Shown in pieces: positions 1-64,000 of a stretch of 64,000 nt of DNA. The notes under the pieces were generated by a model. That model was not told the DNA's origin. It was given only the letters and a program-made list of their open reading frames with translations, and ran no database searches. Source of the stretch: Mesonia profundi (lineage in GTDB: Bacteria; Bacteroidota; Bacteroidia; Flavobacteriales; Flavobacteriaceae); NCBI RefSeq assembly GCF_031085155.1, contig NZ_JAVHUL010000018.1:1-64000 (forward strand). Direction: 5' to 3'. Position 1 is the stretch's first letter; every line of letters starts with the position of its first letter. Made by a program: the position numbers and the translations under genes.

Positions 1-483
1 AAATGGAACTAAAATTAAAAGGATTTTTTAACAAAGCGGCCTAATAAAATTAGTCACAAAATTACTAGGAAGTCCACAAGTCTAAAGGAGCGAGTCGAGA
101 ACCAGAACATCCAAAGTTTAAAACACCTAGGTTTTCTGCCCGTTATATTCAAATAGATTTGTGAGAATGATTCTTTTGCACTATTAAAAGTGACATTTTC
201 GGAAATCAAAGACTTCTCGATACATTTTTATTTTCACTATCGTTATAAGAAAAACACTCGAAGTGAAACGGAGTATTTTAAATTAGTCATGACTTAAAAA
301 TACTGTAAAATTGAGGAGTCTTTTAAATGTATGAAATCTAAAAAGTTCTTTGAAAAGATAATTTTAACTGAAAATAACTACTGCTTATCAATTAGTTAAA
401 ATCAAGTCTTTGATCTTGATTCTAATAGCACAGCGGGTCTTGGTTCTTTATCGAACAACAATAATCTTAAATATCAGTCTACA
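1..483. other. Gap without a recognisable gene
   Basis: This A+T-rich stretch lies downstream of the symporter gene on the minus strand and holds no open frame I can support. It contains wordy, partly inverted sequence, for example GACTTCTCGATACA (211-224) facing CACTCGAAGTG (255-265), which resembles the dispersed intergenic repeats common in Flavobacteriia. Bases around 438-455 (tcttggttctttatcga) recur in inverted form near 30,938-30,965, so part of the gap is a repeat family shared within the window. Confidence 0.5.
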
Positions 484-1653
484 CTAAAAATTACCTTTTT
501 TCACTATCTTATCTACAATTAAGGCTATCGCCCCATCTCCCGTAATGTTAGCTGCGGTTCCAAAGCTATCCATTGCGATGTAAAGGGCAATCATCAAAGC
601 TTGAGCTTCCGCATCAAAACCCAGCATCGATTGTAGAATTCCGATCGCCGCCATAATTGCGCCTCCGGGAACGCCAGGAGCGGCTACCATAGCTATACCC
701 AACATCATGACAAAACCAGCAAACATTCCGAAGTTAAAATCCATTCCCTGCATCAGCATCAAGGCCACAGCACAGGCTACAATTTTCATCGTACTTCCCG
801 CCAAATGTATGGTAGCACCCAACGGAATTACAAAATTGGCTACTTTAGGAGAAACGCCATTTAGTTCTGCCTGTTTCAGCGTAACCGGAATAGTCGCGGC
901 AGAAGACTGCGTCCCCAAGGCTGTAAAGTAAGCCGGAGCCATATTCAGTAAAGCTTTAATCGAATTTTTCTTGGCAATCGCTCCCGCAATCAAATATTGA
1001 ATAAGCATGAGTAAAATATGCATCACAAAAATAACTCCGATGATTTTTACAAAAACTCCCAATACCGATGCCACCTGACCTTTAAAGGCTATCGCCGAAA
1101 AAATACTTAAGATGTATAGCGGCAACAATGGGATAATGACTTTTTCGATGAGCATCATGATGATTTTTTGAAAATCAGACGCCACGTTTTTTAAATTACT
1201 TTCTCCCAAAGGCGCTAAGCCCAGGCCTATCAAAAATGCCAAGACCAAAGCAGACATCACATCCAAAACCGGAGGAATACTAATAGAAAAATAAGGCAAT
1301 AATTCGCGTGAAGTTTCTTCTACCGTCGTCGCTGCTTGGGGATCTATAAATGAAGGAAAGATTCCCGAAGCTACAAAGTAGGTAGAAAAACCAGAAAATA
1401 AGGTAGAACCATAAGCGATTGCTGCGGTAATAACCAACAACTTTCCGGCACCTTTTCCTAAATCTCCAATGGCTGGCATAATTAATCCGAGGATAATCAA
1501 GGGAATGGCAAAACCTAGAAATTCACTAAAAAAGTGATTGAATGTATTAAAAACACGGTTCACAGATTCTGGCAAATACAATCCAAAAACGATTCCGAGA
1601 ATGATGGCGACAAATACTCTAAAAAGTAGGTTACTGGTAATCTTTTTAAACAT
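484..1653 (-). CDS. Dicarboxylate/amino acid:cation symporter (SLC1/DAACS family)
   Basis: A 389-residue inner-membrane protein with about eight hydrophobic segments and the SLC1 signatures: the serine-rich hairpin (SSAAT, residues 250-254), a PLGAT turn (277-281) and the last-helix motif with D362, N369 and D373 (MDSFGTAANITGD). Family members couple uptake of dicarboxylates, glutamate/aspartate or serine/threonine to Na+ or H+. The usual NMDGT sodium-site motif reads HLAGS here (283-287), so the substrate and ion cannot be transferred from the glutamate carriers; SstT-type carriers also vary at this place. It is a single gene, opposite in direction to the acetyltransferase that follows. The family is clear; the substrate is unknown. 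Confidence 0.9.
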   Translation of the reverse strand: MFKKITSNLLFRVFVAIILGIVFGLYLPESVNRVFNTFNHFFSEFLGFAIPLIILGLIMPAIGDLGKGAGKLLVITAAIAYGSTLFSGFSTYFVASGIFPSFIDPQAATTVEETSRELLPYFSISIPPVLDVMSALVLAFLIGLGLAPLGESNLKNVASDFQKIIMMLIEKVIIPLLPLYILSIFSAIAFKGQVASVLGVFVKIIGVIFVMHILLMLIQYLIAGAIAKKNSIKALLNMAPAYFTALGTQSSAATIPVTLKQAELNGVSPKVANFVIPLGATIHLAGSTMKIVACAVALMLMQGMDFNFGMFAGFVMMLGIAMVAAPGVPGGAIMAAIGILQSMLGFDAEAQALMIALYIAMDSFGTAANITGDGAIALIVDKIVKKGNF

Positions 1654-1734
1654 AATAGGGGGTTAAAATTATTGGAGATTTCCACAAAGATATTACCTTG
1701 CTTCTTCCTATTCTTGTTAAAAACGTACTAATTT

Positions 1735-2301
1735 ATGCATTTCGAAATTATACCTGCTCAAAAGGAACATGCCTTAGCTTCCGCGGAATTGATCTTGCAA
1801 GCGATGGAAGATTTAATTTATTTCTACATCGGGAAGGAAGACAAAGTAAAAGCAGTAGCTTTTTTACAACAACAATTTCTCATGGAAGAGAGTCTGTATA
1901 GCTATTCTAATACGCTAATTGCTATTTATGACAAAAAAATTGTAGGCGTGCTCATCGCTTATGATTCAAAGAAGCACCAAAGACTTCAGCAGAAATTAAA
2001 TCAATACCTTAAAGAAAATTATGCTTTTCATAATCGTTTAACTCCGGAAACGGAAGCTGAAGAGTTTTATTTGGATGCGCTGAGTGTAGATCCTACTTTT
2101 CGCGGACAAAAAATTGGAAGTCAACTTATACAGTTTGCCGAAAAACTAGCCCTAGAAAAGAAGCTTCCACACATAGGATTGCTAGTAGATGTAGAAAACC
2201 CAAAAGCCAAACGCTTATATGAGCGATTAGATTTTAAGGCCGTCAATAGCGTAAATTTAGGCAGACATGAATACGAGCATTTACAAAAGAAACTTTCCTA
2301 A
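1735..2301 (+). CDS. GNAT-family N-acetyltransferase
   Basis: A 188-residue cytosolic protein with a GNAT fold signature: a beta-strand followed by the acetyl-CoA pyrophosphate loop RGQKIGSQL (123-131), and the later VENPKAKRLYERLDF segment (153-167) typical of motif B. The acceptor substrate is not evident; candidates are a small amine or a ribosomal/protein N-terminus. Its stop codon and that of the convergent paaY share the four bases CTAA (2298-2301), so the two transcripts must overlap at their 3' ends. No transfer signs are visible. Confidence 0.88.
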   Translation: MHFEIIPAQKEHALASAELILQAMEDLIYFYIGKEDKVKAVAFLQQQFLMEESLYSYSNTLIAIYDKKIVGVLIAYDSKKHQRLQQKLNQYLKENYAFHNRLTPETEAEEFYLDALSVDPTFRGQKIGSQLIQFAEKLALEKKLPHIGLLVDVENPKAKRLYERLDFKAVNSVNLGRHEYEHLQKKLS

Positions 2302-2897
2302 TCGGTTTTTTTCATCTCTTGTAACGTCTTATAAAAATTTTCTTGTTCAGGTCGGTTTTGAGGAATTTCCCGTAAAGGTTCTACCTCTTCCAAGCTTTCG
2401 TGACAGTCTGATGGAAGTCGCTGATATAATTTAGTGCCAGCGGTTTTCCAAGCAATCATCTCGTCTGAAACTTCTTTAATTACTCTTGCAGGATTTCCGA
2501 CTACCAAACTCCGCTTCGGAATTTTGGTTTCGGCTTTAACAAAAGCCATTGCCCCAACAATAGATTCATCGCCAATCTCGGCATCGTCCATAATCACAGA
2601 ATTCATTCCGATAAGGCAATTTTCACCTAAGTTCGCGCCATGAATAATGGCTCCGTGGCCCACGTGAGCCCCTTTTTTTAAGGTGATACTCTTTCCTGGA
2701 AACATATGTACCGTACAATTCTCTTGAACGTTCACGCCGTCTTCCAAAATAATTTCACCCCAATCTCCGCGAATCGCAGCACCTGGACCAATATAACAGT
2801 CTTTCCCAATAATAACATTTCCCGTCACCGCCGCCAGGGGATGCACAAAACTACTTTCGTGAATTACGGGAATGTGGTCTTTGAATTTGTAGATCAT
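2298..2897 (-). CDS. paaY: PaaY-type hexapeptide-repeat protein (gamma-carbonic-anhydrase fold thioesterase)
   Basis: A 199-residue protein made of left-handed beta-helix hexapeptide repeats (VIIGKD, GAAIRG, NVQENC, AHVGHG, ANLGEN, AEIGDE across residues 17-125) with the metal-site histidines of the gamma-carbonic-anhydrase fold (CTVHMFPG and HVGHGAIIHG). Length and sequence match PaaY of phenylacetate clusters, which hydrolyses dead-end CoA thioesters such as 2-hydroxycyclohepta-1,4,6-triene-1-formyl-CoA. It is the last minus-strand gene of the paa cluster, separated from the enoyl-CoA hydratase gene by a four-helix-bundle cassette. The start at 2897 is preceded by the downstream arm (2917-2933) of the inverted repeat bounding that cassette. 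Confidence 0.88.
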   Translation of the reverse strand: MIYKFKDHIPVIHESSFVHPLAAVTGNVIIGKDCYIGPGAAIRGDWGEIILEDGVNVQENCTVHMFPGKSITLKKGAHVGHGAIIHGANLGENCLIGMNSVIMDDAEIGDESIVGAMAFVKAETKIPKRSLVVGNPARVIKEVSDEMIAWKTAGTKLYQRLPSDCHESLEEVEPLREIPQNRPEQENFYKTLQEMKKTD

Positions 2898-2916
2898 AAA
2901 ATAGTATATTAGTTTG

Positions 2917-2933
2917 TAGAGGTGAGTGGTGAG
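2917..2933. repeat. Left arm of 17-bp inverted repeat around four-helix-bundle gene 1
   Basis: TAGAGGTGAGTGGTGAG is the exact reverse complement of bases 3345-3361. It ends on the base before the four-helix-bundle stop codon and lies 20 bases upstream of the paaY start codon. Confidence 0.9.
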
Positions 2934-3302
2934 TTATTTACTTTTTAAATGCTTTATTAAGGATGAAGTCATTTTAGAAATTTCGGTGATTTGCTTCCTA
3001 TTTTCTTCATCTTCGTTAAAAGTGATATAACCTCTAATTCTAGCTTTTGTTGAAATAGCAACGCATTCATGAGAACTATCCCAAGCCATTTTTAAATACC
3101 TAATAAAGTTGGCATCAGTGCTGGCCGATCCTTCAGCTATATTTAAGGCTATAGAGTCTGCTGCTCTAATAAATTGAGAAGATAATTTATAAATTTCGTG
3201 AGTTGGAAAATTCTCTACTTGACTATTAACTGACTCGCCAAATCCCATTGCTCTTTGATAAACTTTTAAATCCTCAAATCTGAAATGGTATTGACTCTTC
3301 AT
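2934..3302 (-). CDS. Four-helix-bundle protein 1 (S23/IVS family)
   Basis: A 122-residue all-helical protein with the family core LSSQFIRAADSIALNIAEG (residues 40-58), matching the four-helix-bundle family first found as ORFs inside intervening sequences of 23S rRNA and related to Avd of diversity-generating retroelements. The biochemical role of the family is unclear; pentameric RNA/DNA-binding bundles are known. The gene sits alone between the enoyl-CoA hydratase gene and paaY, bounded by a perfect 17-bp inverted repeat whose left arm touches its stop codon. It is more distant from the two other copies in the window than they are from each other. No transposase is nearby. Confidence 0.88.
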   Translation of the reverse strand: MKSQYHFRFEDLKVYQRAMGFGESVNSQVENFPTHEIYKLSSQFIRAADSIALNIAEGSASTDANFIRYLKMAWDSSHECVAISTKARIRGYITFNEDEENRKQITEISKMTSSLIKHLKSK

Positions 3303-3344
3303 ATCAAAAAATATTTTTCTTTAACTTTTTCTCACGTCTCATCT

Positions 3345-3361
3345 CTCACCACTCACCTCTA
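3345..3361. repeat. Right arm of 17-bp inverted repeat around four-helix-bundle gene 1
   Basis: CTCACCACTCACCTCTA, perfect reverse complement of 2917-2933. It begins 13 bases after the stop codon of the upstream enoyl-CoA hydratase gene (3375) and is 43 bases before the four-helix-bundle ATG. The adjacent bases 3331-3343 (GATGAGACGTGAG on the minus strand) recur at 30880-30892. Confidence 0.9.
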
Positions 3362-3374
3362 AATATCTCACCTC

Positions 3375-4130
3375 TTATTTAAACTTCTTAAGCTTCTCTT
3401 TGGTAAAAGAAGAAAGAACCAAGCGTCCACTAATTTTTGCACGCTCGTTAAGGAGTTGATCCCAATCTTCGGTGCCGCGCCAAAACATTTGTTTCATTTC
3501 TTTTACGGCTTCGGGATTGTACCCACATAGATTTTTTGCTAAAGCGGCAATGCCTTCATCCAATTCTTCCGTATTGTCATATACGTTAGCGTACAAGCCT
3601 TTTTGCATCGCCCATTCTGGTGAATAAAAGGAATTGGCATCAATAGCGATTTGTGACATTCCGCTCGCGCCTAATTTACGTTGCACTGCTGGTCCAACCA
3701 CAAAAGGTCCAATCCCCAGGTTTAATTCACTTAATTTGATAGATGCAAATTTAGTCGCCATACAATAATCCATAGCAGAAGCTAAACCTACTCCGCCCCC
3801 TACGGTTTTTCCTTGTATACGACCAATAATGAATTTAGGACACTTACGCATCGCATTAATCACATTAGCAAAGCCCATAAAGAACTTCTCGCCCACTACC
3901 TCATCTTGTATATTGATTAGCTCGGTAAAACTGGCTCCAGCACAAAAAGTACGGTCCCCACCAGATTTTAGAACAATCACCAACACTTCTTTATTTTGTC
4001 CCATTTCGGTAATCGTATCGGTCAGTTGTGCCAATATATTTCCTGGCAAGGAGTTATGCGCTGGATGAAAAAATTCTATCGTAGCAATCTTATCTTCTAT
4101 GTGTTTGTTAACGTATGCTTCTTCGCTCAT
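3375..4130 (-). CDS. Enoyl-CoA hydratase/isomerase family protein (PaaF candidate)
   Basis: A crotonase-fold protein of about 251 residues. The oxyanion-hole segments are visible (FCAGAS and TVGGGVGLA). The second catalytic glutamate position is filled (KLSELNLG), but the first, normally in GGGxE, is Gly (GGGVG). That makes a simple reversible hydratase less certain and leaves an isomerase or specialised hydratase possible. In the paa pathway a 2,3-dehydroadipyl-CoA hydratase (PaaF) is needed and no other candidate is in the window, so this is the best one by context. The frame is open further upstream to 4208, but that extension is a hydrophobic run with no family match, and the ATG at 4130 begins the homologous part. 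Confidence 0.75.
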   Translation of the reverse strand: MSEEAYVNKHIEDKIATIEFFHPAHNSLPGNILAQLTDTITEMGQNKEVLVIVLKSGGDRTFCAGASFTELINIQDEVVGEKFFMGFANVINAMRKCPKFIIGRIQGKTVGGGVGLASAMDYCMATKFASIKLSELNLGIGPFVVGPAVQRKLGASGMSQIAIDANSFYSPEWAMQKGLYANVYDNTEELDEGIAALAKNLCGYNPEAVKEMKQMFWRGTEDWDQLLNERAKISGRLVLSSFTKEKLKKFK

Positions 4131-4383
4131 AGTATTTTTGTTTTGTATCCAAAAATAATGAATGTAAGCTATAATGACAATTAAAACCCATTGAAATAAG
4201 AAAGGCATATTCCGATTTCATTCCTTTACGGATTACTTTCAGATCAAAAAAAACAAATAATCCTTTATACACGTTAAACTTTTTCAGCTCATAGCAGTCT
4301 TACTTAGCGGAAAGAGGTATCTTTATTCAGTAAAAACACTTCAGAATTCACATTTATTTTAATTAATTAACATCATTTATTCC

Positions 4384-6525
4384 ATGAAAAAATTACTTTT
4401 TTGTTTATTCTTGGCTACATTCATTCTACCGGTAAGGGCAAATGAAGGAATGTGGTTTTTAATGCATATTGAACGTTTAAACTACGTAGATATGCAAAAA
4501 ATGGGGCTTCAGTTAACGCCCGAGGAAATCTATAGCATCAACAACCACAGTCTAAAAGATGCGATTGTACAATTTGGCGGTGGCTGTACCGCAGAAATTA
4601 TTTCAGACAAAGGCTTGGTACTTACCAACCACCACTGTGGTTACGGTAATATCGCCGAACTTTCTACCGAAGAAAACGATTACCTCAACAATGGTTTTTG
4701 GGCGAAAAACTATGAAGAAGAACTTAAACCAGAAAATCTTTCGGTTCGGTTTTTTGTACGTATGGACGATGTTTCCAAGCGTATGTTAGCGCAAGTAAAC
4801 GATTCTATGAGCGAAGATGAGCGCGAGGCAGCTCTTAACCGTGAAATCGCTAAAATACAGGAAGAGAATAATGAAGACGGCAAATATACCGTTTCTGTAA
4901 AGTCTTTTTATAGCGGTAACGAATTTTACTATTTTGTATATGAAGATTATAACGACGTACGCTTAGTAGGAACGCCTCCTAAAGATATTGGGAAATTTGG
5001 TGGAGATACAGATAACTGGGAATGGCCACGTCATACCGGAGACTTTTCTTTGTTTAGAGTTTATGCCGATCAGGATGGAAATCCGGCTGAATATTCTGAA
5101 GACAATGTGCCTTTAAATCCTAAATATCATTTACCAACGAGCATTAGAGGTTTTGAGGAAAATGATTTTGCTATGATTTTGGGTTACCCCGGAAGAACTA
5201 ACCGATGGATGCCTGCTGGCGGAATTGAGCAAAATGTAGAGTACGCTTATCCTGCTTGGGTAGAAGCTTCAAAAGCATCGATGGATGTGATGAAGAAATA
5301 TATGGATGAAAAGCCACAAGTGAATTTAGATTATGCTTCTAGTTATGCCGGAATTGCCAATTATTGGAAAAACAGACAAGGAATGATTGATGCGTTAAAG
5401 CAGCATAAAACGGCTAAAAGCAAACGCAAAGAAGAGAAGAAATTCCAACGATGGGCCAAGAAGCAGAAAACTGATAAGTATAAAAACGTGATGCCTGTTA
5501 TTAACGAGTATTACAGCAAAACCAACAAGAGCAGCGAGCACGACAACTATTTGATGCTGATGCTTAGAACGCGATTAGCTACGCTACCTTATCGCTTAGG
5601 AAAAACCACGGAGTATTACATTGATCAAAATGAAGCCAAGCAAGCAGAGGTGCTTCCTAAATTGGAGAAAGAAATCAATAATTTATATGATGGCCTTTAT
5701 CTTCCTTTAGAAAAAGAAGTATTAGCTACGCAGTTAAAGTTGTATTCCGACAAGGCCGATAATATTGCTCCTAAAGTAAAAGCAATTGCCGATGAAAATA
5801 ACAATAGTCAAGAAGCTTGGCAAACCTATATCGATCAAGCCGTAGAGAATAGTATCTTTAAATCTGAAGAATCTTTTACCGCATTTTTGAACAATCCTGA
5901 TATGGAGGTGCTTAAGAATGATCCTTTATATGTGCTTTCTACAGATTTATTAACGCGTTACAGAGCAAAGTCTGACGAAGAAAAAGAATGGGAAGACAAG
6001 TATCAAAAAGCTTTCCGATTGATGATTCAAGGAATGCGCAAGCAAAATCCTGATGAAAAGTATTACCCAGATGCGAACAGCACCTTGCGTTTGACTTACG
6101 GAAAAATCATTTCGCTTCCTAAAGATCCTAGCAATGATGCGAAGAAAAACTATTATACAACCTTAAAAGGAACCATCGCAAAATACCAACCGGGCGATGA
6201 GGAATTTAATATGCCTAAAAAGCTAGTTGATTTGTATGAAAGCAGAGATTTTGGTCAATATGCCGACAAAGACGGCTATTTACCAGTCAACTTTTTAACC
6301 GATAATGACATTACCGGTGGAAACTCTGGTTCTCCTGTTCTAAACGGAAAAGGAGAATTGATTGGATTGGCCTTTGATGGAAACATTGAAGCCATGGCCG
6401 GCGATGTTATTTTTGATGATAAATTACAACGTACCATTAGCGTTGACATCAGATACGTATTGTTTTTAATCGACAAATATGCCGGAGCCACACATCTTAT
6501 TGATGAATTGACTTTAGTGAAGTAA
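4384..6525 (+). CDS. dpp7: S46-family dipeptidyl peptidase, DPP7-like
   Basis: A 713-residue secreted or periplasmic serine peptidase with a signal peptide (1-19, ending VRA). Catalytic residues can be placed at H84 (TNHHCGY), D220 (HTGDF, tentative) and S648 (GGNSGSP). S46 enzymes release dipeptides from peptide N-termini and supply Bacteroidota with dipeptides. The residue 18 positions after the catalytic Ser is Gly (FDGN). In P. gingivalis DPP11 this position is Arg, giving Asp/Glu specificity, whereas DPP7 has Gly and prefers bulky hydrophobic P1 residues, so DPP7-like specificity is inferred. It is a single plus-strand gene interrupting the minus-strand paa cluster, ending at a very long hairpin. 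Confidence 0.93.
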   Translation: MKKLLFCLFLATFILPVRANEGMWFLMHIERLNYVDMQKMGLQLTPEEIYSINNHSLKDAIVQFGGGCTAEIISDKGLVLTNHHCGYGNIAELSTEENDYLNNGFWAKNYEEELKPENLSVRFFVRMDDVSKRMLAQVNDSMSEDEREAALNREIAKIQEENNEDGKYTVSVKSFYSGNEFYYFVYEDYNDVRLVGTPPKDIGKFGGDTDNWEWPRHTGDFSLFRVYADQDGNPAEYSEDNVPLNPKYHLPTSIRGFEENDFAMILGYPGRTNRWMPAGGIEQNVEYAYPAWVEASKASMDVMKKYMDEKPQVNLDYASSYAGIANYWKNRQGMIDALKQHKTAKSKRKEEKKFQRWAKKQKTDKYKNVMPVINEYYSKTNKSSEHDNYLMLMLRTRLATLPYRLGKTTEYYIDQNEAKQAEVLPKLEKEINNLYDGLYLPLEKEVLATQLKLYSDKADNIAPKVKAIADENNNSQEAWQTYIDQAVENSIFKSEESFTAFLNNPDMEVLKNDPLYVLSTDLLTRYRAKSDEEKEWEDKYQKAFRLMIQGMRKQNPDEKYYPDANSTLRLTYGKIISLPKDPSNDAKKNYYTTLKGTIAKYQPGDEEFNMPKKLVDLYESRDFGQYADKDGYLPVNFLTDNDITGGNSGSPVLNGKGELIGLAFDGNIEAMAGDVIFDDKLQRTISVDIRYVLFLIDKYAGATHLIDELTLVK

Positions 6526-6545
6526 ACTTAGTTTGCTAAGATTAG

Positions 6546-6620
6546 AAAGCCGTCTAATTGAGGAAATTTGTAATCCTGAAACAAGTTCAGGATTACAAAT
6601 TTCCTCAATTAGACGGCTTT
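6546..6620. terminator. Perfect 35-bp hairpin, bidirectional terminator between dpp7 and paaZ
   Basis: Bases 6546-6580 and 6586-6620 are perfect reverse complements (35 bp) around a 5-base loop (acaag). The outer ends are AAAGCC/GGCTTT, giving a U-tract in both directions, and the two flanking genes converge. The stem is two to three times longer than a usual intrinsic terminator. Confidence 0.92.
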
Positions 6621-6641
6621 TTCTATACCTTTACGGAAAGC

Positions 6642-9179
6642 TTACAGCAATCCAAACTGCTCAAAATGATGGTTAAGATGCTTACGCTCTAATAACTCCC
6701 ATTCATACTTGGTGAGTTCTCCAAAAACTGCATTTTTAGTAATGGCTTCAGGGTTTTTCTTAAAAAACTCTAAGTACTCCTTACGGGATTCTTTTAGTTT
6801 TTCTTTTGCTTCTGCAAGCGTTTCGTGTTGCAAATCAGGAAGTTCTCCTTCTTCGTATAATGGAAAATTAAAATTCTTCGGCATCGCCTCATAATTCCAT
6901 AAAGTTGCGCGGGTATCTTCCAAATATTTTTCGGGGATTGCTATTTCAAAATCTTGAAGCTCTCCCGAAGCGATACGGTAACTAGTTTCCAAATGTTCTA
7001 GCATATGCTGAGGTTTCATACTTCCCCAAGCTGGTTTTGTGTCTTCTTCTAATTTCGCTAAAGCGGATGTGATAACGTCTTCGTTTATTTCCGTAAAGGT
7101 AGTTTGTTTCTTTTGCACCATGGTTAAAATCGTAGCAATAGCAACCAAAGCTTCTTTTTCTTCCGCTTCATCTTCAGGAATTTTTCCATCGGTTATATTG
7201 GTATCAAAAACCTCTACATACCACTTTACAATTCCGCTAGGTAATTCTTGTCCTTTTTGTTCTCGATCTACTTTTTCTTTACACGTTAAACGCACGTGAA
7301 TAGTGTCATTATGATACAACGGACGCAAAAATCGAATCTCTTCCAACCCATAATTAGCTGCTACCGGACCTTTGTTAGGATAAACAAATAATCCCGCTGC
7401 TGCGGAAATAATAAAATAGCCGTGCGCCGTTCTTTTTTCAAAAATACTTCCTTCTAAAGAAGTGATATCGGTATGTGCATAGAAATGATCCCAAGTAAGG
7501 TTTCCGAAATTCACAATATCCGTATCAGTTAAGGTACGGTTATGCGTTTTTAAAGACATTCCCGGTTGTATATCGTCCCAATGGTACGCAAAAGGATGTT
7601 TTTCTGCTTCTTTATACTTAGCATTAGCTTGATAAATCCCAGTAATTTCAGTCAATGTGGTTGGCGAACCTTGAATGGCACAACGCTGCATATAATGTTT
7701 TATACCTCGCTTACCTCCCATTTCTTCTCCGCCTCCAGCTCTTCCGGGACCACCGTGAACCAATAGAGGCAATGGCGAACCGTGACCGGTACTTTGTTTG
7801 GCGCTTTCTCTATTCAGCACCAATATACGACCGTGATGCGTCGCTGCTTTTATCGTATAATCACGCGCAATTTTATCATCATTGGTAGCGATAGAACTCA
7901 CTAAAGAGCCTTTTCCCATTTTAGCCAGCTCAATGGCTTCATTTAGATTTTTATAAGGCATAATCGTACTCACCGGACCAAAAGCCTCGGTAGAATGCAC
8001 GGCAATATTTTCAAACGGAGAATCTTCCCTCAACACGATAGGCGACATAAATGCTCCTTTCTTGGCATCGGCTCCAATGGTTTTTGGACTTTCTAAATTA
8101 CCATACACCAAACTTGCGGTCTTAGTCATTTCTTGAATGCGTTCGTGTACTTCTTGCACTTGGTCTTTACTTACCAAGGCACCCATACGCACTTCTTTTA
8201 AACGCGGATCACCAATTGTTACTTTAGCTAAAGCTTTTCCTAAAGCAATTTGCACATCTTCTACCAAATTTTCTGGAACGATAACTCGGCGAATCGCTGT
8301 ACATTTTTGTCCGCATTTTACCGTCATTTCATTGCGCACTTCTTTAATGAACAAATCAAATTCTGGCGTTCCTGGTTTTGCATCTTCGCCCAAAACAGAA
8401 GAGTTCAATGAATCAGCTTCCATATTAAAAGGAACCGACTCCTCTAATAAGCGTCGATGTGATTTCAGTAATCTTCCTGTATCTGCAGATCCTGTAAAGG
8501 TGACCACATCTTGAGATTCTACCGTATCTAAAATAGAACGTGCAGAACCCGAAATGAGTTGTAAAGAACCTTCTGGCAAGATCCCTGACTTAATAATTTC
8601 ACGCACTACGGCTTCGGTAAGGAAAGAAGTGTTGGTAGCAGGTTTCACCACGGCAGCCATTCCGGCCATCCAGTTGACCGCACATTTCTCCAACATTCCC
8701 CATACGGGGAAGTTAAACGCATTAATATGAACGGCTACTCCTTCTTTTGGCACCAAAATATGATGCGCCATAAAGCGACCGCCTCGAGATAAATCGATAG
8801 GATCTCCCTCTACATCAAAAGGCTGATTAGGAAAGGTTTTTCTCAAGGAAGCATTGGCAAATAAGTTTCCAAAACCTCCTTCAATATCTATCCAGCTATC
8901 TACTTTGGTAGCTCCCGTGCGGAAACTTACCTCATAAAATTGCTTTTTTCTCTTCATCAAGTAGAACGCTAATTTTTTTAGCATCATTCCCCGTTCTTGA
9001 AAGGTCATATTTCTCAACGCCTCACCGTTTTTTCTACCGTATTTTAGCGCCTGATCGAAATCAAGCCCTTTAGTATCACTCAACGCGATGGTTTCTCCAG
9101 TGACAGCATCCACCATAGGTACGCCTTCTCCAGATCCTTCAACCCATTGCCCGTGAATATAACTTTGTAATTTTTGCAT
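6642..9179 (-). CDS. paaZ: PaaZ: oxepin-CoA hydrolase/3-oxo-5,6-dehydrosuberyl-CoA semialdehyde dehydrogenase with extra C-terminal domain
   Basis: An 845-residue protein. Residues 1-515 form the aldehyde dehydrogenase domain with general base E254 (NMEAD) and nucleophile C293 (GQKCTA). Residues about 530-690 form the MaoC-like R-hydratase domain with the D564/H569 pair (WDHFYAHTD), spaced as in E. coli PaaZ. The pair of domains opens the oxepin-CoA ring and oxidises the resulting semialdehyde. PaaZ proteins usually end near 680 residues; here about 153 more residues follow (692-845), all helical in character, with WGSMKPQHMLEHLE and KHLNHHFEQFGL, which resemble a DinB-like/DUF1569 domain. 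It is separated from paaJ by a toxin-antitoxin pair. The core function is secure; the role of the tail is unknown. Confidence 0.93.
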   Translation of the reverse strand: MQKLQSYIHGQWVEGSGEGVPMVDAVTGETIALSDTKGLDFDQALKYGRKNGEALRNMTFQERGMMLKKLAFYLMKRKKQFYEVSFRTGATKVDSWIDIEGGFGNLFANASLRKTFPNQPFDVEGDPIDLSRGGRFMAHHILVPKEGVAVHINAFNFPVWGMLEKCAVNWMAGMAAVVKPATNTSFLTEAVVREIIKSGILPEGSLQLISGSARSILDTVESQDVVTFTGSADTGRLLKSHRRLLEESVPFNMEADSLNSSVLGEDAKPGTPEFDLFIKEVRNEMTVKCGQKCTAIRRVIVPENLVEDVQIALGKALAKVTIGDPRLKEVRMGALVSKDQVQEVHERIQEMTKTASLVYGNLESPKTIGADAKKGAFMSPIVLREDSPFENIAVHSTEAFGPVSTIMPYKNLNEAIELAKMGKGSLVSSIATNDDKIARDYTIKAATHHGRILVLNRESAKQSTGHGSPLPLLVHGGPGRAGGGEEMGGKRGIKHYMQRCAIQGSPTTLTEITGIYQANAKYKEAEKHPFAYHWDDIQPGMSLKTHNRTLTDTDIVNFGNLTWDHFYAHTDITSLEGSIFEKRTAHGYFIISAAAGLFVYPNKGPVAANYGLEEIRFLRPLYHNDTIHVRLTCKEKVDREQKGQELPSGIVKWYVEVFDTNITDGKIPEDEAEEKEALVAIATILTMVQKKQTTFTEINEDVITSALAKLEEDTKPAWGSMKPQHMLEHLETSYRIASGELQDFEIAIPEKYLEDTRATLWNYEAMPKNFNFPLYEEGELPDLQHETLAEAKEKLKESRKEYLEFFKKNPEAITKNAVFGELTKYEWELLERKHLNHHFEQFGLL

Positions 9180-9290
9180 ATTTATTTTTTTCGTGTTTAG
9201 GTGTAATCAATGATATTTTTTATTGAATTACTTACGCTTCAACATAAAATGAAGCTGGAAATAACAATCTAAAAAACTCTTTTTATATCT

Positions 9291-9623
9291 TCAATATTTC
9301 AAAATATCTTGAATTGTTTTTTTGATTTTTTCTAACTCTTGAAAGGTTATCTTACCACATTTTCGTTTAAATCGATCTTTTGAGAGTGAACGAATATGAA
9401 AGATTAGGATTTCAGATTCGTGTTTTAATCCATTTTCCTGTGAAGGGAACAAAACTGGATTTCCTTCAAAATTATGGATAGAACTGGAAAGTGGACAAAC
9501 TATAATCACGCCTAAATTTTTATTTAAAGTATTCCCACTAACTATAACTGCTGGCCTATTTCCTCCTTGCTCATTTCCTTTTACAGGATCAAAATAGACT
9601 TGCCAAATTTCACCTTGCTTCAT
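9291..9623 (-). CDS. mazF: MazF/PemK-family toxin (endoribonuclease)
   Basis: A 110-residue protein with the PemK/MazF core: GEIWQVYFDPVKGNEQGGNRPAVIVSG (residues 4-30), including the RP turn, and the later strand CPLSSSIHNFEGNPV. MazF-type toxins cleave single-stranded mRNA at short sequences. Its start overlaps the stop of the upstream antitoxin gene by four bases (ATGA), the standard antitoxin-first arrangement that couples translation. It sits between paaJ and paaZ. The cleavage site cannot be predicted. Confidence 0.92.
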   Translation of the reverse strand: MKQGEIWQVYFDPVKGNEQGGNRPAVIVSGNTLNKNLGVIIVCPLSSSIHNFEGNPVLFPSQENGLKHESEILIFHIRSLSKDRFKRKCGKITFQELEKIKKTIQDILKY

Positions 9624-9865
9624 TCTTTTTCTAAATCTTGGAGCTGTTTAAAGTAATCTGCCATTCCCTCTTCTGCAATAGCCATCATATCTTTATCTTT
9701 TGCGGCTCTTCGATAGGATTCTGCATATTTAGCCCTTTGTATTTCATCTAAAAAAATTTCCAAAGCTTTTTCGATTAATTTATTCTTGGGCATTTTTAAT
9801 TCTTTGGCAGTTTTGCCCAATTCTTCGAGTAAATGATCTGGAAGCGACGATGTGAATGTTGCCAT
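9620..9865 (-). CDS. Ribbon-helix-helix antitoxin of the MazF pair
   Basis: An 81-residue protein. The N-terminal half (MATFTSSLPDHLLEELGKTA, residues 1-20, then KMPKNKLIEKALEIFLDEI) is a CopG/MetJ-type ribbon-helix-helix DNA-binding module; the acidic C-terminal tail would wrap the toxin. It is the first gene of the pair. A 15-bp A/T palindrome at 9889-9903, 24 bases upstream of the ATG, is a fitting autoregulatory operator. Confidence 0.88.
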   Translation of the reverse strand: MATFTSSLPDHLLEELGKTAKELKMPKNKLIEKALEIFLDEIQRAKYAESYRRAAKDKDMMAIAEEGMADYFKQLQDLEKE

Positions 9866-9888
9866 TTTATATTTATTTTATGTAAATA

Positions 9889-9903
9889 TAATTAATAATT
9901 ATG
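9889..9903 (-). promoter_or_regulatory. Candidate operator/promoter of the toxin-antitoxin pair
   Basis: ATAATTA-A-TAATTAT is a perfect palindrome with 7-base arms, 24 bases upstream of the antitoxin start. On the minus strand it overlaps TATATTTA (9884-9891), close to the Bacteroidota -7 consensus TAnnTTTG. The position suits repression by the ribbon-helix-helix antitoxin; A/T richness makes chance occurrence possible. Confidence 0.45.
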
Positions 9904-10074
9904 AGATATACGAATCAGATTATCAATTGGTTAAATTTTTTTTAAACTCTGCAAAATAGGAATTTCTGAATGCACTATTCCCAAAACTTAAATTTGAGAA
10001 ATGCACTTTTGCAACTGTTTTTCACTTATCGTTAAGTTAGTTCATCTTTACTTAAAGATTCCTTCCTGCGCAGT

Positions 10075-10094
10075 ATTCCCACGTAGGTGGGAAT
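10075..10094. repeat. REP-like palindrome ATTCCCAC-GTAG-GTGGGAAT
   Basis: Perfect 8-bp arms with a 4-base loop, about 60 bases from a second palindrome of related type. It is preceded by a partial copy of the TTCCTGCGCAG element (10065-10073). Confidence 0.8.
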
Positions 10095-10153
10095 CTCAAT
10101 ATCTTCATCTAAAAATTCTGTCCAAATTCAAAGTCTTTACTCTTGCATCTGAG

Positions 10154-10173
10154 ATTCCTGCCTGCGCAGGAAT
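10154..10173. repeat. REP-like palindrome ATTCCTGCC-TGCGCAGGAAT
   Basis: A palindrome of 20 bases (arms ATTCCTGC/GCAGGAAT) overlapping the last base of the paaJ stop codon. Identical to the copy at 17471-17490 and one mismatch from 12381-12400. It may act as a 3'-end mRNA structure. Confidence 0.85.
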
Positions 10174-11378
10174 TAAACACGCTCAATCACCGCAGCATAC
10201 CCTTGGCCTACTCCTACACACATCGTTACAAGCGCGTATTTTTTACCAGTAAGTTGCAATTCTAAAGCGGCAGTATGCGCCAACCTAGCTCCAGTAACTC
10301 CCAAAGGATGACCTATAGCAATTGCTCCGCCATTTGGGTTTAATCTAGGATCGTTATCTTCTAATCCCCAAGCTCTGGTACAAGCCAAAGCTTGAGCTGC
10401 GAAAGCTTCATTCAATTCGATAATATCCATATCATCCATCGTTAAGCCTGCTTTTTTCAAGGCCTTATTGGAAGCTTCTACAGGACCTATTCCCATAATT
10501 CTTGGTTCTACACCCACTACAGCCGAACTTAAAATTTTAGCCATCGGTTTTAAACCGTATTTTTCTACTGCTTTTTCTGAAGCGATGATCGTTGCTGCAG
10601 CTCCGTCATTTAAACCTGAAGAGTTTCCTGCGGTTACGCTTCCTCCTTCTTTACGGAAAGCAGGTCGTAACTTAGCCAGTATTTCTTTACTCGTAGTAGG
10701 TTTTACAAATTCATCCTGACTAAACTGAATCGGGTCTTTTTTACGTTGCGGTATTTCTATCGTCATAATTTCTTTAGACAAGCGACCATTTTTTTGTGCT
10801 TCGGTAGCTTTCATCTGACTCCAATAAGCAAAAGCATCTTGATCTTCACGAGATATTTTATATTTATCTACTAAGTTTTCTGCCGTCACCCCCATGCCGT
10901 CAACACCATACATTTCTTTCATTTTGGGGTTGACAAAACGCCACCCGAAACTGGTGTCATACATTTTGGCATCGTTTCCGTAAGCGCTAGAAGGTTTAGC
11001 AATGGCATAAGGTCCGCGGGTCATATGTTCTACTCCGCCGCTAATAAACAAATCTCCGTCTCCCGCTTTGATTGCTCGATTGGCGTGAATAATAGCCGAA
11101 AGCCCACTACTACATAATCTGTTTACGGTTTCCCCAGGAACAGAATAAGGTAAACCTGCTAAAAGGGAACACATTCTGGCTACATTCCTATTGTCTTCTC
11201 CCGCTTGATTGGCACATCCTAAAATCACATCATCATAAGCTTCTTGCGGAATATTAGGGTTCCTTTTTACCAATTCTTTTATCACCAAGGCTCCCAAATC
11301 ATCGGTTCTTACTGGAGATAAAGTTCCTTTGTAGTTTCCGATGGGAGTTCGTATTCCATCAATAATATAGCTGTTCAT
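10173..11378 (-). CDS. paaJ: PaaJ: 3-oxoadipyl-CoA/3-oxo-5,6-dehydrosuberyl-CoA thiolase
   Basis: A 401-residue type II thiolase with the acyl-enzyme cysteine in ETVNRLCSSGLSA (Cys about 89), the GGVEHMTRGPYA segment, and C-terminal NEAFAAQ, GGAIAIGHPLG and CVGVGQG motifs carrying the catalytic His and Cys. MNSYIIDGIRTPIGNYKG and the GPYAIAKPSSAYGN loop match the PaaJ/PcaF branch, which cleaves 3-oxoadipyl-CoA to succinyl-CoA and acetyl-CoA. It follows the metallopeptidase gene by 23 bases, so the two are probably cotranscribed. The stop codon abuts a REP-like palindrome. Confidence 0.93.
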   Translation of the reverse strand: MNSYIIDGIRTPIGNYKGTLSPVRTDDLGALVIKELVKRNPNIPQEAYDDVILGCANQAGEDNRNVARMCSLLAGLPYSVPGETVNRLCSSGLSAIIHANRAIKAGDGDLFISGGVEHMTRGPYAIAKPSSAYGNDAKMYDTSFGWRFVNPKMKEMYGVDGMGVTAENLVDKYKISREDQDAFAYWSQMKATEAQKNGRLSKEIMTIEIPQRKKDPIQFSQDEFVKPTTSKEILAKLRPAFRKEGGSVTAGNSSGLNDGAAATIIASEKAVEKYGLKPMAKILSSAVVGVEPRIMGIGPVEASNKALKKAGLTMDDMDIIELNEAFAAQALACTRAWGLEDNDPRLNPNGGAIAIGHPLGVTGARLAHTAALELQLTGKKYALVTMCVGVGQGYAAVIERV

Positions 11379-11401
11379 AGTTGTTTTGATTTTGTATTCT
11401 A

Positions 11402-12262
11402 TTAATTTTTTAATGCTGAAAAAGTATCATGCTGGCTCATATCGCCCGTTTTATAACCCCGTAAGAACCATTCTTTACGTTGCTGAGAAGTCCCGTGAGT
11501 AAACGAATCTGGATTCACCGAACCTTGGACTTTTCTTTGCAAAGCATCATCTCCTACCGCATTGGCGGCACTTAAAGCTTCTTCAATATCGCCTTCTTCT
11601 AAATATTCTTTATTGTAATACGCCCAAAGACCTGCATAGAAATCGGCTTGCAATTCTAAAGCTACCGAAAGCTTATTGGCATCTACTTGACTCATTCCCT
11701 GTTGAGCCTGACGTACTTTTTGGGAGGTTCCCATAAGTGTTTGCACGTGATGTCCTATTTCGTGAGCGGTCACATAAGCCATAGCGAAATCACCTTTTTT
11801 TGCTCCAAACCGATTGTGCAATTCATTAAAGAAAACCAAATCCATATATAACTTTTGATCAGCTGGACAATAAAAAGGACCAGTTGCCGAAGTAGCATTT
11901 CCACATCCGGTTTGTACGGCATCGGTAAATAAAACCATATCGGGTTTTTTATAGTTTCCTAGATTATTTTCACTAAAAACCTGTGTCCATACATCTTCCG
12001 TATCGGCTAAAATAGTTCCCATAAAATCGCCTAATTCTTTTTCTTGGGCGGTAAGCTCTCTTGTTTCTACTTGTTGGGTTTGTTGACTGTTATTAAATTC
12101 ATTCAATACGGGAGCAATCGCTTGACCGGTATCTCCGCCAAATATTTGTAATAAAACCACGATAATTCCTATAACCCCACCACCAGCAATTAACTTCCCT
12201 TTGGTACTCGAACCGCGACGATCGTCTAGGTTACCGCTTTTTCTTCTTCCTTTCCATTTCAT
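11402..12262 (-). CDS. Neutral zinc metallopeptidase (YpfJ/KPN_00229 family)
   Basis: A 286-residue protein with a cytosolic basic N-terminus (KWKGRRKSGNLDDRRGSS), one membrane helix (about 24-43) and a periplasmic-facing domain with the zinc motif H167-E-I-G-H171-H172 and a later ALELQADFYAGLWAY segment supplying the third ligand. The substrate of the family is unknown. It is embedded between paaI and paaJ in the same direction; there is no known part for it in phenylacetate catabolism, so it is probably a passenger. A REP-like palindrome (12381-12400) lies in the gap upstream. Confidence 0.88.
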   Translation of the reverse strand: MKWKGRRKSGNLDDRRGSSTKGKLIAGGGVIGIIVVLLQIFGGDTGQAIAPVLNEFNNSQQTQQVETRELTAQEKELGDFMGTILADTEDVWTQVFSENNLGNYKKPDMVLFTDAVQTGCGNATSATGPFYCPADQKLYMDLVFFNELHNRFGAKKGDFAMAYVTAHEIGHHVQTLMGTSQKVRQAQQGMSQVDANKLSVALELQADFYAGLWAYYNKEYLEEGDIEEALSAANAVGDDALQRKVQGSVNPDSFTHGTSQQRKEWFLRGYKTGDMSQHDTFSALKN

Positions 12263-12380
12263 AATAAGTGTATGTTTTAGCTGGCTTTAAAAATAATGAA
12301 TTTAGAGTAAGATTTAATTTTTATACTCTATTTATTTTGTTTTGCGCAAGGGATTGAGCTATTGTTGGAGCTCTTTTGAG

Positions 12381-12400
12381 ATTCCTGCCTACGCAGGAAT
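12381..12400. repeat. REP-like palindrome ATTCCTGCC-TACGCAGGAAT
   Basis: Third copy of the family, 57 bases downstream of the paaI stop codon; differs at one base from 10154-10173 and shares its GAG 5' flank. Confidence 0.82.
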
Positions 12401-12456
12401 TGAGAAAAGCGACTAGCGAAAGCCCGACCCGGTAGGGTTGCGCCCAAATTATTCGT

Positions 12457-12891
12457 CTAGTCTTCCCAAACCGCACTGGTTCTATAAGCAACTCCTTTAA
12501 ACAAAGCCACCAGCTTTTCTTCTAAGTGGATTTCTACGGTATAAAACGCCAACTTATTCTTCATACTTTTTAATTGAGAAGTCGCGACAAGCACATCCCC
12601 TTCTTCTAAAGCTTCGATATGATTGATGGAAGTTTCTATAGAAACCGCCTTTTTCCCCATGGTATTGGTGGCAAACCCAAAAGCAGTATCGGCCAGCGAA
12701 TAGGTGATGCCGCCGTGTGCTTTTTTCATACTGTTGAGCATTTCTTTACGGATTTGCATCTGCACTTTACAATAGCCTTCTTGTACTTCCACTATCTCAA
12801 TCCCCAACCACTGACTGAAAGCGTCGTTCTCCAACATATAATGTGGGATTTCTAGTGCTGAAAATACTTTTTTATCTTCTTCCTTTTCCAT
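12457..12891 (-). CDS. paaI: PaaI: hotdog-fold phenylacetyl-CoA-pathway thioesterase
   Basis: A 144-residue 4-hydroxybenzoyl-CoA-thioesterase-like hotdog protein. The signature NSMKKAHGGITYSLADTAFGFATNT (about residues 50-74) holds the catalytic Asp and the HGG turn typical of PaaI. It hydrolyses aryl-CoA intermediates and prevents CoA trapping when the pathway stalls. It lies in the minus-strand operon after the small membrane protein (31-base gap). Confidence 0.9.
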   Translation of the reverse strand: MEKEEDKKVFSALEIPHYMLENDAFSQWLGIEIVEVQEGYCKVQMQIRKEMLNSMKKAHGGITYSLADTAFGFATNTMGKKAVSIETSINHIEALEEGDVLVATSQLKSMKNKLAFYTVEIHLEEKLVALFKGVAYRTSAVWED

Positions 12892-12922
12892 ATAAAGTTT
12901 AGCTTTACTAAATACGCTGCTA

Positions 12923-13336
12923 TTAGAATTTCTTCCTAATTTTATATGCTAACCAAGCAAATGGAATGTAAGCCAATACTAAATCTAAAACAACAAACCA
13001 TGTAGGTGCTGGGATCATAAAAGCTGCAGAAATTCCACCAATTAAAAAGAAAAAGCCAATCATCATTGCTAACATTAAATGACGATTTTTACCCACAATT
13101 ACTGCTAACAAAGCTCCTATCAATGTTCCTATAGCATGTGCTAAAAACGGAAAAATAAAATGTATGGGTTCCAATAAACCTTTTGCAGCTTGTAAGCCTT
13201 CTGTAGTCGTTAAATCAACTCCTGCAGGTGATGGAATCACATAACTACCCAGCATTATTATTCCCATATTAATGAGACCTCCAAGCATAGCTCCAATGAT
13301 TACCGCTATCATATTTCTTACAATTCCTTTTTTCAT
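12923..13336 (-). CDS. Uncharacterised four-helix integral membrane protein
   Basis: A 137-residue protein with four hydrophobic segments (about 7-31, 57-82, 86-108, 112-131) and a basic C-terminal end (YKIRKKF). I do not recognise a family with a known function. It starts 10 bases after the paaH stop codon, so it belongs to the paa transcript; a transport or membrane-accessory role is possible but unsupported. Confidence 0.75.
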   Translation of the reverse strand: MKKGIVRNMIAVIIGAMLGGLINMGIIMLGSYVIPSPAGVDLTTTEGLQAAKGLLEPIHFIFPFLAHAIGTLIGALLAVIVGKNRHLMLAMMIGFFFLIGGISAAFMIPAPTWFVVLDLVLAYIPFAWLAYKIRKKF

Positions 13337-13346
13337 TTGCTATATA

Positions 13347-14516
13347 TTAGAAGTTGAAATTGGTATTCTCTTTCTCCATCTTTCTTAAAAGCGGACTACA
13401 GCGATAGCGATCTTCATGGTATTCTTCATATAAAGCATCCATCTGATTAACGCACCAATCGATTCCTTTTTCATTGGCCCACGTAAGTAAGCCTTTGGGA
13501 TAATTCACGCCTTTCGTCATCGCAAGATCTATATCTTTTGCGGTAGCAATATTTAAAAATAAAGCATCTGCCGCTTCGTTGATTAACATTACCAAGATGC
13601 GGTCTAGAATTTTTTCCCCATTGTCATCATTGAAGGACCCCTCGACTCCGCTCGGGGTGACAGGTTTGCCATCTTTATAGTTGTAAAAACCTTTTCCTGT
13701 TTTTCTACCTAGGTAACCGGCTTCAGAGAGACGTTTTTGAGTAAAGGAAGGTTTGTAACGCGGATCGTAATAAAATTCTTTAAAAACAGTTTCGGTAACG
13801 GTGTAATTTACGTCGTTTCCAATAAAGTCCATTAATTCAAAAGGGCCCATTCTAAAACCACCCAACTCTTTCATAGCGCGGTCAATCTCTGCAAAACTGG
13901 CTTTGCCTTCTTCATAAATTCGTAGTGCTTCTCCGTAGAAAGGTCGGGCTACTCGGTTGACAATAAAGCCCGGAGTGTCTTTAGCCAAAACACCAACTTT
14001 TTTCCAGTCGGCTATAATTTTTACCATTTTCTCTTGAACTTCCTTAGAAGTTTGAATGGCCGGAATAATTTCTACCAAAGGCATCAATGGTGCTGGATTG
14101 AAGAAATGAATTCCGATTACGCGTTCTGGATTCTCTAAAGAAGCGGCAATAGAAGCGATAGAAAGCGAAGAGGTATTCGAAGCGATAATTGCATCTTTAG
14201 CCTGATAGCTTTCTAGTTCTTGAAAAACTTTGCGCTTAATCTCTAAGTTTTCTACAATAGCCTCAATGGTTAAATTGGCTGTTGCTAAATCTTTTAAGGC
14301 ACCAACATAAGAGATATTTCCTTGAATTCTGCTTTTTTCAGTTTCATCAATTCTTCCCTTCTCAATTAAACGCGCTAACACTTTTTCTAGTTTAGCTTTA
14401 CTTTTATCTAGGGCCGTTTGTTGGGTATCATAAAGCATCACCTTGCATCCTGCGGTTGCCGCAACTTGTGCGATGCCACTTCCCATGGTTCCTGCTCCTA
14501 TTATTCCTACTTTCAT
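13347..14516 (-). CDS. paaH: PaaH: 3-hydroxyadipyl-CoA dehydrogenase, with in-frame repeat insertion
   Basis: A 389-residue NAD-dependent 3-hydroxyacyl-CoA dehydrogenase. The Rossmann motif GAGTMGSGIAQ (6-16), the catalytic-region HFFNPAPLMPLVEII (142-156) and a long C-terminal helical domain are present. It oxidises 3-hydroxyadipyl-CoA to 3-oxoadipyl-CoA. Residues about 286-295 read VTPSGVEGSF, which is the translation of a common Bacteroidota palindrome (13631-13662) rather than family sequence, and they fall in a loop between the two helical parts. Its start codon is only 5 bases from the downstream arm of the second four-helix-bundle cassette. Confidence 0.92.
   Translation of the reverse strand: MKVGIIGAGTMGSGIAQVAATAGCKVMLYDTQQTALDKSKAKLEKVLARLIEKGRIDETEKSRIQGNISYVGALKDLATANLTIEAIVENLEIKRKVFQELESYQAKDAIIASNTSSLSIASIAASLENPERVIGIHFFNPAPLMPLVEIIPAIQTSKEVQEKMVKIIADWKKVGVLAKDTPGFIVNRVARPFYGEALRIYEEGKASFAEIDRAMKELGGFRMGPFELMDFIGNDVNYTVTETVFKEFYYDPRYKPSFTQKRLSEAGYLGRKTGKGFYNYKDGKPVTPSGVEGSFNDDNGEKILDRILVMLINEAADALFLNIATAKDIDLAMTKGVNYPKGLLTWANEKGIDWCVNQMDALYEEYHEDRYRCSPLLRKMEKENTNFNF
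13631..13662 (-). repeat. Dispersed palindromic element inserted in frame in paaH
   Basis: On the minus strand the element runs TGTCACCCCGAGCGGAGTC then GAGGGGTCCTTCA, with ACCCC/GGGGT arms. It is a repeat type widespread between genes in Bacteroidota genomes; here it keeps the paaH frame open and encodes VTPSGVEGSF. Confidence 0.8.
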
Positions 14517-14521
14517 ATGTT

Positions 14522-14532
14522 GATTAACGATT
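14522..14532. repeat. Left arm bounding four-helix-bundle gene 2
   Basis: GATTAACGATT, the reverse complement of 15018-15028; similarity continues imperfectly on the inner side (TATTTGATTG against ATTGATTGG). It lies 5 bases upstream of the paaH start codon. Confidence 0.7.
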
Positions 14533-14566
14533 TATTTGATTGTCGATTAACGATTTTTGATTTTTC

Positions 14567-14932
14567 TTATTTGAAATTGAGTTTTGCTGTTGATGTTCTT
14601 ATGCCAACTACAAATATGGAAATTAGCTCATTATTCTCATTGAGAAGTCTATCCAACTTCGTGAAGTCTGAGCTTAGTTTTGTTCCTTTTTGAATTTTTA
14701 GATTTATTAAGCTTTCTCTTAGTTCTTTTAAACAGATTTTCATTTTATGCAGAAAATCCCGTGTTGATTCTGCGCTTCTTGCTTCGCCATAATTTAGTGC
14801 TGAAGAACTTGCTGACCTAATTAGTTGTTTTGTTAAATGATCTCCAGCAAAAGATTTTTCGACGGTTTTACAGAAAAGAATGGTGTCGATTGCAAATTGG
14901 ATAAGTCGATTTTCTAATTCAACAGGTTTCAT
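14567..14932 (-). CDS. Four-helix-bundle protein 2 (S23/IVS family)
   Basis: A 121-residue all-helical protein with the family core LTKQLIRSASSSALNYGEA (about 33-51) and KICLKELRESLINLKIQ (about 67-83). It is closely related to four-helix-bundle protein 3 (17838-18188), sharing KQLIRS-SSALNYGE and LKELRESL-NL-IQ. The gene fills the gap between paaG and paaH, bounded by inverted arms at 14522-14532 and 15018-15028. No function can be assigned from sequence. Confidence 0.85.
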   Translation of the reverse strand: MKPVELENRLIQFAIDTILFCKTVEKSFAGDHLTKQLIRSASSSALNYGEARSAESTRDFLHKMKICLKELRESLINLKIQKGTKLSSDFTKLDRLLNENNELISIFVVGIRTSTAKLNFK

Positions 14933-15017
14933 AATAAGAGTTTTTTGACGAAATTACAAGTTAAGATTTTTTTCAGTCAAAAATTTTTAATCCCAAATCA
15001 AAAAATCTCCAATCAAT

Positions 15018-15028
15018 AATCGTTAATC
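15018..15028. repeat. Right arm bounding four-helix-bundle gene 2
   Basis: AATCGTTAATC, complementary to 14522-14532; its outer base is the last base of the paaG stop codon. The adjoining CAAAAAATCTCCAATC (14999-15014) recurs with one base less at 16447-16461 in the paaC-paaD gap. Confidence 0.7.
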
Positions 15029-15810
15029 TATTCTCCCTTAAACTCTGGTTTTCTTTTCTCCATAAAAGCAGTTACGCCTTCCTTGTAGTCTTTTGAGGAA
15101 GCAGCTTCTATTTGAAATTTGCTTTCTAAAGCCAATTGTTCGTCTAGATTATTGCTAAGCGATTGATTCAATGCTTCCTTGGTTAACGCCAAAGCTTTGG
15201 TAGGCATTTTGGCCATTTTTAAAGCAAGTTTTTCGGCTTCATCTGCAAAGGTATCCGCAGGAAAGTACTTATAAATCATCCCTAAACGTTCCGCTTCTTG
15301 CGCATCTACTTTATCACCTAACATGGCTAAAGCCGAAGCTTTTTGAAAACCAATTAATCGTGGTAAGAAAAAAGTTCCAGCCGAATCTGGCACCAAGCCT
15401 ATTTTACTAAACGCCTGAATAAAAGCAGCGCTTTCTGAAGCTACCACCACATCACAAGCTAAGGCAATATTGGCTCCGGCTCCTGCCGCCACACCATTTA
15501 CCGCTGCAATTACTGGTTTTGCCGTTTCGCGAATTAACTGAATAATGGGGTTGTAATGTTCTTCAAGAATTGCTTTAAAACCCGGATTAAGATCGGGATC
15601 GGTTACTTCTTTTAAATCTTGTCCGGCACAAAAAGCTTTTCCGTTTCCGGTTAACAAAATAGCTCGAACCTCTTTATTCTTAGCCGCGTCTTTTAAAGCG
15701 TCTTGCAGCTCAAAAGCCATCTCTCTGTTAAAACTATTAAATACTTCAGGTCGGTTTAAGCTCAATTTAACCACCTGGTTTTTGATTTCTACTTGTATAT
15801 TTTTATTCAT
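15028..15810 (-). CDS. paaG: PaaG: 1,2-epoxyphenylacetyl-CoA isomerase
   Basis: A crotonase-fold enzyme of about 260 residues. Oxyanion segments FCAGQDLKE and VAAGAGANIALACD are present, and the acidic residue typical of PaaG lies in KIGLVPDSAGTFFLPRLIG. It converts ring-1,2-epoxyphenylacetyl-CoA to oxepin-CoA. The open frame extends upstream to 15879, but that part (KLKSKKNKVSISFSTSTSTS) is a translation of simple-repeat DNA, so the ATG at 15810 is chosen. A local hairpin (15825-15882) fills the gap to paaD. Confidence 0.92.
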   Translation of the reverse strand: MNKNIQVEIKNQVVKLSLNRPEVFNSFNREMAFELQDALKDAAKNKEVRAILLTGNGKAFCAGQDLKEVTDPDLNPGFKAILEEHYNPIIQLIRETAKPVIAAVNGVAAGAGANIALACDVVVASESAAFIQAFSKIGLVPDSAGTFFLPRLIGFQKASALAMLGDKVDAQEAERLGMIYKYFPADTFADEAEKLALKMAKMPTKALALTKEALNQSLSNNLDEQLALESKFQIEAASSKDYKEGVTAFMEKRKPEFKGE

Positions 15811-15824
15811 ATTTTTTGAAGTTG

Positions 15825-15882
15825 AAGTTGAAGTTGAAAAGGAAATTGAAACCTTATTCTTTTTCGATTTCAACTTCAATTT
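15825..15882. repeat. Arms without a gene between paaD and paaG (empty-cassette-like hairpin)
   Basis: Bases 15825-15845 (AAGTTGAAGTTGAAAAGGAAA) and 15862-15882 (TTTCGATTTCAACTTCAATTT) are complementary at 18 of 21 positions around a 16-base loop. The outer edges lie 9 bases after the paaD stop and 14 bases before the paaG start, the same geometry as the gaps that hold four-helix-bundle genes. The left arm continues as a GTTGAA hexamer run. Confidence 0.75.
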
Positions 15883-15891
15883 CGATTTATA

Positions 15892-16392
15892 TTAGATTAA
15901 ACATTTAAAATAATCGAAGGGTTCTTGGCAGTCATCACATTTAAATAAAGCTTTACAAGCGGTAGAACCAAACTGACTTACCAAATGGGTTTGTGTAGAA
16001 CCACACTGCGGACATTTAACCAATTTTTCTTCTCCCAACAAAGCTCTTTTATCTGCGGAAGCATCCATAGGTGGTGCAATTCCATAATCTTCTAAGGCTT
16101 TTCTACCTGTTTCTGTAATCCAGTCGGTGCTCCAGGCTGGCGCGAGAATTAAATCAACTTTTGCTTCATATCCAGCTTGCGTCAAAGCCGTCACGATATC
16201 ATCTCCTATCACATCCATCGCAGGACAACCGCTATACGTAGGTGTTATTTTTACACTCGCTTTTTTGCCGTCTAACCTAGCTTCGCGAACCACACCTAAA
16301 TCTAAAATAGAAAGCACAGGAATCTCAGGATCTGGAATTTTCCTTAAGATGGGCTCTAATTCTTTCTCGATATGTACTTTTTCTTCCGTCAT
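15892..16392 (-). CDS. paaD: PaaD: phenylacetyl-CoA epoxidase accessory protein
   Basis: A 166-residue cytosolic protein. Residues 1-110 are a MIP18/DUF59-type domain (IPDPEIPVLSILDLGVV, then YSGCPAMDVI). The C-terminus has a four-cysteine metal site (KCPQCG ... FKCDDCQEPF). PaaD proteins help mature or load the metal/Fe-S centres of the PaaABCE epoxidase. It follows paaC after a 72-base gap containing a short hairpin and has the length expected for the family. Confidence 0.92.
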   Translation of the reverse strand: MTEEKVHIEKELEPILRKIPDPEIPVLSILDLGVVREARLDGKKASVKITPTYSGCPAMDVIGDDIVTALTQAGYEAKVDLILAPAWSTDWITETGRKALEDYGIAPPMDASADKRALLGEEKLVKCPQCGSTQTHLVSQFGSTACKALFKCDDCQEPFDYFKCLI

Positions 16393-16410
16393 AAAAATTA
16401 AGGCTTTGGT

Positions 16411-16453
16411 ATTTTTGATTTCAATCTAAAATCTTCCGTCTTCATTCAAAAAT
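16411..16453. repeat. Short complementary arms in the paaC-paaD gap
   Basis: ATTTTTGA (16411-16418) is complementary to TCAAAAAT (16446-16453), 11 bases after the paaC stop and 18 bases before the paaD start. Its right flank AAAAATCTCCAATC repeats the sequence at the paaG stop. It may be another geneless version of the cassette arms; with only 8 A/T-rich pairs chance is possible. Confidence 0.4.
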
Positions 16454-16464
16454 CTCCAATCTAA

Positions 16465-17244
16465 TTACCATTTAGCGCCAGGATAAGCACGTTGCATATA
16501 TTGCATTTCGCTTAAAATAAAGCCCATATGTTCGCTATGGATTCCTTTTTTTCCTCCTTTTTGAAAATATTTTAACTCGGGAACATCCAAAGTGGCTTCT
16601 TCTAAAATTTCCGATACATTCTTATAATACGTATCTTTTAGTTGCTTTACATCTACTCCTATTCCAGCTTTAATCATCGCTTCATCAGCTTCTGTAGTGT
16701 GGAATAATTCATCTGTAAATCGCCACAAATCATTGATAGCGGTTTGCATTTTCTCTTTACTCTCTTCGGTACCATCACCTAAACGTTTCACCCAATCTGA
16801 TGAGAACCGCTTATGATAATTCACCTCTTTAATGCTTTTTTTAGCAATAGCGACCAAGGTGTCGTCTTTAGATTTTTGCAGTTCGGTCATTAAAAGAATA
16901 TGGAAATGATCAAACAAAAATTGTCTACCAATGCTAAAAGCAAAATCGGTGTTGGGTTGTTCTACTAAAAGCACGTTTAAATATTCCCGCTCGGTTCTTA
17001 GAAAAGCCAAATCATCTTCGGTAACTTCTCCATCTGAAATTTGTGCCGCATACTGAAAATAACTACGCACCTGTCCAAATAAATCCAAGGAGATATTGGT
17101 TAACGCAATATCGGTTTCTAAGGTAGGTCCGTGACCGGTTAATTCTCCTAGCCGCTGACCTAATATTAAGCTATTATCGGCAATGCCGTAGATATATTTT
17201 ATCTTATCTCCGTGTAAACGGATATTTTCTTGTTTTGAACTCAT
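16465..17244 (-). CDS. paaC: PaaC: phenylacetyl-CoA epoxidase structural subunit
   Basis: A 259-residue ferritin-like helical protein. The N-terminal part (YIYGIADNSLILGQRLGELTGHGP, then LTNISLDLFGQVRSY) and the later YHKRFSSDWVKRLGDGTEESKEKM match PaaC. PaaC is the non-catalytic partner that forms the stable heterodimer with PaaA in the multicomponent epoxidase. It is preceded by a 246-base gap after paaB that contains a REP-like palindrome and a TTCCGCGGAA motif. Confidence 0.94.
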   Translation of the reverse strand: MSSKQENIRLHGDKIKYIYGIADNSLILGQRLGELTGHGPTLETDIALTNISLDLFGQVRSYFQYAAQISDGEVTEDDLAFLRTEREYLNVLLVEQPNTDFAFSIGRQFLFDHFHILLMTELQKSKDDTLVAIAKKSIKEVNYHKRFSSDWVKRLGDGTEESKEKMQTAINDLWRFTDELFHTTEADEAMIKAGIGVDVKQLKDTYYKNVSEILEEATLDVPELKYFQKGGKKGIHSEHMGFILSEMQYMQRAYPGAKW

Positions 17245-17470
17245 GGTATTTATTATTTATTCAAAAATCTTTTTGTTTTATCACTGAAGTCTAAATTCCT
17301 CCAATTATGATTTCATATACAAGATGAAATTCAACTGACAGAAATTTGATTGATTTACGCTTCCGCGGAAATTCATGCCGTCTTAAGGTTACTGGATAGA
17401 CCAAAATTCACGATGACATAATGAAGTTACTGCCTATGTAGGTAAAAAAATAAAATTATTAAGCGATTAG

Positions 17471-17490
17471 ATTCCTGCCTGCGCAGGAAT
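17471..17490. repeat. REP-like palindrome ATTCCTGCC-TGCGCAGGAAT
   Basis: Identical to 10154-10173 and directly abutting the paaB stop codon (17491-17493). A degenerate relative lies at 17429-17443 (actgcctatgtaggt). Confidence 0.85.
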
Positions 17491-17790
17491 TTACATATGT
17501 TTTACCTCATCTGGCAATTCGTAAAATGTAGGATGACGGTACACTTTATCTGCTGCCGGCTCAAACATTTCTCCGTTGTGTTCTGGATTAGAAGCCGTAA
17601 TATTAATCGATTCTACCACCCAAATACTCACGCCTTCACTTCTTCTCGTATAGACATCACGGGCATTTTCTAGAGCCATATCTGCATCTGCAGCGTGGAG
17701 ACTTCCAAAGTGACGATGCTCGAGTCCGTTTTTACTACGAACGAATATTTCCCATAAGGGCCAGTTCTTTGTTTTCTTATCTGTTGACAT
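17491..17790 (-). CDS. paaB: PaaB: phenylacetyl-CoA epoxidase small subunit
   Basis: A protein of about 99 residues matching PaaB throughout (NWPLWEIFVRSKNGLEHRHFGSLHAADADMALENARDVYTRR, written here only as a landmark for residues 8-49: key parts WEIFVR, HFGSLHA, ARDVYTRR). PaaB bridges PaaAC dimers in the epoxidase complex. The frame is open up to 17841, but those residues are translated from cassette-arm DNA and the conserved part begins at the ATG at 17790. The downstream cassette arm (17807-17826) lies 16 bases before this start. Confidence 0.92.
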   Translation of the reverse strand: MSTDKKTKNWPLWEIFVRSKNGLEHRHFGSLHAADADMALENARDVYTRRSEGVSIWVVESINITASNPEHNGEMFEPAADKVYRHPTFYELPDEVKHM

Positions 17791-17806
17791 ATTTTTTTGT
17801 TTAAAA

Positions 17807-17826
17807 AAATCGAATTCTAAGTTGAA
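17807..17826. repeat. Left arm bounding four-helix-bundle gene 3
   Basis: AAATCGAATTCTAAGTTGAA is complementary to 18274-18293 at 17 of 20 positions. It lies 16 bases upstream of the paaB start codon and 11 bases past the four-helix-bundle stop. Confidence 0.65.
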
Positions 17827-17837
17827 TTTGATTTTCT

Positions 17838-18188
17838 TCAATTAATATTTTTAATTCTTGTAACTATAATCCGAATTAATTGATCATTTTCATCCTTGAA
17901 AACGTTTAAGCTATCAATAGGCATTAATTTTGCCTTGGTTTGAATATTCAAATTTCTTAAACTCTCTCTTAATTCTTTTAAGACAATTCTTAATTTATTG
18001 ATTTTATCCTTTTCTGTACCCGCCCCAAGTACTTCTCCGTAATTTAAGGCTGATGAACAAGAAGAACGAATAAGTTGCTTTGCAAGGTAATCTCCAGCAT
18101 AACTCATAGGTTTTTGATCATAAACTAATATTATGCTTGCTGCAAAATCTTCTAATCGATCAGTTAAATCAAACCTTTTTTCATTCAT
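17838..18188 (-). CDS. Four-helix-bundle protein 3 (S23/IVS family)
   Basis: A 116-residue helical protein with LAKQLIRSSCSSALNYGEV (about 36-54) and LRIVLKELRESLRNLNIQ (about 67-84), a close paralogue of the copy at 14567-14932. It occupies the gap between paaA and paaB, two subunit genes that are normally adjacent, and is bounded by inverted arms. Function unknown. Confidence 0.85.
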   Translation of the reverse strand: MNEKRFDLTDRLEDFAASIILVYDQKPMSYAGDYLAKQLIRSSCSSALNYGEVLGAGTEKDKINKLRIVLKELRESLRNLNIQTKAKLMPIDSLNVFKDENDQLIRIIVTRIKNIN

Positions 18189-18273
18189 TCTACCTAAAGT
18201 TGCAGTTCTATCATGAATATTTGAATGGAATTTAAGTTCAGTTCCAGTTTCATTTTACAATCATCTTTTCGAT

Positions 18274-18293
18274 TTCAGCTTCAAATTCGATTT
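18274..18293. repeat. Right arm bounding four-helix-bundle gene 3
   Basis: TTCAGCTTCAAATTCGATTT, complementary to 17807-17826 (17/20), starting 12 bases after the paaA stop codon. The surrounding sequence is a degenerate GAAATTGAAATCGAA-type repeat related to the arms at 15825-15882. Confidence 0.65.
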
Positions 18294-18305
18294 CAATTTC
18301 ATTGC

Positions 18306-19262
18306 TTACCCCGCTTTCCTTACTTTTTTATCCGCTTGTTTTTCGGCGTAAGCCATAGCGGCATCACGCACCCATTCTCCGCCTTCCCATGCGCTTACGC
18401 GGGTTTGCATACGTTCTTTATTGCAAGGACCGTGACCTTTTACGACTTGCCAAAACTCATCCCAATCGATTGCACCAAAGTCATAATGACCAGTTTCTTC
18501 ATTCCATTTTAAATCTTTATCTGGTACGGTAATGCCTAGAATATCGGCCTGTGGAACCGTTTGATCTATAAACTGCTGACGTAATTCGTCGTTGGTTTTA
18601 CGTTTCAATTTCCATTTCATGGACTGCTCGGTATGGGTAGAAGCATCATCTGTAGGCCCTAACATCATTAAAGACGGCCACCACCAGCGATCTAATGCAT
18701 CTTGAGCCATAGCTTTTTGCTCTGGTGTCCCATTACATAATGTGAGCATAATTTCATAGCCTTGACGTTGGTGAAAACTTTCTTCCTTACAAACACGCAC
18801 CATAGCACGGGCATACGGCCCAAATGAAGTGCTACACAACGGCACTTGGTTGATAATTGCAGCTCCATCTACGAGCCAGCCAATCGCACCAATATCTGCC
18901 CAAGTAATGGTTGGATAGTTAAAAATACTAGAGTATTTCGCTTTTCCGGAATGCAATTGATTGTACATCTCCTCTCTGGAAATTCCCAAAGTTTCGGTGG
19001 CGCTGTAAAGGTACAGTCCATGACCTGCTTCATCTTGCACTTTCGCCAATAAAGCCACTTTGCGACGCAAAGAAGGCGCTCGGGTAATCCAATTTCCTTC
19101 TGGCAACATCCCTACAATTTCTGAATGGGCGTGTTGCGACATTTGCCGGATGTGCGTTTTACGGTACTTCTCTGGCATCCAATCTTTAGGTTCTATTTTT
19201 TCATCTCGGGCTATCTTAGCCTCGAATATATCTTCTAAATTTTTAATTTCTTTATCACTCAT
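18306..19262 (-). CDS. paaA: PaaA: phenylacetyl-CoA epoxidase catalytic subunit
   Basis: A 318-residue ferritin-like di-iron protein. Helices bearing the metal ligands include [18 protein letters not shown] and [15 protein letters not shown] (E and ExxH motifs), and the C-terminal [19 protein letters not shown] is characteristic of PaaA. It inserts one oxygen atom into the aromatic ring of phenylacetyl-CoA using electrons from PaaE. It follows paaE by 67 bases. Length is normal for the family. Confidence 0.95.
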
Positions 19263-19329
19263 AATTCTTTTGTTTTTTATTGAAAGCGTAAAGCTGAATG
19301 TTTCTTTCTTTAAAACTTTCTAACTGATT

Positions 19330-20403
19330 TTACACATCAAAATCTACTTTTACTTTTCCTGAAGTAGGCACCGATTGACAACTCAATACCAAGTTTTGTG
19401 CTACTTCTTTTTCTTCTAGGGCATAATTCACTTTCATCTCTACGCTACCTTCTAAAACTTGACATTTACAAGTACTACAAACTCCGCCTTTACAAGCGAA
19501 TGGTAGATCTGCTCCAGCACCTAAGGCTGCATCTAAAAGATTATCATATTCTTTGGTCATGGTAAAGCTAAATTCTTTACCACCGTCTACAATTGTCACT
19601 TGGGTTCCTTCTACATTTTGCTTAGCCAAACGCTTGGTTCTGGCAATATCTTCTTCAGAAAGACCGGTTACGAACAATTCAAAATGAATCAATTCTTTAG
19701 GTAAGCCGGCATTTACCAGATAATCGCCCACATAATTCACCATCGCTTCAGGTCCGCATAAAAATACTTCACTCGTATCTGGAATATCGATGAAATTATG
19801 AATTAAAACTTCCATCTTCTCATCATTAAATCTACCGTTAAACAATTCGATATCTCTTTTTTCTTCGGTAAGAAAGTAATAAATCTCTAACCTTCCAAAG
19901 TAAGTATTACGTAATTGCTCCAACTCTTCCTTAAAGATAATGGAATTTGCGGTTTTATTTACATAGAATAATTTACACGTCGAATTCGGTTCGGACGCTA
20001 AATGGGATTTTACCATAGATAACACCGGAGTAATTCCGCTTCCCGCTGCAAAAAACAAATAGTTCTTTGTTTTATCTGCTGCAACTTTCACTCCAAATTT
20101 CCCACTAGGCGCCATTACCTCTAAGGTTTCGCCCGCTTTTAAAGATTGATTTACATAAGTTGAAAAAATTCCTTCAGGGATTTCCTTAACCGCTACTTTC
20201 CATTCTTTGTCTAGCGGACTAGTACATAAAGAATAAGATCTTCTTACATCTTCGCCATTAATCTCTTTTCTTAAGGTTAAATGTTGCCCGTGATTAAAGT
20301 GAAAAGCTTCTCTTAAGTCTTCCGGAACATGAAAGGTAATTACGGTACAGTCTTTCGTTTCTTTATAAACGTGTTGTACTTCTAATTGATGAAATTTTGC
20401 CAT
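19330..20403 (-). CDS. paaE: PaaE: phenylacetyl-CoA epoxidase reductase
   Basis: A 357-residue two-domain reductase. Residues 1-230 form a ferredoxin-NADP reductase module (RRSYSLCTSP flavin motif, AAGSGITPVLSM nucleotide motif, FLCGPEAMV), and the C-terminal 95 residues form a plant-type 2Fe-2S ferredoxin with CKGGVCSTCKC and a distal LSCQS cysteine. It carries electrons from NADPH to the PaaA di-iron site. It heads the paa structural genes here, under a promoter containing a perfect palindromic operator (20426-20447). Confidence 0.95.
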   Translation of the reverse strand: MAKFHQLEVQHVYKETKDCTVITFHVPEDLREAFHFNHGQHLTLRKEINGEDVRRSYSLCTSPLDKEWKVAVKEIPEGIFSTYVNQSLKAGETLEVMAPSGKFGVKVAADKTKNYLFFAAGSGITPVLSMVKSHLASEPNSTCKLFYVNKTANSIIFKEELEQLRNTYFGRLEIYYFLTEEKRDIELFNGRFNDEKMEVLIHNFIDIPDTSEVFLCGPEAMVNYVGDYLVNAGLPKELIHFELFVTGLSEEDIARTKRLAKQNVEGTQVTIVDGGKEFSFTMTKEYDNLLDAALGAGADLPFACKGGVCSTCKCQVLEGSVEMKVNYALEEKEVAQNLVLSCQSVPTSGKVKVDFDV

Positions 20404-20425
20404 AGTCTGATTTCTGCTTCCTTAC

Positions 20426-20447
20426 AAAACTAACGATTGTTAGTTTT
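20426..20447 (-). promoter_or_regulatory. Palindromic operator (PaaR candidate) overlapping the paaE promoter
   Basis: AAAACTAAC-N4-GTTAGTTTT, perfect 9-bp arms, 23 bases upstream of the paaE ATG. On the minus strand the right half contains TAGTTTTG, an exact TAnnTTTG -7 element, with a TTTG 20 bases further upstream. The core CTAACAATCGTTAG differs at one base from the CNAACGNNCGTTNG site described for the TetR regulator PaaR of Thermus, and a TetR gene lies 1 kb away. Confidence 0.75.
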
Positions 20448-20500
20448 ACATGCAAATTTAGCTTGTTAAAACCCTAGCTTCGAGCCTACCAACAGAGTAT

Positions 20501-21454
20501 CTAGCGTTTACGTTGCCGATTCGCCATATAATCCTCTATAGCTTTTTTGGTAGTAAGCCAGTTTCTACCCTCTTTATAAGCATCTATTTTACCTTGACGC
20601 GCCAACAAACTGATGTATTCTTGCCCATAAGGCAATGACTCCTCTTTAACTAAACTGCTAATTTCACGATAATCATCATCACTACTAGGCAAAGCATTGA
20701 GGTAAATATTTAAACTACGCTCTAAAGCTTGAGCCATAAGAAGGCTTAGTTTATAGTAATTACCTTTATTGGCTTGGTTTAAAGCTTCGTAATATTTTTT
20801 ACGGTCATTGGTTAAAATGATGGCGGGCGGAAAACCTTCTTGCATGAGTTTCAAATTCATGGCCAACCTCACCGTACGACCATTACCATTAAAAAAAGGA
20901 TGAATCCAAACCAATTTATGATGAAAAACAGTAGCCAGTTCTACATTATTAAGCTGAAGCGGATTTTGAGCCATAAACTCTACAAGCTCATCGAGTAAAC
21001 TAGAAACCTTTTGTGCATTGGGAGGAATAAAATTAGCTCCCGCAATGCGAACACCAGCATTTCTTAACCGACCTGCATAATCATCTTCTATGCTTCTTAA
21101 CACATAACTATGCAGTTCTAAAATGCTTTTGGCATTTAAAGCCTGCTTGTTTTCTACCATTTTATACAATTGATTGAGTGCCGTTTCATGGTTTTTGGCC
21201 TCAAAATGTTCTCTTAAGGATTTACCTTTTATGGTTATACCTTCTTGCAAAACCAATTGAGTTTCGCGCAAGCTTAACGTATTTCCTTCAATACTATTGG
21301 TATTGTAGGTCCATTCTATGCTTAAAGCTTCTTTAATTTTTTGCAAAGCGATACCAGGCAAAGGTCTGCTTTGTTGCAAAATTTGCTTTTTCTCGTACAA
21401 GCGATCATAGGTGGCTTGTAATTTTTCTCGATATGCTAAGTTAATGTCCCACAT
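20501..21454 (-). CDS. Fic-family protein with N-terminal inhibitory motif (class II)
   Basis: A protein of about 317 residues. The Fic motif HPFFNGNGRTVR (H about 185 from the chosen start) is complete, so AMP transfer (or another nucleotidyl transfer) to a protein hydroxyl is chemically possible. An N-terminal TNSIEGN segment (about 52-58) fits the (S/T)xxxE(G/N) helix that blocks the site in class II enzymes. The C-terminal 60 residues look like a winged-helix module. The start at 21454 is preferred because the five codons upstream coincide with a -7 element (TATCTTTG). It stands between the TetR gene and paaE with its own promoter. Confidence 0.9.
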   Translation of the reverse strand: MWDINLAYREKLQATYDRLYEKKQILQQSRPLPGIALQKIKEALSIEWTYNTNSIEGNTLSLRETQLVLQEGITIKGKSLREHFEAKNHETALNQLYKMVENKQALNAKSILELHSYVLRSIEDDYAGRLRNAGVRIAGANFIPPNAQKVSSLLDELVEFMAQNPLQLNNVELATVFHHKLVWIHPFFNGNGRTVRLAMNLKLMQEGFPPAIILTNDRKKYYEALNQANKGNYYKLSLLMAQALERSLNIYLNALPSSDDDYREISSLVKEESLPYGQEYISLLARQGKIDAYKEGRNWLTTKKAIEDYMANRQRKR

Positions 21455-21458
21455 ATCA

Positions 21459-21466
21459 CAAAGATA
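21459..21466 (-). promoter_or_regulatory. -7 promoter element of the fic gene
   Basis: TATCTTTG on the minus strand matches TAnnTTTG and lies 4 bases before the ATG, implying a very short or absent leader. Two copies of ATAGTGTAT (21468-21476 and 21494-21502 region) and TATCGG/CCGATA half-sites surround it, suggesting an operator. Confidence 0.55.
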
Positions 21467-21514
21467 CACTATTATCGGGTAAACTTAAAAAATACACTAT
21501 CCGATATTAAGGTT

Positions 21515-22084
21515 TTACACGATAATTCCCTGAAGCAAGGTTTGGGTAAGATCTTTTTTAAGCACATTGGGATTAATATTTTTATTTTTAGCGTACCATA
21601 AATAAAAAGTACGCAAGGTAGAAAGAATAGAAAAAAGCATAATTTCTGGATCGCTTTCTTTTAATTCTTTCGCTGCGATACCTTCTTGAAGAATTTCCCG
21701 AAACTTCGTTTCATAATCGGCTCGCATGTCAATGTAGTTAGCTCTGTTCTCTTCCTCTAAATGCATCCAATCATTATTCATACACGCCAAGAAATCGGTT
21801 TTTTGAATCGTCAAATCGATATGCATTTGGATAATTTCTTCTAATTTTTGGATAGCGGAAATAGGCTTTGGTGAGACTTCATGTATATGCAATGTAAAAT
21901 CCCGAGCGACTTGCATAATAATGCCTTCCAGTATTTCTTGTTTGGAGTGAATATGATTATACAAACTTGCCGCTTTAATGCCTAAGTCTTGCGCCAAATC
22001 GCGCATAGAAACAGCATTGTAACCTTTCTCTTTAAAAAGCTGTGCCGCTTTAAGGATAATTTCTTCTTTTCTGTTGGGTTTCAT
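21515..22084 (-). CDS. TetR/AcrR-family regulator (PaaR candidate)
   Basis: A 189-residue protein with a TetR helix-turn-helix at residues about 5-50 (FKEKGYNAVSMRDLAQDLGIKAASLYNHIHSK is the landmark; key pieces VSMRDLAQ and SLYNHI), then an all-helical ligand-binding domain. TetR proteins called PaaR repress paa genes and are released by phenylacetyl-CoA. Position beside the paa genes and the PaaR-like palindrome at the paaE promoter support that role here. It starts 11 bases after the DUF4230 gene, so the two may share a transcript. Confidence 0.85.
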   Translation of the reverse strand: MKPNRKEEIILKAAQLFKEKGYNAVSMRDLAQDLGIKAASLYNHIHSKQEILEGIIMQVARDFTLHIHEVSPKPISAIQKLEEIIQMHIDLTIQKTDFLACMNNDWMHLEEENRANYIDMRADYETKFREILQEGIAAKELKESDPEIMLFSILSTLRTFYLWYAKNKNINPNVLKKDLTQTLLQGIIV

Positions 22085-22095
22085 GAAAAGACCAC

Positions 22096-22704
22096 TTAAA
22101 GTAAAATTTCTAATTCCTTTTCAGACTGAATGGGTTGTTTATGATACTCTAAGGTCCACCCCAAACTATTGGTTAAAATAAAGAGTTTTTGAAGCTCTGA
22201 CGCCAATCTATTTTCTGCATTCTGCATTACAGCAGACTTTTCTATTTTTTTTCTAATTTGCTTGGTCACCCTTTTCTTGATTTCATTATAATCATCAGCC
22301 TCAAATTGATTGAGGTAATCCTGGGAAACATCATAGAAGTCAAACTCGGGGTAAATATTTAATTCCGCTTCTGGGACTTGAGTAATTCTAAGCACTTTTT
22401 TATCGGACATAATTTCATATTGCAGTTGTGCCAAATCATAAGCTACCGTCGCTTTTGTGTTGACAGCCAAAATAGCTTTCTTTTTAGCAGTAAGCCCCAT
22501 AAACACATTTTGAGTGTTTTTATAGGTAAAAATCTGTGCATAAGAGCTTTCAATCACCACCAACTTACTCACATTCTTCACCTCCTTCTCGATAAGCGCA
22601 GAGGTTTGGGCCAATTCGGTTTTTTTATCTTTTCTATCTGTAAAATATTGATAAGCAAAAACCACTAAAACGGCAATGATGATTCCTATGATGAGTTTTT
22701 TCAT
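22096..22704 (-). CDS. DUF4230-family membrane-anchored protein
   Basis: A 202-residue protein with one N-terminal membrane helix (about 3-21), then a soluble domain with KNVSKLVVIESSYAQIFTYKN and AKATVAYDLAQ characteristic of DUF4230. The function of the family is unknown. It precedes the TetR gene in the same direction with an 11-base gap. The signal anchor suggests the domain is outside the inner membrane. Confidence 0.8.
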   Translation of the reverse strand: MKKLIIGIIIAVLVVFAYQYFTDRKDKKTELAQTSALIEKEVKNVSKLVVIESSYAQIFTYKNTQNVFMGLTAKKKAILAVNTKATVAYDLAQLQYEIMSDKKVLRITQVPEAELNIYPEFDFYDVSQDYLNQFEADDYNEIKKRVTKQIRKKIEKSAVMQNAENRLASELQKLFILTNSLGWTLEYHKQPIQSEKELEILL

Positions 22705-23008
22705 AGTTTAATTTTTGCTCTAAAGTACAACTTTTTAAAAGACTCACTGCTTTCCTATTTTCTTTCAGCGTCAAGCGGAAATATATACGTAACAAATCAA
22801 ATAACCATCTATACATGAAAACGAACCAGTTACAAAACACTTAGCACCACAGACACATTAGATCTTTAAAATCAAGCAACTATACCTTACTTTTGAATCG
22901 TCTGAGTTTTTAAAAAGAAATAAAACACAGTTGAATATTTTTAAAAAAACTCAGCAATAATTAAGAGTATCAGAAAATAATAAATCTTAAACCCAAATAA
23001 AATCAATT
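22705..23008. other. 304-bp divergent gap
   Basis: A+T-rich region between the divergent DUF4230 and lipoprotein genes; it must hold both promoters. I see no clear TAnnTTTG pair, RNA or repeat in it. Confidence 0.5.
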
Positions 23009-23416
23009 ATGAAAACTACACTAAAATTTGCCTCTTTACTTTTATTATCGCTATTTGTGAGTTGCTCTTCAGATGATGATAGCGGAGAACAAACACCGTC
23101 TGAACTTGATCAAATTCAAGGCGAGTGGATTAGAGTTGGAGGAAATAACCCTGCAAACAACGGAATGGTTATCAATGTGAATGACAATAGCGGAGTTGTA
23201 GTAACCCCTGCTCCAGCACAACCTACTGGATTTACAGAAGGAGAAGTAAAATGGAAAGAAATTGTTTTGCAAGACGGCACACACTATAGATACGAAGAAT
23301 TGGGAAGTAATGGAAGTTATTATCCTGCCTCGCTAAGATTTGGTGTTGATGACACGCTTAGAATATCTGTAGATGCGGCTCCAGGTGATGGATATATCCA
23401 AAAATGGGTACGCTAA
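23009..23416 (+). CDS. Small lipoprotein of unknown function
   Basis: A 135-residue protein with a lipoprotein signal (LLLSLFVSC, Cys19) followed by SSDDDSGEQ; an acidic stretch after the cysteine is the surface-export signal known in Bacteroidota lipoproteins. The remainder has a lipocalin-like small beta-domain flavour (LDQIQGEWIRVGG ... GEVKWKEIVLQDG) but no firm family match. It is monocistronic, ending at a good terminator. Confidence 0.8.
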   Translation: MKTTLKFASLLLLSLFVSCSSDDDSGEQTPSELDQIQGEWIRVGGNNPANNGMVINVNDNSGVVVTPAPAQPTGFTEGEVKWKEIVLQDGTHYRYEELGSNGSYYPASLRFGVDDTLRISVDAAPGDGYIQKWVR

Positions 23417-23435
23417 AAATATTTTGATTAGCCTT

Positions 23436-23475
23436 AAAAGAGCGATGAGAAATTTAGATTTTCATCGCTCTTTTT
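23436..23475 (+). terminator. Intrinsic terminator after the lipoprotein gene
   Basis: AAAAGAGCGATGA pairs with TCATCGCTCTTTT (13 bp) around a 13-base loop, followed by a T tract. Confidence 0.88.
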
Positions 23476-23574
23476 ACATCTAAAATCGAATTGTTTTATA
23501 AAAAGAGAGCTCCGTAACATGAGTTACCCATAGATTGAAATGTATACGTTTACTTTGTTAACAAATAACACGTT

Positions 23575-23883
23575 ATGGGAATCTTCAGTTTTTTATTCGG
23601 AAATAAAGCTAAAATGATAAAAGATTTTAAAGCTCGAGGAGCCGTAATTATAGATGTGCGAAGTAAAGGAGAATATGCTGGCGGAGCCATTCCTGGCTCT
23701 AAAAATATCCCCTTACCTCAAATTAATACGAAAGTAGAGGAAATCAAGAAAATGAATAAACCTGTTATTACCTGTTGCGCAAGCGGAATGCGTTCTAGCA
23801 GTGCCGTCGCAGTTTTAAAGAGTAAAGGAGTTGAGTGTATAAATGGCGGCGGATGGTTCAACTTGTCGCAAAAATTGAATTAA
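23575..23883 (+). CDS. Rhodanese-like domain protein
   Basis: A 102-residue single-domain rhodanese. The DVRSKGEYAGGAIPGSKNIP segment (27-46) and the active-site loop C68-ASGMR are complete, so sulfur transfer through a Cys68 persulfide is plausible. The short N-terminus (FSFLFGNK) is hydrophobic but too short for a membrane helix. It is convergent with the GSCFA gene, 13 bases away. Confidence 0.9.
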   Translation: MGIFSFLFGNKAKMIKDFKARGAVIIDVRSKGEYAGGAIPGSKNIPLPQINTKVEEIKKMNKPVITCCASGMRSSSAVAVLKSKGVECINGGGWFNLSQKLN

Positions 23884-23896
23884 TCCCGGCTAAATA

Positions 23897-24847
23897 TCAA
23901 GGAAACTGAATATGCGCGTATTGTATTCTTAATTCCGTTTTTTGTTGTTCTAACTTCGCCAAAAATTTTTGATGCGCTTCACTTTGAGGATGAAAGGCTT
24001 TGTGCTCCATATTCTTTTGAAGGCTTTCTACCTTTTTCATTACCGGCAAAGCAGAAGAATCTACCCAAGTATCTAGAAAATGCTGCCAAATATAGTCGAT
24101 GGCCAAAGCATTTGGATGAAGCATATCGCGTTCATAAAAACGATAATCTCGCAACTCGTCCATCATGATTTCATAGGAAGGAAAATAAGTGCTTTGCTTT
24201 ACGGAAGAAATACTTTGGTGCACTGCGGTGGTTAAAGTGGCTTTACTTTGCTGATTTTCTATGAACCCGTCTTTGATATGCCTAACAGGTGAAATCGTAA
24301 AAATACAATGTAATGACGGATTAATTTGCTGAAGAAGTTGCACTGTATTTTGAATACTTCCTTGAATCTGCTCCGTTGGAATTAATTTTTTATCGAAATC
24401 TCTTTGCGGGATTTTATGACAATTCGCTACAAAACTTCCCGTTTGTTTAAATTGATACACCCAAGACGTGCCGTAGGTGAAAATTACGTGAGTAGCTTCC
24501 TCCAACCACTGAAGCGTTTGCTTTAAAGAATCATTCAATTGCTGAAGAAGCTGATTCTTATCAGATGAACTCAATCTGGAATGTGCATCCAAGCAATGCC
24601 ATTGCTCGTTATGAAAAATTAAATCTTCTTCTGTGTAAACATATTGATGTACCGTTCTCTCGATCAGGTTTTCGATGGCAAAAGGATGAAAAAGAATCCC
24701 AAACGGATTTTGCAGCTGCTGAAATTTATAATAAGAAAGTTTCTCCCCTATATTTTCAGAAAAACAAGACCCCAACAATACCAACTTAGCGTCGTAGCCT
24801 ATTTTAGGCTCTTGCTTAGGAATGTTAATTTGGGTTTGTAATTTCAT
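23897..24847 (-). CDS. GSCFA-domain protein (SGNH-hydrolase-like)
   Basis: A 316-residue protein with the name-giving motif in LGSCFSENIGEKL (30-42), followed by NPFGILFHP and later SPVRHIKDG, DELRDYRFYERDMLHPN: the block order of an SGNH/GDSL-like esterase. GSCFA proteins are common in Bacteroidota and their substrate is not known. The gene lies downstream of alaS in the same direction after a 112-base gap filled with direct repeats. Confidence 0.9.
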   Translation of the reverse strand: MKLQTQINIPKQEPKIGYDAKLVLLGSCFSENIGEKLSYYKFQQLQNPFGILFHPFAIENLIERTVHQYVYTEEDLIFHNEQWHCLDAHSRLSSSDKNQLLQQLNDSLKQTLQWLEEATHVIFTYGTSWVYQFKQTGSFVANCHKIPQRDFDKKLIPTEQIQGSIQNTVQLLQQINPSLHCIFTISPVRHIKDGFIENQQSKATLTTAVHQSISSVKQSTYFPSYEIMMDELRDYRFYERDMLHPNALAIDYIWQHFLDTWVDSSALPVMKKVESLQKNMEHKAFHPQSEAHQKFLAKLEQQKTELRIQYAHIQFP

Positions 24848-24880
24848 CTTTTTTATAAATTGAAATCGAAATTATCTGAT

Positions 24881-24961
24881 CAACACATTTTCAAACTGAC
24901 ATCTCAACACATCTTCAAATTGGTACATTTTCAAATTGACACATCAACACATCTTCAAATT
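24881..24961. repeat. Direct repeats between alaS and the GSCFA gene
   Basis: TCAACACATCTTCAAATT occurs exactly twice (24904-24921 and 24944-24961), with a diverged third copy (24881-24902, CAACACATTTTCAAACTGAC) and a half copy (24926-24939). The last copy runs into the alaS stop codon. Wordy repeats like this are typical of Flavobacteriia intergenic DNA. Confidence 0.85.
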
Positions 24962-27584
24962 AAAGTATATAGATTTTACTTTCCGCTAAGGCTTTTTCAA
25001 TTCCGTTTGGATCCTTACCTCCTGCCGTAGCAAAGAACGCTTGGCCTCCACCGCCACCTTGAATGTATTTCCCTAACTCCCGAATCATTTGTCCGGCATT
25101 TAAAGATTTTTCTTCGGCTAATTTTTTATCGATGTAAATAGAAAGTAAGGCTTTCCCGTTTTGCTTAGAGCCTAACACCATAAACAAACTCTCTACTTCA
25201 CCTCCCAACTGAAAAGATAAATCTTTCATCGCTCCTGCATCCAAGTCTACCTCTTTTGCCAAAAACTGAACGCCGTTTACTTCCGTTAAGGCAGCTTTTA
25301 AATCTCCTTTTACATTTCCAGCTTTCTCTTTCTTAAGCTGTTCTATTTCTTTCTTTAACTGCGAATTTTCATCTTGTAAATCTCCAACCACTTTAAGCGG
25401 ATTTTTAGTGTTCTTCACCAAGGTTTTTAGGTCATTAAAATGCTCACTTTGCTGAGTTAAAAAATCTTTAGCCGCATCGCCTGTAATGGCTTCAATACGT
25501 CTTACTCCAGAGGCTACAGCTCCTTCCGAAAGGATTTTAAAATGCCAAATATCACTGGTGTTACTTACGTGCGTACCGCCACAAAGCTCTATAGATTCTC
25601 CGTAGCTAACAATTCGCACGGTATCGCCATATTTCTCGCCAAACAACCCAATAGCGCCTTGTTCTAAAGCCTTATCGTAAGCGATATTACGTTGTTCTTC
25701 TAAAGGTAGTTGCTGTCGAATACGCGCATTGACAAAATTTTCTATTTGCTTTAATTCTTCCGAAGAAACTTTACTGAAATGAGAAAAGTCAAAACGTAAG
25801 TAACCGCTATGCACCATAGAACCTTTTTGCTCTACGTGTTCGCCTAAAACATTGCGCAAAGCTTGATGTAATAAATGTGTTCCCGTGTGATTGGCAGCAG
25901 CACGCTTACGTTGCTTTTCATCTACCGCAGCTTTAAAATTACCTTTTAGATCTTCGGGTAAAGTCTTAGTGATATGTATAATTAAATTGTTTTCTTTTTT
26001 GGTATCTACAATATAGGTAACGTTTCCATTGGCCGCTTCTAAATACCCCTTATCGCCTACTTGTCCTCCGCCTTCTGGATAGAAAGGCGTTAGATTGAAC
26101 ACCAATTGATACAATTCGCCCTCTTTGGTACTCTCTACTTTTCTATATTTCGCAATTTTCACATTAGCCTCAAGGTGATCGTAGCCAATAAATTCTTCCA
26201 CGTCATCTTCAAATAAGATTTGCCAATCTTCTGCTTTCGTTTGTGCCGCAGAACGCGAACGTTCTTTTTGTTTTTGCAATTCGGTTTCAAAAGTAGCCTG
26301 ATCTAAAGTGTATCCTTTTTCTTCTAAGATCAAGGCTGTTAAATCGATAGGAAAACCAAAAGTATCATAAAGCTCAAAGGCTTTTTTACCAGAAACCTCT
26401 TTCCCTTTGGTAGAATCAATAATACTATCTAACAACACCAAACCTTGATCTAAAGTTCTTAAGAATGAATTTTCTTCTTCCTTAATTACATTTTCACAAA
26501 GGTTTTTTTGCTTTTTAAGCTCTGGGAATTGTTTCCCCATTTGTTTGCTTAACGTCTCCACCAATTTGTAAATAAAAGGCTCTTTGGTATTTAAGAATGT
26601 AAATCCGTAACGAATGGCACGACGCAAAATACGTCGAATCACATACCCAGCTCCATTATTGCTTGGTAACTGCCCGTCGGCTATCGCAAAAGAAACCGCT
26701 CTTACGTGATCTGCAATTACGCGAATGGCGATATCTGTTTCTTCTCCCGAAGCTTCGGGATTCCCATAGGTAGAATTCGTAATCGCTTGTATTTCTCTAA
26801 TAAGCGGTGTAAAAACATCGGTATCATAATTAGACTTCACATCTTGCATGACCATCGCCAAACGTTCAAAGCCCATTCCTGTATCGATATGCTTATTGGG
26901 AAGCTCCACCAATTTTCCCGTGGCCATTCGGTTGTACTGTATAAAAACCAAATTCCAAATCTCCACCACGTGACGATGATCCTGGTTCACTAAATCTTTT
27001 CCAGGGATCTTTGCTTTTTCTTCTTCAGAACGAATATCAATATGAATTTCAGAAGCAGGTCCGCAAGGTCCTTGATCTCCCATCTCCCAAAAGTTATCTT
27101 TTTTATCACCTAATAGAATACGTTCTTCAGGAACAATAGCTTTCCATAAATCAAAAGCCTCTTGATCTAAACCTAAGCCATCTTCTTTGTCTCCCTCAAA
27201 AACGGTTACATATAAATTTTCTGGGGTAATTTGAAACTCTTCCGTTAGCAACTCCCAAGCCCATTCTATGGCTTCTTTCTTAAAATAATCTCCAAAACTC
27301 CAGTTTCCAAGCATCTCAAACATGGTATGGTGATAAGTATCTTTTCCTACCTCTTCCAAGTCATTGTGTTTTCCGCTTACGCGTAAACATTTTTGCGTAT
27401 CGGTGGCACGAGAGTTTTTAGGGGTAGCATTTCCTAAAAAATATTCTTTAAACTGATTCATTCCTGCATTGGTAAACATAAGACTAGGGTCATCTTTAAT
27501 GACCATAGGCGCAGAAGGAACAATTTCGTGTTTTTTAGATTCAAAAAAAGCTAAAAATTTAGAACGGATTTCTTGTGATTTCAT
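24960..27584 (-). CDS. alaS: Alanyl-tRNA synthetase
   Basis: An 874-residue class II synthetase, full length. The catalytic core has [16 protein letters not shown] and the [13 protein letters not shown] segment; the editing domain has HTGTHLLH and CGGTHV zinc motifs; the C-terminal domain ends with [17 protein letters not shown]. It charges tRNA-Ala and clears mischarged serine/glycine. It is divergent from the M23 peptidase gene. No anomalies seen. Confidence 0.97.
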
Positions 27585-27638
27585 ATACTTACCTTAATGG
27601 GATAAACGTTATAATTATGTTACTAGTGAAACAATTTC

Positions 27639-27646
27639 TATATTTG
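27639..27646 (+). promoter_or_regulatory. Candidate -7 element upstream of the M23 peptidase operon
   Basis: TATATTTG matches TAnnTTTG exactly, 59 bases before the M23 peptidase ATG. The -33 box is weak, so confidence is limited. Confidence 0.4.
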
Positions 27647-27705
27647 TTCGTCTTTCTAAGCATAACACTTAGTTGCAAGTCGCAAAAATAGTATAATTTA
27701 AAAGA

Positions 27706-28680
27706 ATGTCGAAAGTTAAATATTATTACGATAGCGAAAGTCTTTCTTATAGAAAAATAGAAAGAAAAAAAGGGCGCCGTTTAGGCTTTATAGCGCTTGC
27801 TATTGCTGGGAGTTTTCTTTCTGGTTTTTTATTATTGTTGGTGTACCTCAACCTACCACAAATAGAAACGCCTAAAGAAAAAGAATTAAAAAGGGAACTT
27901 AACTACATGGGCTTGCAATACAAGATATTGAATAAAAAGATGGGACAAGCGCAGAAAGTCTTGGCTGAAGTTGAGAATAGAGATAACAATATTTATAGGG
28001 TTTATTTTGAAGCAAATCCCATTCCTGAAGAGCAGCGAAAAGCTGGTTTTGGAGGAATTAACCGCTATAAAAACCTAGAAGGCTACGACAACTCTCAACT
28101 GGTTATCGAGACAAAGAAGAAGATGGATATCTTAAAAAAGCAGATTGTGGTTCAGTCTAAATCACTCGATGAAATTGCGCTGTTAGCAGAAAAGAAAGAA
28201 AAATTATTAACCGCGATTCCTGCGATTCAACCTGTAAAAAACGAAAACCTTACCCGAATGGCTTCTGGTTACGGGATGCGTATGCACCCCATTTTAAAAT
28301 ACCGAAAAAAGCACAACGGCATGGATTTTACCGCAAAAACAGGAACTAAAGTTTACGCTACGGGAGATGCCGTGGTGAAAAAAGCTTCTAGAACTACTGG
28401 TTATGGAAACTTGGTGGTGTTGGATCATGGCTTTGGTTACGAAACTTATTATGCGCACTTAAGTAAATACAAAGTTAGAAAAGGACAAAAAGTAAGTCGG
28501 GGAGAAGTGATTGCAGAAGTGGGGAGTACCGGTCTTTCTACTGCACCTCACCTACATTATGAAGTGCATAAGAATGGAAATGTAATTAACCCCATTAACT
28601 TTTATCACGGAGATCTAACCGCTGAGGAGTACGACATTATGCTTAACCAGTCCAATTTGGAAAACCAATCGCTAGATTAA
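27706..28680 (+). CDS. M23-family metallopeptidase (cell-wall endopeptidase)
   Basis: A 324-residue inner-membrane-anchored protein: short cytosolic basic start, one membrane helix (about 27-49), coiled-coil region (about 55-165), and a LytM/M23 domain with zinc ligands H203 and D207 (HNGMD) and H282-L-H284. It probably cleaves peptidoglycan cross-bridges or, as in EnvC-like proteins, controls other hydrolases; the complete ligand set favours real activity. Its stop overlaps the next start (TAATG), so it is translationally coupled to the MerR regulator gene. Confidence 0.92.
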   Translation: MSKVKYYYDSESLSYRKIERKKGRRLGFIALAIAGSFLSGFLLLLVYLNLPQIETPKEKELKRELNYMGLQYKILNKKMGQAQKVLAEVENRDNNIYRVYFEANPIPEEQRKAGFGGINRYKNLEGYDNSQLVIETKKKMDILKKQIVVQSKSLDEIALLAEKKEKLLTAIPAIQPVKNENLTRMASGYGMRMHPILKYRKKHNGMDFTAKTGTKVYATGDAVVKKASRTTGYGNLVVLDHGFGYETYYAHLSKYKVRKGQKVSRGEVIAEVGSTGLSTAPHLHYEVHKNGNVINPINFYHGDLTAEEYDIMLNQSNLENQSLD

Positions 28681-29009
28681 TGAAAGTCAATTTACCAGAA
28701 AAATTGTATTACAGCATTGGGGAGGTGGCCAAAGCTTTTAAGGTGAACGCTTCGCTTATCCGCTTTTGGGAAAAGGAATTTGATGCCATTCAACCTAAGA
28801 AAAACGCCAAAGGAAACCGTAAATTTACTCCGCAAGACATTAAAAATCTAGAGTTTATTTATCATTTGGTAAAAGAACGAGGTTTTACGCTAGAAGGAGC
28901 CAAAATCCACCTGAAAGAAGAAGGCAAAAAAACACTACATAACTACGAGATTATTCGTAAATTAGAAACCATTAAATCAGAATTAACCAAAATCAAAAAT
29001 CACATCTAA
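28680..29009 (+). CDS. MerR-family transcriptional regulator
   Basis: A 109-residue protein with a MerR winged helix (YSIGEVAKAFKVNASLIRFWEKEF, about 11-34; landmark SLIRFWE) and the second wing NRKFTPQDIKNLEFIYHL, then a short helix. There is no effector domain or cysteine set, so it is of the small MerR/HTH type found in Bacteroidota beside M23 peptidase and lemA genes. The target is unknown. Start overlaps the M23 gene stop by one base. Confidence 0.88.
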   Translation: MKVNLPEKLYYSIGEVAKAFKVNASLIRFWEKEFDAIQPKKNAKGNRKFTPQDIKNLEFIYHLVKERGFTLEGAKIHLKEEGKKTLHNYEIIRKLETIKSELTKIKNHI

Positions 29010-29021
29010 CACACCTTACTT

Positions 29022-29618
29022 ATGAAAAAGTGGCTTATTCCATTAATTATTATTGTAGTCCTTGGTTTTATTGCTGTTAGTGTTTTTGGCGGAATAAATA
29101 ACACCGCCGTAGAACATGAAGAAAACGCAAAAACTGCCTGGGCAAATGTAGAGGGAGCATACCAACGTCGTTCAGATTTAATTCCTAATCTAGTAAGCAC
29201 CGTAAAAGGAGCAGCAGATTTTGAACAAGAAACGCTTACAGCTGTTATTGAAGCTAGAGCAAAAGCAACTTCTGTTAATGTAAATGCCGACAATCTAGAT
29301 GCGGCATCTATTGAAAAGTTTAAAGAAGCTCAAGGCGGATTAAGCTCTGCCCTATCTCGCCTATTAGTAAGTGTAGAACGTTATCCCGAACTAAAAGCAA
29401 CAGAGAACTTTAAACAATTGCAATCCCAATTAGAAGGCACAGAAAACCGAATTAATGTAGAAAGAAACCGTTACAATGAAGCGGTTAGAAATTACAACAC
29501 CTACATTAGAAAGTTCCCTAACAATATGGTGGTGGGTATGTTTGGTTTTGAAAGAATGACTCCTTTCTCTGCCGATGAGGGATCAGAAAAAGCTCCTGAC
29601 GTAGATTTTAAAAACTAG
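29022..29618 (+). CDS. lemA: LemA family protein
   Basis: A 198-residue protein with an N-terminal membrane helix (about 4-24) and the LemA helical domain: NNTAVEHEENAKTAWANVEGAYQRRSDLIPNLV (27-59; landmark RRSDLIPNLV), LARL-type LSALSRLLVSVERYPELKA, and the end FNNMV-like FPNNMVVGMFGF. LemA proteins occur with TPM-domain proteins; the role is poorly defined. It forms a tight operon with the two following TPM genes (4-base gap). Confidence 0.94.
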   Translation: MKKWLIPLIIIVVLGFIAVSVFGGINNTAVEHEENAKTAWANVEGAYQRRSDLIPNLVSTVKGAADFEQETLTAVIEARAKATSVNVNADNLDAASIEKFKEAQGGLSSALSRLLVSVERYPELKATENFKQLQSQLEGTENRINVERNRYNEAVRNYNTYIRKFPNNMVVGMFGFERMTPFSADEGSEKAPDVDFKN

Positions 29619-29622
29619 ACGT

Positions 29623-30054
29623 ATGTCCATCAACCTGATTACTCCCGAAGACGAAAAAGAAATCGTTTCGGCCATACAAGAAGCCGAGAAAAACACCTCT
29701 GGAGAGATACGGGTGCATATAGAGAAAGAATGTAAAGAAGACGTTTTTAGCCGAGCTAAAAACGTCTTTGAATATTTAAAGATGCACGAAACCGAGTTAA
29801 AAAACGGTGTACTTTTTTACGTTTCTACTATAGATCGTCGATTTTATATTCTTGGCGATCAAGGAATCAATAAAGTTGTCACAGACGATTTTTGGGAAAG
29901 CACCAAAGAGGTTGTAATTGCTCACTTTAAAAAAGAGCAATTCAAACAAGGTTTGGTAGAGGGTATTTTAAAAGCAGGAGAACAGCTAAAGAAGTTTTTT
30001 CCTTACGCAACAGACGATATCAACGAATTGTCTGATGAAATTTCAAGAGGTTAA
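29623..30054 (+). CDS. TPM-domain protein without signal peptide
   Basis: A 143-residue protein that is a TPM (DUF477) domain from end to end: ISEAEK-type start EKEIVSAIQEAEKNTSGEIRVHIE, then GVLFYVSTIDRRFYILGDQGIN. No signal peptide or membrane helix is evident, in contrast to the next gene. TPM domains bind divalent metals and are linked to membrane protein turnover or phosphatase activity. Its stop overlaps the next start (TAATG). Confidence 0.9.
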   Translation: MSINLITPEDEKEIVSAIQEAEKNTSGEIRVHIEKECKEDVFSRAKNVFEYLKMHETELKNGVLFYVSTIDRRFYILGDQGINKVVTDDFWESTKEVVIAHFKKEQFKQGLVEGILKAGEQLKKFFPYATDDINELSDEISRG

Positions 30055-30878
30055 TGATACAATTCAAAAAACAGAAATCACTAGTCTATTTCACGCTCCT
30101 TTTTTTAGGGTTTTTTCTTTGTTACACTTCCGCGGAAGCGCAATTAAATATCCCTGCAAAACCCAAAGAGCAAACCAGTGTCTATGACGGAGCAAATGTG
30201 CTCAATGCCGCAGAAAAAAGCAGGCTTGAGCAAAAATTGATTCGCTATGCGGATACGACTTCTACACAGATTGTGGTGGCTACCATCAAAGATCTTAACG
30301 GAGAATATATTGGGACTTATGCCGCCGAATGGGCACACGCATGGGGAATTGGACAAAGCGATAAAGACAACGGGTTGCTGATTCTCCTTTCTGAAAAAGA
30401 TCGAAAAATTTGGATCACCACAGGTTACGGACTAGAATCTTACCTCACCGATTTTAAAAGCAAAGAAATTATAGATCGTATCATTACGCCAGAGTTTAAA
30501 CGCGGCGATTACTACGCTGGTTTGGATAAAGGTACCACGGCGGTTTTTCAGGTTTTAAGCGGCACCTATAAGGGCGCCCCAAAACGAAAATCCTCTGGAG
30601 AAGGCGGTTCTGTTCCCTACTTATTTATAGCGTTTATCGTTTTTACCATCATCATTTCCCTTGTAAAAAACAATAAAGGAGGCGGTAAAAATGGCGGAAG
30701 ACGTAGTGGCGCTAGTAGCCTTCTAGATGTACTTATTTTAGGCAGTATGGGACGTGGCTTTGGTGGCGGTTCTTCAGGCGGCTTTGGCGGTGGCGGAGGA
30801 TTTGGCGGCGGAGGCGGCTTCAGTGGAGGTTTCGGCGGCGGCGGATTTGGCGGCGGTGGCGCTGGCGGAAGCTGGTAA
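30054..30878 (+). CDS. TPM-domain protein with membrane helix and glycine-rich tail (YgcG-like)
   Basis: A 274-residue protein with a signal peptide (to about residue 30, cleavage after SAEA), a TPM domain (about 34-175: VYDGANVLNAAEKSRLEQKL, TTGYGLESYLTD), a membrane helix (188-202) and a glycine-rich tail (about 226-274) of GGFGGG-type repeats. The family acts at the inner membrane facing the periplasm. The signal-peptide end is encoded by the palindrome CTTCCGCGGAAGCG (30127-30140), a dispersed motif in this window. Confidence 0.9.
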   Translation: MIQFKKQKSLVYFTLLFLGFFLCYTSAEAQLNIPAKPKEQTSVYDGANVLNAAEKSRLEQKLIRYADTTSTQIVVATIKDLNGEYIGTYAAEWAHAWGIGQSDKDNGLLILLSEKDRKIWITTGYGLESYLTDFKSKEIIDRIITPEFKRGDYYAGLDKGTTAVFQVLSGTYKGAPKRKSSGEGGSVPYLFIAFIVFTIIISLVKNNKGGGKNGGRRSGASSLLDVLILGSMGRGFGGGSSGGFGGGGGFGGGGGFSGGFGGGGFGGGGAGGSW

Positions 30879-31221
30879 AGATGAGACGTGAGAATGTTAG
30901 ATGTGAGATGATAGCGTCTAGATTTAAAATTATTGATTTTCGATAAAGAGACAAGAACCAAGACTTGATTGTAACTAAACGATAAACAGCAATTATTTCC
31001 ATTATAATTATCCTCTCACTATTAATAAAATCAGTAAAAAAAAGCGATGTCTCTATTTAAAATATTTTGAGACTTCATAGATCCAAAGAGCTCATTCACT
31101 TTACGCCATTTTTAACCGAACACTAATAAAAATAAAAAGGCCCAATTCTAAAATAGAATTGGGCCTTTTTATTTTTATTAAAGAGCCTTTAGAAATTAAA
31201 CTCTCTATGAGAGCAAGAAGA
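30879..31221. other. 343-bp convergent gap with repeat words and a terminator
   Basis: No gene seen. It holds simple wordy repeats (30880-30892 GATGAGACGTGAG is the inverse of 3331-3343; 30938-30965 matches the window start) and a strong bidirectional terminator at 31125-31179. Confidence 0.6.
31125..31179. terminator. Bidirectional intrinsic terminator (26-bp perfect stem)
   Basis: Arms 31125-31150 and 31154-31179 are perfect complements around a 3-base loop; GGCCCAATTCTA/TAGAATTGGGCC is the GC core with A/T tracts on both outer ends. It serves the converging TPM gene and outer-membrane barrel gene. Confidence 0.93.
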
Positions 31222-34032
31222 TTAGAATCTTCCTCCTTTTTTATTAGGGTCTTTTCCGCCAAACTTACTTAGTTTATACGTAAAGCTAAACATCACATAT
31301 TGTTCTAAAACCAACTCTTGGGTATCTTGTACAAAATCATCTCCTGTATTTCTGCTTGTAGAAATATTTTGATCTAACACATCAAATACTTTCACTTTAA
31401 AAATACCATCATCCCCCATTACTTTATATCCTAAACTCATATTCCACAACACAAAATCATTCTTAAAACCCGGAGCTATATTTCCCAAATGACGGTAAGA
31501 AATGTCGTTTCCAAACACAAAATTTTTAGGCCAATACGAAGTAACTTCTAAAGCAATATCGTGATTAATGTAGTTTTGATCTCGGGTATTATTTAAACTG
31601 TACTTGGCATTGTTAAAGCTGATATCATAGGAAGGCTCTACCGTTAGAACATCTATAATATCATATTGAACTCCAACGCGCGGACTTACAATGTAGCGAT
31701 TAGAATCAAATTTAACGCCGTTAGAAAAACCTAAGTCTTTACTAAAGTTCCCATTCACTCCTGCATCAATTTTAATGGTGTTTTTACTTTCTAACGTAAT
31801 GGTTTTATCCAAACTCGCACCTACAAACATACTATAAACTCCATCTACGTTAGTATAAGTCGTTGTTCTTACCAAATCCTCATTCGTGGTAGTGATGGCC
31901 ACCACTTTATCATTGGTAAGGTTTCCTCCTAAATAAGCATAAAAACCTGAGCGACTTTTAAAATCATAGTTATTAAAGTTCATATACATTCTATGCTCCA
32001 ATGAAGGATCCAAATTAGGATTACCTGTTACCACATTTAAAGGATTGGTTGTATTGGTTACCGGCTGTAACTGAGTGATAGAAGGCGTATCTCTAGAGTT
32101 TCTATAGTTAAAATAAATCGACTTAGTTTTATTGATTTTATACCTAAAATAAGCATTAGAATAGAGGTTGTTATACGTATTATCAAAAGACGTTTCAGAA
32201 AATAAATCCTCATTCTTTAACCTCACATTCTCTAACCCTCCAGAGATGCTTGCTCTTAATTTATCATCTTTATACACCAAGCCAATATTTGGACGGTGGT
32301 TAAAAGTTTCTGAATTAAAATCATTACTTAACGTATCTACAAGCACGTCATACTCGCCAGTGACATCATCTTTCTCGTAGATTAAACGCTCACTCTTACC
32401 CTTAGATTTCGTGTAGCTATAAGAAACATCTAAAGATAATTTTTCGCTTAACGGAAGTCTCGTATTCGCTCTAACACTATACTCGTCCTTTCTAGTATTT
32501 TGATTGATAAATTGATCCTGAATATCTGTATCTTCTAGATTTCCTAAATCATCATATATTTCTCTAGAAGAGAAGTATACATTTTCTTCTTCGGAAGTGT
32601 TATTGGTATTATCAAAACCAAGACTTATAAAACCACCTTTAGACCCAAATTTTCTAGTTACATTTAATCGGTTACTAAAATTGGTGCTCGAAAGGTTTGA
32701 GAATTGTTCGGTTTCTGCATTGTTAATAGGATTTCCATCTTCTCCAAAAGAACTTGTATTAGAGTTACTCTTAGAGAAACCTTTGTTCACCGTCATATTA
32801 GGACGAAAAGAAATCCGCGTAAGCGTATCGGGTTGAAATTCAAATCCGAATCTAGCTCTATGGTTGTCATTTTTTCTATCTGAGGAAGAAATAGAATTAT
32901 TAAAATAAGTCCGGTCTGGAAGAATATTTTCTCTTTCAATCTGTGTTCTCGTTTTGGTATCGCCTCTATTAAAAAAGTAATTGGCAGAAAGCTCTGTCTC
33001 ATCATCCCATTCGTTCACCAAACTGATTCCGCCGTTATCAGATTTTGTGACTCCGCCGCCACCGCCAAACGAGTTTCCATTTATACTAAAACTGCCATTG
33101 CTGCTTCTAGCAATGGAATAAGCACTTCTTCCCATGGCGTCAAAAACCTCATCAAAGGTAAAACCAGAAGAGTTGATATTGTTAGAACTTGCCAAAATAC
33201 TCACTCTTAAATCGTCTTTAAAGTAATTTCCTATTCCGCTAAGTTCATAGCGCTCATCGGTTCCTCCTCCTGCGGTTAAACGGGCGAAATAACCTTTATT
33301 TTTATCTTCATCGATGGTGATGTTAATGGTCTTGTTTTCTGAATCTCCTTCTTTTCCCGTAAATTCTTCCGACTTGGTTTTGGTATCTACCACCTGGATT
33401 TTATTAATGATTTCTTTTGGCAGGTTTTTGGTTGCAATTTTAGGATCGTCTCCAAAAAACTCTTTTCCGTTTACTAAAACCCTAGATACTTTTTTTCCGT
33501 TTACTGAAACTGCCCCGTCTTTATCTACGGTAACGCCAGGTAATTTCTTTAAAACCTCCTCCAAATTGGCATCTGCCTTGGTCTTAAAAGAAGATGCATT
33601 AAACTCTAGCGTATCTGTTTTTATAGAAACGGGAGCTTTGGTTGCTTGCACCACAACTTCACCAAGCGTGTTATCGGCTAGATTTAGCGTAATACTTCCG
33701 GTATTAATCATGCTATTTTCAGAAAGTTGGTATTTTTTCTTATAGGTTTGAAATCCGGTAAAAGAGATGTATAAGTTCACTTCGGTTGCATCGGTAGAAC
33801 CTTCAATGACAAAACTTCCATCCACATCAGTAATCGTATAGTCTACCAAAGAACTGTCTTTTACAGTTTCTACGTAAATAGTAGCCGACTCTAGAGCCAC
33901 ATTCTCACTGTCAATAACTTTACCTTGAATCTTGTATTCTTGCGCTTCCGCGGAAGCGAAAATCAATAAAAAACCCAGTAAAAAAAACTGGGTAAGCATG
34001 TTTTTAAATGCCATAGATGGTGTTTTAATCAT
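31222..34032 (-). CDS. Outer-membrane beta-barrel protein with carboxypeptidase-regulatory and plug-like domains
   Basis: A protein of about 936 residues: signal peptide (ending FASAEA), a carboxypeptidase-regulatory-like beta-sandwich (about 33-125), a TonB-plug-like segment (about 126-240: LEEVLKKLPGVTVDKDG, SRVLVNGKEFFGDDP) and a long outer-membrane barrel (OMP_b-brl_3 type). This arrangement is typical of Bacteroidota TonB-dependent-like receptors without a SusD partner; no SusD gene is near. Substrate unknown. The ATG at 34014 is an equally possible start because the signal peptide begins there. The signal-peptide end is encoded by the palindrome at 33941-33960. Confidence 0.88.
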   Translation of the reverse strand: MIKTPSMAFKNMLTQFFLLGFLLIFASAEAQEYKIQGKVIDSENVALESATIYVETVKDSSLVDYTITDVDGSFVIEGSTDATEVNLYISFTGFQTYKKKYQLSENSMINTGSITLNLADNTLGEVVVQATKAPVSIKTDTLEFNASSFKTKADANLEEVLKKLPGVTVDKDGAVSVNGKKVSRVLVNGKEFFGDDPKIATKNLPKEIINKIQVVDTKTKSEEFTGKEGDSENKTINITIDEDKNKGYFARLTAGGGTDERYELSGIGNYFKDDLRVSILASSNNINSSGFTFDEVFDAMGRSAYSIARSSNGSFSINGNSFGGGGGVTKSDNGGISLVNEWDDETELSANYFFNRGDTKTRTQIERENILPDRTYFNNSISSSDRKNDNHRARFGFEFQPDTLTRISFRPNMTVNKGFSKSNSNTSSFGEDGNPINNAETEQFSNLSSTNFSNRLNVTRKFGSKGGFISLGFDNTNNTSEEENVYFSSREIYDDLGNLEDTDIQDQFINQNTRKDEYSVRANTRLPLSEKLSLDVSYSYTKSKGKSERLIYEKDDVTGEYDVLVDTLSNDFNSETFNHRPNIGLVYKDDKLRASISGGLENVRLKNEDLFSETSFDNTYNNLYSNAYFRYKINKTKSIYFNYRNSRDTPSITQLQPVTNTTNPLNVVTGNPNLDPSLEHRMYMNFNNYDFKSRSGFYAYLGGNLTNDKVVAITTTNEDLVRTTTYTNVDGVYSMFVGASLDKTITLESKNTIKIDAGVNGNFSKDLGFSNGVKFDSNRYIVSPRVGVQYDIIDVLTVEPSYDISFNNAKYSLNNTRDQNYINHDIALEVTSYWPKNFVFGNDISYRHLGNIAPGFKNDFVLWNMSLGYKVMGDDGIFKVKVFDVLDQNISTSRNTGDDFVQDTQELVLEQYVMFSFTYKLSKFGGKDPNKKGGRF

Positions 34033-34165
34033 TAGTTTACTATTAATAGACTTAAAAAAAGCATAAAAGTTTCATTAGAAAGCTAAATTATTTTTGAAAA
34101 TCCTTTTTTCTCACTCCTTAACTGGTGTAAAAAGACATTCCATTAATTTCAAAAACTCCAATAAA

Positions 34166-34199
34166 AAAGGAGATAAAGTCAAAATGGCTTCTCTCCTTT
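34166..34199 (-). terminator. Intrinsic terminator of der
   Basis: On the minus strand AAAGGAGA and TCTCCTTT pair around an 18-base loop, followed by TTTATT, just after the der stop codon. Confidence 0.7.
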
Positions 34200-34221
34200 G
34201 GTATTATATTTAAACTAAAAT

Positions 34222-35526
34222 TTATTTTTTACGCATATAAACGGAAATGGGTACTCCTTTAAAATCAAATTCGTCTCTTAATTTGTTTTCTAAAAATCGC
34301 TTGTAAGGATCTCTCACATATTGAGGCAAATTACAGAAAAAAGCAAACTGTGGTTGCGGTGTTGGCAACTGCGTGATAAATTTAATTTTTACATATTTTC
34401 CTTTGTAGGCTGGCGGCGGATAGTTTTCTATCATAGGAAGCAAAGTTTCGTTAAGCACGCTGGTCTTAATTTTCTTGCTTCGGTTTTTGTAGACTTCCAC
34501 TGCCGTTTCCATGGCTTTAAAAATACGCTGTTTGTTCAAAACCGAGATAAATACAATAGGCACATCTGTAAAAGGCTCTATCTCTCTACGTATTTTAGCT
34601 TCAAACTCTTTCATGGTGTTGGTTTCTTTCTCCAACAAATCCCATTTATTTACCAAAATCACAATTCCTTTACGATTGCGTTGTGCCAGCCAAAAGATGT
34701 TTTGTACCTGCCCATCAAATCCGCGAGTGGCATCTAAAATCAATAGGCAAACATCGGCGTGTTCAATAGCACGAACACTTCGCATCACCGAGTAAAATTC
34801 TATATCTTCTTTAACTTTCGTTTTTCTTCTTATTCCTGCAGTATCTACCAAATTGAATTCGAATCCAAAGCGGTTGTATCTTGTATCGATAGAATCTCTT
34901 GTGGTTCCCGCAATATCGGTTACGATGTAACGCTCTTCTCCAATCAACGCATTAATGAAAGAAGATTTTCCTGCATTAGGCCTTCCAACTACCGCAAAAC
35001 GTGGCAATTCTTCTTCTTCTACCTCTTCTACTTCTGGTAAAGCTTTTACCACAGCATCTAGCAAATCTCCAGTTCCACTACCATTAATTCCAGCAATGGT
35101 ATAATATTCGCCTAAACCAAGAGAGTAAAACTCCATCGCTTGTTCTTCACGAGCGCCGTTATCTACTTTATTCACAGTTAAGAAAACCGGCTTTTTTACT
35201 TTTCTAAGTAACTGGGCCACATCTTCATCCATAGGGCTAATTCCGCCTTCTACATCTACCATAAAGATGATCACATCTGCCTCTTCAATAGCCAAAACTA
35301 CTTGTTTATCTATTTCTGCTTCAAAGGCATCATCACTTCCAATAGCGTAACCTCCTGTATCAATAACAGAGAATTCCCTTCCATTCCAGTCAGATTTTCC
35401 ATAGTGACGATCTCTGGTAACTCCGCTCACCGCATCAACAATAGCTTCTCTTCTTTGAATTAATCGGTTAAAGAAAGTAGACTTCCCTACATTTGGTCTT
35501 CCTACAATAGCTACGATATTTCCCAT
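34222..35526 (-). CDS. der: Ribosome-biogenesis GTPase Der (EngA)
   Basis: About 434 residues with two GTPase domains in tandem. Domain 1 has [18 protein letters not shown] and NKVD; domain 2 has [22 protein letters not shown] and NKWD; a C-terminal KH-like domain follows ([16 protein letters not shown]). Der acts in 50S subunit assembly. The ATG at 35526 starts right at the first domain ([14 protein letters not shown]); the seven codons upstream begin with TTG and are not needed. Confidence 0.96.
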
Positions 35527-35590
35527 AATCTTTCTTTTAGGCTGCAAAAGTACATGTTAAATAGAATAAAATATACGTTTGGGTATGATT

Positions 35591-36136
35591 TTAAAGAGAA
35601 GTTTTATTTGACATAGCGCTTAAGCTTTGCTTGGTCGCTTTGGCCAATTTGAATTTAAGATAATATAACGAGCTCATCAAGGCTCCTTTTAAATTCAATT
35701 TTCTCTCTTCGATGCTAAGTTTTTCAAGGTTAATCTTTGCTTCCTTTGGGGAGTGTGACTGTAATGTCTCCTTAAAAGCGGCAAGTTTTTCTTCGAGCTG
35801 AGCCACAACTTCTTCCATCTCATCTTCAGACTCCAGCGCACTTATTTTCTCAATAGAAAGATCTAATTCTGCATTCATTTTCTTTAATTCAGTATAAAGA
35901 CTATCGCTAGGTTTACTCCAATTACCTTCTTGTTGCTGGACATGTTGATAAATAGAATCTACTATCTCGTTTTCCTGAGCGGCTTTTTCATTAAACTTTC
36001 TGCTCATATCTACAAAAGCGTGTTCCACTTGATGATCCATATGTGTAGGATCTAAGGTTTCTTTATAAGGGTTTTTTTCATCTTTACAAGAAAAGAGAAA
36101 AACTCCGACACACAAAAGGACTAAAATTTTATTCAC
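35591..36136 (-). CDS. Helical lipoprotein of unknown function
   Basis: A 181-residue protein with a lipoprotein signal (LCVGVFLFSC, Cys17), then a highly charged, mostly helical body with coiled-coil character (EDEMEEVVAQLEEKLAAFKETL). The family is unrecognised. It lies between era and der in the same direction, 11 bases after era, so it is probably cotranscribed with era. No enzymatic motif is visible. Confidence 0.75.
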   Translation of the reverse strand: MNKILVLLCVGVFLFSCKDEKNPYKETLDPTHMDHQVEHAFVDMSRKFNEKAAQENEIVDSIYQHVQQQEGNWSKPSDSLYTELKKMNAELDLSIEKISALESEDEMEEVVAQLEEKLAAFKETLQSHSPKEAKINLEKLSIEERKLNLKGALMSSLYYLKFKLAKATKQSLSAMSNKTSL

Positions 36137-36147
36137 TTTATACCGTA

Positions 36148-37032
36148 TTATTTATTATTGTATCCAAAACGTTTTAACTGTCGCTCATCACTTCTCCAGT
36201 TTTTATTCACTTTTACATAAAGCTCTAAATGCACTTGCTTTCCAAAAAATTTCTCTAAGTCTTTTCTAGCTTCTACTCCTACTCGCTTTAAAGCACTTCC
36301 TTTATGACCAATGATAATTCCTTTTTGAGTTTCGCGTTCTACCATAATCACACTTCGCATGCGGATGATGTTCTCTTCTTCAAAAAACTCTTCGGTATCT
36401 ATTTCTACACTGTACGGAATTTCCTTTTTGTAATGAATAAGAATTTTTTCTCGTACAATTTCATTCACAAAAAATCGCTCGGGCTTATCGGTTAAAGCTT
36501 CTTTATCATAAAACGGTGGAGATTCTGGAAGAAGGGCTAAAATGCGATTAAAGACTTCTGGCACTCCAAAATTCTCCAAAGCTGAAATAGCAAAAACCTC
36601 TGCATTAGGAACTTTTGCTTTCCACAAATCTACTTGCTCTTCTACCATTTCTTGGTTTCCTTTATCTACTTTATTCAGCAGTAATAAAACCGGTATTTTT
36701 GCTTTCGTGATTTTTTCAAAGAAATTCTCATCCTTTAATTCTTTCTCTCCCAATTCTACCAAATAGATAAGCACATCGGCATCTTCAAAAGCCGATTTCA
36801 CAAAATCCATCATGGAAGCCTGAAGCTCATAAGCCGGTTTAATGATTCCCGGAGTGTCACTTAACACCACTTGAAAATCTTCTCCGTTTACAATTCCTAG
36901 AATTCTATGTCTGGTGGTTTGCGCTTTACTGGTAATAATCGATAGACGTTCCCCAACAAAGGCGTTCATTAACGTAGACTTTCCCACATTAGGATTTCCT
37001 ACAATATTTACAAAACCTGCTTTATGTGCCAT
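36148..37032 (-). CDS. era: GTPase Era
   Basis: About 294 residues: GTPase domain with GNPNVGKSTLMNAF (G1), DTPG and NKVD, and a C-terminal KH domain ending in the GHKGSALKRVGVEARKDLE segment (landmark GHKGSALK). Era binds the 3' end of 16S rRNA during 30S maturation. The ATG at 37032 (MAHKAGFVNIVG) is preferred to the upstream codon at 37047. It is the first gene before the lipoprotein and der, giving an era-der neighbourhood. Confidence 0.96.
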   Translation of the reverse strand: MAHKAGFVNIVGNPNVGKSTLMNAFVGERLSIITSKAQTTRHRILGIVNGEDFQVVLSDTPGIIKPAYELQASMMDFVKSAFEDADVLIYLVELGEKELKDENFFEKITKAKIPVLLLLNKVDKGNQEMVEEQVDLWKAKVPNAEVFAISALENFGVPEVFNRILALLPESPPFYDKEALTDKPERFFVNEIVREKILIHYKKEIPYSVEIDTEEFFEEENIIRMRSVIMVERETQKGIIIGHKGSALKRVGVEARKDLEKFFGKQVHLELYVKVNKNWRSDERQLKRFGYNNK

Positions 37033-37153
37033 GCTTTTTTTTTGCAAAGATAGAATTTATTGAGTCAACTTGTTGATTCTCTATCTATTTAGAAAATTTT
37101 ACCATTTTTTAAACACATTATCTTACTGATATGATGTAACTTAAAACAAAAAG

Positions 37154-37384
37154 ATGAAGAATTTAGGACTTCCGCTTTTAGCGATAACTACATTTATACT
37201 CTTAACGGTGACTATTTTTGCCGCTATGGGTTTCTCCTTTTCTTGGATATTTTATCTAACAATTCTAGGAAAAACCTTCTTGGTATTTACCGTTTACAGA
37301 GTATTGAAAGATCATTACAGCACTAAAAAGACCTTTGCAGATGGTTACGAAGATGTGCCTTATAGAGATGAATATAAATTATAA
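37154..37384 (+). CDS. Small two-helix membrane protein
   Basis: A 76-residue protein with two hydrophobic stretches (about 4-24 and 28-50) and a polar tail rich in Tyr/Asp (FADGYEDVPYRDEYKL). No family with known function is recognised. It is a single gene divergent from era and ending at a good terminator, which supports its being real. Confidence 0.7.
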   Translation: MKNLGLPLLAITTFILLTVTIFAAMGFSFSWIFYLTILGKTFLVFTVYRVLKDHYSTKKTFADGYEDVPYRDEYKL

Positions 37385-37388
37385 AAAA

Positions 37389-37416
37389 AGCCTAGTCTTT
37401 TAAAACTAGGCTCTTT
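37389..37416. terminator. Bidirectional intrinsic terminator
   Basis: AGCCTAGT (37389-37396) pairs with ACTAGGCT (37405-37412), flanked by A tract and T tract; it separates the small membrane protein gene from the converging M1 peptidase gene. Confidence 0.88.
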
Positions 37417-37438
37417 TGTACTCTTATAAATAGATGAA

Positions 37439-39373
37439 TTATTTTTTCTCCCATCTATCATTCATACCATCAATATCTGATACTTTCTTCTGTGGATCAA
37501 ATTCAACCGATTTAATTTCTCCATCGGTTGCCATAAAGTGCTCCCAAGTATCCCCACGCTGCCAAATCTCTACTGGCAAATCGATTAATTTAGAAGAACC
37601 ATCTTCCATTTTCACCAATAACTTTACAGGCATAGGAATTTCGGCTACTTTTTCAATTTTGATAAGGAAACCGTTTTCTTCTTTCTCTACACCTTTTACG
37701 GCGATATCAATATTATCTGTTCCGTAGAACCAACTTTTCCAAAACCATGCTAAATCTTCTCCCGTAGCATTTTCCATATGATTGAAAAAATCTGAAGGTT
37801 GTGGGTGCTTATAAGCCCAAGTTTTAATGTAAGATTTAAACGCATAATCAAAACGTTCCTCTCCAAGAATATACTCTCTAAGCATAATTAAACCAGCAGC
37901 GGGTTTGTAGTATGCTGTATAGCCTAAGTTTCTTAAGTTGGTCACATCGGGATAGTTGTCTATTCCTTCTCTATTCTCACTCGTTAAATAACTCTTTAAT
38001 ATTCTTACACTTCCTACACGAGAAGGATATTCTCCATCGTTAAACGCCAACGTGCTGTAGTGGTTAATAAAGGTATTAAAACCTTCGTCCATCCAAGCAA
38101 ATCTTCTCTCGTTGCTTCCTACAATCATAGGAAACCAGTTGTGACCAAATTCGTGATCTGTCACGCCCCAAAGAGAAGAGCCTTTACTCTTCCAGCTACA
38201 AAAGCTAACTCCAGGATATTCCATTCCGCCTACTTCTGCTGCTACATTAATAGCATTCACATAAGGATATTCAAAATAGTTTTCAGAATAAAACTCTATA
38301 GATTTTTTGGTATATTCTGTAGATCTAGACCAAGCTTCTTGTCCGTCACTTTCTTTCGGGTAAACCGATTGTGCCAATCCTGTATTGTCTTTAGATAAGT
38401 TCATTTTTGCTGCATCCCAAATAAAAGCGGGTGATGATGCAAAAGCAACATCTCTCGTATTATCCATTTTAAAATGCCACGTAAGCGTTCCTTTATTTTT
38501 CACACGAGAAGACTTTTTCCCTACCTCCTCTGGCTTAATAATGTAAACCGTTTCATCGCTTTCTTGCGCTTTCTTCCATCTCTTTAGTTGTGTTTTTGTC
38601 AACACATCTTTAGGGTTTTGAAGCACTCCAGATCCTATTACCGTATGGTTATAAGGCGCTGTAATTTTATAATCGTAGTTTCCATAATCTACATAAAACT
38701 CTCCTGCTCCCAAATATGGGTCAGTGTTCCATCCTAATACGTCATCAAAAACAGCTACTTTAGGAAACCATTGTGCCAACGCATAAATAGTACCTTGCTC
38801 TACGTCTAATCTTCCCATACGATCCATTCCTTCTACGGGAATTTTATAAGAGAAGTTCATTTTTACCGTTGCTTTTCCACCATTGGCTTTTATAGGCTTA
38901 TCAAAGAACACTTGCATTCTGGTGTCGTTAACAAGGTATTTGTTAGAAGTTACTCCATTCGCTTTCGCGGAAAAATTAGAAACGCTATATCCACCTTCCA
39001 CGTCACCATTGTAACGGTTTCCTTTCATTGGGGTGGTTAAAGTTCCACGAGAATCTTCAGTAAATCTGTTTTGTTCTAAGTACAGCCAGATAAAGTTTAA
39101 ATCTTCTGGACTGTTGTTGGTATACTCAATCTCAATATTACCGCTAATGTTGTGCGTTTTATCATCTAAGCTTACTGCGATATTGTAGTCTGCACTGTTT
39201 TGCCAATATTCTGGTCCCGGTTTACCCGAAGCCGTTCTATAGGCAGAACCTTGACGATACATAAGGTCTGTAAAGTTATGCTGATTGTTTTCTTTTGCTT
39301 CTGGCACCTGCGCCCAAGTCACAAAAGAGCATAGCATCGTTAAAATTAAAAAATAGGAATTAAAGTTTCTCAT
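37439..39373 (-). CDS. M1-family metallopeptidase
   Basis: A 644-residue protein with a signal peptide (to about residue 21, TWAQ). The gluzincin signature is complete: GGMEYPGVSF exopeptidase motif, zinc site HEFGHNW, and the distal glutamate in WMDEGFNTF. The N-terminal M1 saddle domain (YNIAVSLDDKTHNISGNIEIEYTN; landmark SGNIEIEY) precedes it. It probably trims peptides in the periplasm. The start overlaps the stop of the HAD gene (ATGA), so the two are coupled. Confidence 0.93.
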   Translation of the reverse strand: MRNFNSYFLILTMLCSFVTWAQVPEAKENNQHNFTDLMYRQGSAYRTASGKPGPEYWQNSADYNIAVSLDDKTHNISGNIEIEYTNNSPEDLNFIWLYLEQNRFTEDSRGTLTTPMKGNRYNGDVEGGYSVSNFSAKANGVTSNKYLVNDTRMQVFFDKPIKANGGKATVKMNFSYKIPVEGMDRMGRLDVEQGTIYALAQWFPKVAVFDDVLGWNTDPYLGAGEFYVDYGNYDYKITAPYNHTVIGSGVLQNPKDVLTKTQLKRWKKAQESDETVYIIKPEEVGKKSSRVKNKGTLTWHFKMDNTRDVAFASSPAFIWDAAKMNLSKDNTGLAQSVYPKESDGQEAWSRSTEYTKKSIEFYSENYFEYPYVNAINVAAEVGGMEYPGVSFCSWKSKGSSLWGVTDHEFGHNWFPMIVGSNERRFAWMDEGFNTFINHYSTLAFNDGEYPSRVGSVRILKSYLTSENREGIDNYPDVTNLRNLGYTAYYKPAAGLIMLREYILGEERFDYAFKSYIKTWAYKHPQPSDFFNHMENATGEDLAWFWKSWFYGTDNIDIAVKGVEKEENGFLIKIEKVAEIPMPVKLLVKMEDGSSKLIDLPVEIWQRGDTWEHFMATDGEIKSVEFDPQKKVSDIDGMNDRWEKK

Positions 39374-40053
39374 AATTTTATTCTCGAATTTGATTTATTA
39401 AAATAAGGGTTGATTTTGGAGTAATGTATATCGCTAAAATTGCTGATAAGTTTATCTGCTTTTGAATAATCTTGGTTTTTAGAATTCGGGCTTTTAAACG
39501 CCACACAGTAAATTTGAGCTGCTTTCGCGGCTTTTATTCCGCTGGTAGAATCTTCAATTACCATACAATTTTCGATGCCAAAGCCTGAAGATTGCGCTGC
39601 TTTTTGAAAAATCTCGGGATGCGGTTTGGAAGCTTTTAAATCGGCTCCGCTTAGTTTCTCCACAAAATACTGATTTAAATCAAAACGTTCAAAAACGCTG
39701 TTGATGGTTCCCATAGACGCCGAAGACGCCAAAACCAAGGTCAATCCTGCTTCATGATAGTTTTGAATCAACTCCCGAACGCCTTCGATTAAATCTAAAT
39801 CTGGATCGCTTTTAAAAAGCTTTTTAAAAATAGATCTTTTCTTATCTACCAGTTCTTGCGGCGGATTGGGAAGCTCAAAAAACTCACACAATTGCCTACA
39901 CACATTTATGGTAGATTGTCCCGTAAAGCTTTGGTATTGCTTTGCTGAAACTTCTATTTGATAATGATCAAACATTCCAAAATAGGCCTTATAGTGGAGA
40001 GGTTCTGTATCTACAATCACCCCGTCCATATCAAATAATACAGCTTTTAGCAC
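39370..40053 (-). CDS. HAD-superfamily phosphatase/phosphoglucomutase-like hydrolase
   Basis: A 227-residue HAD protein: D8-M-D10 nucleophile pair (FDMDGVIVDTEPLH), a helical cap, LASSAS (motif II), K in KASKPHPEIF and EDSTSGIKAA (motif IV). The cap and TEPLHYKAYFGMF point to the beta-phosphoglucomutase/DOG-phosphatase branch. The substrate is probably a sugar phosphate. Translationally coupled to the M1 peptidase gene, with which it has no obvious functional link. Confidence 0.88.
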   Translation of the reverse strand: MLKAVLFDMDGVIVDTEPLHYKAYFGMFDHYQIEVSAKQYQSFTGQSTINVCRQLCEFFELPNPPQELVDKKRSIFKKLFKSDPDLDLIEGVRELIQNYHEAGLTLVLASSASMGTINSVFERFDLNQYFVEKLSGADLKASKPHPEIFQKAAQSSGFGIENCMVIEDSTSGIKAAKAAQIYCVAFKSPNSKNQDYSKADKLISNFSDIHYSKINPYFNKSNSRIKL

Positions 40054-40112
40054 GATAACTTAATTTTACGCCGAAGATACGAGCAATGTCTTAGTTTTAA
40101 AAATAAAAGCAT

Positions 40113-40595
40113 TTACATTTTCAAGAGCACCTCAATATCCTTCTGCATTTTCTTAGGAGCAGTCGTTGAAGTGTATCTTTTAAAGGGTTTTCCGTCTTTA
40201 TCGATTAAGAACTTAGTAAAATTCCATTTAATTTTACTGCTCAAAAATCCGCTAAGGTGACTTTTAAGATAGTTAAATATAGGATGTGCGTTCTTTCCAT
40301 TGACTTTTACTTTTTCCGTTAACGGAAAAGTAACTCCATAGATATGCTCACAAGTAGATTTCATTTCCTCATTACCTAAAGGTTCTTGCCTCATAAATTG
40401 ATTACAAGGAAAACCAATGACCACCAAACCCTGATCTTTATATTTTTGATGAAGACGCTCTAATTCTTTAAATTGAGGCGTTAATCCGCATTTAGTGGCC
40501 GTATTCACTACAAGCACCACTTTATTTTTAAAATCTTTAAAGTCGATTTCTTCACCACTAGAACTAGCTATTTGATAGGTATGAAACTTACTCAT
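40113..40595 (-). CDS. Glutathione peroxidase family protein (Cys type)
   Basis: A 160-residue thioredoxin-fold peroxidase with the peroxidatic Cys36 (NTATKCGLTPQ), the GFPCNQFMRQEP segment with the conserved Gln, and KWNFTKFLIDKDG with the Trp-Asn pair. Members with Cys in place of selenocysteine usually take electrons from thioredoxin. It is monocistronic, preceded by a MITE-like inverted repeat. Confidence 0.93.
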   Translation of the reverse strand: MSKFHTYQIASSSGEEIDFKDFKNKVVLVVNTATKCGLTPQFKELERLHQKYKDQGLVVIGFPCNQFMRQEPLGNEEMKSTCEHIYGVTFPLTEKVKVNGKNAHPIFNYLKSHLSGFLSSKIKWNFTKFLIDKDGKPFKRYTSTTAPKKMQKDIEVLLKM

Positions 40596-40657
40596 GTTTT
40601 TCTACAAAGGTCTTTTTAAAAATTTAAGTAGCAGTTTAACAGATGTTAATTTAAAAT

Positions 40658-40779
40658 AAGGCTGCTCAAAGAATGAAACAAGTAAAGTGATTTTTAATAA
40701 AGACGCTTCACATAATTCTAAACGAATCTTCAACACTAAAAACTTAGCCCACTTGAGATTATATTCTTTGGACAGCCTT
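40658..40779. repeat. MITE-like element with 17-bp terminal inverted repeats
   Basis: AAGGCTGCTCAAAGAAT (40658-40674) and ATTCTTTGGACAGCCTT (40763-40779) are complementary at 15 of 17 positions and enclose 88 bases without a gene. GGCTG(T)CCAAAGAAT resembles insertion-sequence ends of the GGCTGTC type. It lies between the MDR reductase and glutathione peroxidase genes. Confidence 0.5.
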
Positions 40780-40790
40780 AAAAATGATCC

Positions 40791-41786
40791 TTAAATTTTA
40801 ACAATCATCTTTCCTTTATTTTTTCCATCAAAAAGATCTATAAATGCTTGTGGCGTATTTTCAAAACCTTCCACTATAGTTTCTTCAAATTTTAATTTAC
40901 CTTCTTTTAGCCAAGTGGCTAATTGTTTAATTCCCTCCCCAAATTCATCTTCGTAGTTACTTACAATAAAGCCTTGCATTTTTGCACTGTTTTTTATCAA
41001 TAAGGGCTCTACCCTAGGACCTGTAGGAATTTCGGTATCATTATATAGAGAAATAGCTCCGCAATTAATGATCCGCGCAAATTGATTGATATTGACTAAA
41101 ACGCCATCAGAAACTTCACCTCCCACGTTATCATAATAAACGTCAACCCCATTGGGAGCAGCTTCTTTTATCGCTTTAGACATAGTTTCGGTGCTTTTAT
41201 AATTGATGCCCACATCATACCCAAACTTATTTTTTATCATTTCAATTTTTTCCTCGCTACCAGCAATTCCAATGGTTTTTAATCCTTTGATTTTAGCAAT
41301 TTGTCCCACGGTACTTCCTACGGCACCAGCCGCGCCAGACACCACAATAGTTTCACCTTTTTTAGGTTCGCCAATGTGTGTTAGTCCAAAATAAGCGGTT
41401 AACCCTGTCATCCCTAAAATCCCTAAATAAGCTGAAAGAGGAACTTCCCCTTCGTCTATCTTTCTTAATCCTTTAGCTTTACTGACTTGCCTTTTCTTCC
41501 AAGGAAGCATTCCCGTTAAATAATCTCCTTCTTTAAAGGAATCGTTTTTAGACTCTAATACTTTTACTACAAGAGCCGAGCTTAGGGGCTCGTTTAACTT
41601 AAAGGCTTCAATGTAAGATTTCTCATCTCGCATTCTCCCTCTTAAATAAGGATCTACAGAAATGTATTGAGTTTCTAACAAAACTTCGCCTTCTTTTAAT
41701 TGAGGCTCGTCAATTTTATTGATTTCAAAATCTGAATTGGTGGGTTTTCCTTTAGGTCTACTTTTTAAAATGATTTCTTGATTCAT
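40791..41786 (-). CDS. NADP-dependent MDR-family oxidoreductase (CurA/leukotriene B4 dehydrogenase-like)
   Basis: About 331 residues, a zinc-free medium-chain reductase: N-terminal GroES-like domain (DPYLRGRMRD, GDYLTGMLPWKK) and Rossmann domain (VSGAAGAVGSTVGQIAKIKG; landmark GAAGAVGS). It would reduce alpha,beta-unsaturated carbonyls with NADPH. The ATG at 41786 (MNQEIILKSRP) is the family start; the extension to 41816 has no match. Single gene. Confidence 0.9.
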   Translation of the reverse strand: MNQEIILKSRPKGKPTNSDFEINKIDEPQLKEGEVLLETQYISVDPYLRGRMRDEKSYIEAFKLNEPLSSALVVKVLESKNDSFKEGDYLTGMLPWKKRQVSKAKGLRKIDEGEVPLSAYLGILGMTGLTAYFGLTHIGEPKKGETIVVSGAAGAVGSTVGQIAKIKGLKTIGIAGSEEKIEMIKNKFGYDVGINYKSTETMSKAIKEAAPNGVDVYYDNVGGEVSDGVLVNINQFARIINCGAISLYNDTEIPTGPRVEPLLIKNSAKMQGFIVSNYEDEFGEGIKQLATWLKEGKLKFEETIVEGFENTPQAFIDLFDGKNKGKMIVKI

Positions 41787-41945
41787 AGTTTTTTGTTTAA
41801 AGTTAAGCCGATTCAACCTTAATCGCTGTTAAGTTCTTTTTAAACTTAGCTTCTTAAACGTTAAGACTAGTTAGGTGAAAATTTAACTTTTATAACTCGC
41901 TAATTTTCAGTATTTTGTATAAGGAACCCCCATAAACTGAAAGTC

Positions 41946-43184
41946 ATGAAAACAAAGCTCTATTTTCCCCGTATTGCGATCCTATTTTTTTTAATAAGCC
42001 TTAGCATTTCGGCTCAAGAAAAATATACTTCTTACAAAGGACTTGTGATCAACCAGCAGACCGAAGAACCAGTAGTTTCTGCAAAAGTTGAAGTTGAAAA
42101 TCATGATTTCTCTACCGTAACCAATAACGAAGGAGAATTTACCCTGAAAATTCCAGCAGATTTAACAAATGCTATCATCACCACTTCTTATTTGGGCTAC
42201 GAAAGTAAGTCCCTTCATTTAAGAAATTTCGATCAAGAACGAACTTTAATTCAGTTGATAGAATCTTCAGAAAAGCTTTCTGAAATTAATTTATACCAAG
42301 TAAAAGATGCTAAATCTTTAGTAAAAGAATGCTTTTCCAAAAGAGGAGAAAATTACATTAATCATTCCGTAGTAATGAGCGGCTTTTATAGAGAAACCAT
42401 TCAGAAAGGAAGAAGAAATGTTTCCTTATCTGAAGCCGTAATAAAAATTCATAAAGAATCTTATACTTCCAATAGAAGAGATAAGATTTCGATTTTAAAA
42501 GCAAGAAAAAGCACCGATTATTCTAGGCTAGACACCTTGGCTCTAAAATTAAGAGGCGGTCCTTATAGCTCTCTTTATCTTGATGTGATGGAATATCCCG
42601 AGTTTCTATTTGAAGACGAACAACTTTCTGACTACAGTTTTACTTTAGAAAACCCTACTAGCATCAACAATAGGTATGTGCATCAAGTTAGTTTTGAAGA
42701 GAATTCTAAAGGAAATGCTTGGTATAACGGCACTTTGTATATTGATGCTGCTACCTTAACATTATTAAAAGCCGATTACAACTTAACGATTGAGAACCGA
42801 AAATTAGCTTCAAGAATGTTTGTGGTTAAAAAACCCGGAAGCGTAAAAGTGTATCCAGAAAAAATTCAATACCACGTCAATTATTTTGAAAAAGATGGAA
42901 AATGGTATTACGGTCACAGCAATGCAATGTTAGAATTTGTAGTTAATTGGAAAAAGAAATTATTCAACTCTAGATTCACGCTCACCAATGAAATGATCGT
43001 GACCAAAAGAGAGGAAGTCGAAAACAAAAAATTTATAAAAGCCAATTACATCAAGCCTTCTATTGTGATGGCCGACGATGTTTCGGGATTTAGAGATAAA
43101 AATTTTTGGGGAGCCAGCAATATCATTGAACCCGAAAAATCGATTCAAAATGCCATCGAAAAAATTAAAGCGAATCTAGATTAA
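41946..43184 (+). CDS. Secreted carboxypeptidase-regulatory-like domain protein
   Basis: A 412-residue protein with a signal peptide (to about 23, ISAQ), a carboxypeptidase-regulatory-like beta-sandwich (about 29-100: GLVINQQTEEPVVSAKVEV) and a 300-residue C-terminal domain without catalytic motifs (GFYRETIQKGRRNVSLSEAVIKI), of the kind seen in DUF5686-like Bacteroidota envelope proteins. Function unknown. Its stop codon and that of the converging methyltransferase share TTAA (43181-43184). Confidence 0.8.
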   Translation: MKTKLYFPRIAILFFLISLSISAQEKYTSYKGLVINQQTEEPVVSAKVEVENHDFSTVTNNEGEFTLKIPADLTNAIITTSYLGYESKSLHLRNFDQERTLIQLIESSEKLSEINLYQVKDAKSLVKECFSKRGENYINHSVVMSGFYRETIQKGRRNVSLSEAVIKIHKESYTSNRRDKISILKARKSTDYSRLDTLALKLRGGPYSSLYLDVMEYPEFLFEDEQLSDYSFTLENPTSINNRYVHQVSFEENSKGNAWYNGTLYIDAATLTLLKADYNLTIENRKLASRMFVVKKPGSVKVYPEKIQYHVNYFEKDGKWYYGHSNAMLEFVVNWKKKLFNSRFTLTNEMIVTKREEVENKKFIKANYIKPSIVMADDVSGFRDKNFWGASNIIEPEKSIQNAIEKIKANLD

Positions 43185-43645
43185 TAAATCTCCGTTCCTT
43201 TGGTGTTGCGATCATACATCACAATACTTCCGGCAACGGAAACATTTAAGCTTAACGCGGAAGAAAATTTAACCAATTTATGAGATTTCTCTATGGCTTG
43301 TTTAGATAAGCCGTGATCTTCTGCTCCCAATAAATAAACACCTCTTCGGGGGTGTTTAAATTTTTCTAAGGCTTCGGCCTCATCGGTTAATTCTACTCCA
43401 ATTAATAAAGCTCCCTTGGGAAGATGCTTGTAAAAATCATCAAAAGTATCGTAATGGAAATAAGGCATAGCGCCAACAGCTTTATGCGTATCTGAAGCTT
43501 GTTTCGCATAACGGTTTCCTATAGTGAAAATAAAACTTGCGCCTAAGTTTTGTGCTGTACGCCATAAAACGCCTAAGTTTTCTGGGGTTTTTCCATTTTG
43601 TATTCCTATCCCAAAAAAACCTTGTTCTAAATTATCTACTTTCAT
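43181..43645 (-). CDS. SPOUT (TrmH/SpoU) RNA methyltransferase
   Basis: A 154-residue compact SPOUT enzyme: motif 1 in NLGVLWRTAQNLGASFIF (24-41), motif 2 GVYLLGAEDHGLS and motif 3 SLNVSVAGSIVMYDR forming the AdoMet knot. It lacks an N-terminal RNA-binding extension, so it resembles tRNA 2'-O-methyltransferases of the short type. Target nucleotide unknown. It lies downstream of the GreA/B-like gene after 37 bases. Confidence 0.9.
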   Translation of the reverse strand: MKVDNLEQGFFGIGIQNGKTPENLGVLWRTAQNLGASFIFTIGNRYAKQASDTHKAVGAMPYFHYDTFDDFYKHLPKGALLIGVELTDEAEALEKFKHPRRGVYLLGAEDHGLSKQAIEKSHKLVKFSSALSLNVSVAGSIVMYDRNTKGTEIY

Positions 43646-43682
43646 CAGTTTTATAATTTACTACAAAGATGCAAGAAGATTT

Positions 43683-44177
43683 TTAATACGCAATCGCTAA
43701 CACCTTAATGCTTTTAGACTCCGCTCCCAATTGAAAGTCAACTTTCTCATTTACTTTTGCTCCCATTAAAGCTTTGGCTATGGGAGCAGTAAAACTAATT
43801 TTCTTATTTTTTACATCGGCTTCATCTACGCCAACAATCTGAAATTCTTGCATAGTTTTATTTAAAACAAATTCAACTTTGGCACCAAAACGTACTTCCT
43901 CTTGTGGCTGTTTCTCTAAAGGAATAACTCTAGCTGAAGCTATTCGCTCATTTAAAAGCTGTATTTTCCCATCGATCACCACTTGTTCTCTCCGCTTGGC
44001 TTGTTCATCTTCAAGATCTATATTTGCACGTTTTTCTTCTAAATCTTTTCTTTCCTCAAGCAAAGCATCCTTTCCGTTTTGAGTGACATAATTGGTAACT
44101 CCCATTGGCAAAGCTGCCCTTGGCGGAATTAAGGGAGCTTCCTCTTGATCTTCTTCTTTTACAAAGCCTCTACTCAT
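43683..44177 (-). CDS. GreA/GreB-family elongation factor
   Basis: A 164-residue protein: N-terminal coiled coil (about 30-80, LLEERKDLEEKRANIDLEDEQAKRR; landmark DLEEKRANIDL) and C-terminal FKBP-like domain (FQIVGVDEADVKNKKISFTAPIAKALMGAKVNE). Gre factors stimulate transcript cleavage by backtracked RNA polymerase. The coiled coil is preceded by about 30 extra residues (EEAPLIPPRAALPMG) typical of the GreB-like Bacteroidota branch. A candidate terminator hairpin lies in its leader region. Confidence 0.85.
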   Translation of the reverse strand: MSRGFVKEEDQEEAPLIPPRAALPMGVTNYVTQNGKDALLEERKDLEEKRANIDLEDEQAKRREQVVIDGKIQLLNERIASARVIPLEKQPQEEVRFGAKVEFVLNKTMQEFQIVGVDEADVKNKKISFTAPIAKALMGAKVNEKVDFQLGAESKSIKVLAIAY

Positions 44178-44244
44178 GATTACATGTTTTAAGAAACTTA
44201 ATCATTTTTACCATACTAATGTCTTAACAGACTGTTATAAACCC

Positions 44245-44279
44245 CAAAAAAGCCCTTTTTCTAAATAGAAAAAAGACCT
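44245..44279 (-). terminator. Terminator-like hairpin in the leader of the GreA/B-like gene
   Basis: On the minus strand GGTCTTTTTTCTA pairs with TAGAAAAAGGGCT (G-U pairs included), followed by TTTTT. It lies about 70 bases upstream of the GreA/B-like start with no gene before it in that direction, so it would end a short RNA or attenuate the leader. Confidence 0.45.
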
Positions 44280-44441
44280 TACTGTGCATAAAACGGTTAT
44301 TGGGGGTAGATAATAACAGTTTAGTAGATTGCACAACTAAATAATAAAACCGATAACTTCAGTTTTTTTATTATGAAAAACTAAAAACAGACAAATTTTA
44401 AGATATTCAATCCTCAATATGCTTCTCTTTTTAATCTAATT

Positions 44442-44476
44442 TAACTCATAATCGAAGAAAGTAACTTATAATCGAA
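44442..44476. promoter_or_regulatory. Tandem direct repeats upstream of the TSUP gene
   Basis: TAACTCATAATCGAA (44442-44456) and TAACTTATAATCGAA (44462-44476) match at 14 of 15 bases with a 20-bp period, about two helical turns, 68 bases before the ATG. This suits a dimeric regulator binding one face of the DNA. Confidence 0.5.
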
Positions 44477-44543
44477 AGTTTAAAGATAATAAAACAATCA
44501 TTTTTAAAAACTCTAAGTTTGCAACTCATTGCAATCTCTCATA

Positions 44544-45340
44544 ATGCTTGAATTTTTTGGTTACCTTGGTGCTCTCTTTATAGGTTTAGTTTTAGGCTTA
44601 ATCGGCGGTGGCGGGTCCATACTTACCGTCCCATCTTGGTGTATCTTATGTTTCTCAATCCTGTTGTGGCCACGGCCTACTCCTTATTTGTGGTGGGTAC
44701 CTCCTCCCTCGTTGGCGCCATTAAGAACATTCAAAAGGGCTTGGTAGATTTTAAAACGGCCCTTGTTTTTGCTACTCCCGCTTTTATAGCGGTCTATATC
44801 ACTAGAAAATTTTTGGTTCCCGCTATTCCCGAAGAGCTCTTTTATATAGGAGATTTTCTTCTTAGCAAAGACATCGCCATCATGGTTTTCTTTGCATCTA
44901 TTATGTTACTCGCCTCTATATCGATGATTCGAGGTCGCAAAGAATTAACCGAAGACGAGTCCAAAAACACGCATTTTAATTACATTTCATTAATCTTACA
45001 AGGTTTTGGTATTGGTTTGGTCACAGGAACTGTGGGTGCTGGAGGCGGATTTTTAATTATTCCCGCTTTGGTCTTTTTAGCTAAACTCCCCATGAAGAAG
45101 GCTGTCGCGACTTCGTTGTTTATCATCGCTATCAATTCGCTAATTGGTTTCTTGGGAGACGTGCAAAATTTTGAAATCGATTGGCCTTTTCTACTCGTGT
45201 TTTCTTCTATTTCTGTTGTGGGAATTTTCATCGGAATTTATTTGAATAAGTTTATTGAAGGAAAAAAACTCAAGAAAATTTTTGGCTGGTTTGTTTTATT
45301 GATGGGAATTTATATTCTTTACAAAGAACTTTTAGCTTAA
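44544..45340 (+). pseudogene. TSUP (TauE/SafE) family permease gene broken by a one-base frameshift
   Basis: The first part (44544 to about 44630, MLEFFGYLGALFIGLVLGLIGGGGSILTVP; landmark GLIGGGGSILTVP) and the second part (from about 44632, ILVYLMFLNPVVATAYSLFVVGTSS) join into one 265-residue TSUP membrane protein if one base is restored in GTCCCATC at 44628-44635. Read as is, the first frame runs into unrelated residues and stops at 44747. The second half retains the repeat motif GTVGAGGGFLIIPALVFLAKLPMKKAVATSL (landmark GAGGGFLIIPAL). The family exports or imports sulfite, sulfonates or thiosulfate. A real mutation, sequencing error or frameshifting cannot be told apart here. Confidence 0.8.
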
Positions 45341-45345
45341 AACCT

Positions 45346-45939
45346 ATGGATAATTCAGAGTCTAGTTATTGGGAAAATCGATATCAAAATCAGCAGACAG
45401 GTTGGGATTTAGGAGAAATCTCTTCTCCCCTAAAAGCTTATATCGATCAGTTGGAAGACAAATCTATCAAAATATTAATTCCGGGGGCGGGCAATTCTTA
45501 TGAAGCAGAATATCTTTTTCTTAACGGATTTGAAAACGTCTACGCAGCCGATTTTGCTGCTTCTCCCCTGCAAAATATTAAAAACAGACTTCCCAATTTT
45601 CCTGAAAATCAGCTTTTGCACAGCGACTTCTTTAAATTAGAAGATCAATTTGACCTTATTCTAGAGCAAACCTTTTTTTGTGCGCTTCCGAAATCTTTCC
45701 GTAGCGCTTACGCGGATAAGATGCAGCAACTGCTTTTGCCTGAAGGAAAACTTGTCGGGATTTTGTTTGATGATGAACTTCCTGGCGATAATCCGCCTTT
45801 TGGAGGAAGTAAAAAAGAATACCTCAGCTATTTTAATCCTCTCTTTGATATCCTCACTATTGAAACTGCCTACAATTCAATTCCGCCAAGGAAAAACCGA
45901 GAATTATTTATACGACTTCAGCCTAAAATCAAATCCTAA
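45346..45939 (+). CDS. Thiopurine-methyltransferase-like SAM-dependent methyltransferase
   Basis: A 197-residue class I methyltransferase of the TPMT branch: WENRYQNQQTGWDLGEISSPL (9-29), AdoMet-binding motif ILIPGAGNSYEAEYL, and LILEQTFFCALPKSFR. Bacterial members methylate thiols, selenium or tellurium compounds. It starts 6 bases after the TSUP gene, suggesting a sulfur-linked pair. The length is normal. Confidence 0.88.
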   Translation: MDNSESSYWENRYQNQQTGWDLGEISSPLKAYIDQLEDKSIKILIPGAGNSYEAEYLFLNGFENVYAADFAASPLQNIKNRLPNFPENQLLHSDFFKLEDQFDLILEQTFFCALPKSFRSAYADKMQQLLLPEGKLVGILFDDELPGDNPPFGGSKKEYLSYFNPLFDILTIETAYNSIPPRKNRELFIRLQPKIKS

Positions 45940-45948
45940 AAATAAAAA

Positions 45949-46659
45949 TTACTCCATAGGAACTTCCATAAATAATACCTGAGCACCCGCTTGAGCTGTC
46001 AAACAAAACTCTTGTGTTTCCCAAATTCCTATGGCATCTCTAGCGTTTATTTTTTCACTTTCAACGTTCAAACTTCCTTCTAATACAAAGATGTAAACTC
46101 CATTCTTATTGTCTTTCAGCTTGTAGGTTATAGAGGTCTCCTGAGTGAAATCACCCCTGGAAAACCAAGCATTTTGATGAATCCAAACTCCAGAATCCTC
46201 TTTGAAAGGAGATAAAATTTGATACAATTCATTCTCTTTTTTTAACTCTAAGGTTGAGATTTGATGGTAGCGCGGACTCACATTTTCCTCCTTGGGAATC
46301 ACCCAAATTTGAAGAAACTTAACATCCTTCTCGGGACTTTTGTTATACTCGCTATGCATTACTCCGGTACCAGCACTCATAACTTGTATATCCCCTTCTT
46401 TAATAAGCGTCGTATTTCCCATAGTATCCTGATGTTCTAAATCTCCTGAGAGTGGAATGGAAATAATTTCCATATTTTGATGCGGATGCTTTCCAAAACC
46501 CTTGCCTGCGCTTACCTCATCATCATTAAACACACGTAGTTTACCAAAATTCATTCGCTCTGGATTAAAATAATTAGCAAAGCTAAAGCTGTGGTAACTT
46601 TTTAACCAACCGTGATTGGCTTCTCCCCTCGTATTGGAAAGATGTATTATTTTTTTCAT
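45949..46659 (-). CDS. Pirin family protein
   Basis: A 236-residue bicupin. The metal-site motif HPHQNMEIISIPL (58-70) with later HSEYN gives the usual three His and one Glu ligands. Bacterial pirins include quercetin dioxygenases (YhhW) and redox sensors. It converges on the methyltransferase gene with a 9-base gap and stands alone. Confidence 0.92.
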   Translation of the reverse strand: MKKIIHLSNTRGEANHGWLKSYHSFSFANYFNPERMNFGKLRVFNDDEVSAGKGFGKHPHQNMEIISIPLSGDLEHQDTMGNTTLIKEGDIQVMSAGTGVMHSEYNKSPEKDVKFLQIWVIPKEENVSPRYHQISTLELKKENELYQILSPFKEDSGVWIHQNAWFSRGDFTQETSITYKLKDNKNGVYIFVLEGSLNVESEKINARDAIGIWETQEFCLTAQAGAQVLFMEVPME

Positions 46660-46820
46660 TCTTTTATTTTTAATAAAGCTATGTACAATTTATGAATTTT
46701 AAAGGAAATCATTTTTTAACTTTGCAAAAAATTTAAGGGACATAGCTGTGGGGTTTATTTAACAAACCTTCTCGTTTGTGGTCCATTTAACACCTATTCA
46801 TTTAACTAATACTCAATTTT

Positions 46821-47855
46821 GTGATTCGTTTTTCTAGTTACCTTTCATGGATGATTTTCCTATGTTTTTTCAGCTTTGCTAACTCCTTGTTTGCGCAACA
46901 GGATTCTTTAGTACTCAAGAACGGTAATCAGATTGTAGGAGAGGTTAAAAGTCTAAAGCAAGCTGTGGTGAGTATGAAAACCAGCTACAGCGATTCCGAT
47001 TTTAAAATTGAATGGGACAAAATCACTTCTATTCACACGCAAACAGAGTTTTTAATCACCTTAGAGTCTGGTTTGCGTTACAATGCAACTTTAAAAAGTA
47101 AAAACGAAAAAGAAGTGTTTCTTTTAAGCCAAACCGATACGCTCGCCACCGTAAATTTAAACGATATTGTATTCTTTAAGGAAGTGAAATCTAACTTTTT
47201 AAGCAATTTGGATGCTTCAGTAAGTGTAGGTTTTAATTATACAAAAGCAAAAGACCTGTCCCAACTTAGCGTGAGAAGTAATTTGGGATACCGTGCTAAA
47301 TATTGGGAACTAAGCGCCAATTATAACGACGTAAGATCAAGTCAAAATGAAACCGAATCTGTAAAAAGAATTGATGCCTCCATAGGATACAAGTATTATC
47401 TAAAACGCAAATGGTTCTTATTGGCAGAAACCTCTTGGCTTTCTAATACAGAGCAAAATCTTAATTTGCGTACCTTAGGAAAATTGGGAGCAGGACGGTA
47501 TTTAATTCAAACCAATAGTACTTATTGGGGATTACAACTCGGAGTTTCTTACAACAACGAAAATTTTGAGGTAGAAGGATTAGAGATATCAAACAACAGT
47601 GCAGAAGCTTTTTTAGGCACCGAATTGAATCTATATAATATTGGTGATTTAAGTTTACTCACTCGGGCGGCGGCATATCCTAGTTTAACTGAATCTGGAC
47701 GCTGGCGTTTAGATTATAATCTTGATGTAAAATACGATCTTCCACTCAATCTATTCGTCAACTTAGGAATTACCTTAAACTATGACAATCAACCAGCAGA
47801 AAACGCTAGTGAAACTGATTATATTTTTCAGACTACGGTAGGTTGGGATTTTTAA
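46821..47855 (+). CDS. DUF481-domain outer-membrane protein
   Basis: A 344-residue protein with a signal peptide (to about 25, LFAQ), a small beta-rich N-terminal domain (SLVLKNGNQIVGEVKSLKQAVVSMKT), and a C-terminal barrel of alternating strands matching DUF481 (YNDVRSSQNETESVKRIDASIGYKYYLKRKWFLLAETS; landmark DASIGYKYYL) that ends with an aromatic residue (TTVGWDF), as needed for outer-membrane insertion. Function unknown. Confidence 0.85.
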   Translation: MIRFSSYLSWMIFLCFFSFANSLFAQQDSLVLKNGNQIVGEVKSLKQAVVSMKTSYSDSDFKIEWDKITSIHTQTEFLITLESGLRYNATLKSKNEKEVFLLSQTDTLATVNLNDIVFFKEVKSNFLSNLDASVSVGFNYTKAKDLSQLSVRSNLGYRAKYWELSANYNDVRSSQNETESVKRIDASIGYKYYLKRKWFLLAETSWLSNTEQNLNLRTLGKLGAGRYLIQTNSTYWGLQLGVSYNNENFEVEGLEISNNSAEAFLGTELNLYNIGDLSLLTRAAAYPSLTESGRWRLDYNLDVKYDLPLNLFVNLGITLNYDNQPAENASETDYIFQTTVGWDF

Positions 47856-47975
47856 GACAAAGTAGTTTATCTCGTTGACACGAATAAAAAACACTTAAAA
47901 TTTCATTCTCCTTAAATCAAAAAAAAGAGGGAACCTCGGTAAATCAAACCCTTCATTAGCTATTAAAAAAGAATT

Positions 47976-48548
47976 ATGAACGAGTTATACGAAGATGAAA
48001 ATTTTAGCAATCTAAATTATAGTCAGGATCGCTTCAATATAGGAGAATACGACCATTGCACATTTACCAGTTGCGATTTTTCTAATGTCAAATTATCTGG
48101 CGCTACCTTTTTATCTTGCGAATTTATCAATTGCAATTTTACCGGTGTAGAAATGCAAAAAACCTCCTTTCAGGAAACATTTTTTGACGGCTGCAAAATG
48201 TTAGGCTTAGGTTTTAACACCTGCGAATCTTTTGGGTTCTCGGTTAAATTTAAACGATGTAATTTAAGTCACAGTGTGTTTTACCGCGTAAATTTAAAGA
48301 AAACGCTATTTGATCACTGCCAATTAGATCAAGTAGACTTTGCGGAAGCTGACTTACAAGAAGCGCTTTTTAAAGAATCTGATTTAAACGGAAGCACTTT
48401 CTTTAATTCTAAGCTTCAGAAATGCAATTTTAAAACGGCTAAAAATTACAGTTTCGATCTGGAAGAAAATATGCTCAAAGGAGCCAAATTTTCTTCCCCT
48501 GAAGTATTGCGATTATTAAAAAAATACAAAATAAAAATAGAGAATTAA
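47976..48548 (+). CDS. Pentapeptide-repeat protein
   Basis: A 190-residue protein built of A(D/N)LxX-type pentapeptides (CDFSNVKLSGATFLSCEFINCNFTGVEM; later CNLSHSVFYRVNLKKTLF, CQLDQVDFAEADLQEALF), which fold as a right-handed quadrilateral helix. It is related to the McbG/QnrB-like group by repeat pattern, but no gyrase-protection role can be claimed. Single gene; no terminator or partner seen. Confidence 0.88.
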   Translation: MNELYEDENFSNLNYSQDRFNIGEYDHCTFTSCDFSNVKLSGATFLSCEFINCNFTGVEMQKTSFQETFFDGCKMLGLGFNTCESFGFSVKFKRCNLSHSVFYRVNLKKTLFDHCQLDQVDFAEADLQEALFKESDLNGSTFFNSKLQKCNFKTAKNYSFDLEENMLKGAKFSSPEVLRLLKKYKIKIEN

Positions 48549-48605
48549 GCTACAGGTTATACCTAATTGTCTCTAAGGATTTAAATTCTTAATCGTTTCC
48601 ATAAA

Positions 48606-48625
48606 CACTTCCGCGAAAGCGTAAA
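48606..48625. repeat. Intergenic copy of the CTTCCGCGAAAGCG motif
   Basis: CACTTCCGCGAAAGCGTAAA lies between the pentapeptide and CoA-transferase genes. It is one of at least ten copies of CTTYCGCGRAAGCG-like palindromes in the window, most of the others inside genes. Confidence 0.75.
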
Positions 48626-48725
48626 TTTTACACCGAATTTAACCGCTAAAATTTTGAATACTTAAAACTTAATTGTAGTATATACGCTAAGGTTTACGAA
48701 CCATTATTAAACTAAAATTAGTACT

Positions 48726-50000
48726 ATGAAACTAACCTATTCTTCTGTTGATCAAGCCGTAGGAAAAATAAAATCTGGAGACCGTATTTTTTTTCAAGGT
48801 GCTGCCATGACTCCTCTTTTTTTAATTGATGCGATTTGCCAACGCTATCAAGAATTAAAGAATGTAGAGATTGTTCAAATTCATACCGAAGGTGAAGCGC
48901 TTTACACGCAAGAGCCTTATAATAATTCTTTTAAGGTCAATAGTTGTTTTGTAGGAAGCAACGTGAGAAGTGCGATTAATGGCGGCCACGGAGATTATAT
49001 TCCTATTTTCTTAAGTGAAATTCACAGCTTGTTTAGAAATGACATTCTTCCCTTAGATGTGGCTGTGATTCATGTGTCCCCTCCAGATGCACACGGTTTT
49101 TGTTCTTTAGGAACCTCTGTAGACATCACGATACCGGCTATAGAAAAAGCAAAGATTGTAATTGCGCAAGTAAATCCTAATGCCCCAAGAACGCATGGGG
49201 ACGGGATTATACATATTTCAAAAATTGATTACGCTGTAGAAATTGATATTCCTATGAGAACGGCGCATCAACAAGCTCTTTCTGAAATTGAAATACAAAT
49301 TGGAAAAAATGTTGCCGAATTGATAGATGATGGTGCTACTTTGCAAATGGGTATCGGGAACATCCCTAATGCAGTACTCTCTAACCTTCACAATCACAAA
49401 GGCTTGGGAATACATACCGAAATGTTTTCTGACGGAATTTTGCCTTTGGTAAAAAGTGGCGTGATTACAGGAGAGCATAAAATAGTAAAAAACAGTAAAA
49501 TTGTCACCTGCTTTGCGGTAGGAAGTCAAGAACTCTACGATTTTGTAGATGACAATCCTTTAGTTCATTTTAAAGAAGCAGCTTATACCAACGACACCTC
49601 AATTATTAGACGAAATCCTAGAGTGACTGCTATTAATAGTGCCATAGAAATTGATCTCACCGGACAAATCTGCGCCGATACCATTGGAGGAAGACAGTAT
49701 AGCGGGGTTGGAGGACAAATGGACTTTATACGAGGTGCGTCACTCTCTAAAGGAGGAAAACCTATTTTTGCGATGCCTTCTACTACCAATAAAGGGATCT
49801 CTAAAATCACTCCGTTTTTAAATAAAGGAGCGGGCGTAACTACTACAAGGGCTCACGTTCATTATGTAGTCACCGAATATGGAGTAGCTAATTTATACGG
49901 AAAAAATCTAAAACAGCGCGCGGCGGCTTTAATTAGTATAGCGCACCCTAAATATAGAGAAGAGTTGACACAGGAAGCTTTTCAGCGATTTGGAGGATAA
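48726..50000 (+). CDS. Acetyl-CoA hydrolase/transferase (4-hydroxybutyrate CoA-transferase-like)
   Basis: A 424-residue family I CoA-transferase with MGIGNIPNAVLSNL, the catalytic-glutamate segment GIHTEMFSDGI and the C-terminal GGQMDFIRGASLSKGGKPI (landmark GGQMDFIRGA). It moves CoA between short acyl groups (acetate, butyrate, 4-hydroxybutyrate). The gene ends 41 bases before the converging Fnr-type regulator gene and has no pathway neighbour. Confidence 0.9.
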   Translation: MKLTYSSVDQAVGKIKSGDRIFFQGAAMTPLFLIDAICQRYQELKNVEIVQIHTEGEALYTQEPYNNSFKVNSCFVGSNVRSAINGGHGDYIPIFLSEIHSLFRNDILPLDVAVIHVSPPDAHGFCSLGTSVDITIPAIEKAKIVIAQVNPNAPRTHGDGIIHISKIDYAVEIDIPMRTAHQQALSEIEIQIGKNVAELIDDGATLQMGIGNIPNAVLSNLHNHKGLGIHTEMFSDGILPLVKSGVITGEHKIVKNSKIVTCFAVGSQELYDFVDDNPLVHFKEAAYTNDTSIIRRNPRVTAINSAIEIDLTGQICADTIGGRQYSGVGGQMDFIRGASLSKGGKPIFAMPSTTNKGISKITPFLNKGAGVTTTRAHVHYVVTEYGVANLYGKNLKQRAAALISIAHPKYREELTQEAFQRFGG

Positions 50001-50041
50001 ATATGTAAAATGGATGGGCTTTATAAAATAGGTTGGTAGAC

Positions 50042-50731
50042 TTAAATACCTTGGATAATATTATATAAAGCCTTTTCGTCTTCAATTTTAATACGTTTTC
50101 CTTGCGTGGAAATGATTTTATCTTTTTTAAGACTCGTTAGGGTTCGTATACAGGCTTCTTTGGCAGTTCCCACCACATTGGCAATATCTTCACGGGTTAA
50201 TATCACGCCAATATAACCGTCTTTATCCTTTTCAAAATTATCATCTAGATAAGATATGGTTTCTGCCACCCGTTGCTTGACCGTTTTTTGAGCCATATTT
50301 ACAATCACAGTGTCGGCAAATTTTAGATCATTAGCCATATGCTTTAGTAAAGCCTTAGTGAACTCTACATTTTTACTAATGTTATCAATAAGGTGGTTTT
50401 TAGGAATAAAGCACACCTCCATATCATCAAGCGCAACTGCACTCAAATTGGTTTGCTCCTCAGAAATAATGGAACGTTGTCCTATCATTTCACCTTTACT
50501 AGCAATTTTTACAATTTGTCCTTTCCCATTTTCACTAATCTTAGAAAGTTTAGAAACTCCGGACCTCACACAAAAAATACCATTCAGTTTTTCACCTTCA
50601 GAAAAAAGAGATTCTCCTTTCTTAATGCTTCTGGTCACTTTATGATCTGAAATCGCTTTAAGTTCCTCTTTCTTTAAGACTTTAAGAGAGTTTAATTGTC
50701 TTACAATACAGTTTTCGCACCTATTTCCCAT
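50042..50731 (-). CDS. Crp/Fnr-family regulator with N-terminal CxxC
   Basis: About 229 residues: cyclic-nucleotide-binding-like beta roll (about 30-115), dimerisation helix (116-150) and winged helix (about 177-205, TREDIANVVGTAKEACIRTLTSLKK; recognition-helix E192 and R196). Cysteines at 5 and 8 (GNRCENC) plus 54 and 107 could hold an Fe-S cluster as in Fnr, though the spacing is not that of E. coli Fnr. It is divergent from the cbb3 oxidase operon, whose promoters carry an Fnr-like palindrome, so it is the probable oxygen or redox regulator. The ATG at 50731 is chosen because it brings in the CxxC directly; the upstream extension is hydrophobic. Confidence 0.88.
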   Translation of the reverse strand: MGNRCENCIVRQLNSLKVLKKEELKAISDHKVTRSIKKGESLFSEGEKLNGIFCVRSGVSKLSKISENGKGQIVKIASKGEMIGQRSIISEEQTNLSAVALDDMEVCFIPKNHLIDNISKNVEFTKALLKHMANDLKFADTVIVNMAQKTVKQRVAETISYLDDNFEKDKDGYIGVILTREDIANVVGTAKEACIRTLTSLKKDKIISTQGKRIKIEDEKALYNIIQGI

Positions 50732-50893
50732 ACCTATCAAAATAGAACATAAAGATACAAAAAACAGTCTCATTATAGCAAGTATTAGATAGGCGCTAAA
50801 TCACTATATACGAGCCATTTAGGTTATTCATTAAAAAAAAGGAGGCTAATTATTGGTTTATGAAGACAAATATGCTGGTTTTCAAACAAAACC

Positions 50894-50936
50894 TGACAAA
50901 AGTCATCTTTTGTCATACTTTATCGGGTGAGATTTG
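50894..50936 (+). promoter_or_regulatory. Fnr-like operator and promoter of ccoI
   Basis: TGACAAAAG-TCAT-CTTTTGTCA (50894-50915) is a perfect 9-bp inverted repeat; the inner TGAC-N4-GTCA is Fnr-like. The final TTTG (50909-50912) serves as -33 box and 16 bases later lies GAGATTTG (50929-50936), near the TAnnTTTG -7 consensus. The same layout recurs before ccoS and hemN. Confidence 0.75.
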
Positions 50937-50966
50937 CAGTAGGTATAATGAGCAAATTTTATAGAT

Positions 50967-53396
50967 ATGGAAAATTGTTTCCATTGTGGAGATGAGTGTC
51001 CTAGCACCCCCATTTCCTATCAAGACAAGTCGTTTTGTTGCCATGGCTGCAAAACGGTTTACGAGATCCTTCATGATAATGATCTCTCCTATTACTATGA
51101 CCTAGAAAAATCTCCAGGCACAAGCCCTTTACTTTCTTCTAGCAAATATGATTTTTTAAAAAACAAAAAAATAGAAGCTCAGCTTTTAGAGTTTAATGAG
51201 CAAGAAACCCAAGTGGTATCTTTGCTTATTCCTAGCATTCACTGTAGTTCATGTATTTGGGTACTAGAAAACCTCAACAAACTTCATCCCGCCATTAAAA
51301 CGGCACAGGTTAATTTTCCCAAGAAAACGGTGAGAATTACCTACAGCAGCAAAGCGTATTCATTGTACGATTTGGTGATCTTACTTGCCAAAATAGGCTA
51401 TGAACCTTACATTTCATTAGATGACGCCACAAAGAAAAAGTCTTCCATAGACCGGAGTTTAATTTATAAATTAGGAGTCGCTGGATTTGCTTTTGGAAAC
51501 ATCATGTTCTTGTCTTTCCCTGAGTATTTTGAAGTCAATGATTTTTGGTTAGATAAATTTAAGTACCTCTTTCGCTGGTTGATGTTTGCTTTTGCCGTTC
51601 CAGTAGCCTTTTATTCTGGTCGGGATTATTTTATATCGGCATATAAAGGCTTAAGATCTGGAATTCTAAATATCGATGTGCCTATTGCCATGGGGATTTT
51701 GGTCTTGTTTATAAGATCTACCGTAGAAATTGCGATGGATTGGGGTACTGGTTTCTTTGATAGCATGGCTGGATTGGTATTTTTTTTACTTCTAGGAAAG
51801 TTCTTTCAGCAGAAAACCTATGCCTTTTTATCTTTTGAAAGAGATTATAAATCTTATTTCCCCATTGCGGTAACCCGTTTAGTGAAAAATTCTGCGAAAG
51901 CGAACTTTACGGAAGAGCAAACACAAGTATATGAACTTAAAAAAGGAGACCGAATCTTACTTAGACACGAAGAGTTATTGCCTGTAGACGCGATTCTCAT
52001 CAAAGGAAAAGCCCTTATCGATTATAGCTTTGTAACAGGAGAAGCAGAACCCGTAGGCAAAGTAAGCGGCGACCAACTTTTTGCAGGAGGAAGGCAGCAA
52101 GGAAACTCTATAGAAGTAGAGGTGTTACATGCTGTAGAACAAAGTTACTTAACCCAATTATGGTCCAATGAGATCTTTAGCAAAACCAAACAAAGTAGGT
52201 TTGAATCCTTAACGGATAGCATCAGCAAAAGATTTACATTGAGTTTGCTAAGCATTGCTGTAGTAGGAACTATTGTTTGGCTTTTTATAGATCCTAGTAA
52301 AGCTTTAAATGTATTTACTGCGGTTCTTATTGTGGCTTGCCCGTGTGCGATTGCCTTAGCGGCGCCTTTTACATTAGGTAATTTGCTTCGTATTTTTGGG
52401 AAGAACCAACTTTACTTAAAAAATAGCGGGGTAATTGAGCAAATGGCGAGAATTGATACCATTGTATTTGATAAAACTGGAACTTTAACTACCAGTGCTA
52501 AGCAAGTTATTTCTTATGAGGGTATGGAATTGACCTCTCAGGAAGAATCCCTACTAACCAGCACCTTACGCTCTTCTAATCATCCTTTAAGCCGATCTTT
52601 ATATGAAATGCTTCGCAATGAAGACATCATGACTTTAGATGATTTTGATGAAGAAGTAGGAAAAGGAATTATAGGAGTGCAGAACAATCAACGTATTAAA
52701 ATAGGTTCGTATACTTTTGTTAATGAAGGAGAGTCGCCATCTAATCCTACCCACAACCAAACGGCGGTTCACGTAAGCAGCAATGAAACGTATAAAGGGT
52801 ATTTTGTTTTTAAGAACGAATATAGACAAGGGATTCAGGAAGTTTTTAAGAATTTAAAAGAGGGAAGAAAAATGGTTATTCTCTCTGGCGATAACGAAGG
52901 AGAAAAAGCTCATTTAGAAGAGTTGCTTCCTAAAGAAACACAGTTATTGTTCAATCAAAAACCAGAAGATAAATTAAATTTTATTCGGCAGCTTCAGGAT
53001 GAGCATAGAACGGTAATGATGGTTGGGGATGGGTTAAATGATGCGGGAGCTTTGCAGCAAAGTGATGTGGGAATTTCGCTTTCAGAAAATGTAAATATCT
53101 TTTCCCCTGCGTGCGACGGAATATTTGACGCATCCCGCTTTCAAGAATTACCAGAATTTATAGATCTTTCAAAAAAAGGAATACGCACCATAAATCAAGC
53201 ATTTGTGTTTTCACTCTGCTATAATCTCATTGGATTAGGTTTCGCCTTAACCGGGCATTTGGCTCCGGTAGTTGCGGCAATTTTAATGCCTTTAAGCTCT
53301 ATAAGTATTGTAGTTTTTACCACAATTAGCACGCATTTTTTAGGAAAAAAATTAGAAAAATCAATTCCCGGAAAAAGTAGAAGGAAAATGTCTTAA
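50967..53396 (+). CDS. ccoI: CcoI: copper-translocating P-type ATPase for cbb3 oxidase assembly
   Basis: An 809-residue P1B-type ATPase. The N-terminus has a cysteine-rich zinc-finger-like segment (C4, C7, C11, C24, C25, C28) characteristic of CcoI/FixI, then a heavy-metal domain with C93-SS-C96. The membrane part carries the C458-P-C460 transport site, followed by D502-KTGT phosphorylation and GDGLNDAGAL hinge motifs. It exports or delivers copper for the CcoN binuclear centre. First gene of the cbb3 operon. Confidence 0.94.
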   Translation: MENCFHCGDECPSTPISYQDKSFCCHGCKTVYEILHDNDLSYYYDLEKSPGTSPLLSSSKYDFLKNKKIEAQLLEFNEQETQVVSLLIPSIHCSSCIWVLENLNKLHPAIKTAQVNFPKKTVRITYSSKAYSLYDLVILLAKIGYEPYISLDDATKKKSSIDRSLIYKLGVAGFAFGNIMFLSFPEYFEVNDFWLDKFKYLFRWLMFAFAVPVAFYSGRDYFISAYKGLRSGILNIDVPIAMGILVLFIRSTVEIAMDWGTGFFDSMAGLVFFLLLGKFFQQKTYAFLSFERDYKSYFPIAVTRLVKNSAKANFTEEQTQVYELKKGDRILLRHEELLPVDAILIKGKALIDYSFVTGEAEPVGKVSGDQLFAGGRQQGNSIEVEVLHAVEQSYLTQLWSNEIFSKTKQSRFESLTDSISKRFTLSLLSIAVVGTIVWLFIDPSKALNVFTAVLIVACPCAIALAAPFTLGNLLRIFGKNQLYLKNSGVIEQMARIDTIVFDKTGTLTTSAKQVISYEGMELTSQEESLLTSTLRSSNHPLSRSLYEMLRNEDIMTLDDFDEEVGKGIIGVQNNQRIKIGSYTFVNEGESPSNPTHNQTAVHVSSNETYKGYFVFKNEYRQGIQEVFKNLKEGRKMVILSGDNEGEKAHLEELLPKETQLLFNQKPEDKLNFIRQLQDEHRTVMMVGDGLNDAGALQQSDVGISLSENVNIFSPACDGIFDASRFQELPEFIDLSKKGIRTINQAFVFSLCYNLIGLGFALTGHLAPVVAAILMPLSSISIVVFTTISTHFLGKKLEKSIPGKSRRKMS

Positions 53397-53400
53397 AAAC

Positions 53401-53443
53401 TGATAAATGTCATCTTTTATAAAGACTTCTCCTTGTAATTTTA
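53401..53443 (+). promoter_or_regulatory. Fnr-like operator and promoter of ccoS-ccoNOQP
   Basis: TGATAAATGTCATCTTTTAT (53401-53420) aligns with the ccoI and hemN sites, and TAATTTTA (53436-53443) is placed 16 bases after the TTTA -33 position, the same spacing as in the other two. It lies directly after the ccoI stop codon. Confidence 0.7.
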
Positions 53444-53462
53444 CACCATAATTCAGGTAGGT

Positions 53463-53663
53463 ATGAGTATTATTTATATGCTGTTAGGCATTAGTGTTGT
53501 TGTAGCGCTTATTTTCTTTGTCGCATTTATAGTGTCGGTAAGAAAAGGGCAATATGACGATACCTATACGCCTTCAGTACGCATGCTTTTTGACGACGAA
53601 CTTGTTAAAAATCCAGATGCTTCTTCCCTTGATGAACAACAGAAAACCAATCACATTAATTGA
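53463..53663 (+). CDS. ccoS: CcoS: cbb3 oxidase assembly protein
   Basis: A 66-residue protein with one membrane helix (about 3-25) and the family tail RKGQYDDTYTPSVRMLFDDE. CcoS is needed for insertion of heme and copper cofactors into CcoN. It lies between ccoI and ccoNO with its own predicted promoter. Confidence 0.93.
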   Translation: MSIIYMLLGISVVVALIFFVAFIVSVRKGQYDDTYTPSVRMLFDDELVKNPDASSLDEQQKTNHIN

Positions 53664-53677
53664 ACATTTAAGAAACT

Positions 53678-55882
53678 ATGGAATTAGAAAAGTTCTATTA
53701 CGATAACCAAGTCGTACGTAAATTCATCATTGCCACCATGTTTTGGGGTGTTGTAGGGATGAGTATTGGGCTATTATTAGCATTAATGTTTTTATTCCCC
53801 AATCTTACCGACGGCATTTCTTGGTTAAGTTTTGGTCGTTTACGACCTCTACATACCAACGCGGTAATTTTTGCCTTTGTAGGTAATGCCATTTTTGCTG
53901 GGGTTTATTATTCTTCACAACGACTTCTAAAGGCAAGAATGTGGAAAGATTGGTTAAGTAATCTTAACTTTTGGGGTTGGCAAGCAATTATTGTAGCAGC
54001 AGCTATTACCCTTCCTTTAGGTTATACAACTTCTAAAGAATATGCAGAGTTAGAATGGCCTATTGATATTGCCATTGCGGTAATTTGGGTGGCTTTTGGA
54101 GCTAACCTTATTGGTACTATTCTTAAACGTAGACAACGTCACTTATATGTAGCACTCTGGTTTTACCTAGGTACTTTTGTAACTGTTGCTGTATTGCATA
54201 TTGTAAACAGTATGGAGATTCCAGTAAGTGCTTTAAAAAGTTATTCTGCTTATGCAGGAGTTCAAGATGCTTTGGTACAATGGTGGTACGGTCACAATGC
54301 GGTTGCCTTTTTCTTAACTACCCCATTCTTAGGATTGATGTATTATTTTGTTCCTAAAGCTGCAAATAGACCTGTATATTCATACCGTCTATCAATTGTA
54401 CACTTTTGGTCCTTAATCTTTATTTACATTTGGGCTGGACCTCACCACTTATTATATTCTTCTTTACCAGAATGGGCGCAAAACTTAGGGGTAGCTTTTT
54501 CTATTATGCTTTTGGCACCATCTTGGGGAGGGATGATTAACGGTTTACTTACCCTTCGTGGAGCTTGGGATAAAGTACGTACAGATCCTGTTTTAAAATT
54601 TATGGTGGTCGCCATTACAGGTTACGGGATGGCTACTTTTGAAGGTCCTATGCTTTCACTTAAAAATGTAAATGCCATTGCGCATTTTAGTGACTGGGTA
54701 ATTGCACACGTTCACGTTGGTGCCTTAGCTTGGAATGGTTTCTTAGCTTTTGGTATGATCTATTGGTTGGTACCACGTATGTTTAAAACGAAATTATGGT
54801 CTACTGGTTTGGCCAACGCTCACTTTTGGATAGGTACTTTAGGGATTATTTTGTATGCCTTACCTTTATACGTAGCTGGTTTTGTGCAAGCTTCTATGTG
54901 GAAACAATTTAATCCTGACGGATCACTTACCTACGGAAATTTTCTAGAGACGGTTACAGAGATTATGCCTATGTATTGGATGCGTGCCATTGGAGGTAGT
55001 TTATATATATTAGGAGCTATTTTAGGAGTATATAACTTAATAAGAACTGCCCGCGCTGGTAGCAAAGTGAGTGATGAGCTGGCCGAAGCTGCACCACTAC
55101 AAAAAGTAACTAAGAAACGTACTTCAAAGGAGGCTTATCATACTTGGTTAGAAAGACGTCCTGTAAAACTTACTATTTTTGCCACAATTGCTATTTTAAT
55201 TGGAGGGATGGTTCAAATTATACCTTCGTTAATGGTAGACGATTATGTACCCGTAATTTCTAGTGTAAAACCTTACACTCCATTAGAGTTAGAGGGTAGA
55301 GATATTTACATCCGCGAAGGTTGTGTATCTTGTCACTCCCAAATGGTTCGTCCTTTTAGAAGTGAGGTAGAACGTTATGGCGAATACTCTAAAGCTGGAG
55401 AATATGTGTACGACCACCCTTTCTTATGGGGCAGTAAACGTACAGGACCAGATTTAATGCGCATTGGTGGTAAATACAATGACAACTGGCACTTTAACCA
55501 CTTTTATGATCCGCAAAGTACATCTGCAGGCTCTATTATGCCTTCTTATAAATGGATTATCAAAGACGAATTAGATAAGAGCCTTACCGAAAAGAAAATG
55601 CAAGCTATGATTACTTTAGGTGTACCTTATACGCAAGAAGAAGTGGATAGAGCCCAAGAATGGATGGAGGAACAAGGTAAAGAAATTGAACAAAACCTAT
55701 ATACAGATCCAGATTTTGCTAGAACCTATGAAGCCGATAAAACTTATGCAGAAGAAAACGGAGAAGAATTTGTAGAAATGCATAATCGAGAAGTAGTTGC
55801 TTTAATCGCATACATTCAGCGCTTAGGAACAGACATTAAGATTAAGAACGCAGATGATACTGCATTAAACATCCAACCCTAG
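53678..55882 (+). CDS. ccoNO: CcoN-CcoO fusion: cbb3-type cytochrome c oxidase subunits I and II
   Basis: A 734-residue fused protein. Residues 1-470 are CcoN with twelve predicted helices and the heme/copper histidines (H59 in RPLHTNAV; WWYGHNAVAF; AGPHHLLYSSLP; VIAHVHVGALAWNG). After a linker and one membrane helix, residues about 540-715 are CcoO with the heme c site C549-VS-C552-H553 and a MPSYKW methionine region. It reduces oxygen with high affinity at the inner membrane. Fusion of the two subunits is the usual form in this phylum. Confidence 0.95.
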   Translation: MELEKFYYDNQVVRKFIIATMFWGVVGMSIGLLLALMFLFPNLTDGISWLSFGRLRPLHTNAVIFAFVGNAIFAGVYYSSQRLLKARMWKDWLSNLNFWGWQAIIVAAAITLPLGYTTSKEYAELEWPIDIAIAVIWVAFGANLIGTILKRRQRHLYVALWFYLGTFVTVAVLHIVNSMEIPVSALKSYSAYAGVQDALVQWWYGHNAVAFFLTTPFLGLMYYFVPKAANRPVYSYRLSIVHFWSLIFIYIWAGPHHLLYSSLPEWAQNLGVAFSIMLLAPSWGGMINGLLTLRGAWDKVRTDPVLKFMVVAITGYGMATFEGPMLSLKNVNAIAHFSDWVIAHVHVGALAWNGFLAFGMIYWLVPRMFKTKLWSTGLANAHFWIGTLGIILYALPLYVAGFVQASMWKQFNPDGSLTYGNFLETVTEIMPMYWMRAIGGSLYILGAILGVYNLIRTARAGSKVSDELAEAAPLQKVTKKRTSKEAYHTWLERRPVKLTIFATIAILIGGMVQIIPSLMVDDYVPVISSVKPYTPLELEGRDIYIREGCVSCHSQMVRPFRSEVERYGEYSKAGEYVYDHPFLWGSKRTGPDLMRIGGKYNDNWHFNHFYDPQSTSAGSIMPSYKWIIKDELDKSLTEKKMQAMITLGVPYTQEEVDRAQEWMEEQGKEIEQNLYTDPDFARTYEADKTYAEENGEEFVEMHNREVVALIAYIQRLGTDIKIKNADDTALNIQP

Positions 55883-55884
55883 TC

Positions 55885-56082
55885 ATGTTAAAATTTATAA
55901 AAGGAAACCTAGAAAATATTGATGGGGTAGCAATCTACCCTATGATTTCTTTAATGATATTCTTTTTGTTTTTTGCTGGTTTATTTTGGTGGGTTTTCAC
56001 TGCTAAGAAATCACATATTAAAGAAGTTAGTAATATTCCATTAGAAGACGATACCATAACCCCTAATACCAAAAAATCATGA
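55885..56082 (+). CDS. ccoQ: CcoQ-like small membrane subunit
   Basis: A 65-residue protein with one membrane helix (about 18-37, FFLFFAGLFWWVFTAKK) and a polar C-terminal tail. Position between ccoNO and ccoP, 2 bases after the first and overlapping the second by four (ATGA), identifies it as CcoQ rather than sequence identity. Confidence 0.8.
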   Translation: MLKFIKGNLENIDGVAIYPMISLMIFFLFFAGLFWWVFTAKKSHIKEVSNIPLEDDTITPNTKKS

Positions 56083-56969
56083 AAACTACCGCTTCTTATA
56101 TAAGACTATTCTTACTTTTTGTGGTGGCTATTTGCCTCATGGAGTGGGTTTACGACAAAGGTGATGATTGGGCGATGTTTACAGAGCCTATGTTCTGGTT
56201 AATTATTGGTGTTCTCATGCTTTTCGCCATTGCTTTCGAGATTTCTGCAACTGCTTTAAATAGCGTGCTGTATAGATCCTTATCGGAAGAAAAGAAGTTG
56301 ATTTACGACACTAAATTAAGAACAAGTGAAAAAAATCGATTTAAATGGGTGACCGAGAACTATAATAAATTATTAGGTCAAAAATCTGTTGAAAGCGAAC
56401 ATGAAATTGAACTAGATCATAATTATGATGGCATTAAAGAACTAGATAACAATTTACCACCATGGTGGGTATATAGTTTTTATGCAACCATTTTATTCGC
56501 GATTATTTATATGCTTAGGTTTGAAGTCTTTAATGAGTATAATCAAATTGACGAGTATGAGAATGCTGTTGCTGAAGCCAAGATAGAGGTTGAAGAATGG
56601 AAAAAAACGGCAAAAGACCTCATCGATGCAAATACGGTAGAGTTACTCACCGATAAAGAAGATCTTAGTGCAGGGAAAGCTATTTATACCGCCAACTGTG
56701 TCGCCTGTCATAAAGATAATGGTGGAGGTGGAATTGGTCCCAACCTTACTGATGATCATTGGGTTTTAGGAGGAGGAATCAAAAATGTATTCCATACCAT
56801 TTCAGAAGGAGGTCGTAGTGGAAAAGGGATGATTGCCTGGAAATCTGACTTAAAGCCTTCGGAAATGGCGCAAGTAGCGAGTTACGTTATTAGCCTTCAC
56901 GGAACAAATCCGGCAGACGGAAAAGAGCCGGAAGGAGAAATCTGGGTTGATGAAAATGCTTCGGAATAA
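56079..56969 (+). CDS. ccoP: CcoP-type cytochrome c subunit with a single heme site
   Basis: A 296-residue membrane-bound cytochrome: N-terminal helices (about 8-25 and 37-60), a linker, a third helix (about 131-148), and one cytochrome c domain with C207-VA-C210-H211 and a distal GMIAWKSDL methionine. Proteobacterial CcoP has two CxxCH sites; only one is seen here, with an additional N-terminal membrane region, as in other Bacteroidota. It passes electrons to CcoO. The start is coupled to ccoQ. Confidence 0.92.
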   Translation: MKTTASYIRLFLLFVVAICLMEWVYDKGDDWAMFTEPMFWLIIGVLMLFAIAFEISATALNSVLYRSLSEEKKLIYDTKLRTSEKNRFKWVTENYNKLLGQKSVESEHEIELDHNYDGIKELDNNLPPWWVYSFYATILFAIIYMLRFEVFNEYNQIDEYENAVAEAKIEVEEWKKTAKDLIDANTVELLTDKEDLSAGKAIYTANCVACHKDNGGGGIGPNLTDDHWVLGGGIKNVFHTISEGGRSGKGMIAWKSDLKPSEMAQVASYVISLHGTNPADGKEPEGEIWVDENASE

Positions 56970-57039
56970 GCTATTCAAGAATAAAGCAAACCCTAAATTT
57001 TAACCTCAATAAAAGAGTAAATCACCTAACCAATTTATC

Positions 57040-58461
57040 ATGGCAGAGCAAGGCAAAGATAATTTTAGAGATACTATAGGTACTCTCAACGAAGATGGGG
57101 ATCGTGCTTTTGTATTTCCTAAAAAACCTTCAGGTAAGTGGTACGAGTATCGCAAATATGTGAGTTATGTGTTGCTAATTTTCTTAGTAGCTGCCCCTTT
57201 TATTAAAATTAACGGAAATCAATTCTTGATGTTCAATGTGCTGGAACGCCGTTTTAACATCTTTGGTTTCCCTTTTTGGCCACAAGATCTTTACCTCTTC
57301 GTGATCATGATGATCATTGGAGTCGTTTTTATCCTTCTGTTTACCGCTGCTTTTGGTAGATTATTTTGTGGATGGATTTGTCCGCAGACTATTTTTATGG
57401 AAATGGTTTTCAGAAGAATTGAATACTGGATTGATGGAGACCGAGGAAAACAAATTAGGCTTAGTAAAATGCCTTGGAATGCTGAAAAAATAAAAAAACG
57501 AGTTCTTAAATGGATTATTTTCTTTATCATTTCTTTCTTGATTGCCAACGTGTTTCTAGCTTATCTTATTGGAAGTGATCAATTGCTTCGTTACATTACC
57601 GATGGTCCTTTTACCCATCTAAGCACCTTTGTTTCTTTACTTATTTTTACTGGTGTATTTTATTTCGTCTTCGCTTGGTTTAGAGAGCAAGTATGCATTA
57701 TCGCTTGCCCTTATGGTAGGTTGCAGGGAGTCTTATTGGATGATAAATCTATCGTAGTAGCTTACGACCATAAACGAGGAGAAAGAGAAACAGGAAGAGC
57801 CAAGTTTAAGAAAAATGAAGATCGTGAAGCTTTAGGGAAAGGAGATTGTATCGATTGTTTTCAATGTGTACACGTATGCCCTACGGGAATAGATATTCGT
57901 AACGGAACTCAATTAGAGTGTGTGAATTGTACCGCTTGTATCGATGCCTGTGACCATATGATGGAAAGCGTTGATCTTCCTAAAGGATTAATCCGTTATG
58001 CGAGTGAATCGAATATTGAGAAGAAAGAGAAATTTAAGTTCACACCAAGACTTAAAGGATATACGGCTGTTTTAGGAATTCTTATTGCCGTACTTGTAGG
58101 TATGCTTTTCTTAAGAAATGACGTAGAAGCTCGTATTCTTAGATTACCAGGTCAGCTTTATGAACACAAAGCAGACAATATGATTAGTAATGTATACACC
58201 TTTAAATTGGTGAACAAAACTGTAAAAGACATAGAAGACATTCACTTTGAGTTAATGTCACATAAAGGGACGATAAAAGTGGTTTCCAAAGATGAGTTGA
58301 TGGTAAAAGAACAAGACTTAACCAAAGGAACCTTATTTATAGAAATTAACGCTAGCGCTTTAAATGATGATAAAGAAAAACTTCGCATAGGTATTTACAG
58401 CGGAGGTGATTTAATTGAAACTACAACAACAAATTTCTTAGGTCCGCGAAGCTATAATTAG
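57040..58461 (+). CDS. ccoG: CcoG/RdxA: polyferredoxin for cbb3 oxidase maturation
   Basis: A 473-residue protein with about five membrane helices, FCGWICPQT and IIACPYGR cysteine motifs, and a double 4Fe-4S ferredoxin region (CIDCFQCVHVCPTG, then CVNCTACIDACDH). A C-terminal immunoglobulin-like domain follows. CcoG acts as a cupric reductase that supplies Cu(I) to the assembly path. It follows ccoP after 70 bases. Confidence 0.94.
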   Translation: MAEQGKDNFRDTIGTLNEDGDRAFVFPKKPSGKWYEYRKYVSYVLLIFLVAAPFIKINGNQFLMFNVLERRFNIFGFPFWPQDLYLFVIMMIIGVVFILLFTAAFGRLFCGWICPQTIFMEMVFRRIEYWIDGDRGKQIRLSKMPWNAEKIKKRVLKWIIFFIISFLIANVFLAYLIGSDQLLRYITDGPFTHLSTFVSLLIFTGVFYFVFAWFREQVCIIACPYGRLQGVLLDDKSIVVAYDHKRGERETGRAKFKKNEDREALGKGDCIDCFQCVHVCPTGIDIRNGTQLECVNCTACIDACDHMMESVDLPKGLIRYASESNIEKKEKFKFTPRLKGYTAVLGILIAVLVGMLFLRNDVEARILRLPGQLYEHKADNMISNVYTFKLVNKTVKDIEDIHFELMSHKGTIKVVSKDELMVKEQDLTKGTLFIEINASALNDDKEKLRIGIYSGGDLIETTTTNFLGPRSYN

Positions 58462-58510
58462 CTTTAAGATTAAGAAGAATAGAATTAACAACATCTAAAA
58501 AAAGAGTATT

Positions 58511-58957
58511 ATGAAATGGAATTGGGGAACAGGACTCGTTATAGGGATGCTCGCATTTATATCCTTCATACTTTACTTTGTCATTACGATGAGTGTAAAT
58601 AAAAAGTACAGTTACGATTTGGTTACGGAAGAATATTACGCCAAAGCAATGACTTACCAAAACGAGATTGATGAAGAAACTAACACTTATAATTTAGAAG
58701 AAAAAATTACGGGAAAGAAGACAAAAGAGGGATGGCTGTTAAGTTTTCCAGAAGAATTGGATCCCGAAAAAATTAAAGGTAAAGTGTTCCTATATAGACC
58801 GTCTAACCAGCAACTGGATTTCGACTCACCTATAGTCCTATCCGGATTAAATTTGCTCATACCTGACAAAAGTCTGGTAGACGGTCGTTGGAACATTACT
58901 TTAGCCTGGACTTACGAAAATAAGGATTTTTTATATAAAAAAGAGATTGTTTATTAA
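58511..58957 (+). CDS. ccoH: FixH/CcoH family protein
   Basis: A 148-residue protein with one N-terminal helix (about 4-28) and a soluble beta-rich domain; YDLVTEEYYAKAMTYQNEIDEETN is the FixH family mark (landmark LVTEEYYAKAMTYQ). It helps stabilise cbb3 assembly intermediates. Its stop overlaps the next start (TAATG). Confidence 0.92.
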   Translation: MKWNWGTGLVIGMLAFISFILYFVITMSVNKKYSYDLVTEEYYAKAMTYQNEIDEETNTYNLEEKITGKKTKEGWLLSFPEELDPEKIKGKVFLYRPSNQQLDFDSPIVLSGLNLLIPDKSLVDGRWNITLAWTYENKDFLYKKEIVY

Positions 58958-59670
58958 TGTTAGTTTCTGCCCTCATATTTGGCTTGTTAGGTAGTTTTCA
59001 CTGTGTAGGAATGTGCGGCCCTATTGCATTTCTCTTACCCTTGGATCGACAAAGCACGTCTAAGCGGATTTTACAGTTAATAAGTTATCACGGCGGAAGA
59101 ATTTTCACCTATTCTCTTCTAGGCTTGTTATTTGGAGTTATAGGAAAAAGTTTAAACCTTTTTGGTTTCCAACAACAACTCTCTATTGGCATTGGGGTTC
59201 TTATGGTATTAATCATCCTCATTCCCAATACTTGGTTCAACCGCTTTAAACTAGCGCAACCTATTTATAAAGCGATAGGAAAAGTGAAAAGTGCCTTGGG
59301 AGAAGAGCTTAAAAAACGAGATCCGGGTACATTTTTCACCATTGGTTTTCTAAATGGGTTTTTACCTTGCGGACTTGTATATATGGCGATTTTTGGAGCT
59401 ATGGCTACTGGAGGTTTCCTTAGCGGAAGTCTTTATATGGCCGTATTTGGTTTAGGTACCGTTCCTTTAATGACTACAGCGATGTATTTAGGAAATTTTT
59501 TATCAAAAAAACTGAAGCAGCGTATTATAAAAGTGATTCCTGTAGTGGTGGTTATTGTAGGTCTATTATTTATCCTAAGAGGTTTAGGACTCAATATTCC
59601 TTACTTATCACCTTCTTCGATGGTCACTGTAGAGCAAGCCTCTTCAGAATATGAATGTAACACTAATTAA
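58957..59670 (+). CDS. TauE/SafE- or DsbD-like membrane protein of the cbb3 operon (UreH-like transmembrane domain)
   Basis: A 237-residue six-helix membrane protein with GLLGSFHCVGMCGPIAF (6-22), whose GSxHCxGMCGP motif is typical of the UreH-like/sulfite-exporter domain found beside ccoG and ccoH. The matching second half has FLNGFLPCGLVYMAIFGA. Paired Cys residues in helices suggest copper or thiol handling in oxidase assembly. It is coupled to ccoH by a one-base stop/start overlap. Confidence 0.9.
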   Translation: MLVSALIFGLLGSFHCVGMCGPIAFLLPLDRQSTSKRILQLISYHGGRIFTYSLLGLLFGVIGKSLNLFGFQQQLSIGIGVLMVLIILIPNTWFNRFKLAQPIYKAIGKVKSALGEELKKRDPGTFFTIGFLNGFLPCGLVYMAIFGAMATGGFLSGSLYMAVFGLGTVPLMTTAMYLGNFLSKKLKQRIIKVIPVVVVIVGLLFILRGLGLNIPYLSPSSMVTVEQASSEYECNTN

Positions 59671-59688
59671 CTTTTAAAATCTTATATT

Positions 59689-59844
59689 ATGAACGTATCT
59701 TTATTTCTTCCGCTAGTAAACTGGGGCATGGGAACCGCCATTATCATCGTGTTTGCATTGGTATGTATTGTACTCACTCTAGTAGTGATCAATATGGTAA
59801 AATCTGATAAAAAGAAAAACTCAGACGAGGAACCAAAAAATTAA
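59689..59844 (+). CDS. 51-residue single-helix membrane protein at the end of the cbb3 operon
   Basis: ATG at 59689 to TAA at 59844 encodes 51 residues: a short periplasmic start (MNVSLFLPLVNWGMG), one hydrophobic helix (about 16-36, TAIIIVFALVCIVLTLVVIN) and a charged tail (KSDKKKNSDEEPKN). It begins 18 bases after the preceding stop, in the same direction, and a terminator follows downstream. Composition and position support a real small protein, perhaps an oxidase-associated subunit; no family is recognised. Confidence 0.7.
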   Translation: MNVSLFLPLVNWGMGTAIIIVFALVCIVLTLVVINMVKSDKKKNSDEEPKN

Positions 59845-59962
59845 TCGAATCTTTTCCTCGAAAGTTTAAATCTTTCAATCAAAGGATCTCCGATTAAAAC
59901 TGGCTTAGCTAAAGATCTCGACTTCCGTAGAAATTTTAGTGATATTTAATGCTGATTTGATT

Positions 59963-60011
59963 TATAAAACCACGAAAGAGAAACAATATGTTTCTCTTTC
60001 GTGGTTTTATA
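59963..60011. terminator. Bidirectional intrinsic terminator (22-bp perfect stem)
   Basis: Arms 59963-59984 and 59990-60011 are perfect complements (core ACCACGAAAGAGAAAC) around loop AATAT, with A/T tracts on both outer sides. It lies between the converging cbb3 operon and hemN. Confidence 0.92.
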
Positions 60012-60078
60012 CTTATATGATTTGAAGAATCAAAAACCCTGCTGGGCGAGTCTCGTGGAATTAAACCCTGTGGAGGAA

Positions 60079-61440
60079 TTAAATCGTCATTGAAAACAAC
60101 TGCGTTTCGGGTTGTTTACGCTGCAACCTTAAATCGAATGGCAAACATACATTTCTTACAAAAGGCTTTCCTTTTTCCGTCACGCGAATGCTGGTAGAAG
60201 TAATCTCTATCAGCTCATCCTTTTCCATTTCCTCCAGCTTCTCAAGCACTTCGGGAATTTCATCAAAAACGGCTTTTTTATCTTCCCAAGAAGTATAGAA
60301 AGAGCACATTAACTGTAGAATATGTTTGCGTATGATGAGATCTTCTTCCGTTAAGCTATGCCCCTTAAACACTGGAAAATCGCCATTTGCCACTAAAGCT
60401 TGATACTCCTCTAATTTCTTTACATTTTGAGCAAAGCTATACCAACTATCTCCAATAGCTGAAACTCCCAATCCAATCATCACCTGCGTTTTACTGGCTG
60501 CATAGCCCATAAAATTACGATTTAAACTTCCATTTTCTCGCGCGTGATAAAGCGCATCTGTAGGCAGGGCAAAATGATCCATTCCAATTTCTACATAACC
60601 TGCGGCAAGAAGTCTTCTCTTACCTTTTTCATACTGCTTTCTCTTGGTTAGAGGAGTAGGTAGATTTTCTTCTTTGTAACCACGTTGCCCATTTCCTTTA
60701 ATCCAAGGTACGTGCGCATAGCTATAAAAAGCAATGCGATCTGGTTGCAGCTCGATGGTTTTATCAATGGTATGTTGAACGTCCTCTTCGGTTTGAAAAG
60801 GAAGGCCATAAATAATATCATGTCCAACAGAAGCATAACCCCTCTCACGAGCATTTACCGTAGCTGCTTTCACATTCTCAAAAGGCTGCACTCTATGGAT
60901 GGCTTTTTGCACCGTTAAATTATAATCTTGCACCCCATAACTTACGCTGTTAAAACCTTTCTTGGCCAAAGCATCCAGATGAGTTTTGGTAGTGTTGTTA
61001 GGATGTCCTTCAAAACTTATTTGGGCATCTTCAGCCTTTTCAGTTAAGCTAAATATACCGTCCATCAAACGTTCTAAATGCTCTGGAGAGAAAAAAGTAG
61101 GCGTTCCCCCACCCAAATGCAGCTGCTTTACAATTGGTTTTTCATCAAAGAGATTAATGTATAGTTGTAACTCGTTTAGAATAGACTGTATGTAAGGAAT
61201 TTCAACTTGATGATTTTTGGTAATTCGTTTATTACAACCACAAAACGTACACAAGCTTTCACAAAAAGGCAAATGCACATACAAGCTAATTCCTTCTTTT
61301 TTATTGCTTTCGCGGAAACTTTTTTGCAAGCTAGATTTCCATTTCCGTAAAGAGAAATTTTCTAAATCCCAATAAGGAACGGTGGGATAACTGGTGTATC
61401 GAGGTCCGGCGACATTATATTTCGAAGTGAGTTCGTGCAT
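60079..61440 (-). CDS. hemN: HemN: oxygen-independent coproporphyrinogen III dehydrogenase
   Basis: A 453-residue radical-SAM enzyme with the cluster motif C60-ESL-C64-TF-C67, GGGTPTF (AdoMet region) and the N-terminal YNVAGPRYTSYPT segment specific to true HemN rather than HemW. It decarboxylates coproporphyrinogen III without oxygen, providing heme when oxygen is low. An Fnr-like site and a perfect -7 element stand upstream, linking it to the cbb3 oxidase genes. Confidence 0.95.
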   Translation of the reverse strand: MHELTSKYNVAGPRYTSYPTVPYWDLENFSLRKWKSSLQKSFRESNKKEGISLYVHLPFCESLCTFCGCNKRITKNHQVEIPYIQSILNELQLYINLFDEKPIVKQLHLGGGTPTFFSPEHLERLMDGIFSLTEKAEDAQISFEGHPNNTTKTHLDALAKKGFNSVSYGVQDYNLTVQKAIHRVQPFENVKAATVNARERGYASVGHDIIYGLPFQTEEDVQHTIDKTIELQPDRIAFYSYAHVPWIKGNGQRGYKEENLPTPLTKRKQYEKGKRRLLAAGYVEIGMDHFALPTDALYHARENGSLNRNFMGYAASKTQVMIGLGVSAIGDSWYSFAQNVKKLEEYQALVANGDFPVFKGHSLTEEDLIIRKHILQLMCSFYTSWEDKKAVFDEIPEVLEKLEEMEKDELIEITSTSIRVTEKGKPFVRNVCLPFDLRLQRKQPETQLFSMTI

Positions 61441-61495
61441 AATTTAGAACTTAAATTTCAGATGAATCTTATGACTCATTCTTGTTTTATACCTT

Positions 61496-61538
61496 CAAAA
61501 TTATCACATAAAATAGCCACAAAAGATGACTTTTATCA
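61496..61538 (-). promoter_or_regulatory. Fnr-like operator and promoter of hemN
   Basis: On the minus strand TGATAAAAGTCATCTTTTGT (61538-61519), then 16 bases after its TTTG comes TAATTTTG (61503-61496), an exact TAnnTTTG. Site, spacing and sequence match those at ccoI and ccoS. Confidence 0.78.
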
Positions 61539-61639
61539 GTAAAATCGACTTGTAAATGAAGATTCTTGCTCTAAATCCTTCCGAAAAGATTCTTGATTAA
61601 GCTGTAAAGATTTCCAACCTCAACTCCGCATTTTTAAAC

Positions 61640-62287
61640 CTAATCTATCTCCAGTTCATAAACTTCTGCGGCTAGCACTCCTGCTAGTTCCAATCTAGCT
61701 ACTAGGCAATCTTCTTTAACATAAAGATCTACTATTTTAAACTTGTCGATGTTTCCAAATAATAAAATTCCTTTTTTAACTTCTAGGATAGCTGCTAACT
61801 TCTTATTGAGGTCTTTCACCAAGTCTTGAAGTTTGGGAAGAAGTGAAATTTTAGACATTTTCAATATTTTATTTCGAAAAATAGAGTTCATCATCACTTT
61901 TAAAGCCTGGTTGGCGAACCAAGATTTCTGCTCTCCCTCTACCCTATAATCATTCACCTGTAATTCTTGTTCATCAGCATTATAACTGAGCTTTAACTGA
62001 AAATGAAATTTCACTATTTTATTGCTGAACAACATCGTTTTCATTTTTATTTCTTGCTGAACGAGTAAGTCATAACCTTCAATCCCTGGACTTAAATGAA
62101 TAGAAAGGATTTCTCCGAATTGTTTTGCATCCTCTGAATCATCTTCCTGAATTATATACCCTACCAGTTTTTGCTGAAACACTTTTTCTAATGCTTCTAA
62201 CCTAATTTTTACTGGAATATGTATAAAAACACCTTCCTGAAAATTTTCTTCCTCGCTTTTTGCGTCTCTCTCTTTAACTGGCTCCAT
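61640..62287 (-). CDS. Uncharacterised protein, possibly DUF4403-like
   Basis: A 215-residue protein without signal peptide or membrane helix. Its start (FIHIPVKIRLEALEKVFQQKL, about 21-41) resembles the repeat unit of DUF4403 proteins, and alternating strands follow (KMKTMLFSNKIVKFHFQLKLSYN). If so it is about half the usual length. No catalytic motif is seen. It stands alone downstream of a 200-base gap. Confidence 0.6.
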   Translation of the reverse strand: MEPVKERDAKSEEENFQEGVFIHIPVKIRLEALEKVFQQKLVGYIIQEDDSEDAKQFGEILSIHLSPGIEGYDLLVQQEIKMKTMLFSNKIVKFHFQLKLSYNADEQELQVNDYRVEGEQKSWFANQALKVMMNSIFRNKILKMSKISLLPKLQDLVKDLNKKLAAILEVKKGILLFGNIDKFKIVDLYVKEDCLVARLELAGVLAAEVYELEID

Positions 62288-62490
62288 AATTTTTATTCTA
62301 TACTAAGACTTTAGGTGAATGTAGATAAGGTAATATAAATGAATTTTTATTGGAAATCTACGCTCCCCTTCTTAAAATTTTGCCTAAACATTCTGTTCTT
62401 CCTTGAGCCTTTTATATTTTTAGATGAGTTATTTTTTAAATCTATTTAATCACGCTGCTTCTATTATGCAGTTTACTAACCCAAAGCTTT

Positions 62491-63342
62491 ATGCTTACAG
62501 TTTCTCTTAAAAATCACATTGAGGATAAATATTCTATAGTCATAAATCTGATAACCCCACTAAGTGGCGGAAATATAAATGAAGTGTACCTTCTTAAAAC
62601 CAACCAAAAAAACTACGTTGTAAAAGTTAATGAGGTCAATGCATTTCCTGCGATGTTTAAAAAAGAGGTCAATGGTCTTGAAGCATTGCGTAAAACACAA
62701 ACTATAGACATTCCTAAAGTAGTAGGATTTGGGAATTTTGAGCAATACACTTACTTGTTACTAGAATACAAAAAACCAGGAAAAGTTAGCCTACAGTTTT
62801 GGGAAAGCTTTGGGCAACAACTGGCAGCCTTGCACCAAAACAGTCAGGAACACTTCGGATTTGAAGAGAACAATTATTATGGGAGTTTGCAGCAATACAA
62901 TAAAGAGGAAGATACAGCTTCCGCATTTTTTATTCAGCAACGTTTAATGCCTCAATTTCAGCTGGCTTGTGAAAACGGATATGAATTTGCTCAGCTCGAT
63001 ACCTTCTATAAAAAGATAGAGCAATTAATCCCCGAAGAAAAGCCCTCCCTTATTCACGGAGATTTATGGTCTGGAAACTATTTAATTAACGCCCAAGATC
63101 AGCCTTGCCTTATAGATCCTGGGGTTTCTTATGCGCCTCGAGAAATGGATTTGGCGATGATGCGTCTCTTTGGAGGTTTTGAACATCGTTTATTCCTAGC
63201 CTACGACAAGGCTTTTCCTTTAGAGGAAGACTGGGAAGAACGCCTTCAGCTTTGGCAATTGTATTATATTCTAGGACACGTCAATCTTTTTGGCGGAAAC
63301 TATTACACTTCCGCGAAAGCGATTATCAAAAGATATAGCTAG
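62491..63342 (+). CDS. Fructosamine kinase family protein
   Basis: A 283-residue APH-like kinase with the catalytic loop LIHGDLWSGNYLI (189-201) and metal site CLIDPGVSYAPREMDLAM (211-228). The family phosphorylates ketoamines on glycated amino acids or proteins for deglycation. The usual length is about 290 residues. Near its end the frame runs through a CTTCCGCGAAAGCG motif (63308-63321), encoding TSAKA. Confidence 0.9.
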   Translation: MLTVSLKNHIEDKYSIVINLITPLSGGNINEVYLLKTNQKNYVVKVNEVNAFPAMFKKEVNGLEALRKTQTIDIPKVVGFGNFEQYTYLLLEYKKPGKVSLQFWESFGQQLAALHQNSQEHFGFEENNYYGSLQQYNKEEDTASAFFIQQRLMPQFQLACENGYEFAQLDTFYKKIEQLIPEEKPSLIHGDLWSGNYLINAQDQPCLIDPGVSYAPREMDLAMMRLFGGFEHRLFLAYDKAFPLEEDWEERLQLWQLYYILGHVNLFGGNYYTSAKAIIKRYS

Positions 63343-63536
63343 TTTTTTACCAGAAGCTATTAATCATTTTGCAGTACAAGATTTCTCTTAAAGCATTCAT
63401 AATTATAAGTGCGCCCACTACCTTAATTCTTAAAATTTTCCCAAAAGACACTTTAAAAGAGCTTTATTAAAACCATAGCTCTTTTAACCCCGTAACTGTA
63501 GTACAAAGCAAAATTATTTAACCAAAAAACAAAATT

Positions 63537-64000
63537 ATGAACACAAGAATTTTAGCTAGTTTATTAGTAACCTTTTTATTTTTTACAAGTTGTAGCAACG
63601 ACGACGATAATGGTATTATGACACCAGATGTAGGTGACAGTAAATCCTATACGTTAATGTCGGTTTCCAACGAGGCAATTTCAGGAATGGTTACTTTTAA
63701 AAAGAACAACAACAACACGACTACCGTAGAGGTAGACCTAGGAGGAACAACTTCTGGAATGCATCCTGCACACATTCACATGAATACGGCTGCAGAAAGT
63801 GGCGACATCGCCATAAGTTTAGAACCTATAAATGGTTCAACAGGAATGAGTTCTACCACTTTTAGTACAAAAGACGATGGCACGCCTATTAGTTATGAAC
63901 AACTTTTAGAGTTTAGCGGCTACGTAAATGTGCACAAAAGCGCAGATGACTTAGGGACTTTAATCGCCCAGGGAGATATTGGTCAAAATGAATTGACTAG
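63537..64000 (+). CDS. CHRD-domain lipoprotein, cut by the window end
   Basis: At least 154 residues are present; the 3' end lies outside the window. A lipoprotein signal ends at Cys19 (LFFTSCSNDDDNG), with the acidic stretch that directs Bacteroidota lipoproteins to the surface. The body has GMVTFKKNNNNTTTVEVDLGGTTSGMHPAHIHM (landmark SGMHPAHIH), typical of CHRD domains with their His-rich strand. Function unknown. Confidence 0.85.
   Translation, partial: MNTRILASLLVTFLFFTSCSNDDDNGIMTPDVGDSKSYTLMSVSNEAISGMVTFKKNNNNTTTVEVDLGGTTSGMHPAHIHMNTAAESGDIAISLEPINGSTGMSSTTFSTKDDGTPISYEQLLEFSGYVNVHKSADDLGTLIAQGDIGQNELT

What the first reader, a model, noticed from the sequence alone, without database searches (positions are those of the whole stretch)
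14517..18305. Intervening-sequence-like cassettes in the mRNA of the paa operon: three four-helix-bundle genes, each looped between complementary arms
Seen: three genes of the four-helix-bundle family (2934-3302, 14567-14932, 17838-18188) each lie alone in a gap between paa genes. In each case an arm sits next to the upstream stop codon (13, 0 and 12 bases away) and its complement sits 20, 5 and 16 bases before the downstream start codon (paaY, paaH, paaB). Known: this protein family was first described as ORFs inside intervening sequences of 23S rRNA, whose ends pair into a stem cut by RNase III. Inference: the same kind of element has moved into an mRNA operon; pairing of the arms would loop out the ORF and bring stop and next start together, and it places a stem at the ribosome-binding region, which could control PaaB, PaaH and PaaY. 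I know of no description of such elements in protein-coding operons.
Basis: partly seen in the sequence, partly recalled or inferred. Interest (0 to 1): 0.9.

Follow-up and report, generated by a model that had tools for sequence, protein, structure and literature searches.

The report
Intervening-sequence cassettes in operon mRNAs
Small helical-protein genes that sit between genes of bacterial operons are often framed by matching arms built of seven-base repeats, the same build found here around a relative inside a ribosomal RNA gene, which suggests that one little-studied kind of mobile element inhabits both ribosomal and messenger RNAs.

Summary
Each of the three PF05635 (four-helix-bundle, FHB) genes lies alone in a paa gap between complementary arms; the third pair is weak.

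The pattern is general. Of 207 distinct FHB proteins, mostly from this Bacteroidota family, 198 are encoded between co-directional genes and none antisense to both neighbours. In 157 usable cases own arms pair far better than arms swapped between elements (24.9 vs 14.1; best of 10,000 permutations 15.7).

New here: the arms are degenerate 7-base repeats (lag-7 identity 0.45-0.47, baseline ~0.30), G-rich 5' and C-rich 3'. The repeat word follows the FHB clade, also at unrelated gaps, so arms and ORF behave as one unit. Orthologous gaps are filled or empty by species; ORF-less heptad hairpins occur too.

Many cyanobacterial FHB genes have such arms. So does an FHB ORF inside an Azospirillum 23S rRNA gene: a true rRNA intervening sequence (IVS) built alike (one example).

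An IVS-type element in mRNA is thus well supported as kinship and anatomy. RNase III excision and translational control are untested. Pair-by-pair compensation among close homologues was not seen, which speaks against a finely kept regulatory stem. A resident reverse transcriptase is not required.

The parts
3375..4208 (-). enoyl-CoA hydratase-like gene upstream of cassette 1
   Evidence: PF00378 E 2.3e-30
3345..3361 (-). 5' arm of cassette 1 (TAGAGGTGAGTGGTGAG); similar words run on at about 3330-3374 by eye
   Evidence: sequence; perfect 17-nt complement of the 3' arm, score 34; 0 of 312 swapped pairings as high; paired in MFE
2934..3302 (-). FHB gene 1 (23S_rRNA_IVP family), 122 aa
   Evidence: PF05635 E 1.4e-24, TIGR02436 5.8e-24; PDB 2gsc E 3.1e-8
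2917..2933 (-). 3' arm of cassette 1 (CTCACCACTCACCTCTA), directly after the FHB stop, 19 nt before the PaaY-like start
2298..2897 (-). PaaY-like hexapeptide protein downstream of cassette 1
   Evidence: TIGR02287 E 3e-69, below its curated cut-off
15028..15879 (-). paaG-like gene upstream of cassette 2
   Evidence: TIGR02280 E 5.1e-95, below its curated cut-off
14977..15027 (-). 5' arm of cassette 2, GATT-type heptad words; local alignment covers 14977-15016, the predicted fold extends it to the paaG stop
   Evidence: sequence; score 34; 2 of 312 swapped pairings as high; MFE
14567..14932 (-). FHB gene 2, 121 aa, divergent branch
   Evidence: PF05635 E 4.8e-10, TIGR02436 6.5e-19
14520..14560 (-). 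3' arm of cassette 2 (TCAAAAATCGTTAATCGACAATC...), 3 nt before the paaH start
13347..14516 (-). paaH-like gene downstream of cassette 2
   Evidence: PF02737 E 7.7e-61
18306..19262 (-). paaA upstream of cassette 3
   Evidence: TIGR02156 over cut-off
18274..18293 (-). 5' arm of cassette 3 (AAATCGAATTTGAAGCTGAA), weak
   Evidence: sequence; score 25; 6 of 314 swapped pairings as high; MFE
17838..18188 (-). FHB gene 3, 116 aa, divergent branch
   Evidence: PF05635 E 1.9e-8, TIGR02436 4.4e-17
17807..17826 (-). 3' arm of cassette 3 (TTCAACTTAGAATTCGATTT), 16 nt before the paaB start
17491..17790 (-). paaB downstream of cassette 3
   Evidence: TIGR02157 over cut-off

Best explanation
Each cassette is a copy of a small mobile element of the rRNA intervening-sequence type. 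A basic four-helix-bundle (S23p/Avd-like) ORF sits in the loop of a stem whose arms are degenerate 7-base repeats, G-rich at the 5' side and C-rich at the 3' side. In Bacteroidota it occupies transcribed inter-gene gaps in the sense direction, as a related element does in a 23S rRNA gene.

Shown by sequence: arms, heptad period, polarity, sense orientation in the Bacteroidota sample, presence/absence at orthologous gaps, inheritance of arms and ORF as a unit, purifying selection on the ORF, ORF-less heptad hairpins, and the same build in one 23S rRNA gene.

Inferred: in the transcript the arms pair, loop the ORF out and bring stop and next start close together. Cleavage of the stem (RNase III, as for rRNA IVS) would release the cassette or at least make it tolerable in an operon. 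The FHB protein recognises the heptads of its own element and serves spread or maintenance of the element.
For: Own vs swapped arms 24.9 vs 14.1, best of 10,000 permutations 15.67, 88 of 157 above the 95% point of swapped arms. Lag-7/14/21 identity 0.45/0.43/0.39 (5' flank) and 0.47/0.42/0.40 (3' flank) against 0.28-0.35 at other lags; other small genes give 0.35/0.33/0.31 on the 5' side. 198 of 207 between two co-directional genes, 0 antisense to both. Elements at different gaps share arm words in 23 of 6051 pairs at FHB identity under 0.35, rising to 13 of 66 at 0.6-0.7 and 8 of 12 at 0.7-0.8 (1 of 3 above). FHB in 19 of 80 named paa loci, over eight gaps of the operon; the same gaps are a few bases or overlapping elsewhere by my ORF calls. 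An FHB remnant between kept arms (L129; the PF05635 match with stops at G001:C3:94957-95151 starts in that gap). 34 of 723 FHB-free co-directional gaps hold ORF-less heptad hairpins, 0 of 171 divergent or convergent gaps, 0 of 2682 simple shuffles (Fisher p 0.0012). Median dN/dS 0.09 (101 of 123 pairs with finite dS) and median pI 8.9, n 187. 23S rRNA IVS L278: arm score 47 (best of 5000 shuffles 26), lag-7 0.61/0.63, Rfam 23S, PF05635 E 3.3e-33. 17 cyanobacterial plasmid FHBs: own 31.1 vs swapped 17.4, 0 of 20,000 permutations.
Against: No excess of pair-by-pair compensation among close homologues. 69 of 157 elements do not exceed the 95% point of swapped arms; 8 of 17 cyanobacterial ones do not. 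Of these 17, 13 lie between co-directional genes, 2 have one such neighbour (L269, L283) and 2 are antisense to both (L273, L280), so sense orientation is not absolute there. Cassette 3 folds only slightly better than shuffles. Control small genes show a smaller but real own-over-swapped excess (16.8 vs 14.5, z 9.5, n 176). The gap label needs 36 changes on the FHB tree for 28 gaps (minimum 27), so movement is rare compared with descent; the tree is poorly resolved. No target duplication or precise empty site was defined. No transcript data. The rRNA comparison rests on one gene, whose arms were picked by eye before the test.
Confidence: 0.68

Rival explanations
1. The arms are regulatory stems kept by the host: pairing of stop- and start-side arms controls translation of PaaB, PaaH and PaaY, and the FHB protein is the regulator that binds them.
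For: 3' arms end a median 12 nt before the next start and 5' arms begin a median 8 nt after the stop (82 well-paired elements). FHB under strong purifying selection and basic. Arms form the outer stem in silico.
Against: Occupancy of the same gap changes between species of one genus. Single substitutions in arms usually break pairs and compensation is not enriched. The same build occurs in CRISPR and suf-type operons, on conjugative plasmids and in a 23S rRNA gene, with no common target function.
Confidence: 0.12
2. DNA-level mobile element: the inverted heptad arms are ends of a MITE-like transposon moved in trans by a host transposase; the RNA stem is incidental and sense orientation is left by selection for ORF expression.
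For: Inverted ends with a fixed polarity, ORF-less short forms, arms and ORF as a unit. Two of 17 cyanobacterial plasmid FHBs are antisense to both neighbours (L273, L280).
Against: 0 of 207 FHB genes antisense to both neighbours in the Bacteroidota sample. Occurrence inside a 23S rRNA gene and ORF-less hairpins only in co-directional gaps in this sample. Different clades have unrelated words, so no shared end sequence. Transposase genes were not searched for, and target duplications were not examined base by base.
Confidence: 0.14
3. Retro-element: FHB acts like Avd of diversity-generating retroelements, with a reverse transcriptase supplied by the host copying the looped RNA into new sites.
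For: PF05635 resembles Avd (stated in PMC10053308, passages read). Sense orientation and RNA targets.
Against: RVT_1 is found in 42 of 149 family genomes while FHB is in 118 of 149. Reading both lists, 13 of the 25 genomes with 8 or more FHB matches have no RVT_1 match, so a resident reverse transcriptase of that family is not needed for persistence. Genomes are drafts and other RT models were not searched.
Confidence: 0.04
4. Chance: AT-rich gaps with simple repeats give inverted matches, and FHB genes are ordinary operon members.
For: Control small genes also show an own-over-swapped excess (16.8 vs 14.5, z 9.5, n 176), perhaps because solo hairpins lie in their gaps (inference).
Against: Permutation results for FHB elements; heptad hairpins absent from 2682 simple shuffles.
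Confidence: 0.02

Closest known systems
23S rRNA intervening sequences (IVS) with an S23p ORF (Coxiella, Leptospira, Brucella; PMC4990558, abstract and introduction read)
   Same: Same ORF family; bordered by complementary sequences; sporadic distribution; ORF decay. The one rRNA example examined here (Azospirillum L278) has the same heptad arms and polarity.
   Different: Cassettes lie between protein-coding genes of operons, not in rRNA. Excision by RNase III is known for rRNA IVS and untested here. Heptad structure of IVS arms was not mentioned in the parts read.
Heptameric GGGAATC inverted repeats in Xanthomonas and GGGGA(T/C)T in Nostoc (Rehm 2015, PMC4692102, passages read); TAACTGA repeats (MacGregor 2015, PMC4679880, abstract, sections 3 and 10 read)
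   Same: 7-base repeats in gaps; in X. campestris 70 cases are two convergent sites close together, i.e. G-rich 5' and C-rich 3' arms. In Nostoc 7120 they found only a few such pairs.
   Different: Described as repeats only; no S23/four-helix ORF link in what I read (0 occurrences of 'S23' in the main text of PMC4692102). X. campestris also holds the solved S23p XCC0516, but its flanks could not be fetched.
tRNA-Leu intron P6b of Nostoc (PMC3488679, passages read)
   Same: Degenerate heptanucleotide repeats that base-pair into a hairpin.
   Different: Part of a tRNA intron; no ORF mentioned in the passages.
Avd accessory proteins of diversity-generating retroelements
   Same: Related four-helix-bundle protein (PMC10053308, passages).
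   Different: The only RVT_1 match of the window's genome is a sub-cut-off fragment on another contig; 13 of 25 FHB-rich genomes have none. Template and variable repeats were not searched for.

Membership tests
23S rRNA intervening sequence (IVS) | ORF of the S23p / 23S_rRNA_IVP family (in the ORF-bearing kind) | tested here: met
   PF05635 and TIGR02436 over cut-off for all three
23S rRNA intervening sequence (IVS) | Complementary terminal arms that can form a stem | tested here: met
   for the window (cassette 3 weak); for the set
23S rRNA intervening sequence (IVS) | Located inside an rRNA gene | tested here: not met
   All three lie between paa-type protein genes; no rRNA match in window 1-24000
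23S rRNA intervening sequence (IVS) | Excised from the transcript by RNase III without religation | not testable with these tools
   No RNA data held
23S rRNA intervening sequence (IVS) | Sporadic presence among relatives | tested here: met
   Genus gaps filled/present: paaA-B 4 of 16, paaG-H 8 of 15, hydratase-paaY 4 of 13 plus one remnant
Heptad-repeat inverted arms (property of the rRNA IVS L278 and of cyanobacterial FHB loci) | Lag-7 periodicity and G-rich 5' / C-rich 3' polarity | tested here: met
   for the set as a whole; not tested for each window cassette alone
Diversity-generating retroelement (Avd) | Reverse transcriptase near the Avd gene | tested here: not met
   Only RVT_1 match in G000 is a sub-cut-off fragment on contig C8; the window is on C10
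Diversity-generating retroelement (Avd) | Template and variable repeats | not tested
   No search made
Regulatory RNA leader known to Rfam | Match to a family at gathering score | tested here: not met
   Only two matches, both below gathering score and not at the cassettes, in window 1-24000

The most novel reading that the evidence does not exclude
One family of FHB elements links four orphan phenomena: rRNA intervening sequences, four-helix-bundle genes scattered in operons (including those flagged as CRISPR-linked), intercistronic heptad hairpins, and the heptanucleotide repeats of Cyanobacteria, Xanthomonas and others. The FHB pentamer reads or generates a 7-base register specific to its clade, and the element spreads through transcribed RNA sites.
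Probability: 0.35. Interest if true: 0.92.

Novelty: new variant of a known kind. Interest (0 to 1): 0.82.

Why it matters
S23p/IVP proteins are stated to have no known function (PMC4990558, introduction), and the papers I read on heptamer repeats in cyanobacteria, Xanthomonas and Beggiatoaceae offer no settled origin for them. If the two are ORF and arms of one element, both become testable: the protein has a candidate substrate (its own heptads), the repeats have a candidate agent, and operon annotation changes, since FHB genes inside cas, suf, paa or plasmid operons would be passengers and not pathway members. It would also give mRNA operons a class of ORF-bearing insertions with a built-in way of being tolerated.

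Tried and rejected
Compensatory base changes as proof of a maintained stem: tested twice, not found among close homologues. Arm polarity as evidence for insertion strand: dropped, because a pair of inverted arms reads the same from both strands; only the ORF direction is informative. RNAduplex energies over whole flanks were noisy and were replaced by local alignment scores. Retro-mobility by a resident reverse transcriptase: not required. Rfam match at the cassettes: none.

Earlier description: ten paper searches in the open-licence PMC set. Among the papers listed (searches list only 20 of 209 and 15 of 85) and the passages read, none joins S23/four-helix genes with heptad repeats or describes such elements between protein genes. 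Subscription papers (e.g. Mazel 1990, Costa 2002, Elhai 2008, all recalled) could not be searched, so priority is not settled.

Rows dropped before counts: 9 FHB ORFs at the edge of a fetched stretch (the same kind was dropped, uncounted); duplicates with identical protein; 50 of 207 elements whose gaps were outside 15-220/10-220 nt or not co-directional on both sides. Window cassette 3 is not among the 157, because a longer paaB ORF with a TTG start was called; it was scored apart. 29 of the 207 come from the named paa loci, one of them (L038) labelled Saprospiraceae. Of 41 to 46 plasmid records with FHB matches, 22 stretches were fetched, 20 aligned and 17 cyanobacterial ones counted; L285 and L286 were left out because their matches are partial, L274, L277 and L278 because they are not cyanobacterial. 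L281 and L282 are near-copies. In one search L278 was scored with a wrong ORF start and one search replaces that value. The 30 family loci fetched automatically are the best-scoring ones, which favours the canonical branch.

Full report
What is there. [quoted passage not shown] All reach the curated cut-offs of PF05635 (23S_rRNA_IVP) and TIGR02436; the closest solved structure to the first is 2gsc, XCC0516, a protein of Xanthomonas campestris. Each gap carries one arm after the upstream stop and its complement before the downstream start. Own-arm scores are 34, 34 and 25; one arm paired with arms of other elements scores as high in 0 of 312, 2 of 312 and 6 of 314 cases. With wider flanks (62 elements) the 95% and 99% points of swapped arms are 25.0 and 34.2, so the third pair only touches the 95% point there. 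As RNA, all three cassettes fold with the arms as outer stem, clearly better than shuffles for the first two and not for the third (z -3.36, -3.24, -1.07).

How general it is. The genome has 10 PF05635 matches, 9 over the cut-off; 15 of 16 genus genomes have some, 118 of 149 genomes of the family do, and 0 of 14 control genomes do. From 207 FHB genes with distinct proteins (genus, family and, for 29 of them, named paa loci), 198 sit between two co-directional genes, 9 have one such neighbour, none is antisense to both; in a first sample of 147 the figure was 140, against 430 of 643 other small ORFs. In 157 elements with measurable gaps, own arms score 24.9 and swapped ones 14.1; no permutation of 10,000 came above 15.67; 88 of 157 exceed the 95% point. 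Other small genes of the same loci show a smaller excess (16.8 vs 14.5, z 9.5, n 176).

What the arms are. They are degenerate heptanucleotide repeats. Identity at lags 7, 14 and 21 is 0.45, 0.43, 0.39 on the 5' side and 0.47, 0.42, 0.40 on the 3' side; other lags lie at 0.28-0.35; control small genes reach 0.35, 0.33, 0.31 on the 5' side. Words differ between elements: GATTAAC/GATTTTT, GAGGTGA, TTAGGTA, GTATACT, GACTTAT. The 5' flank has more G than C in 141 of 157, the 3' flank more C than G in 114 of 157; both hold in 107, the reverse in 6. Because inverted arms read the same from either strand, this polarity marks the element but not the strand of insertion.

Arms and ORF are a unit. At the same gap, elements whose FHB proteins are under 60% identical have arms that pair within the element and not across (35 disjoint pairs, 24.7 vs 16.4, own higher in 31, p 1e-6). 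At different gaps, related FHB proteins carry the same word: 23 of 6051 pairs share it at under 35% identity, 46 of 4555 at 35-50%, 27 of 661 at 50-60%, 13 of 66 at 60-70%, 8 of 12 at 70-80%, 1 of 3 above. 9 of 28 multi-element gaps hold FHB clades under 45% identical. On a poorly resolved tree of 176 proteins the gap label needs 36 changes where 27 is the minimum, so most copies descend with their gap and a minority have moved.

Filled and empty. In 80 named paa loci, some cut by contig ends, FHB genes occur in 19, over eight different gaps (paaA-B, B-C, C-D, D-G, G-H, H-I, I-J, hydratase-paaY; the last letters are my labels for window genes 12457 and 10173), while the same gaps are a few bases or overlapping elsewhere by my ORF calls; L016 has a further short fragment. 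Inside the genus the paaA-B gap is filled in 4 of 16, paaG-H in 8 of 15 (in the 16th, G013, an FHB at this gap lies on another contig, L152) and hydratase-paaY in 4 of 13 (one of them, L120, shortened), with one further genome, L129, showing an FHB remnant between kept arms (the match with stop codons starts in that gap). In two genomes (L130, L131) arms of the paaA-B type seen in relatives enclose, by eye, a REP-like palindrome where relatives have the ORF.

ORF-less forms. Of 723 FHB-free gaps between co-directional genes 34 contain a heptad hairpin without ORF; 0 of 112 divergent and 0 of 59 convergent gaps do, and 0 of 2682 simply shuffled gaps (p 0.0012). In 30 of these 34 the 5' arm is richer in G, in 3 richer in C, one is tied; for 62 non-heptad inverted repeats it is 24, 25 and 13. 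The gaps come from loci chosen around operons, so the divergent and convergent sample is small. Whether these hairpins are remnants, non-autonomous copies or targets is not decided.

Beyond Bacteroidota. Of 17 cyanobacterial plasmid FHB genes counted, 13 lie between co-directional genes (among them cas6-FHB-cas4 twice and cmr2-FHB-cmr3), 2 have one such neighbour (L269, L283) and 2 are antisense to both (L273, L280). Many have the same kind of arm, e.g. GGGAACAGGGAACAG / CTGTTCCCTGTTCCC in L268. Own arms give 31.1 and swapped ones 17.4 (0 of 20,000 permutations), 9 of 17 above the 95% point, lag-7 0.45 and 0.42. Most important, the FHB ORF of Azospirillum lipoferum plasmid AZO_p2 (L278) lies inside a 23S rRNA gene (RF02541, 2422 bits). 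Its arms TCAGAGGACGGATGACAGAGGACGGAGGACAGAAAG and CTATCCGTCCTCTGTCTTCTGTCATCCGTCTTCTGA score 47 (best of 5000 simple shuffles 26) with lag-7 0.61 and 0.63 (1 of 5000 shuffles each); the arms were picked by eye first. So an rRNA intervening sequence and the operon cassettes share both the ORF family and the heptad arms. This rests on one rRNA example.

Function. The FHB gene is under purifying selection (median dN/dS 0.09 in 101 of 123 overlapping pairs with finite dS; median dS 1.28, near saturation) and basic (median pI 8.9, n 187). Arms are close to the codons (median 8 nt after the stop, 12 nt before the start, arm 25 nt; 82 elements). Among close homologues I found no excess of compensatory change: 43 pairs, 25.3 vs 24.5, p 0.29; single changes 210 break and 29 keep a pair, double changes 21 keep and 19 break. 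The share of changed columns with both sides changed is 0.143, above slides of 1-3 columns (0.06-0.09) but not above slides of 7 (0.13-0.17). I therefore favour arms that arrive matched and then drift. A resident reverse transcriptase is not needed: RVT_1 in 42 of 149 genomes, and 13 of the 25 genomes with 8 or more FHB matches have none (read together).

What is known. Warrier 2016 (PMC4990558, abstract and introduction read) describes the Coxiella IVS as a selfish 23S element with an S23p ORF, complementary borders and RNase III excision, and names S23p ORFs in Leptospira and Brucella IVSs. Rehm 2015 (PMC4692102, passages read) reports GGGAATC heptamers in Xanthomonas, with 70 convergent pairs in X. 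campestris, and few pairs in Nostoc. MacGregor 2015 (PMC4679880, abstract, sections 3 and 10) reports TAACTGA heptamers in Beggiatoaceae, Cyanobacteria and five Bacteroidetes, with possible translational roles. PMC3488679 (passages) describes heptad hairpins in the Nostoc tRNA-Leu intron. PMC10053308 (passages) notes that PF05635 resembles Avd. PMC10910872 (one legend passage) names 23S rRNA IVP in a figure on CRISPR association; the cas-operon insertions seen here suggest passengers. None of these, in what I read, links FHB genes with heptad arms. Paper searches used; only open-licence PMC texts are covered and long listings were cut.

Verdict. The cassettes work, as far as sequence tells, like rRNA intervening sequences placed in mRNA; they are not filed as rRNA IVS because the defining location is not met. 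New variant of a known kind, with a shared hallmark (heptad arms) for which I found no earlier description and which also offers an origin for heptanucleotide repeats.

Noticed in passing
L131:11728-12051 and L132:12226-12549 (hydratase-paaY gap): A GIY-YIG domain ORF (PF01541 E 2.4e-19 for L131) fills the same gap that FHB cassettes use in relatives, flanked by TTCCTGCGCAGGCAGGAATC-type palindromes.
   Followed up: partly
L130 and L131 paaA-paaB gap; L069 paaC-paaD gap: By eye, REP-like palindromes sit in the loop between heptad arms, as if the loop were a landing place for different inserts.
   Followed up: no
L266, L267, L275 (cyanobacterial plasmids): FHB genes lie inside cas and cmr operons (cas6-cas4, cmr2-cmr3), which may explain why IVP genes have been named among CRISPR-associated genes.
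   Followed up: partly
window 6551-6615: Hairpin-like stretch matching on both strands between genes ending at 6525 (+) and 6642 (-); Rfam mir-84 match below gathering score, probably a bidirectional terminator.
   Followed up: no
L274 (Riemerella plasmid record) and L001 (window genome): An FHB gene follows an iron-sulfur assembly gene in both; in L001 it lies between PF01521 and SufBD genes, with different heptad words.
   Followed up: partly
L273 and L280 (cyanobacterial plasmids): FHB genes antisense to both annotated neighbours, unlike the 207 Bacteroidota ones; their arms are weak (18) or moderate (30).
   Followed up: no
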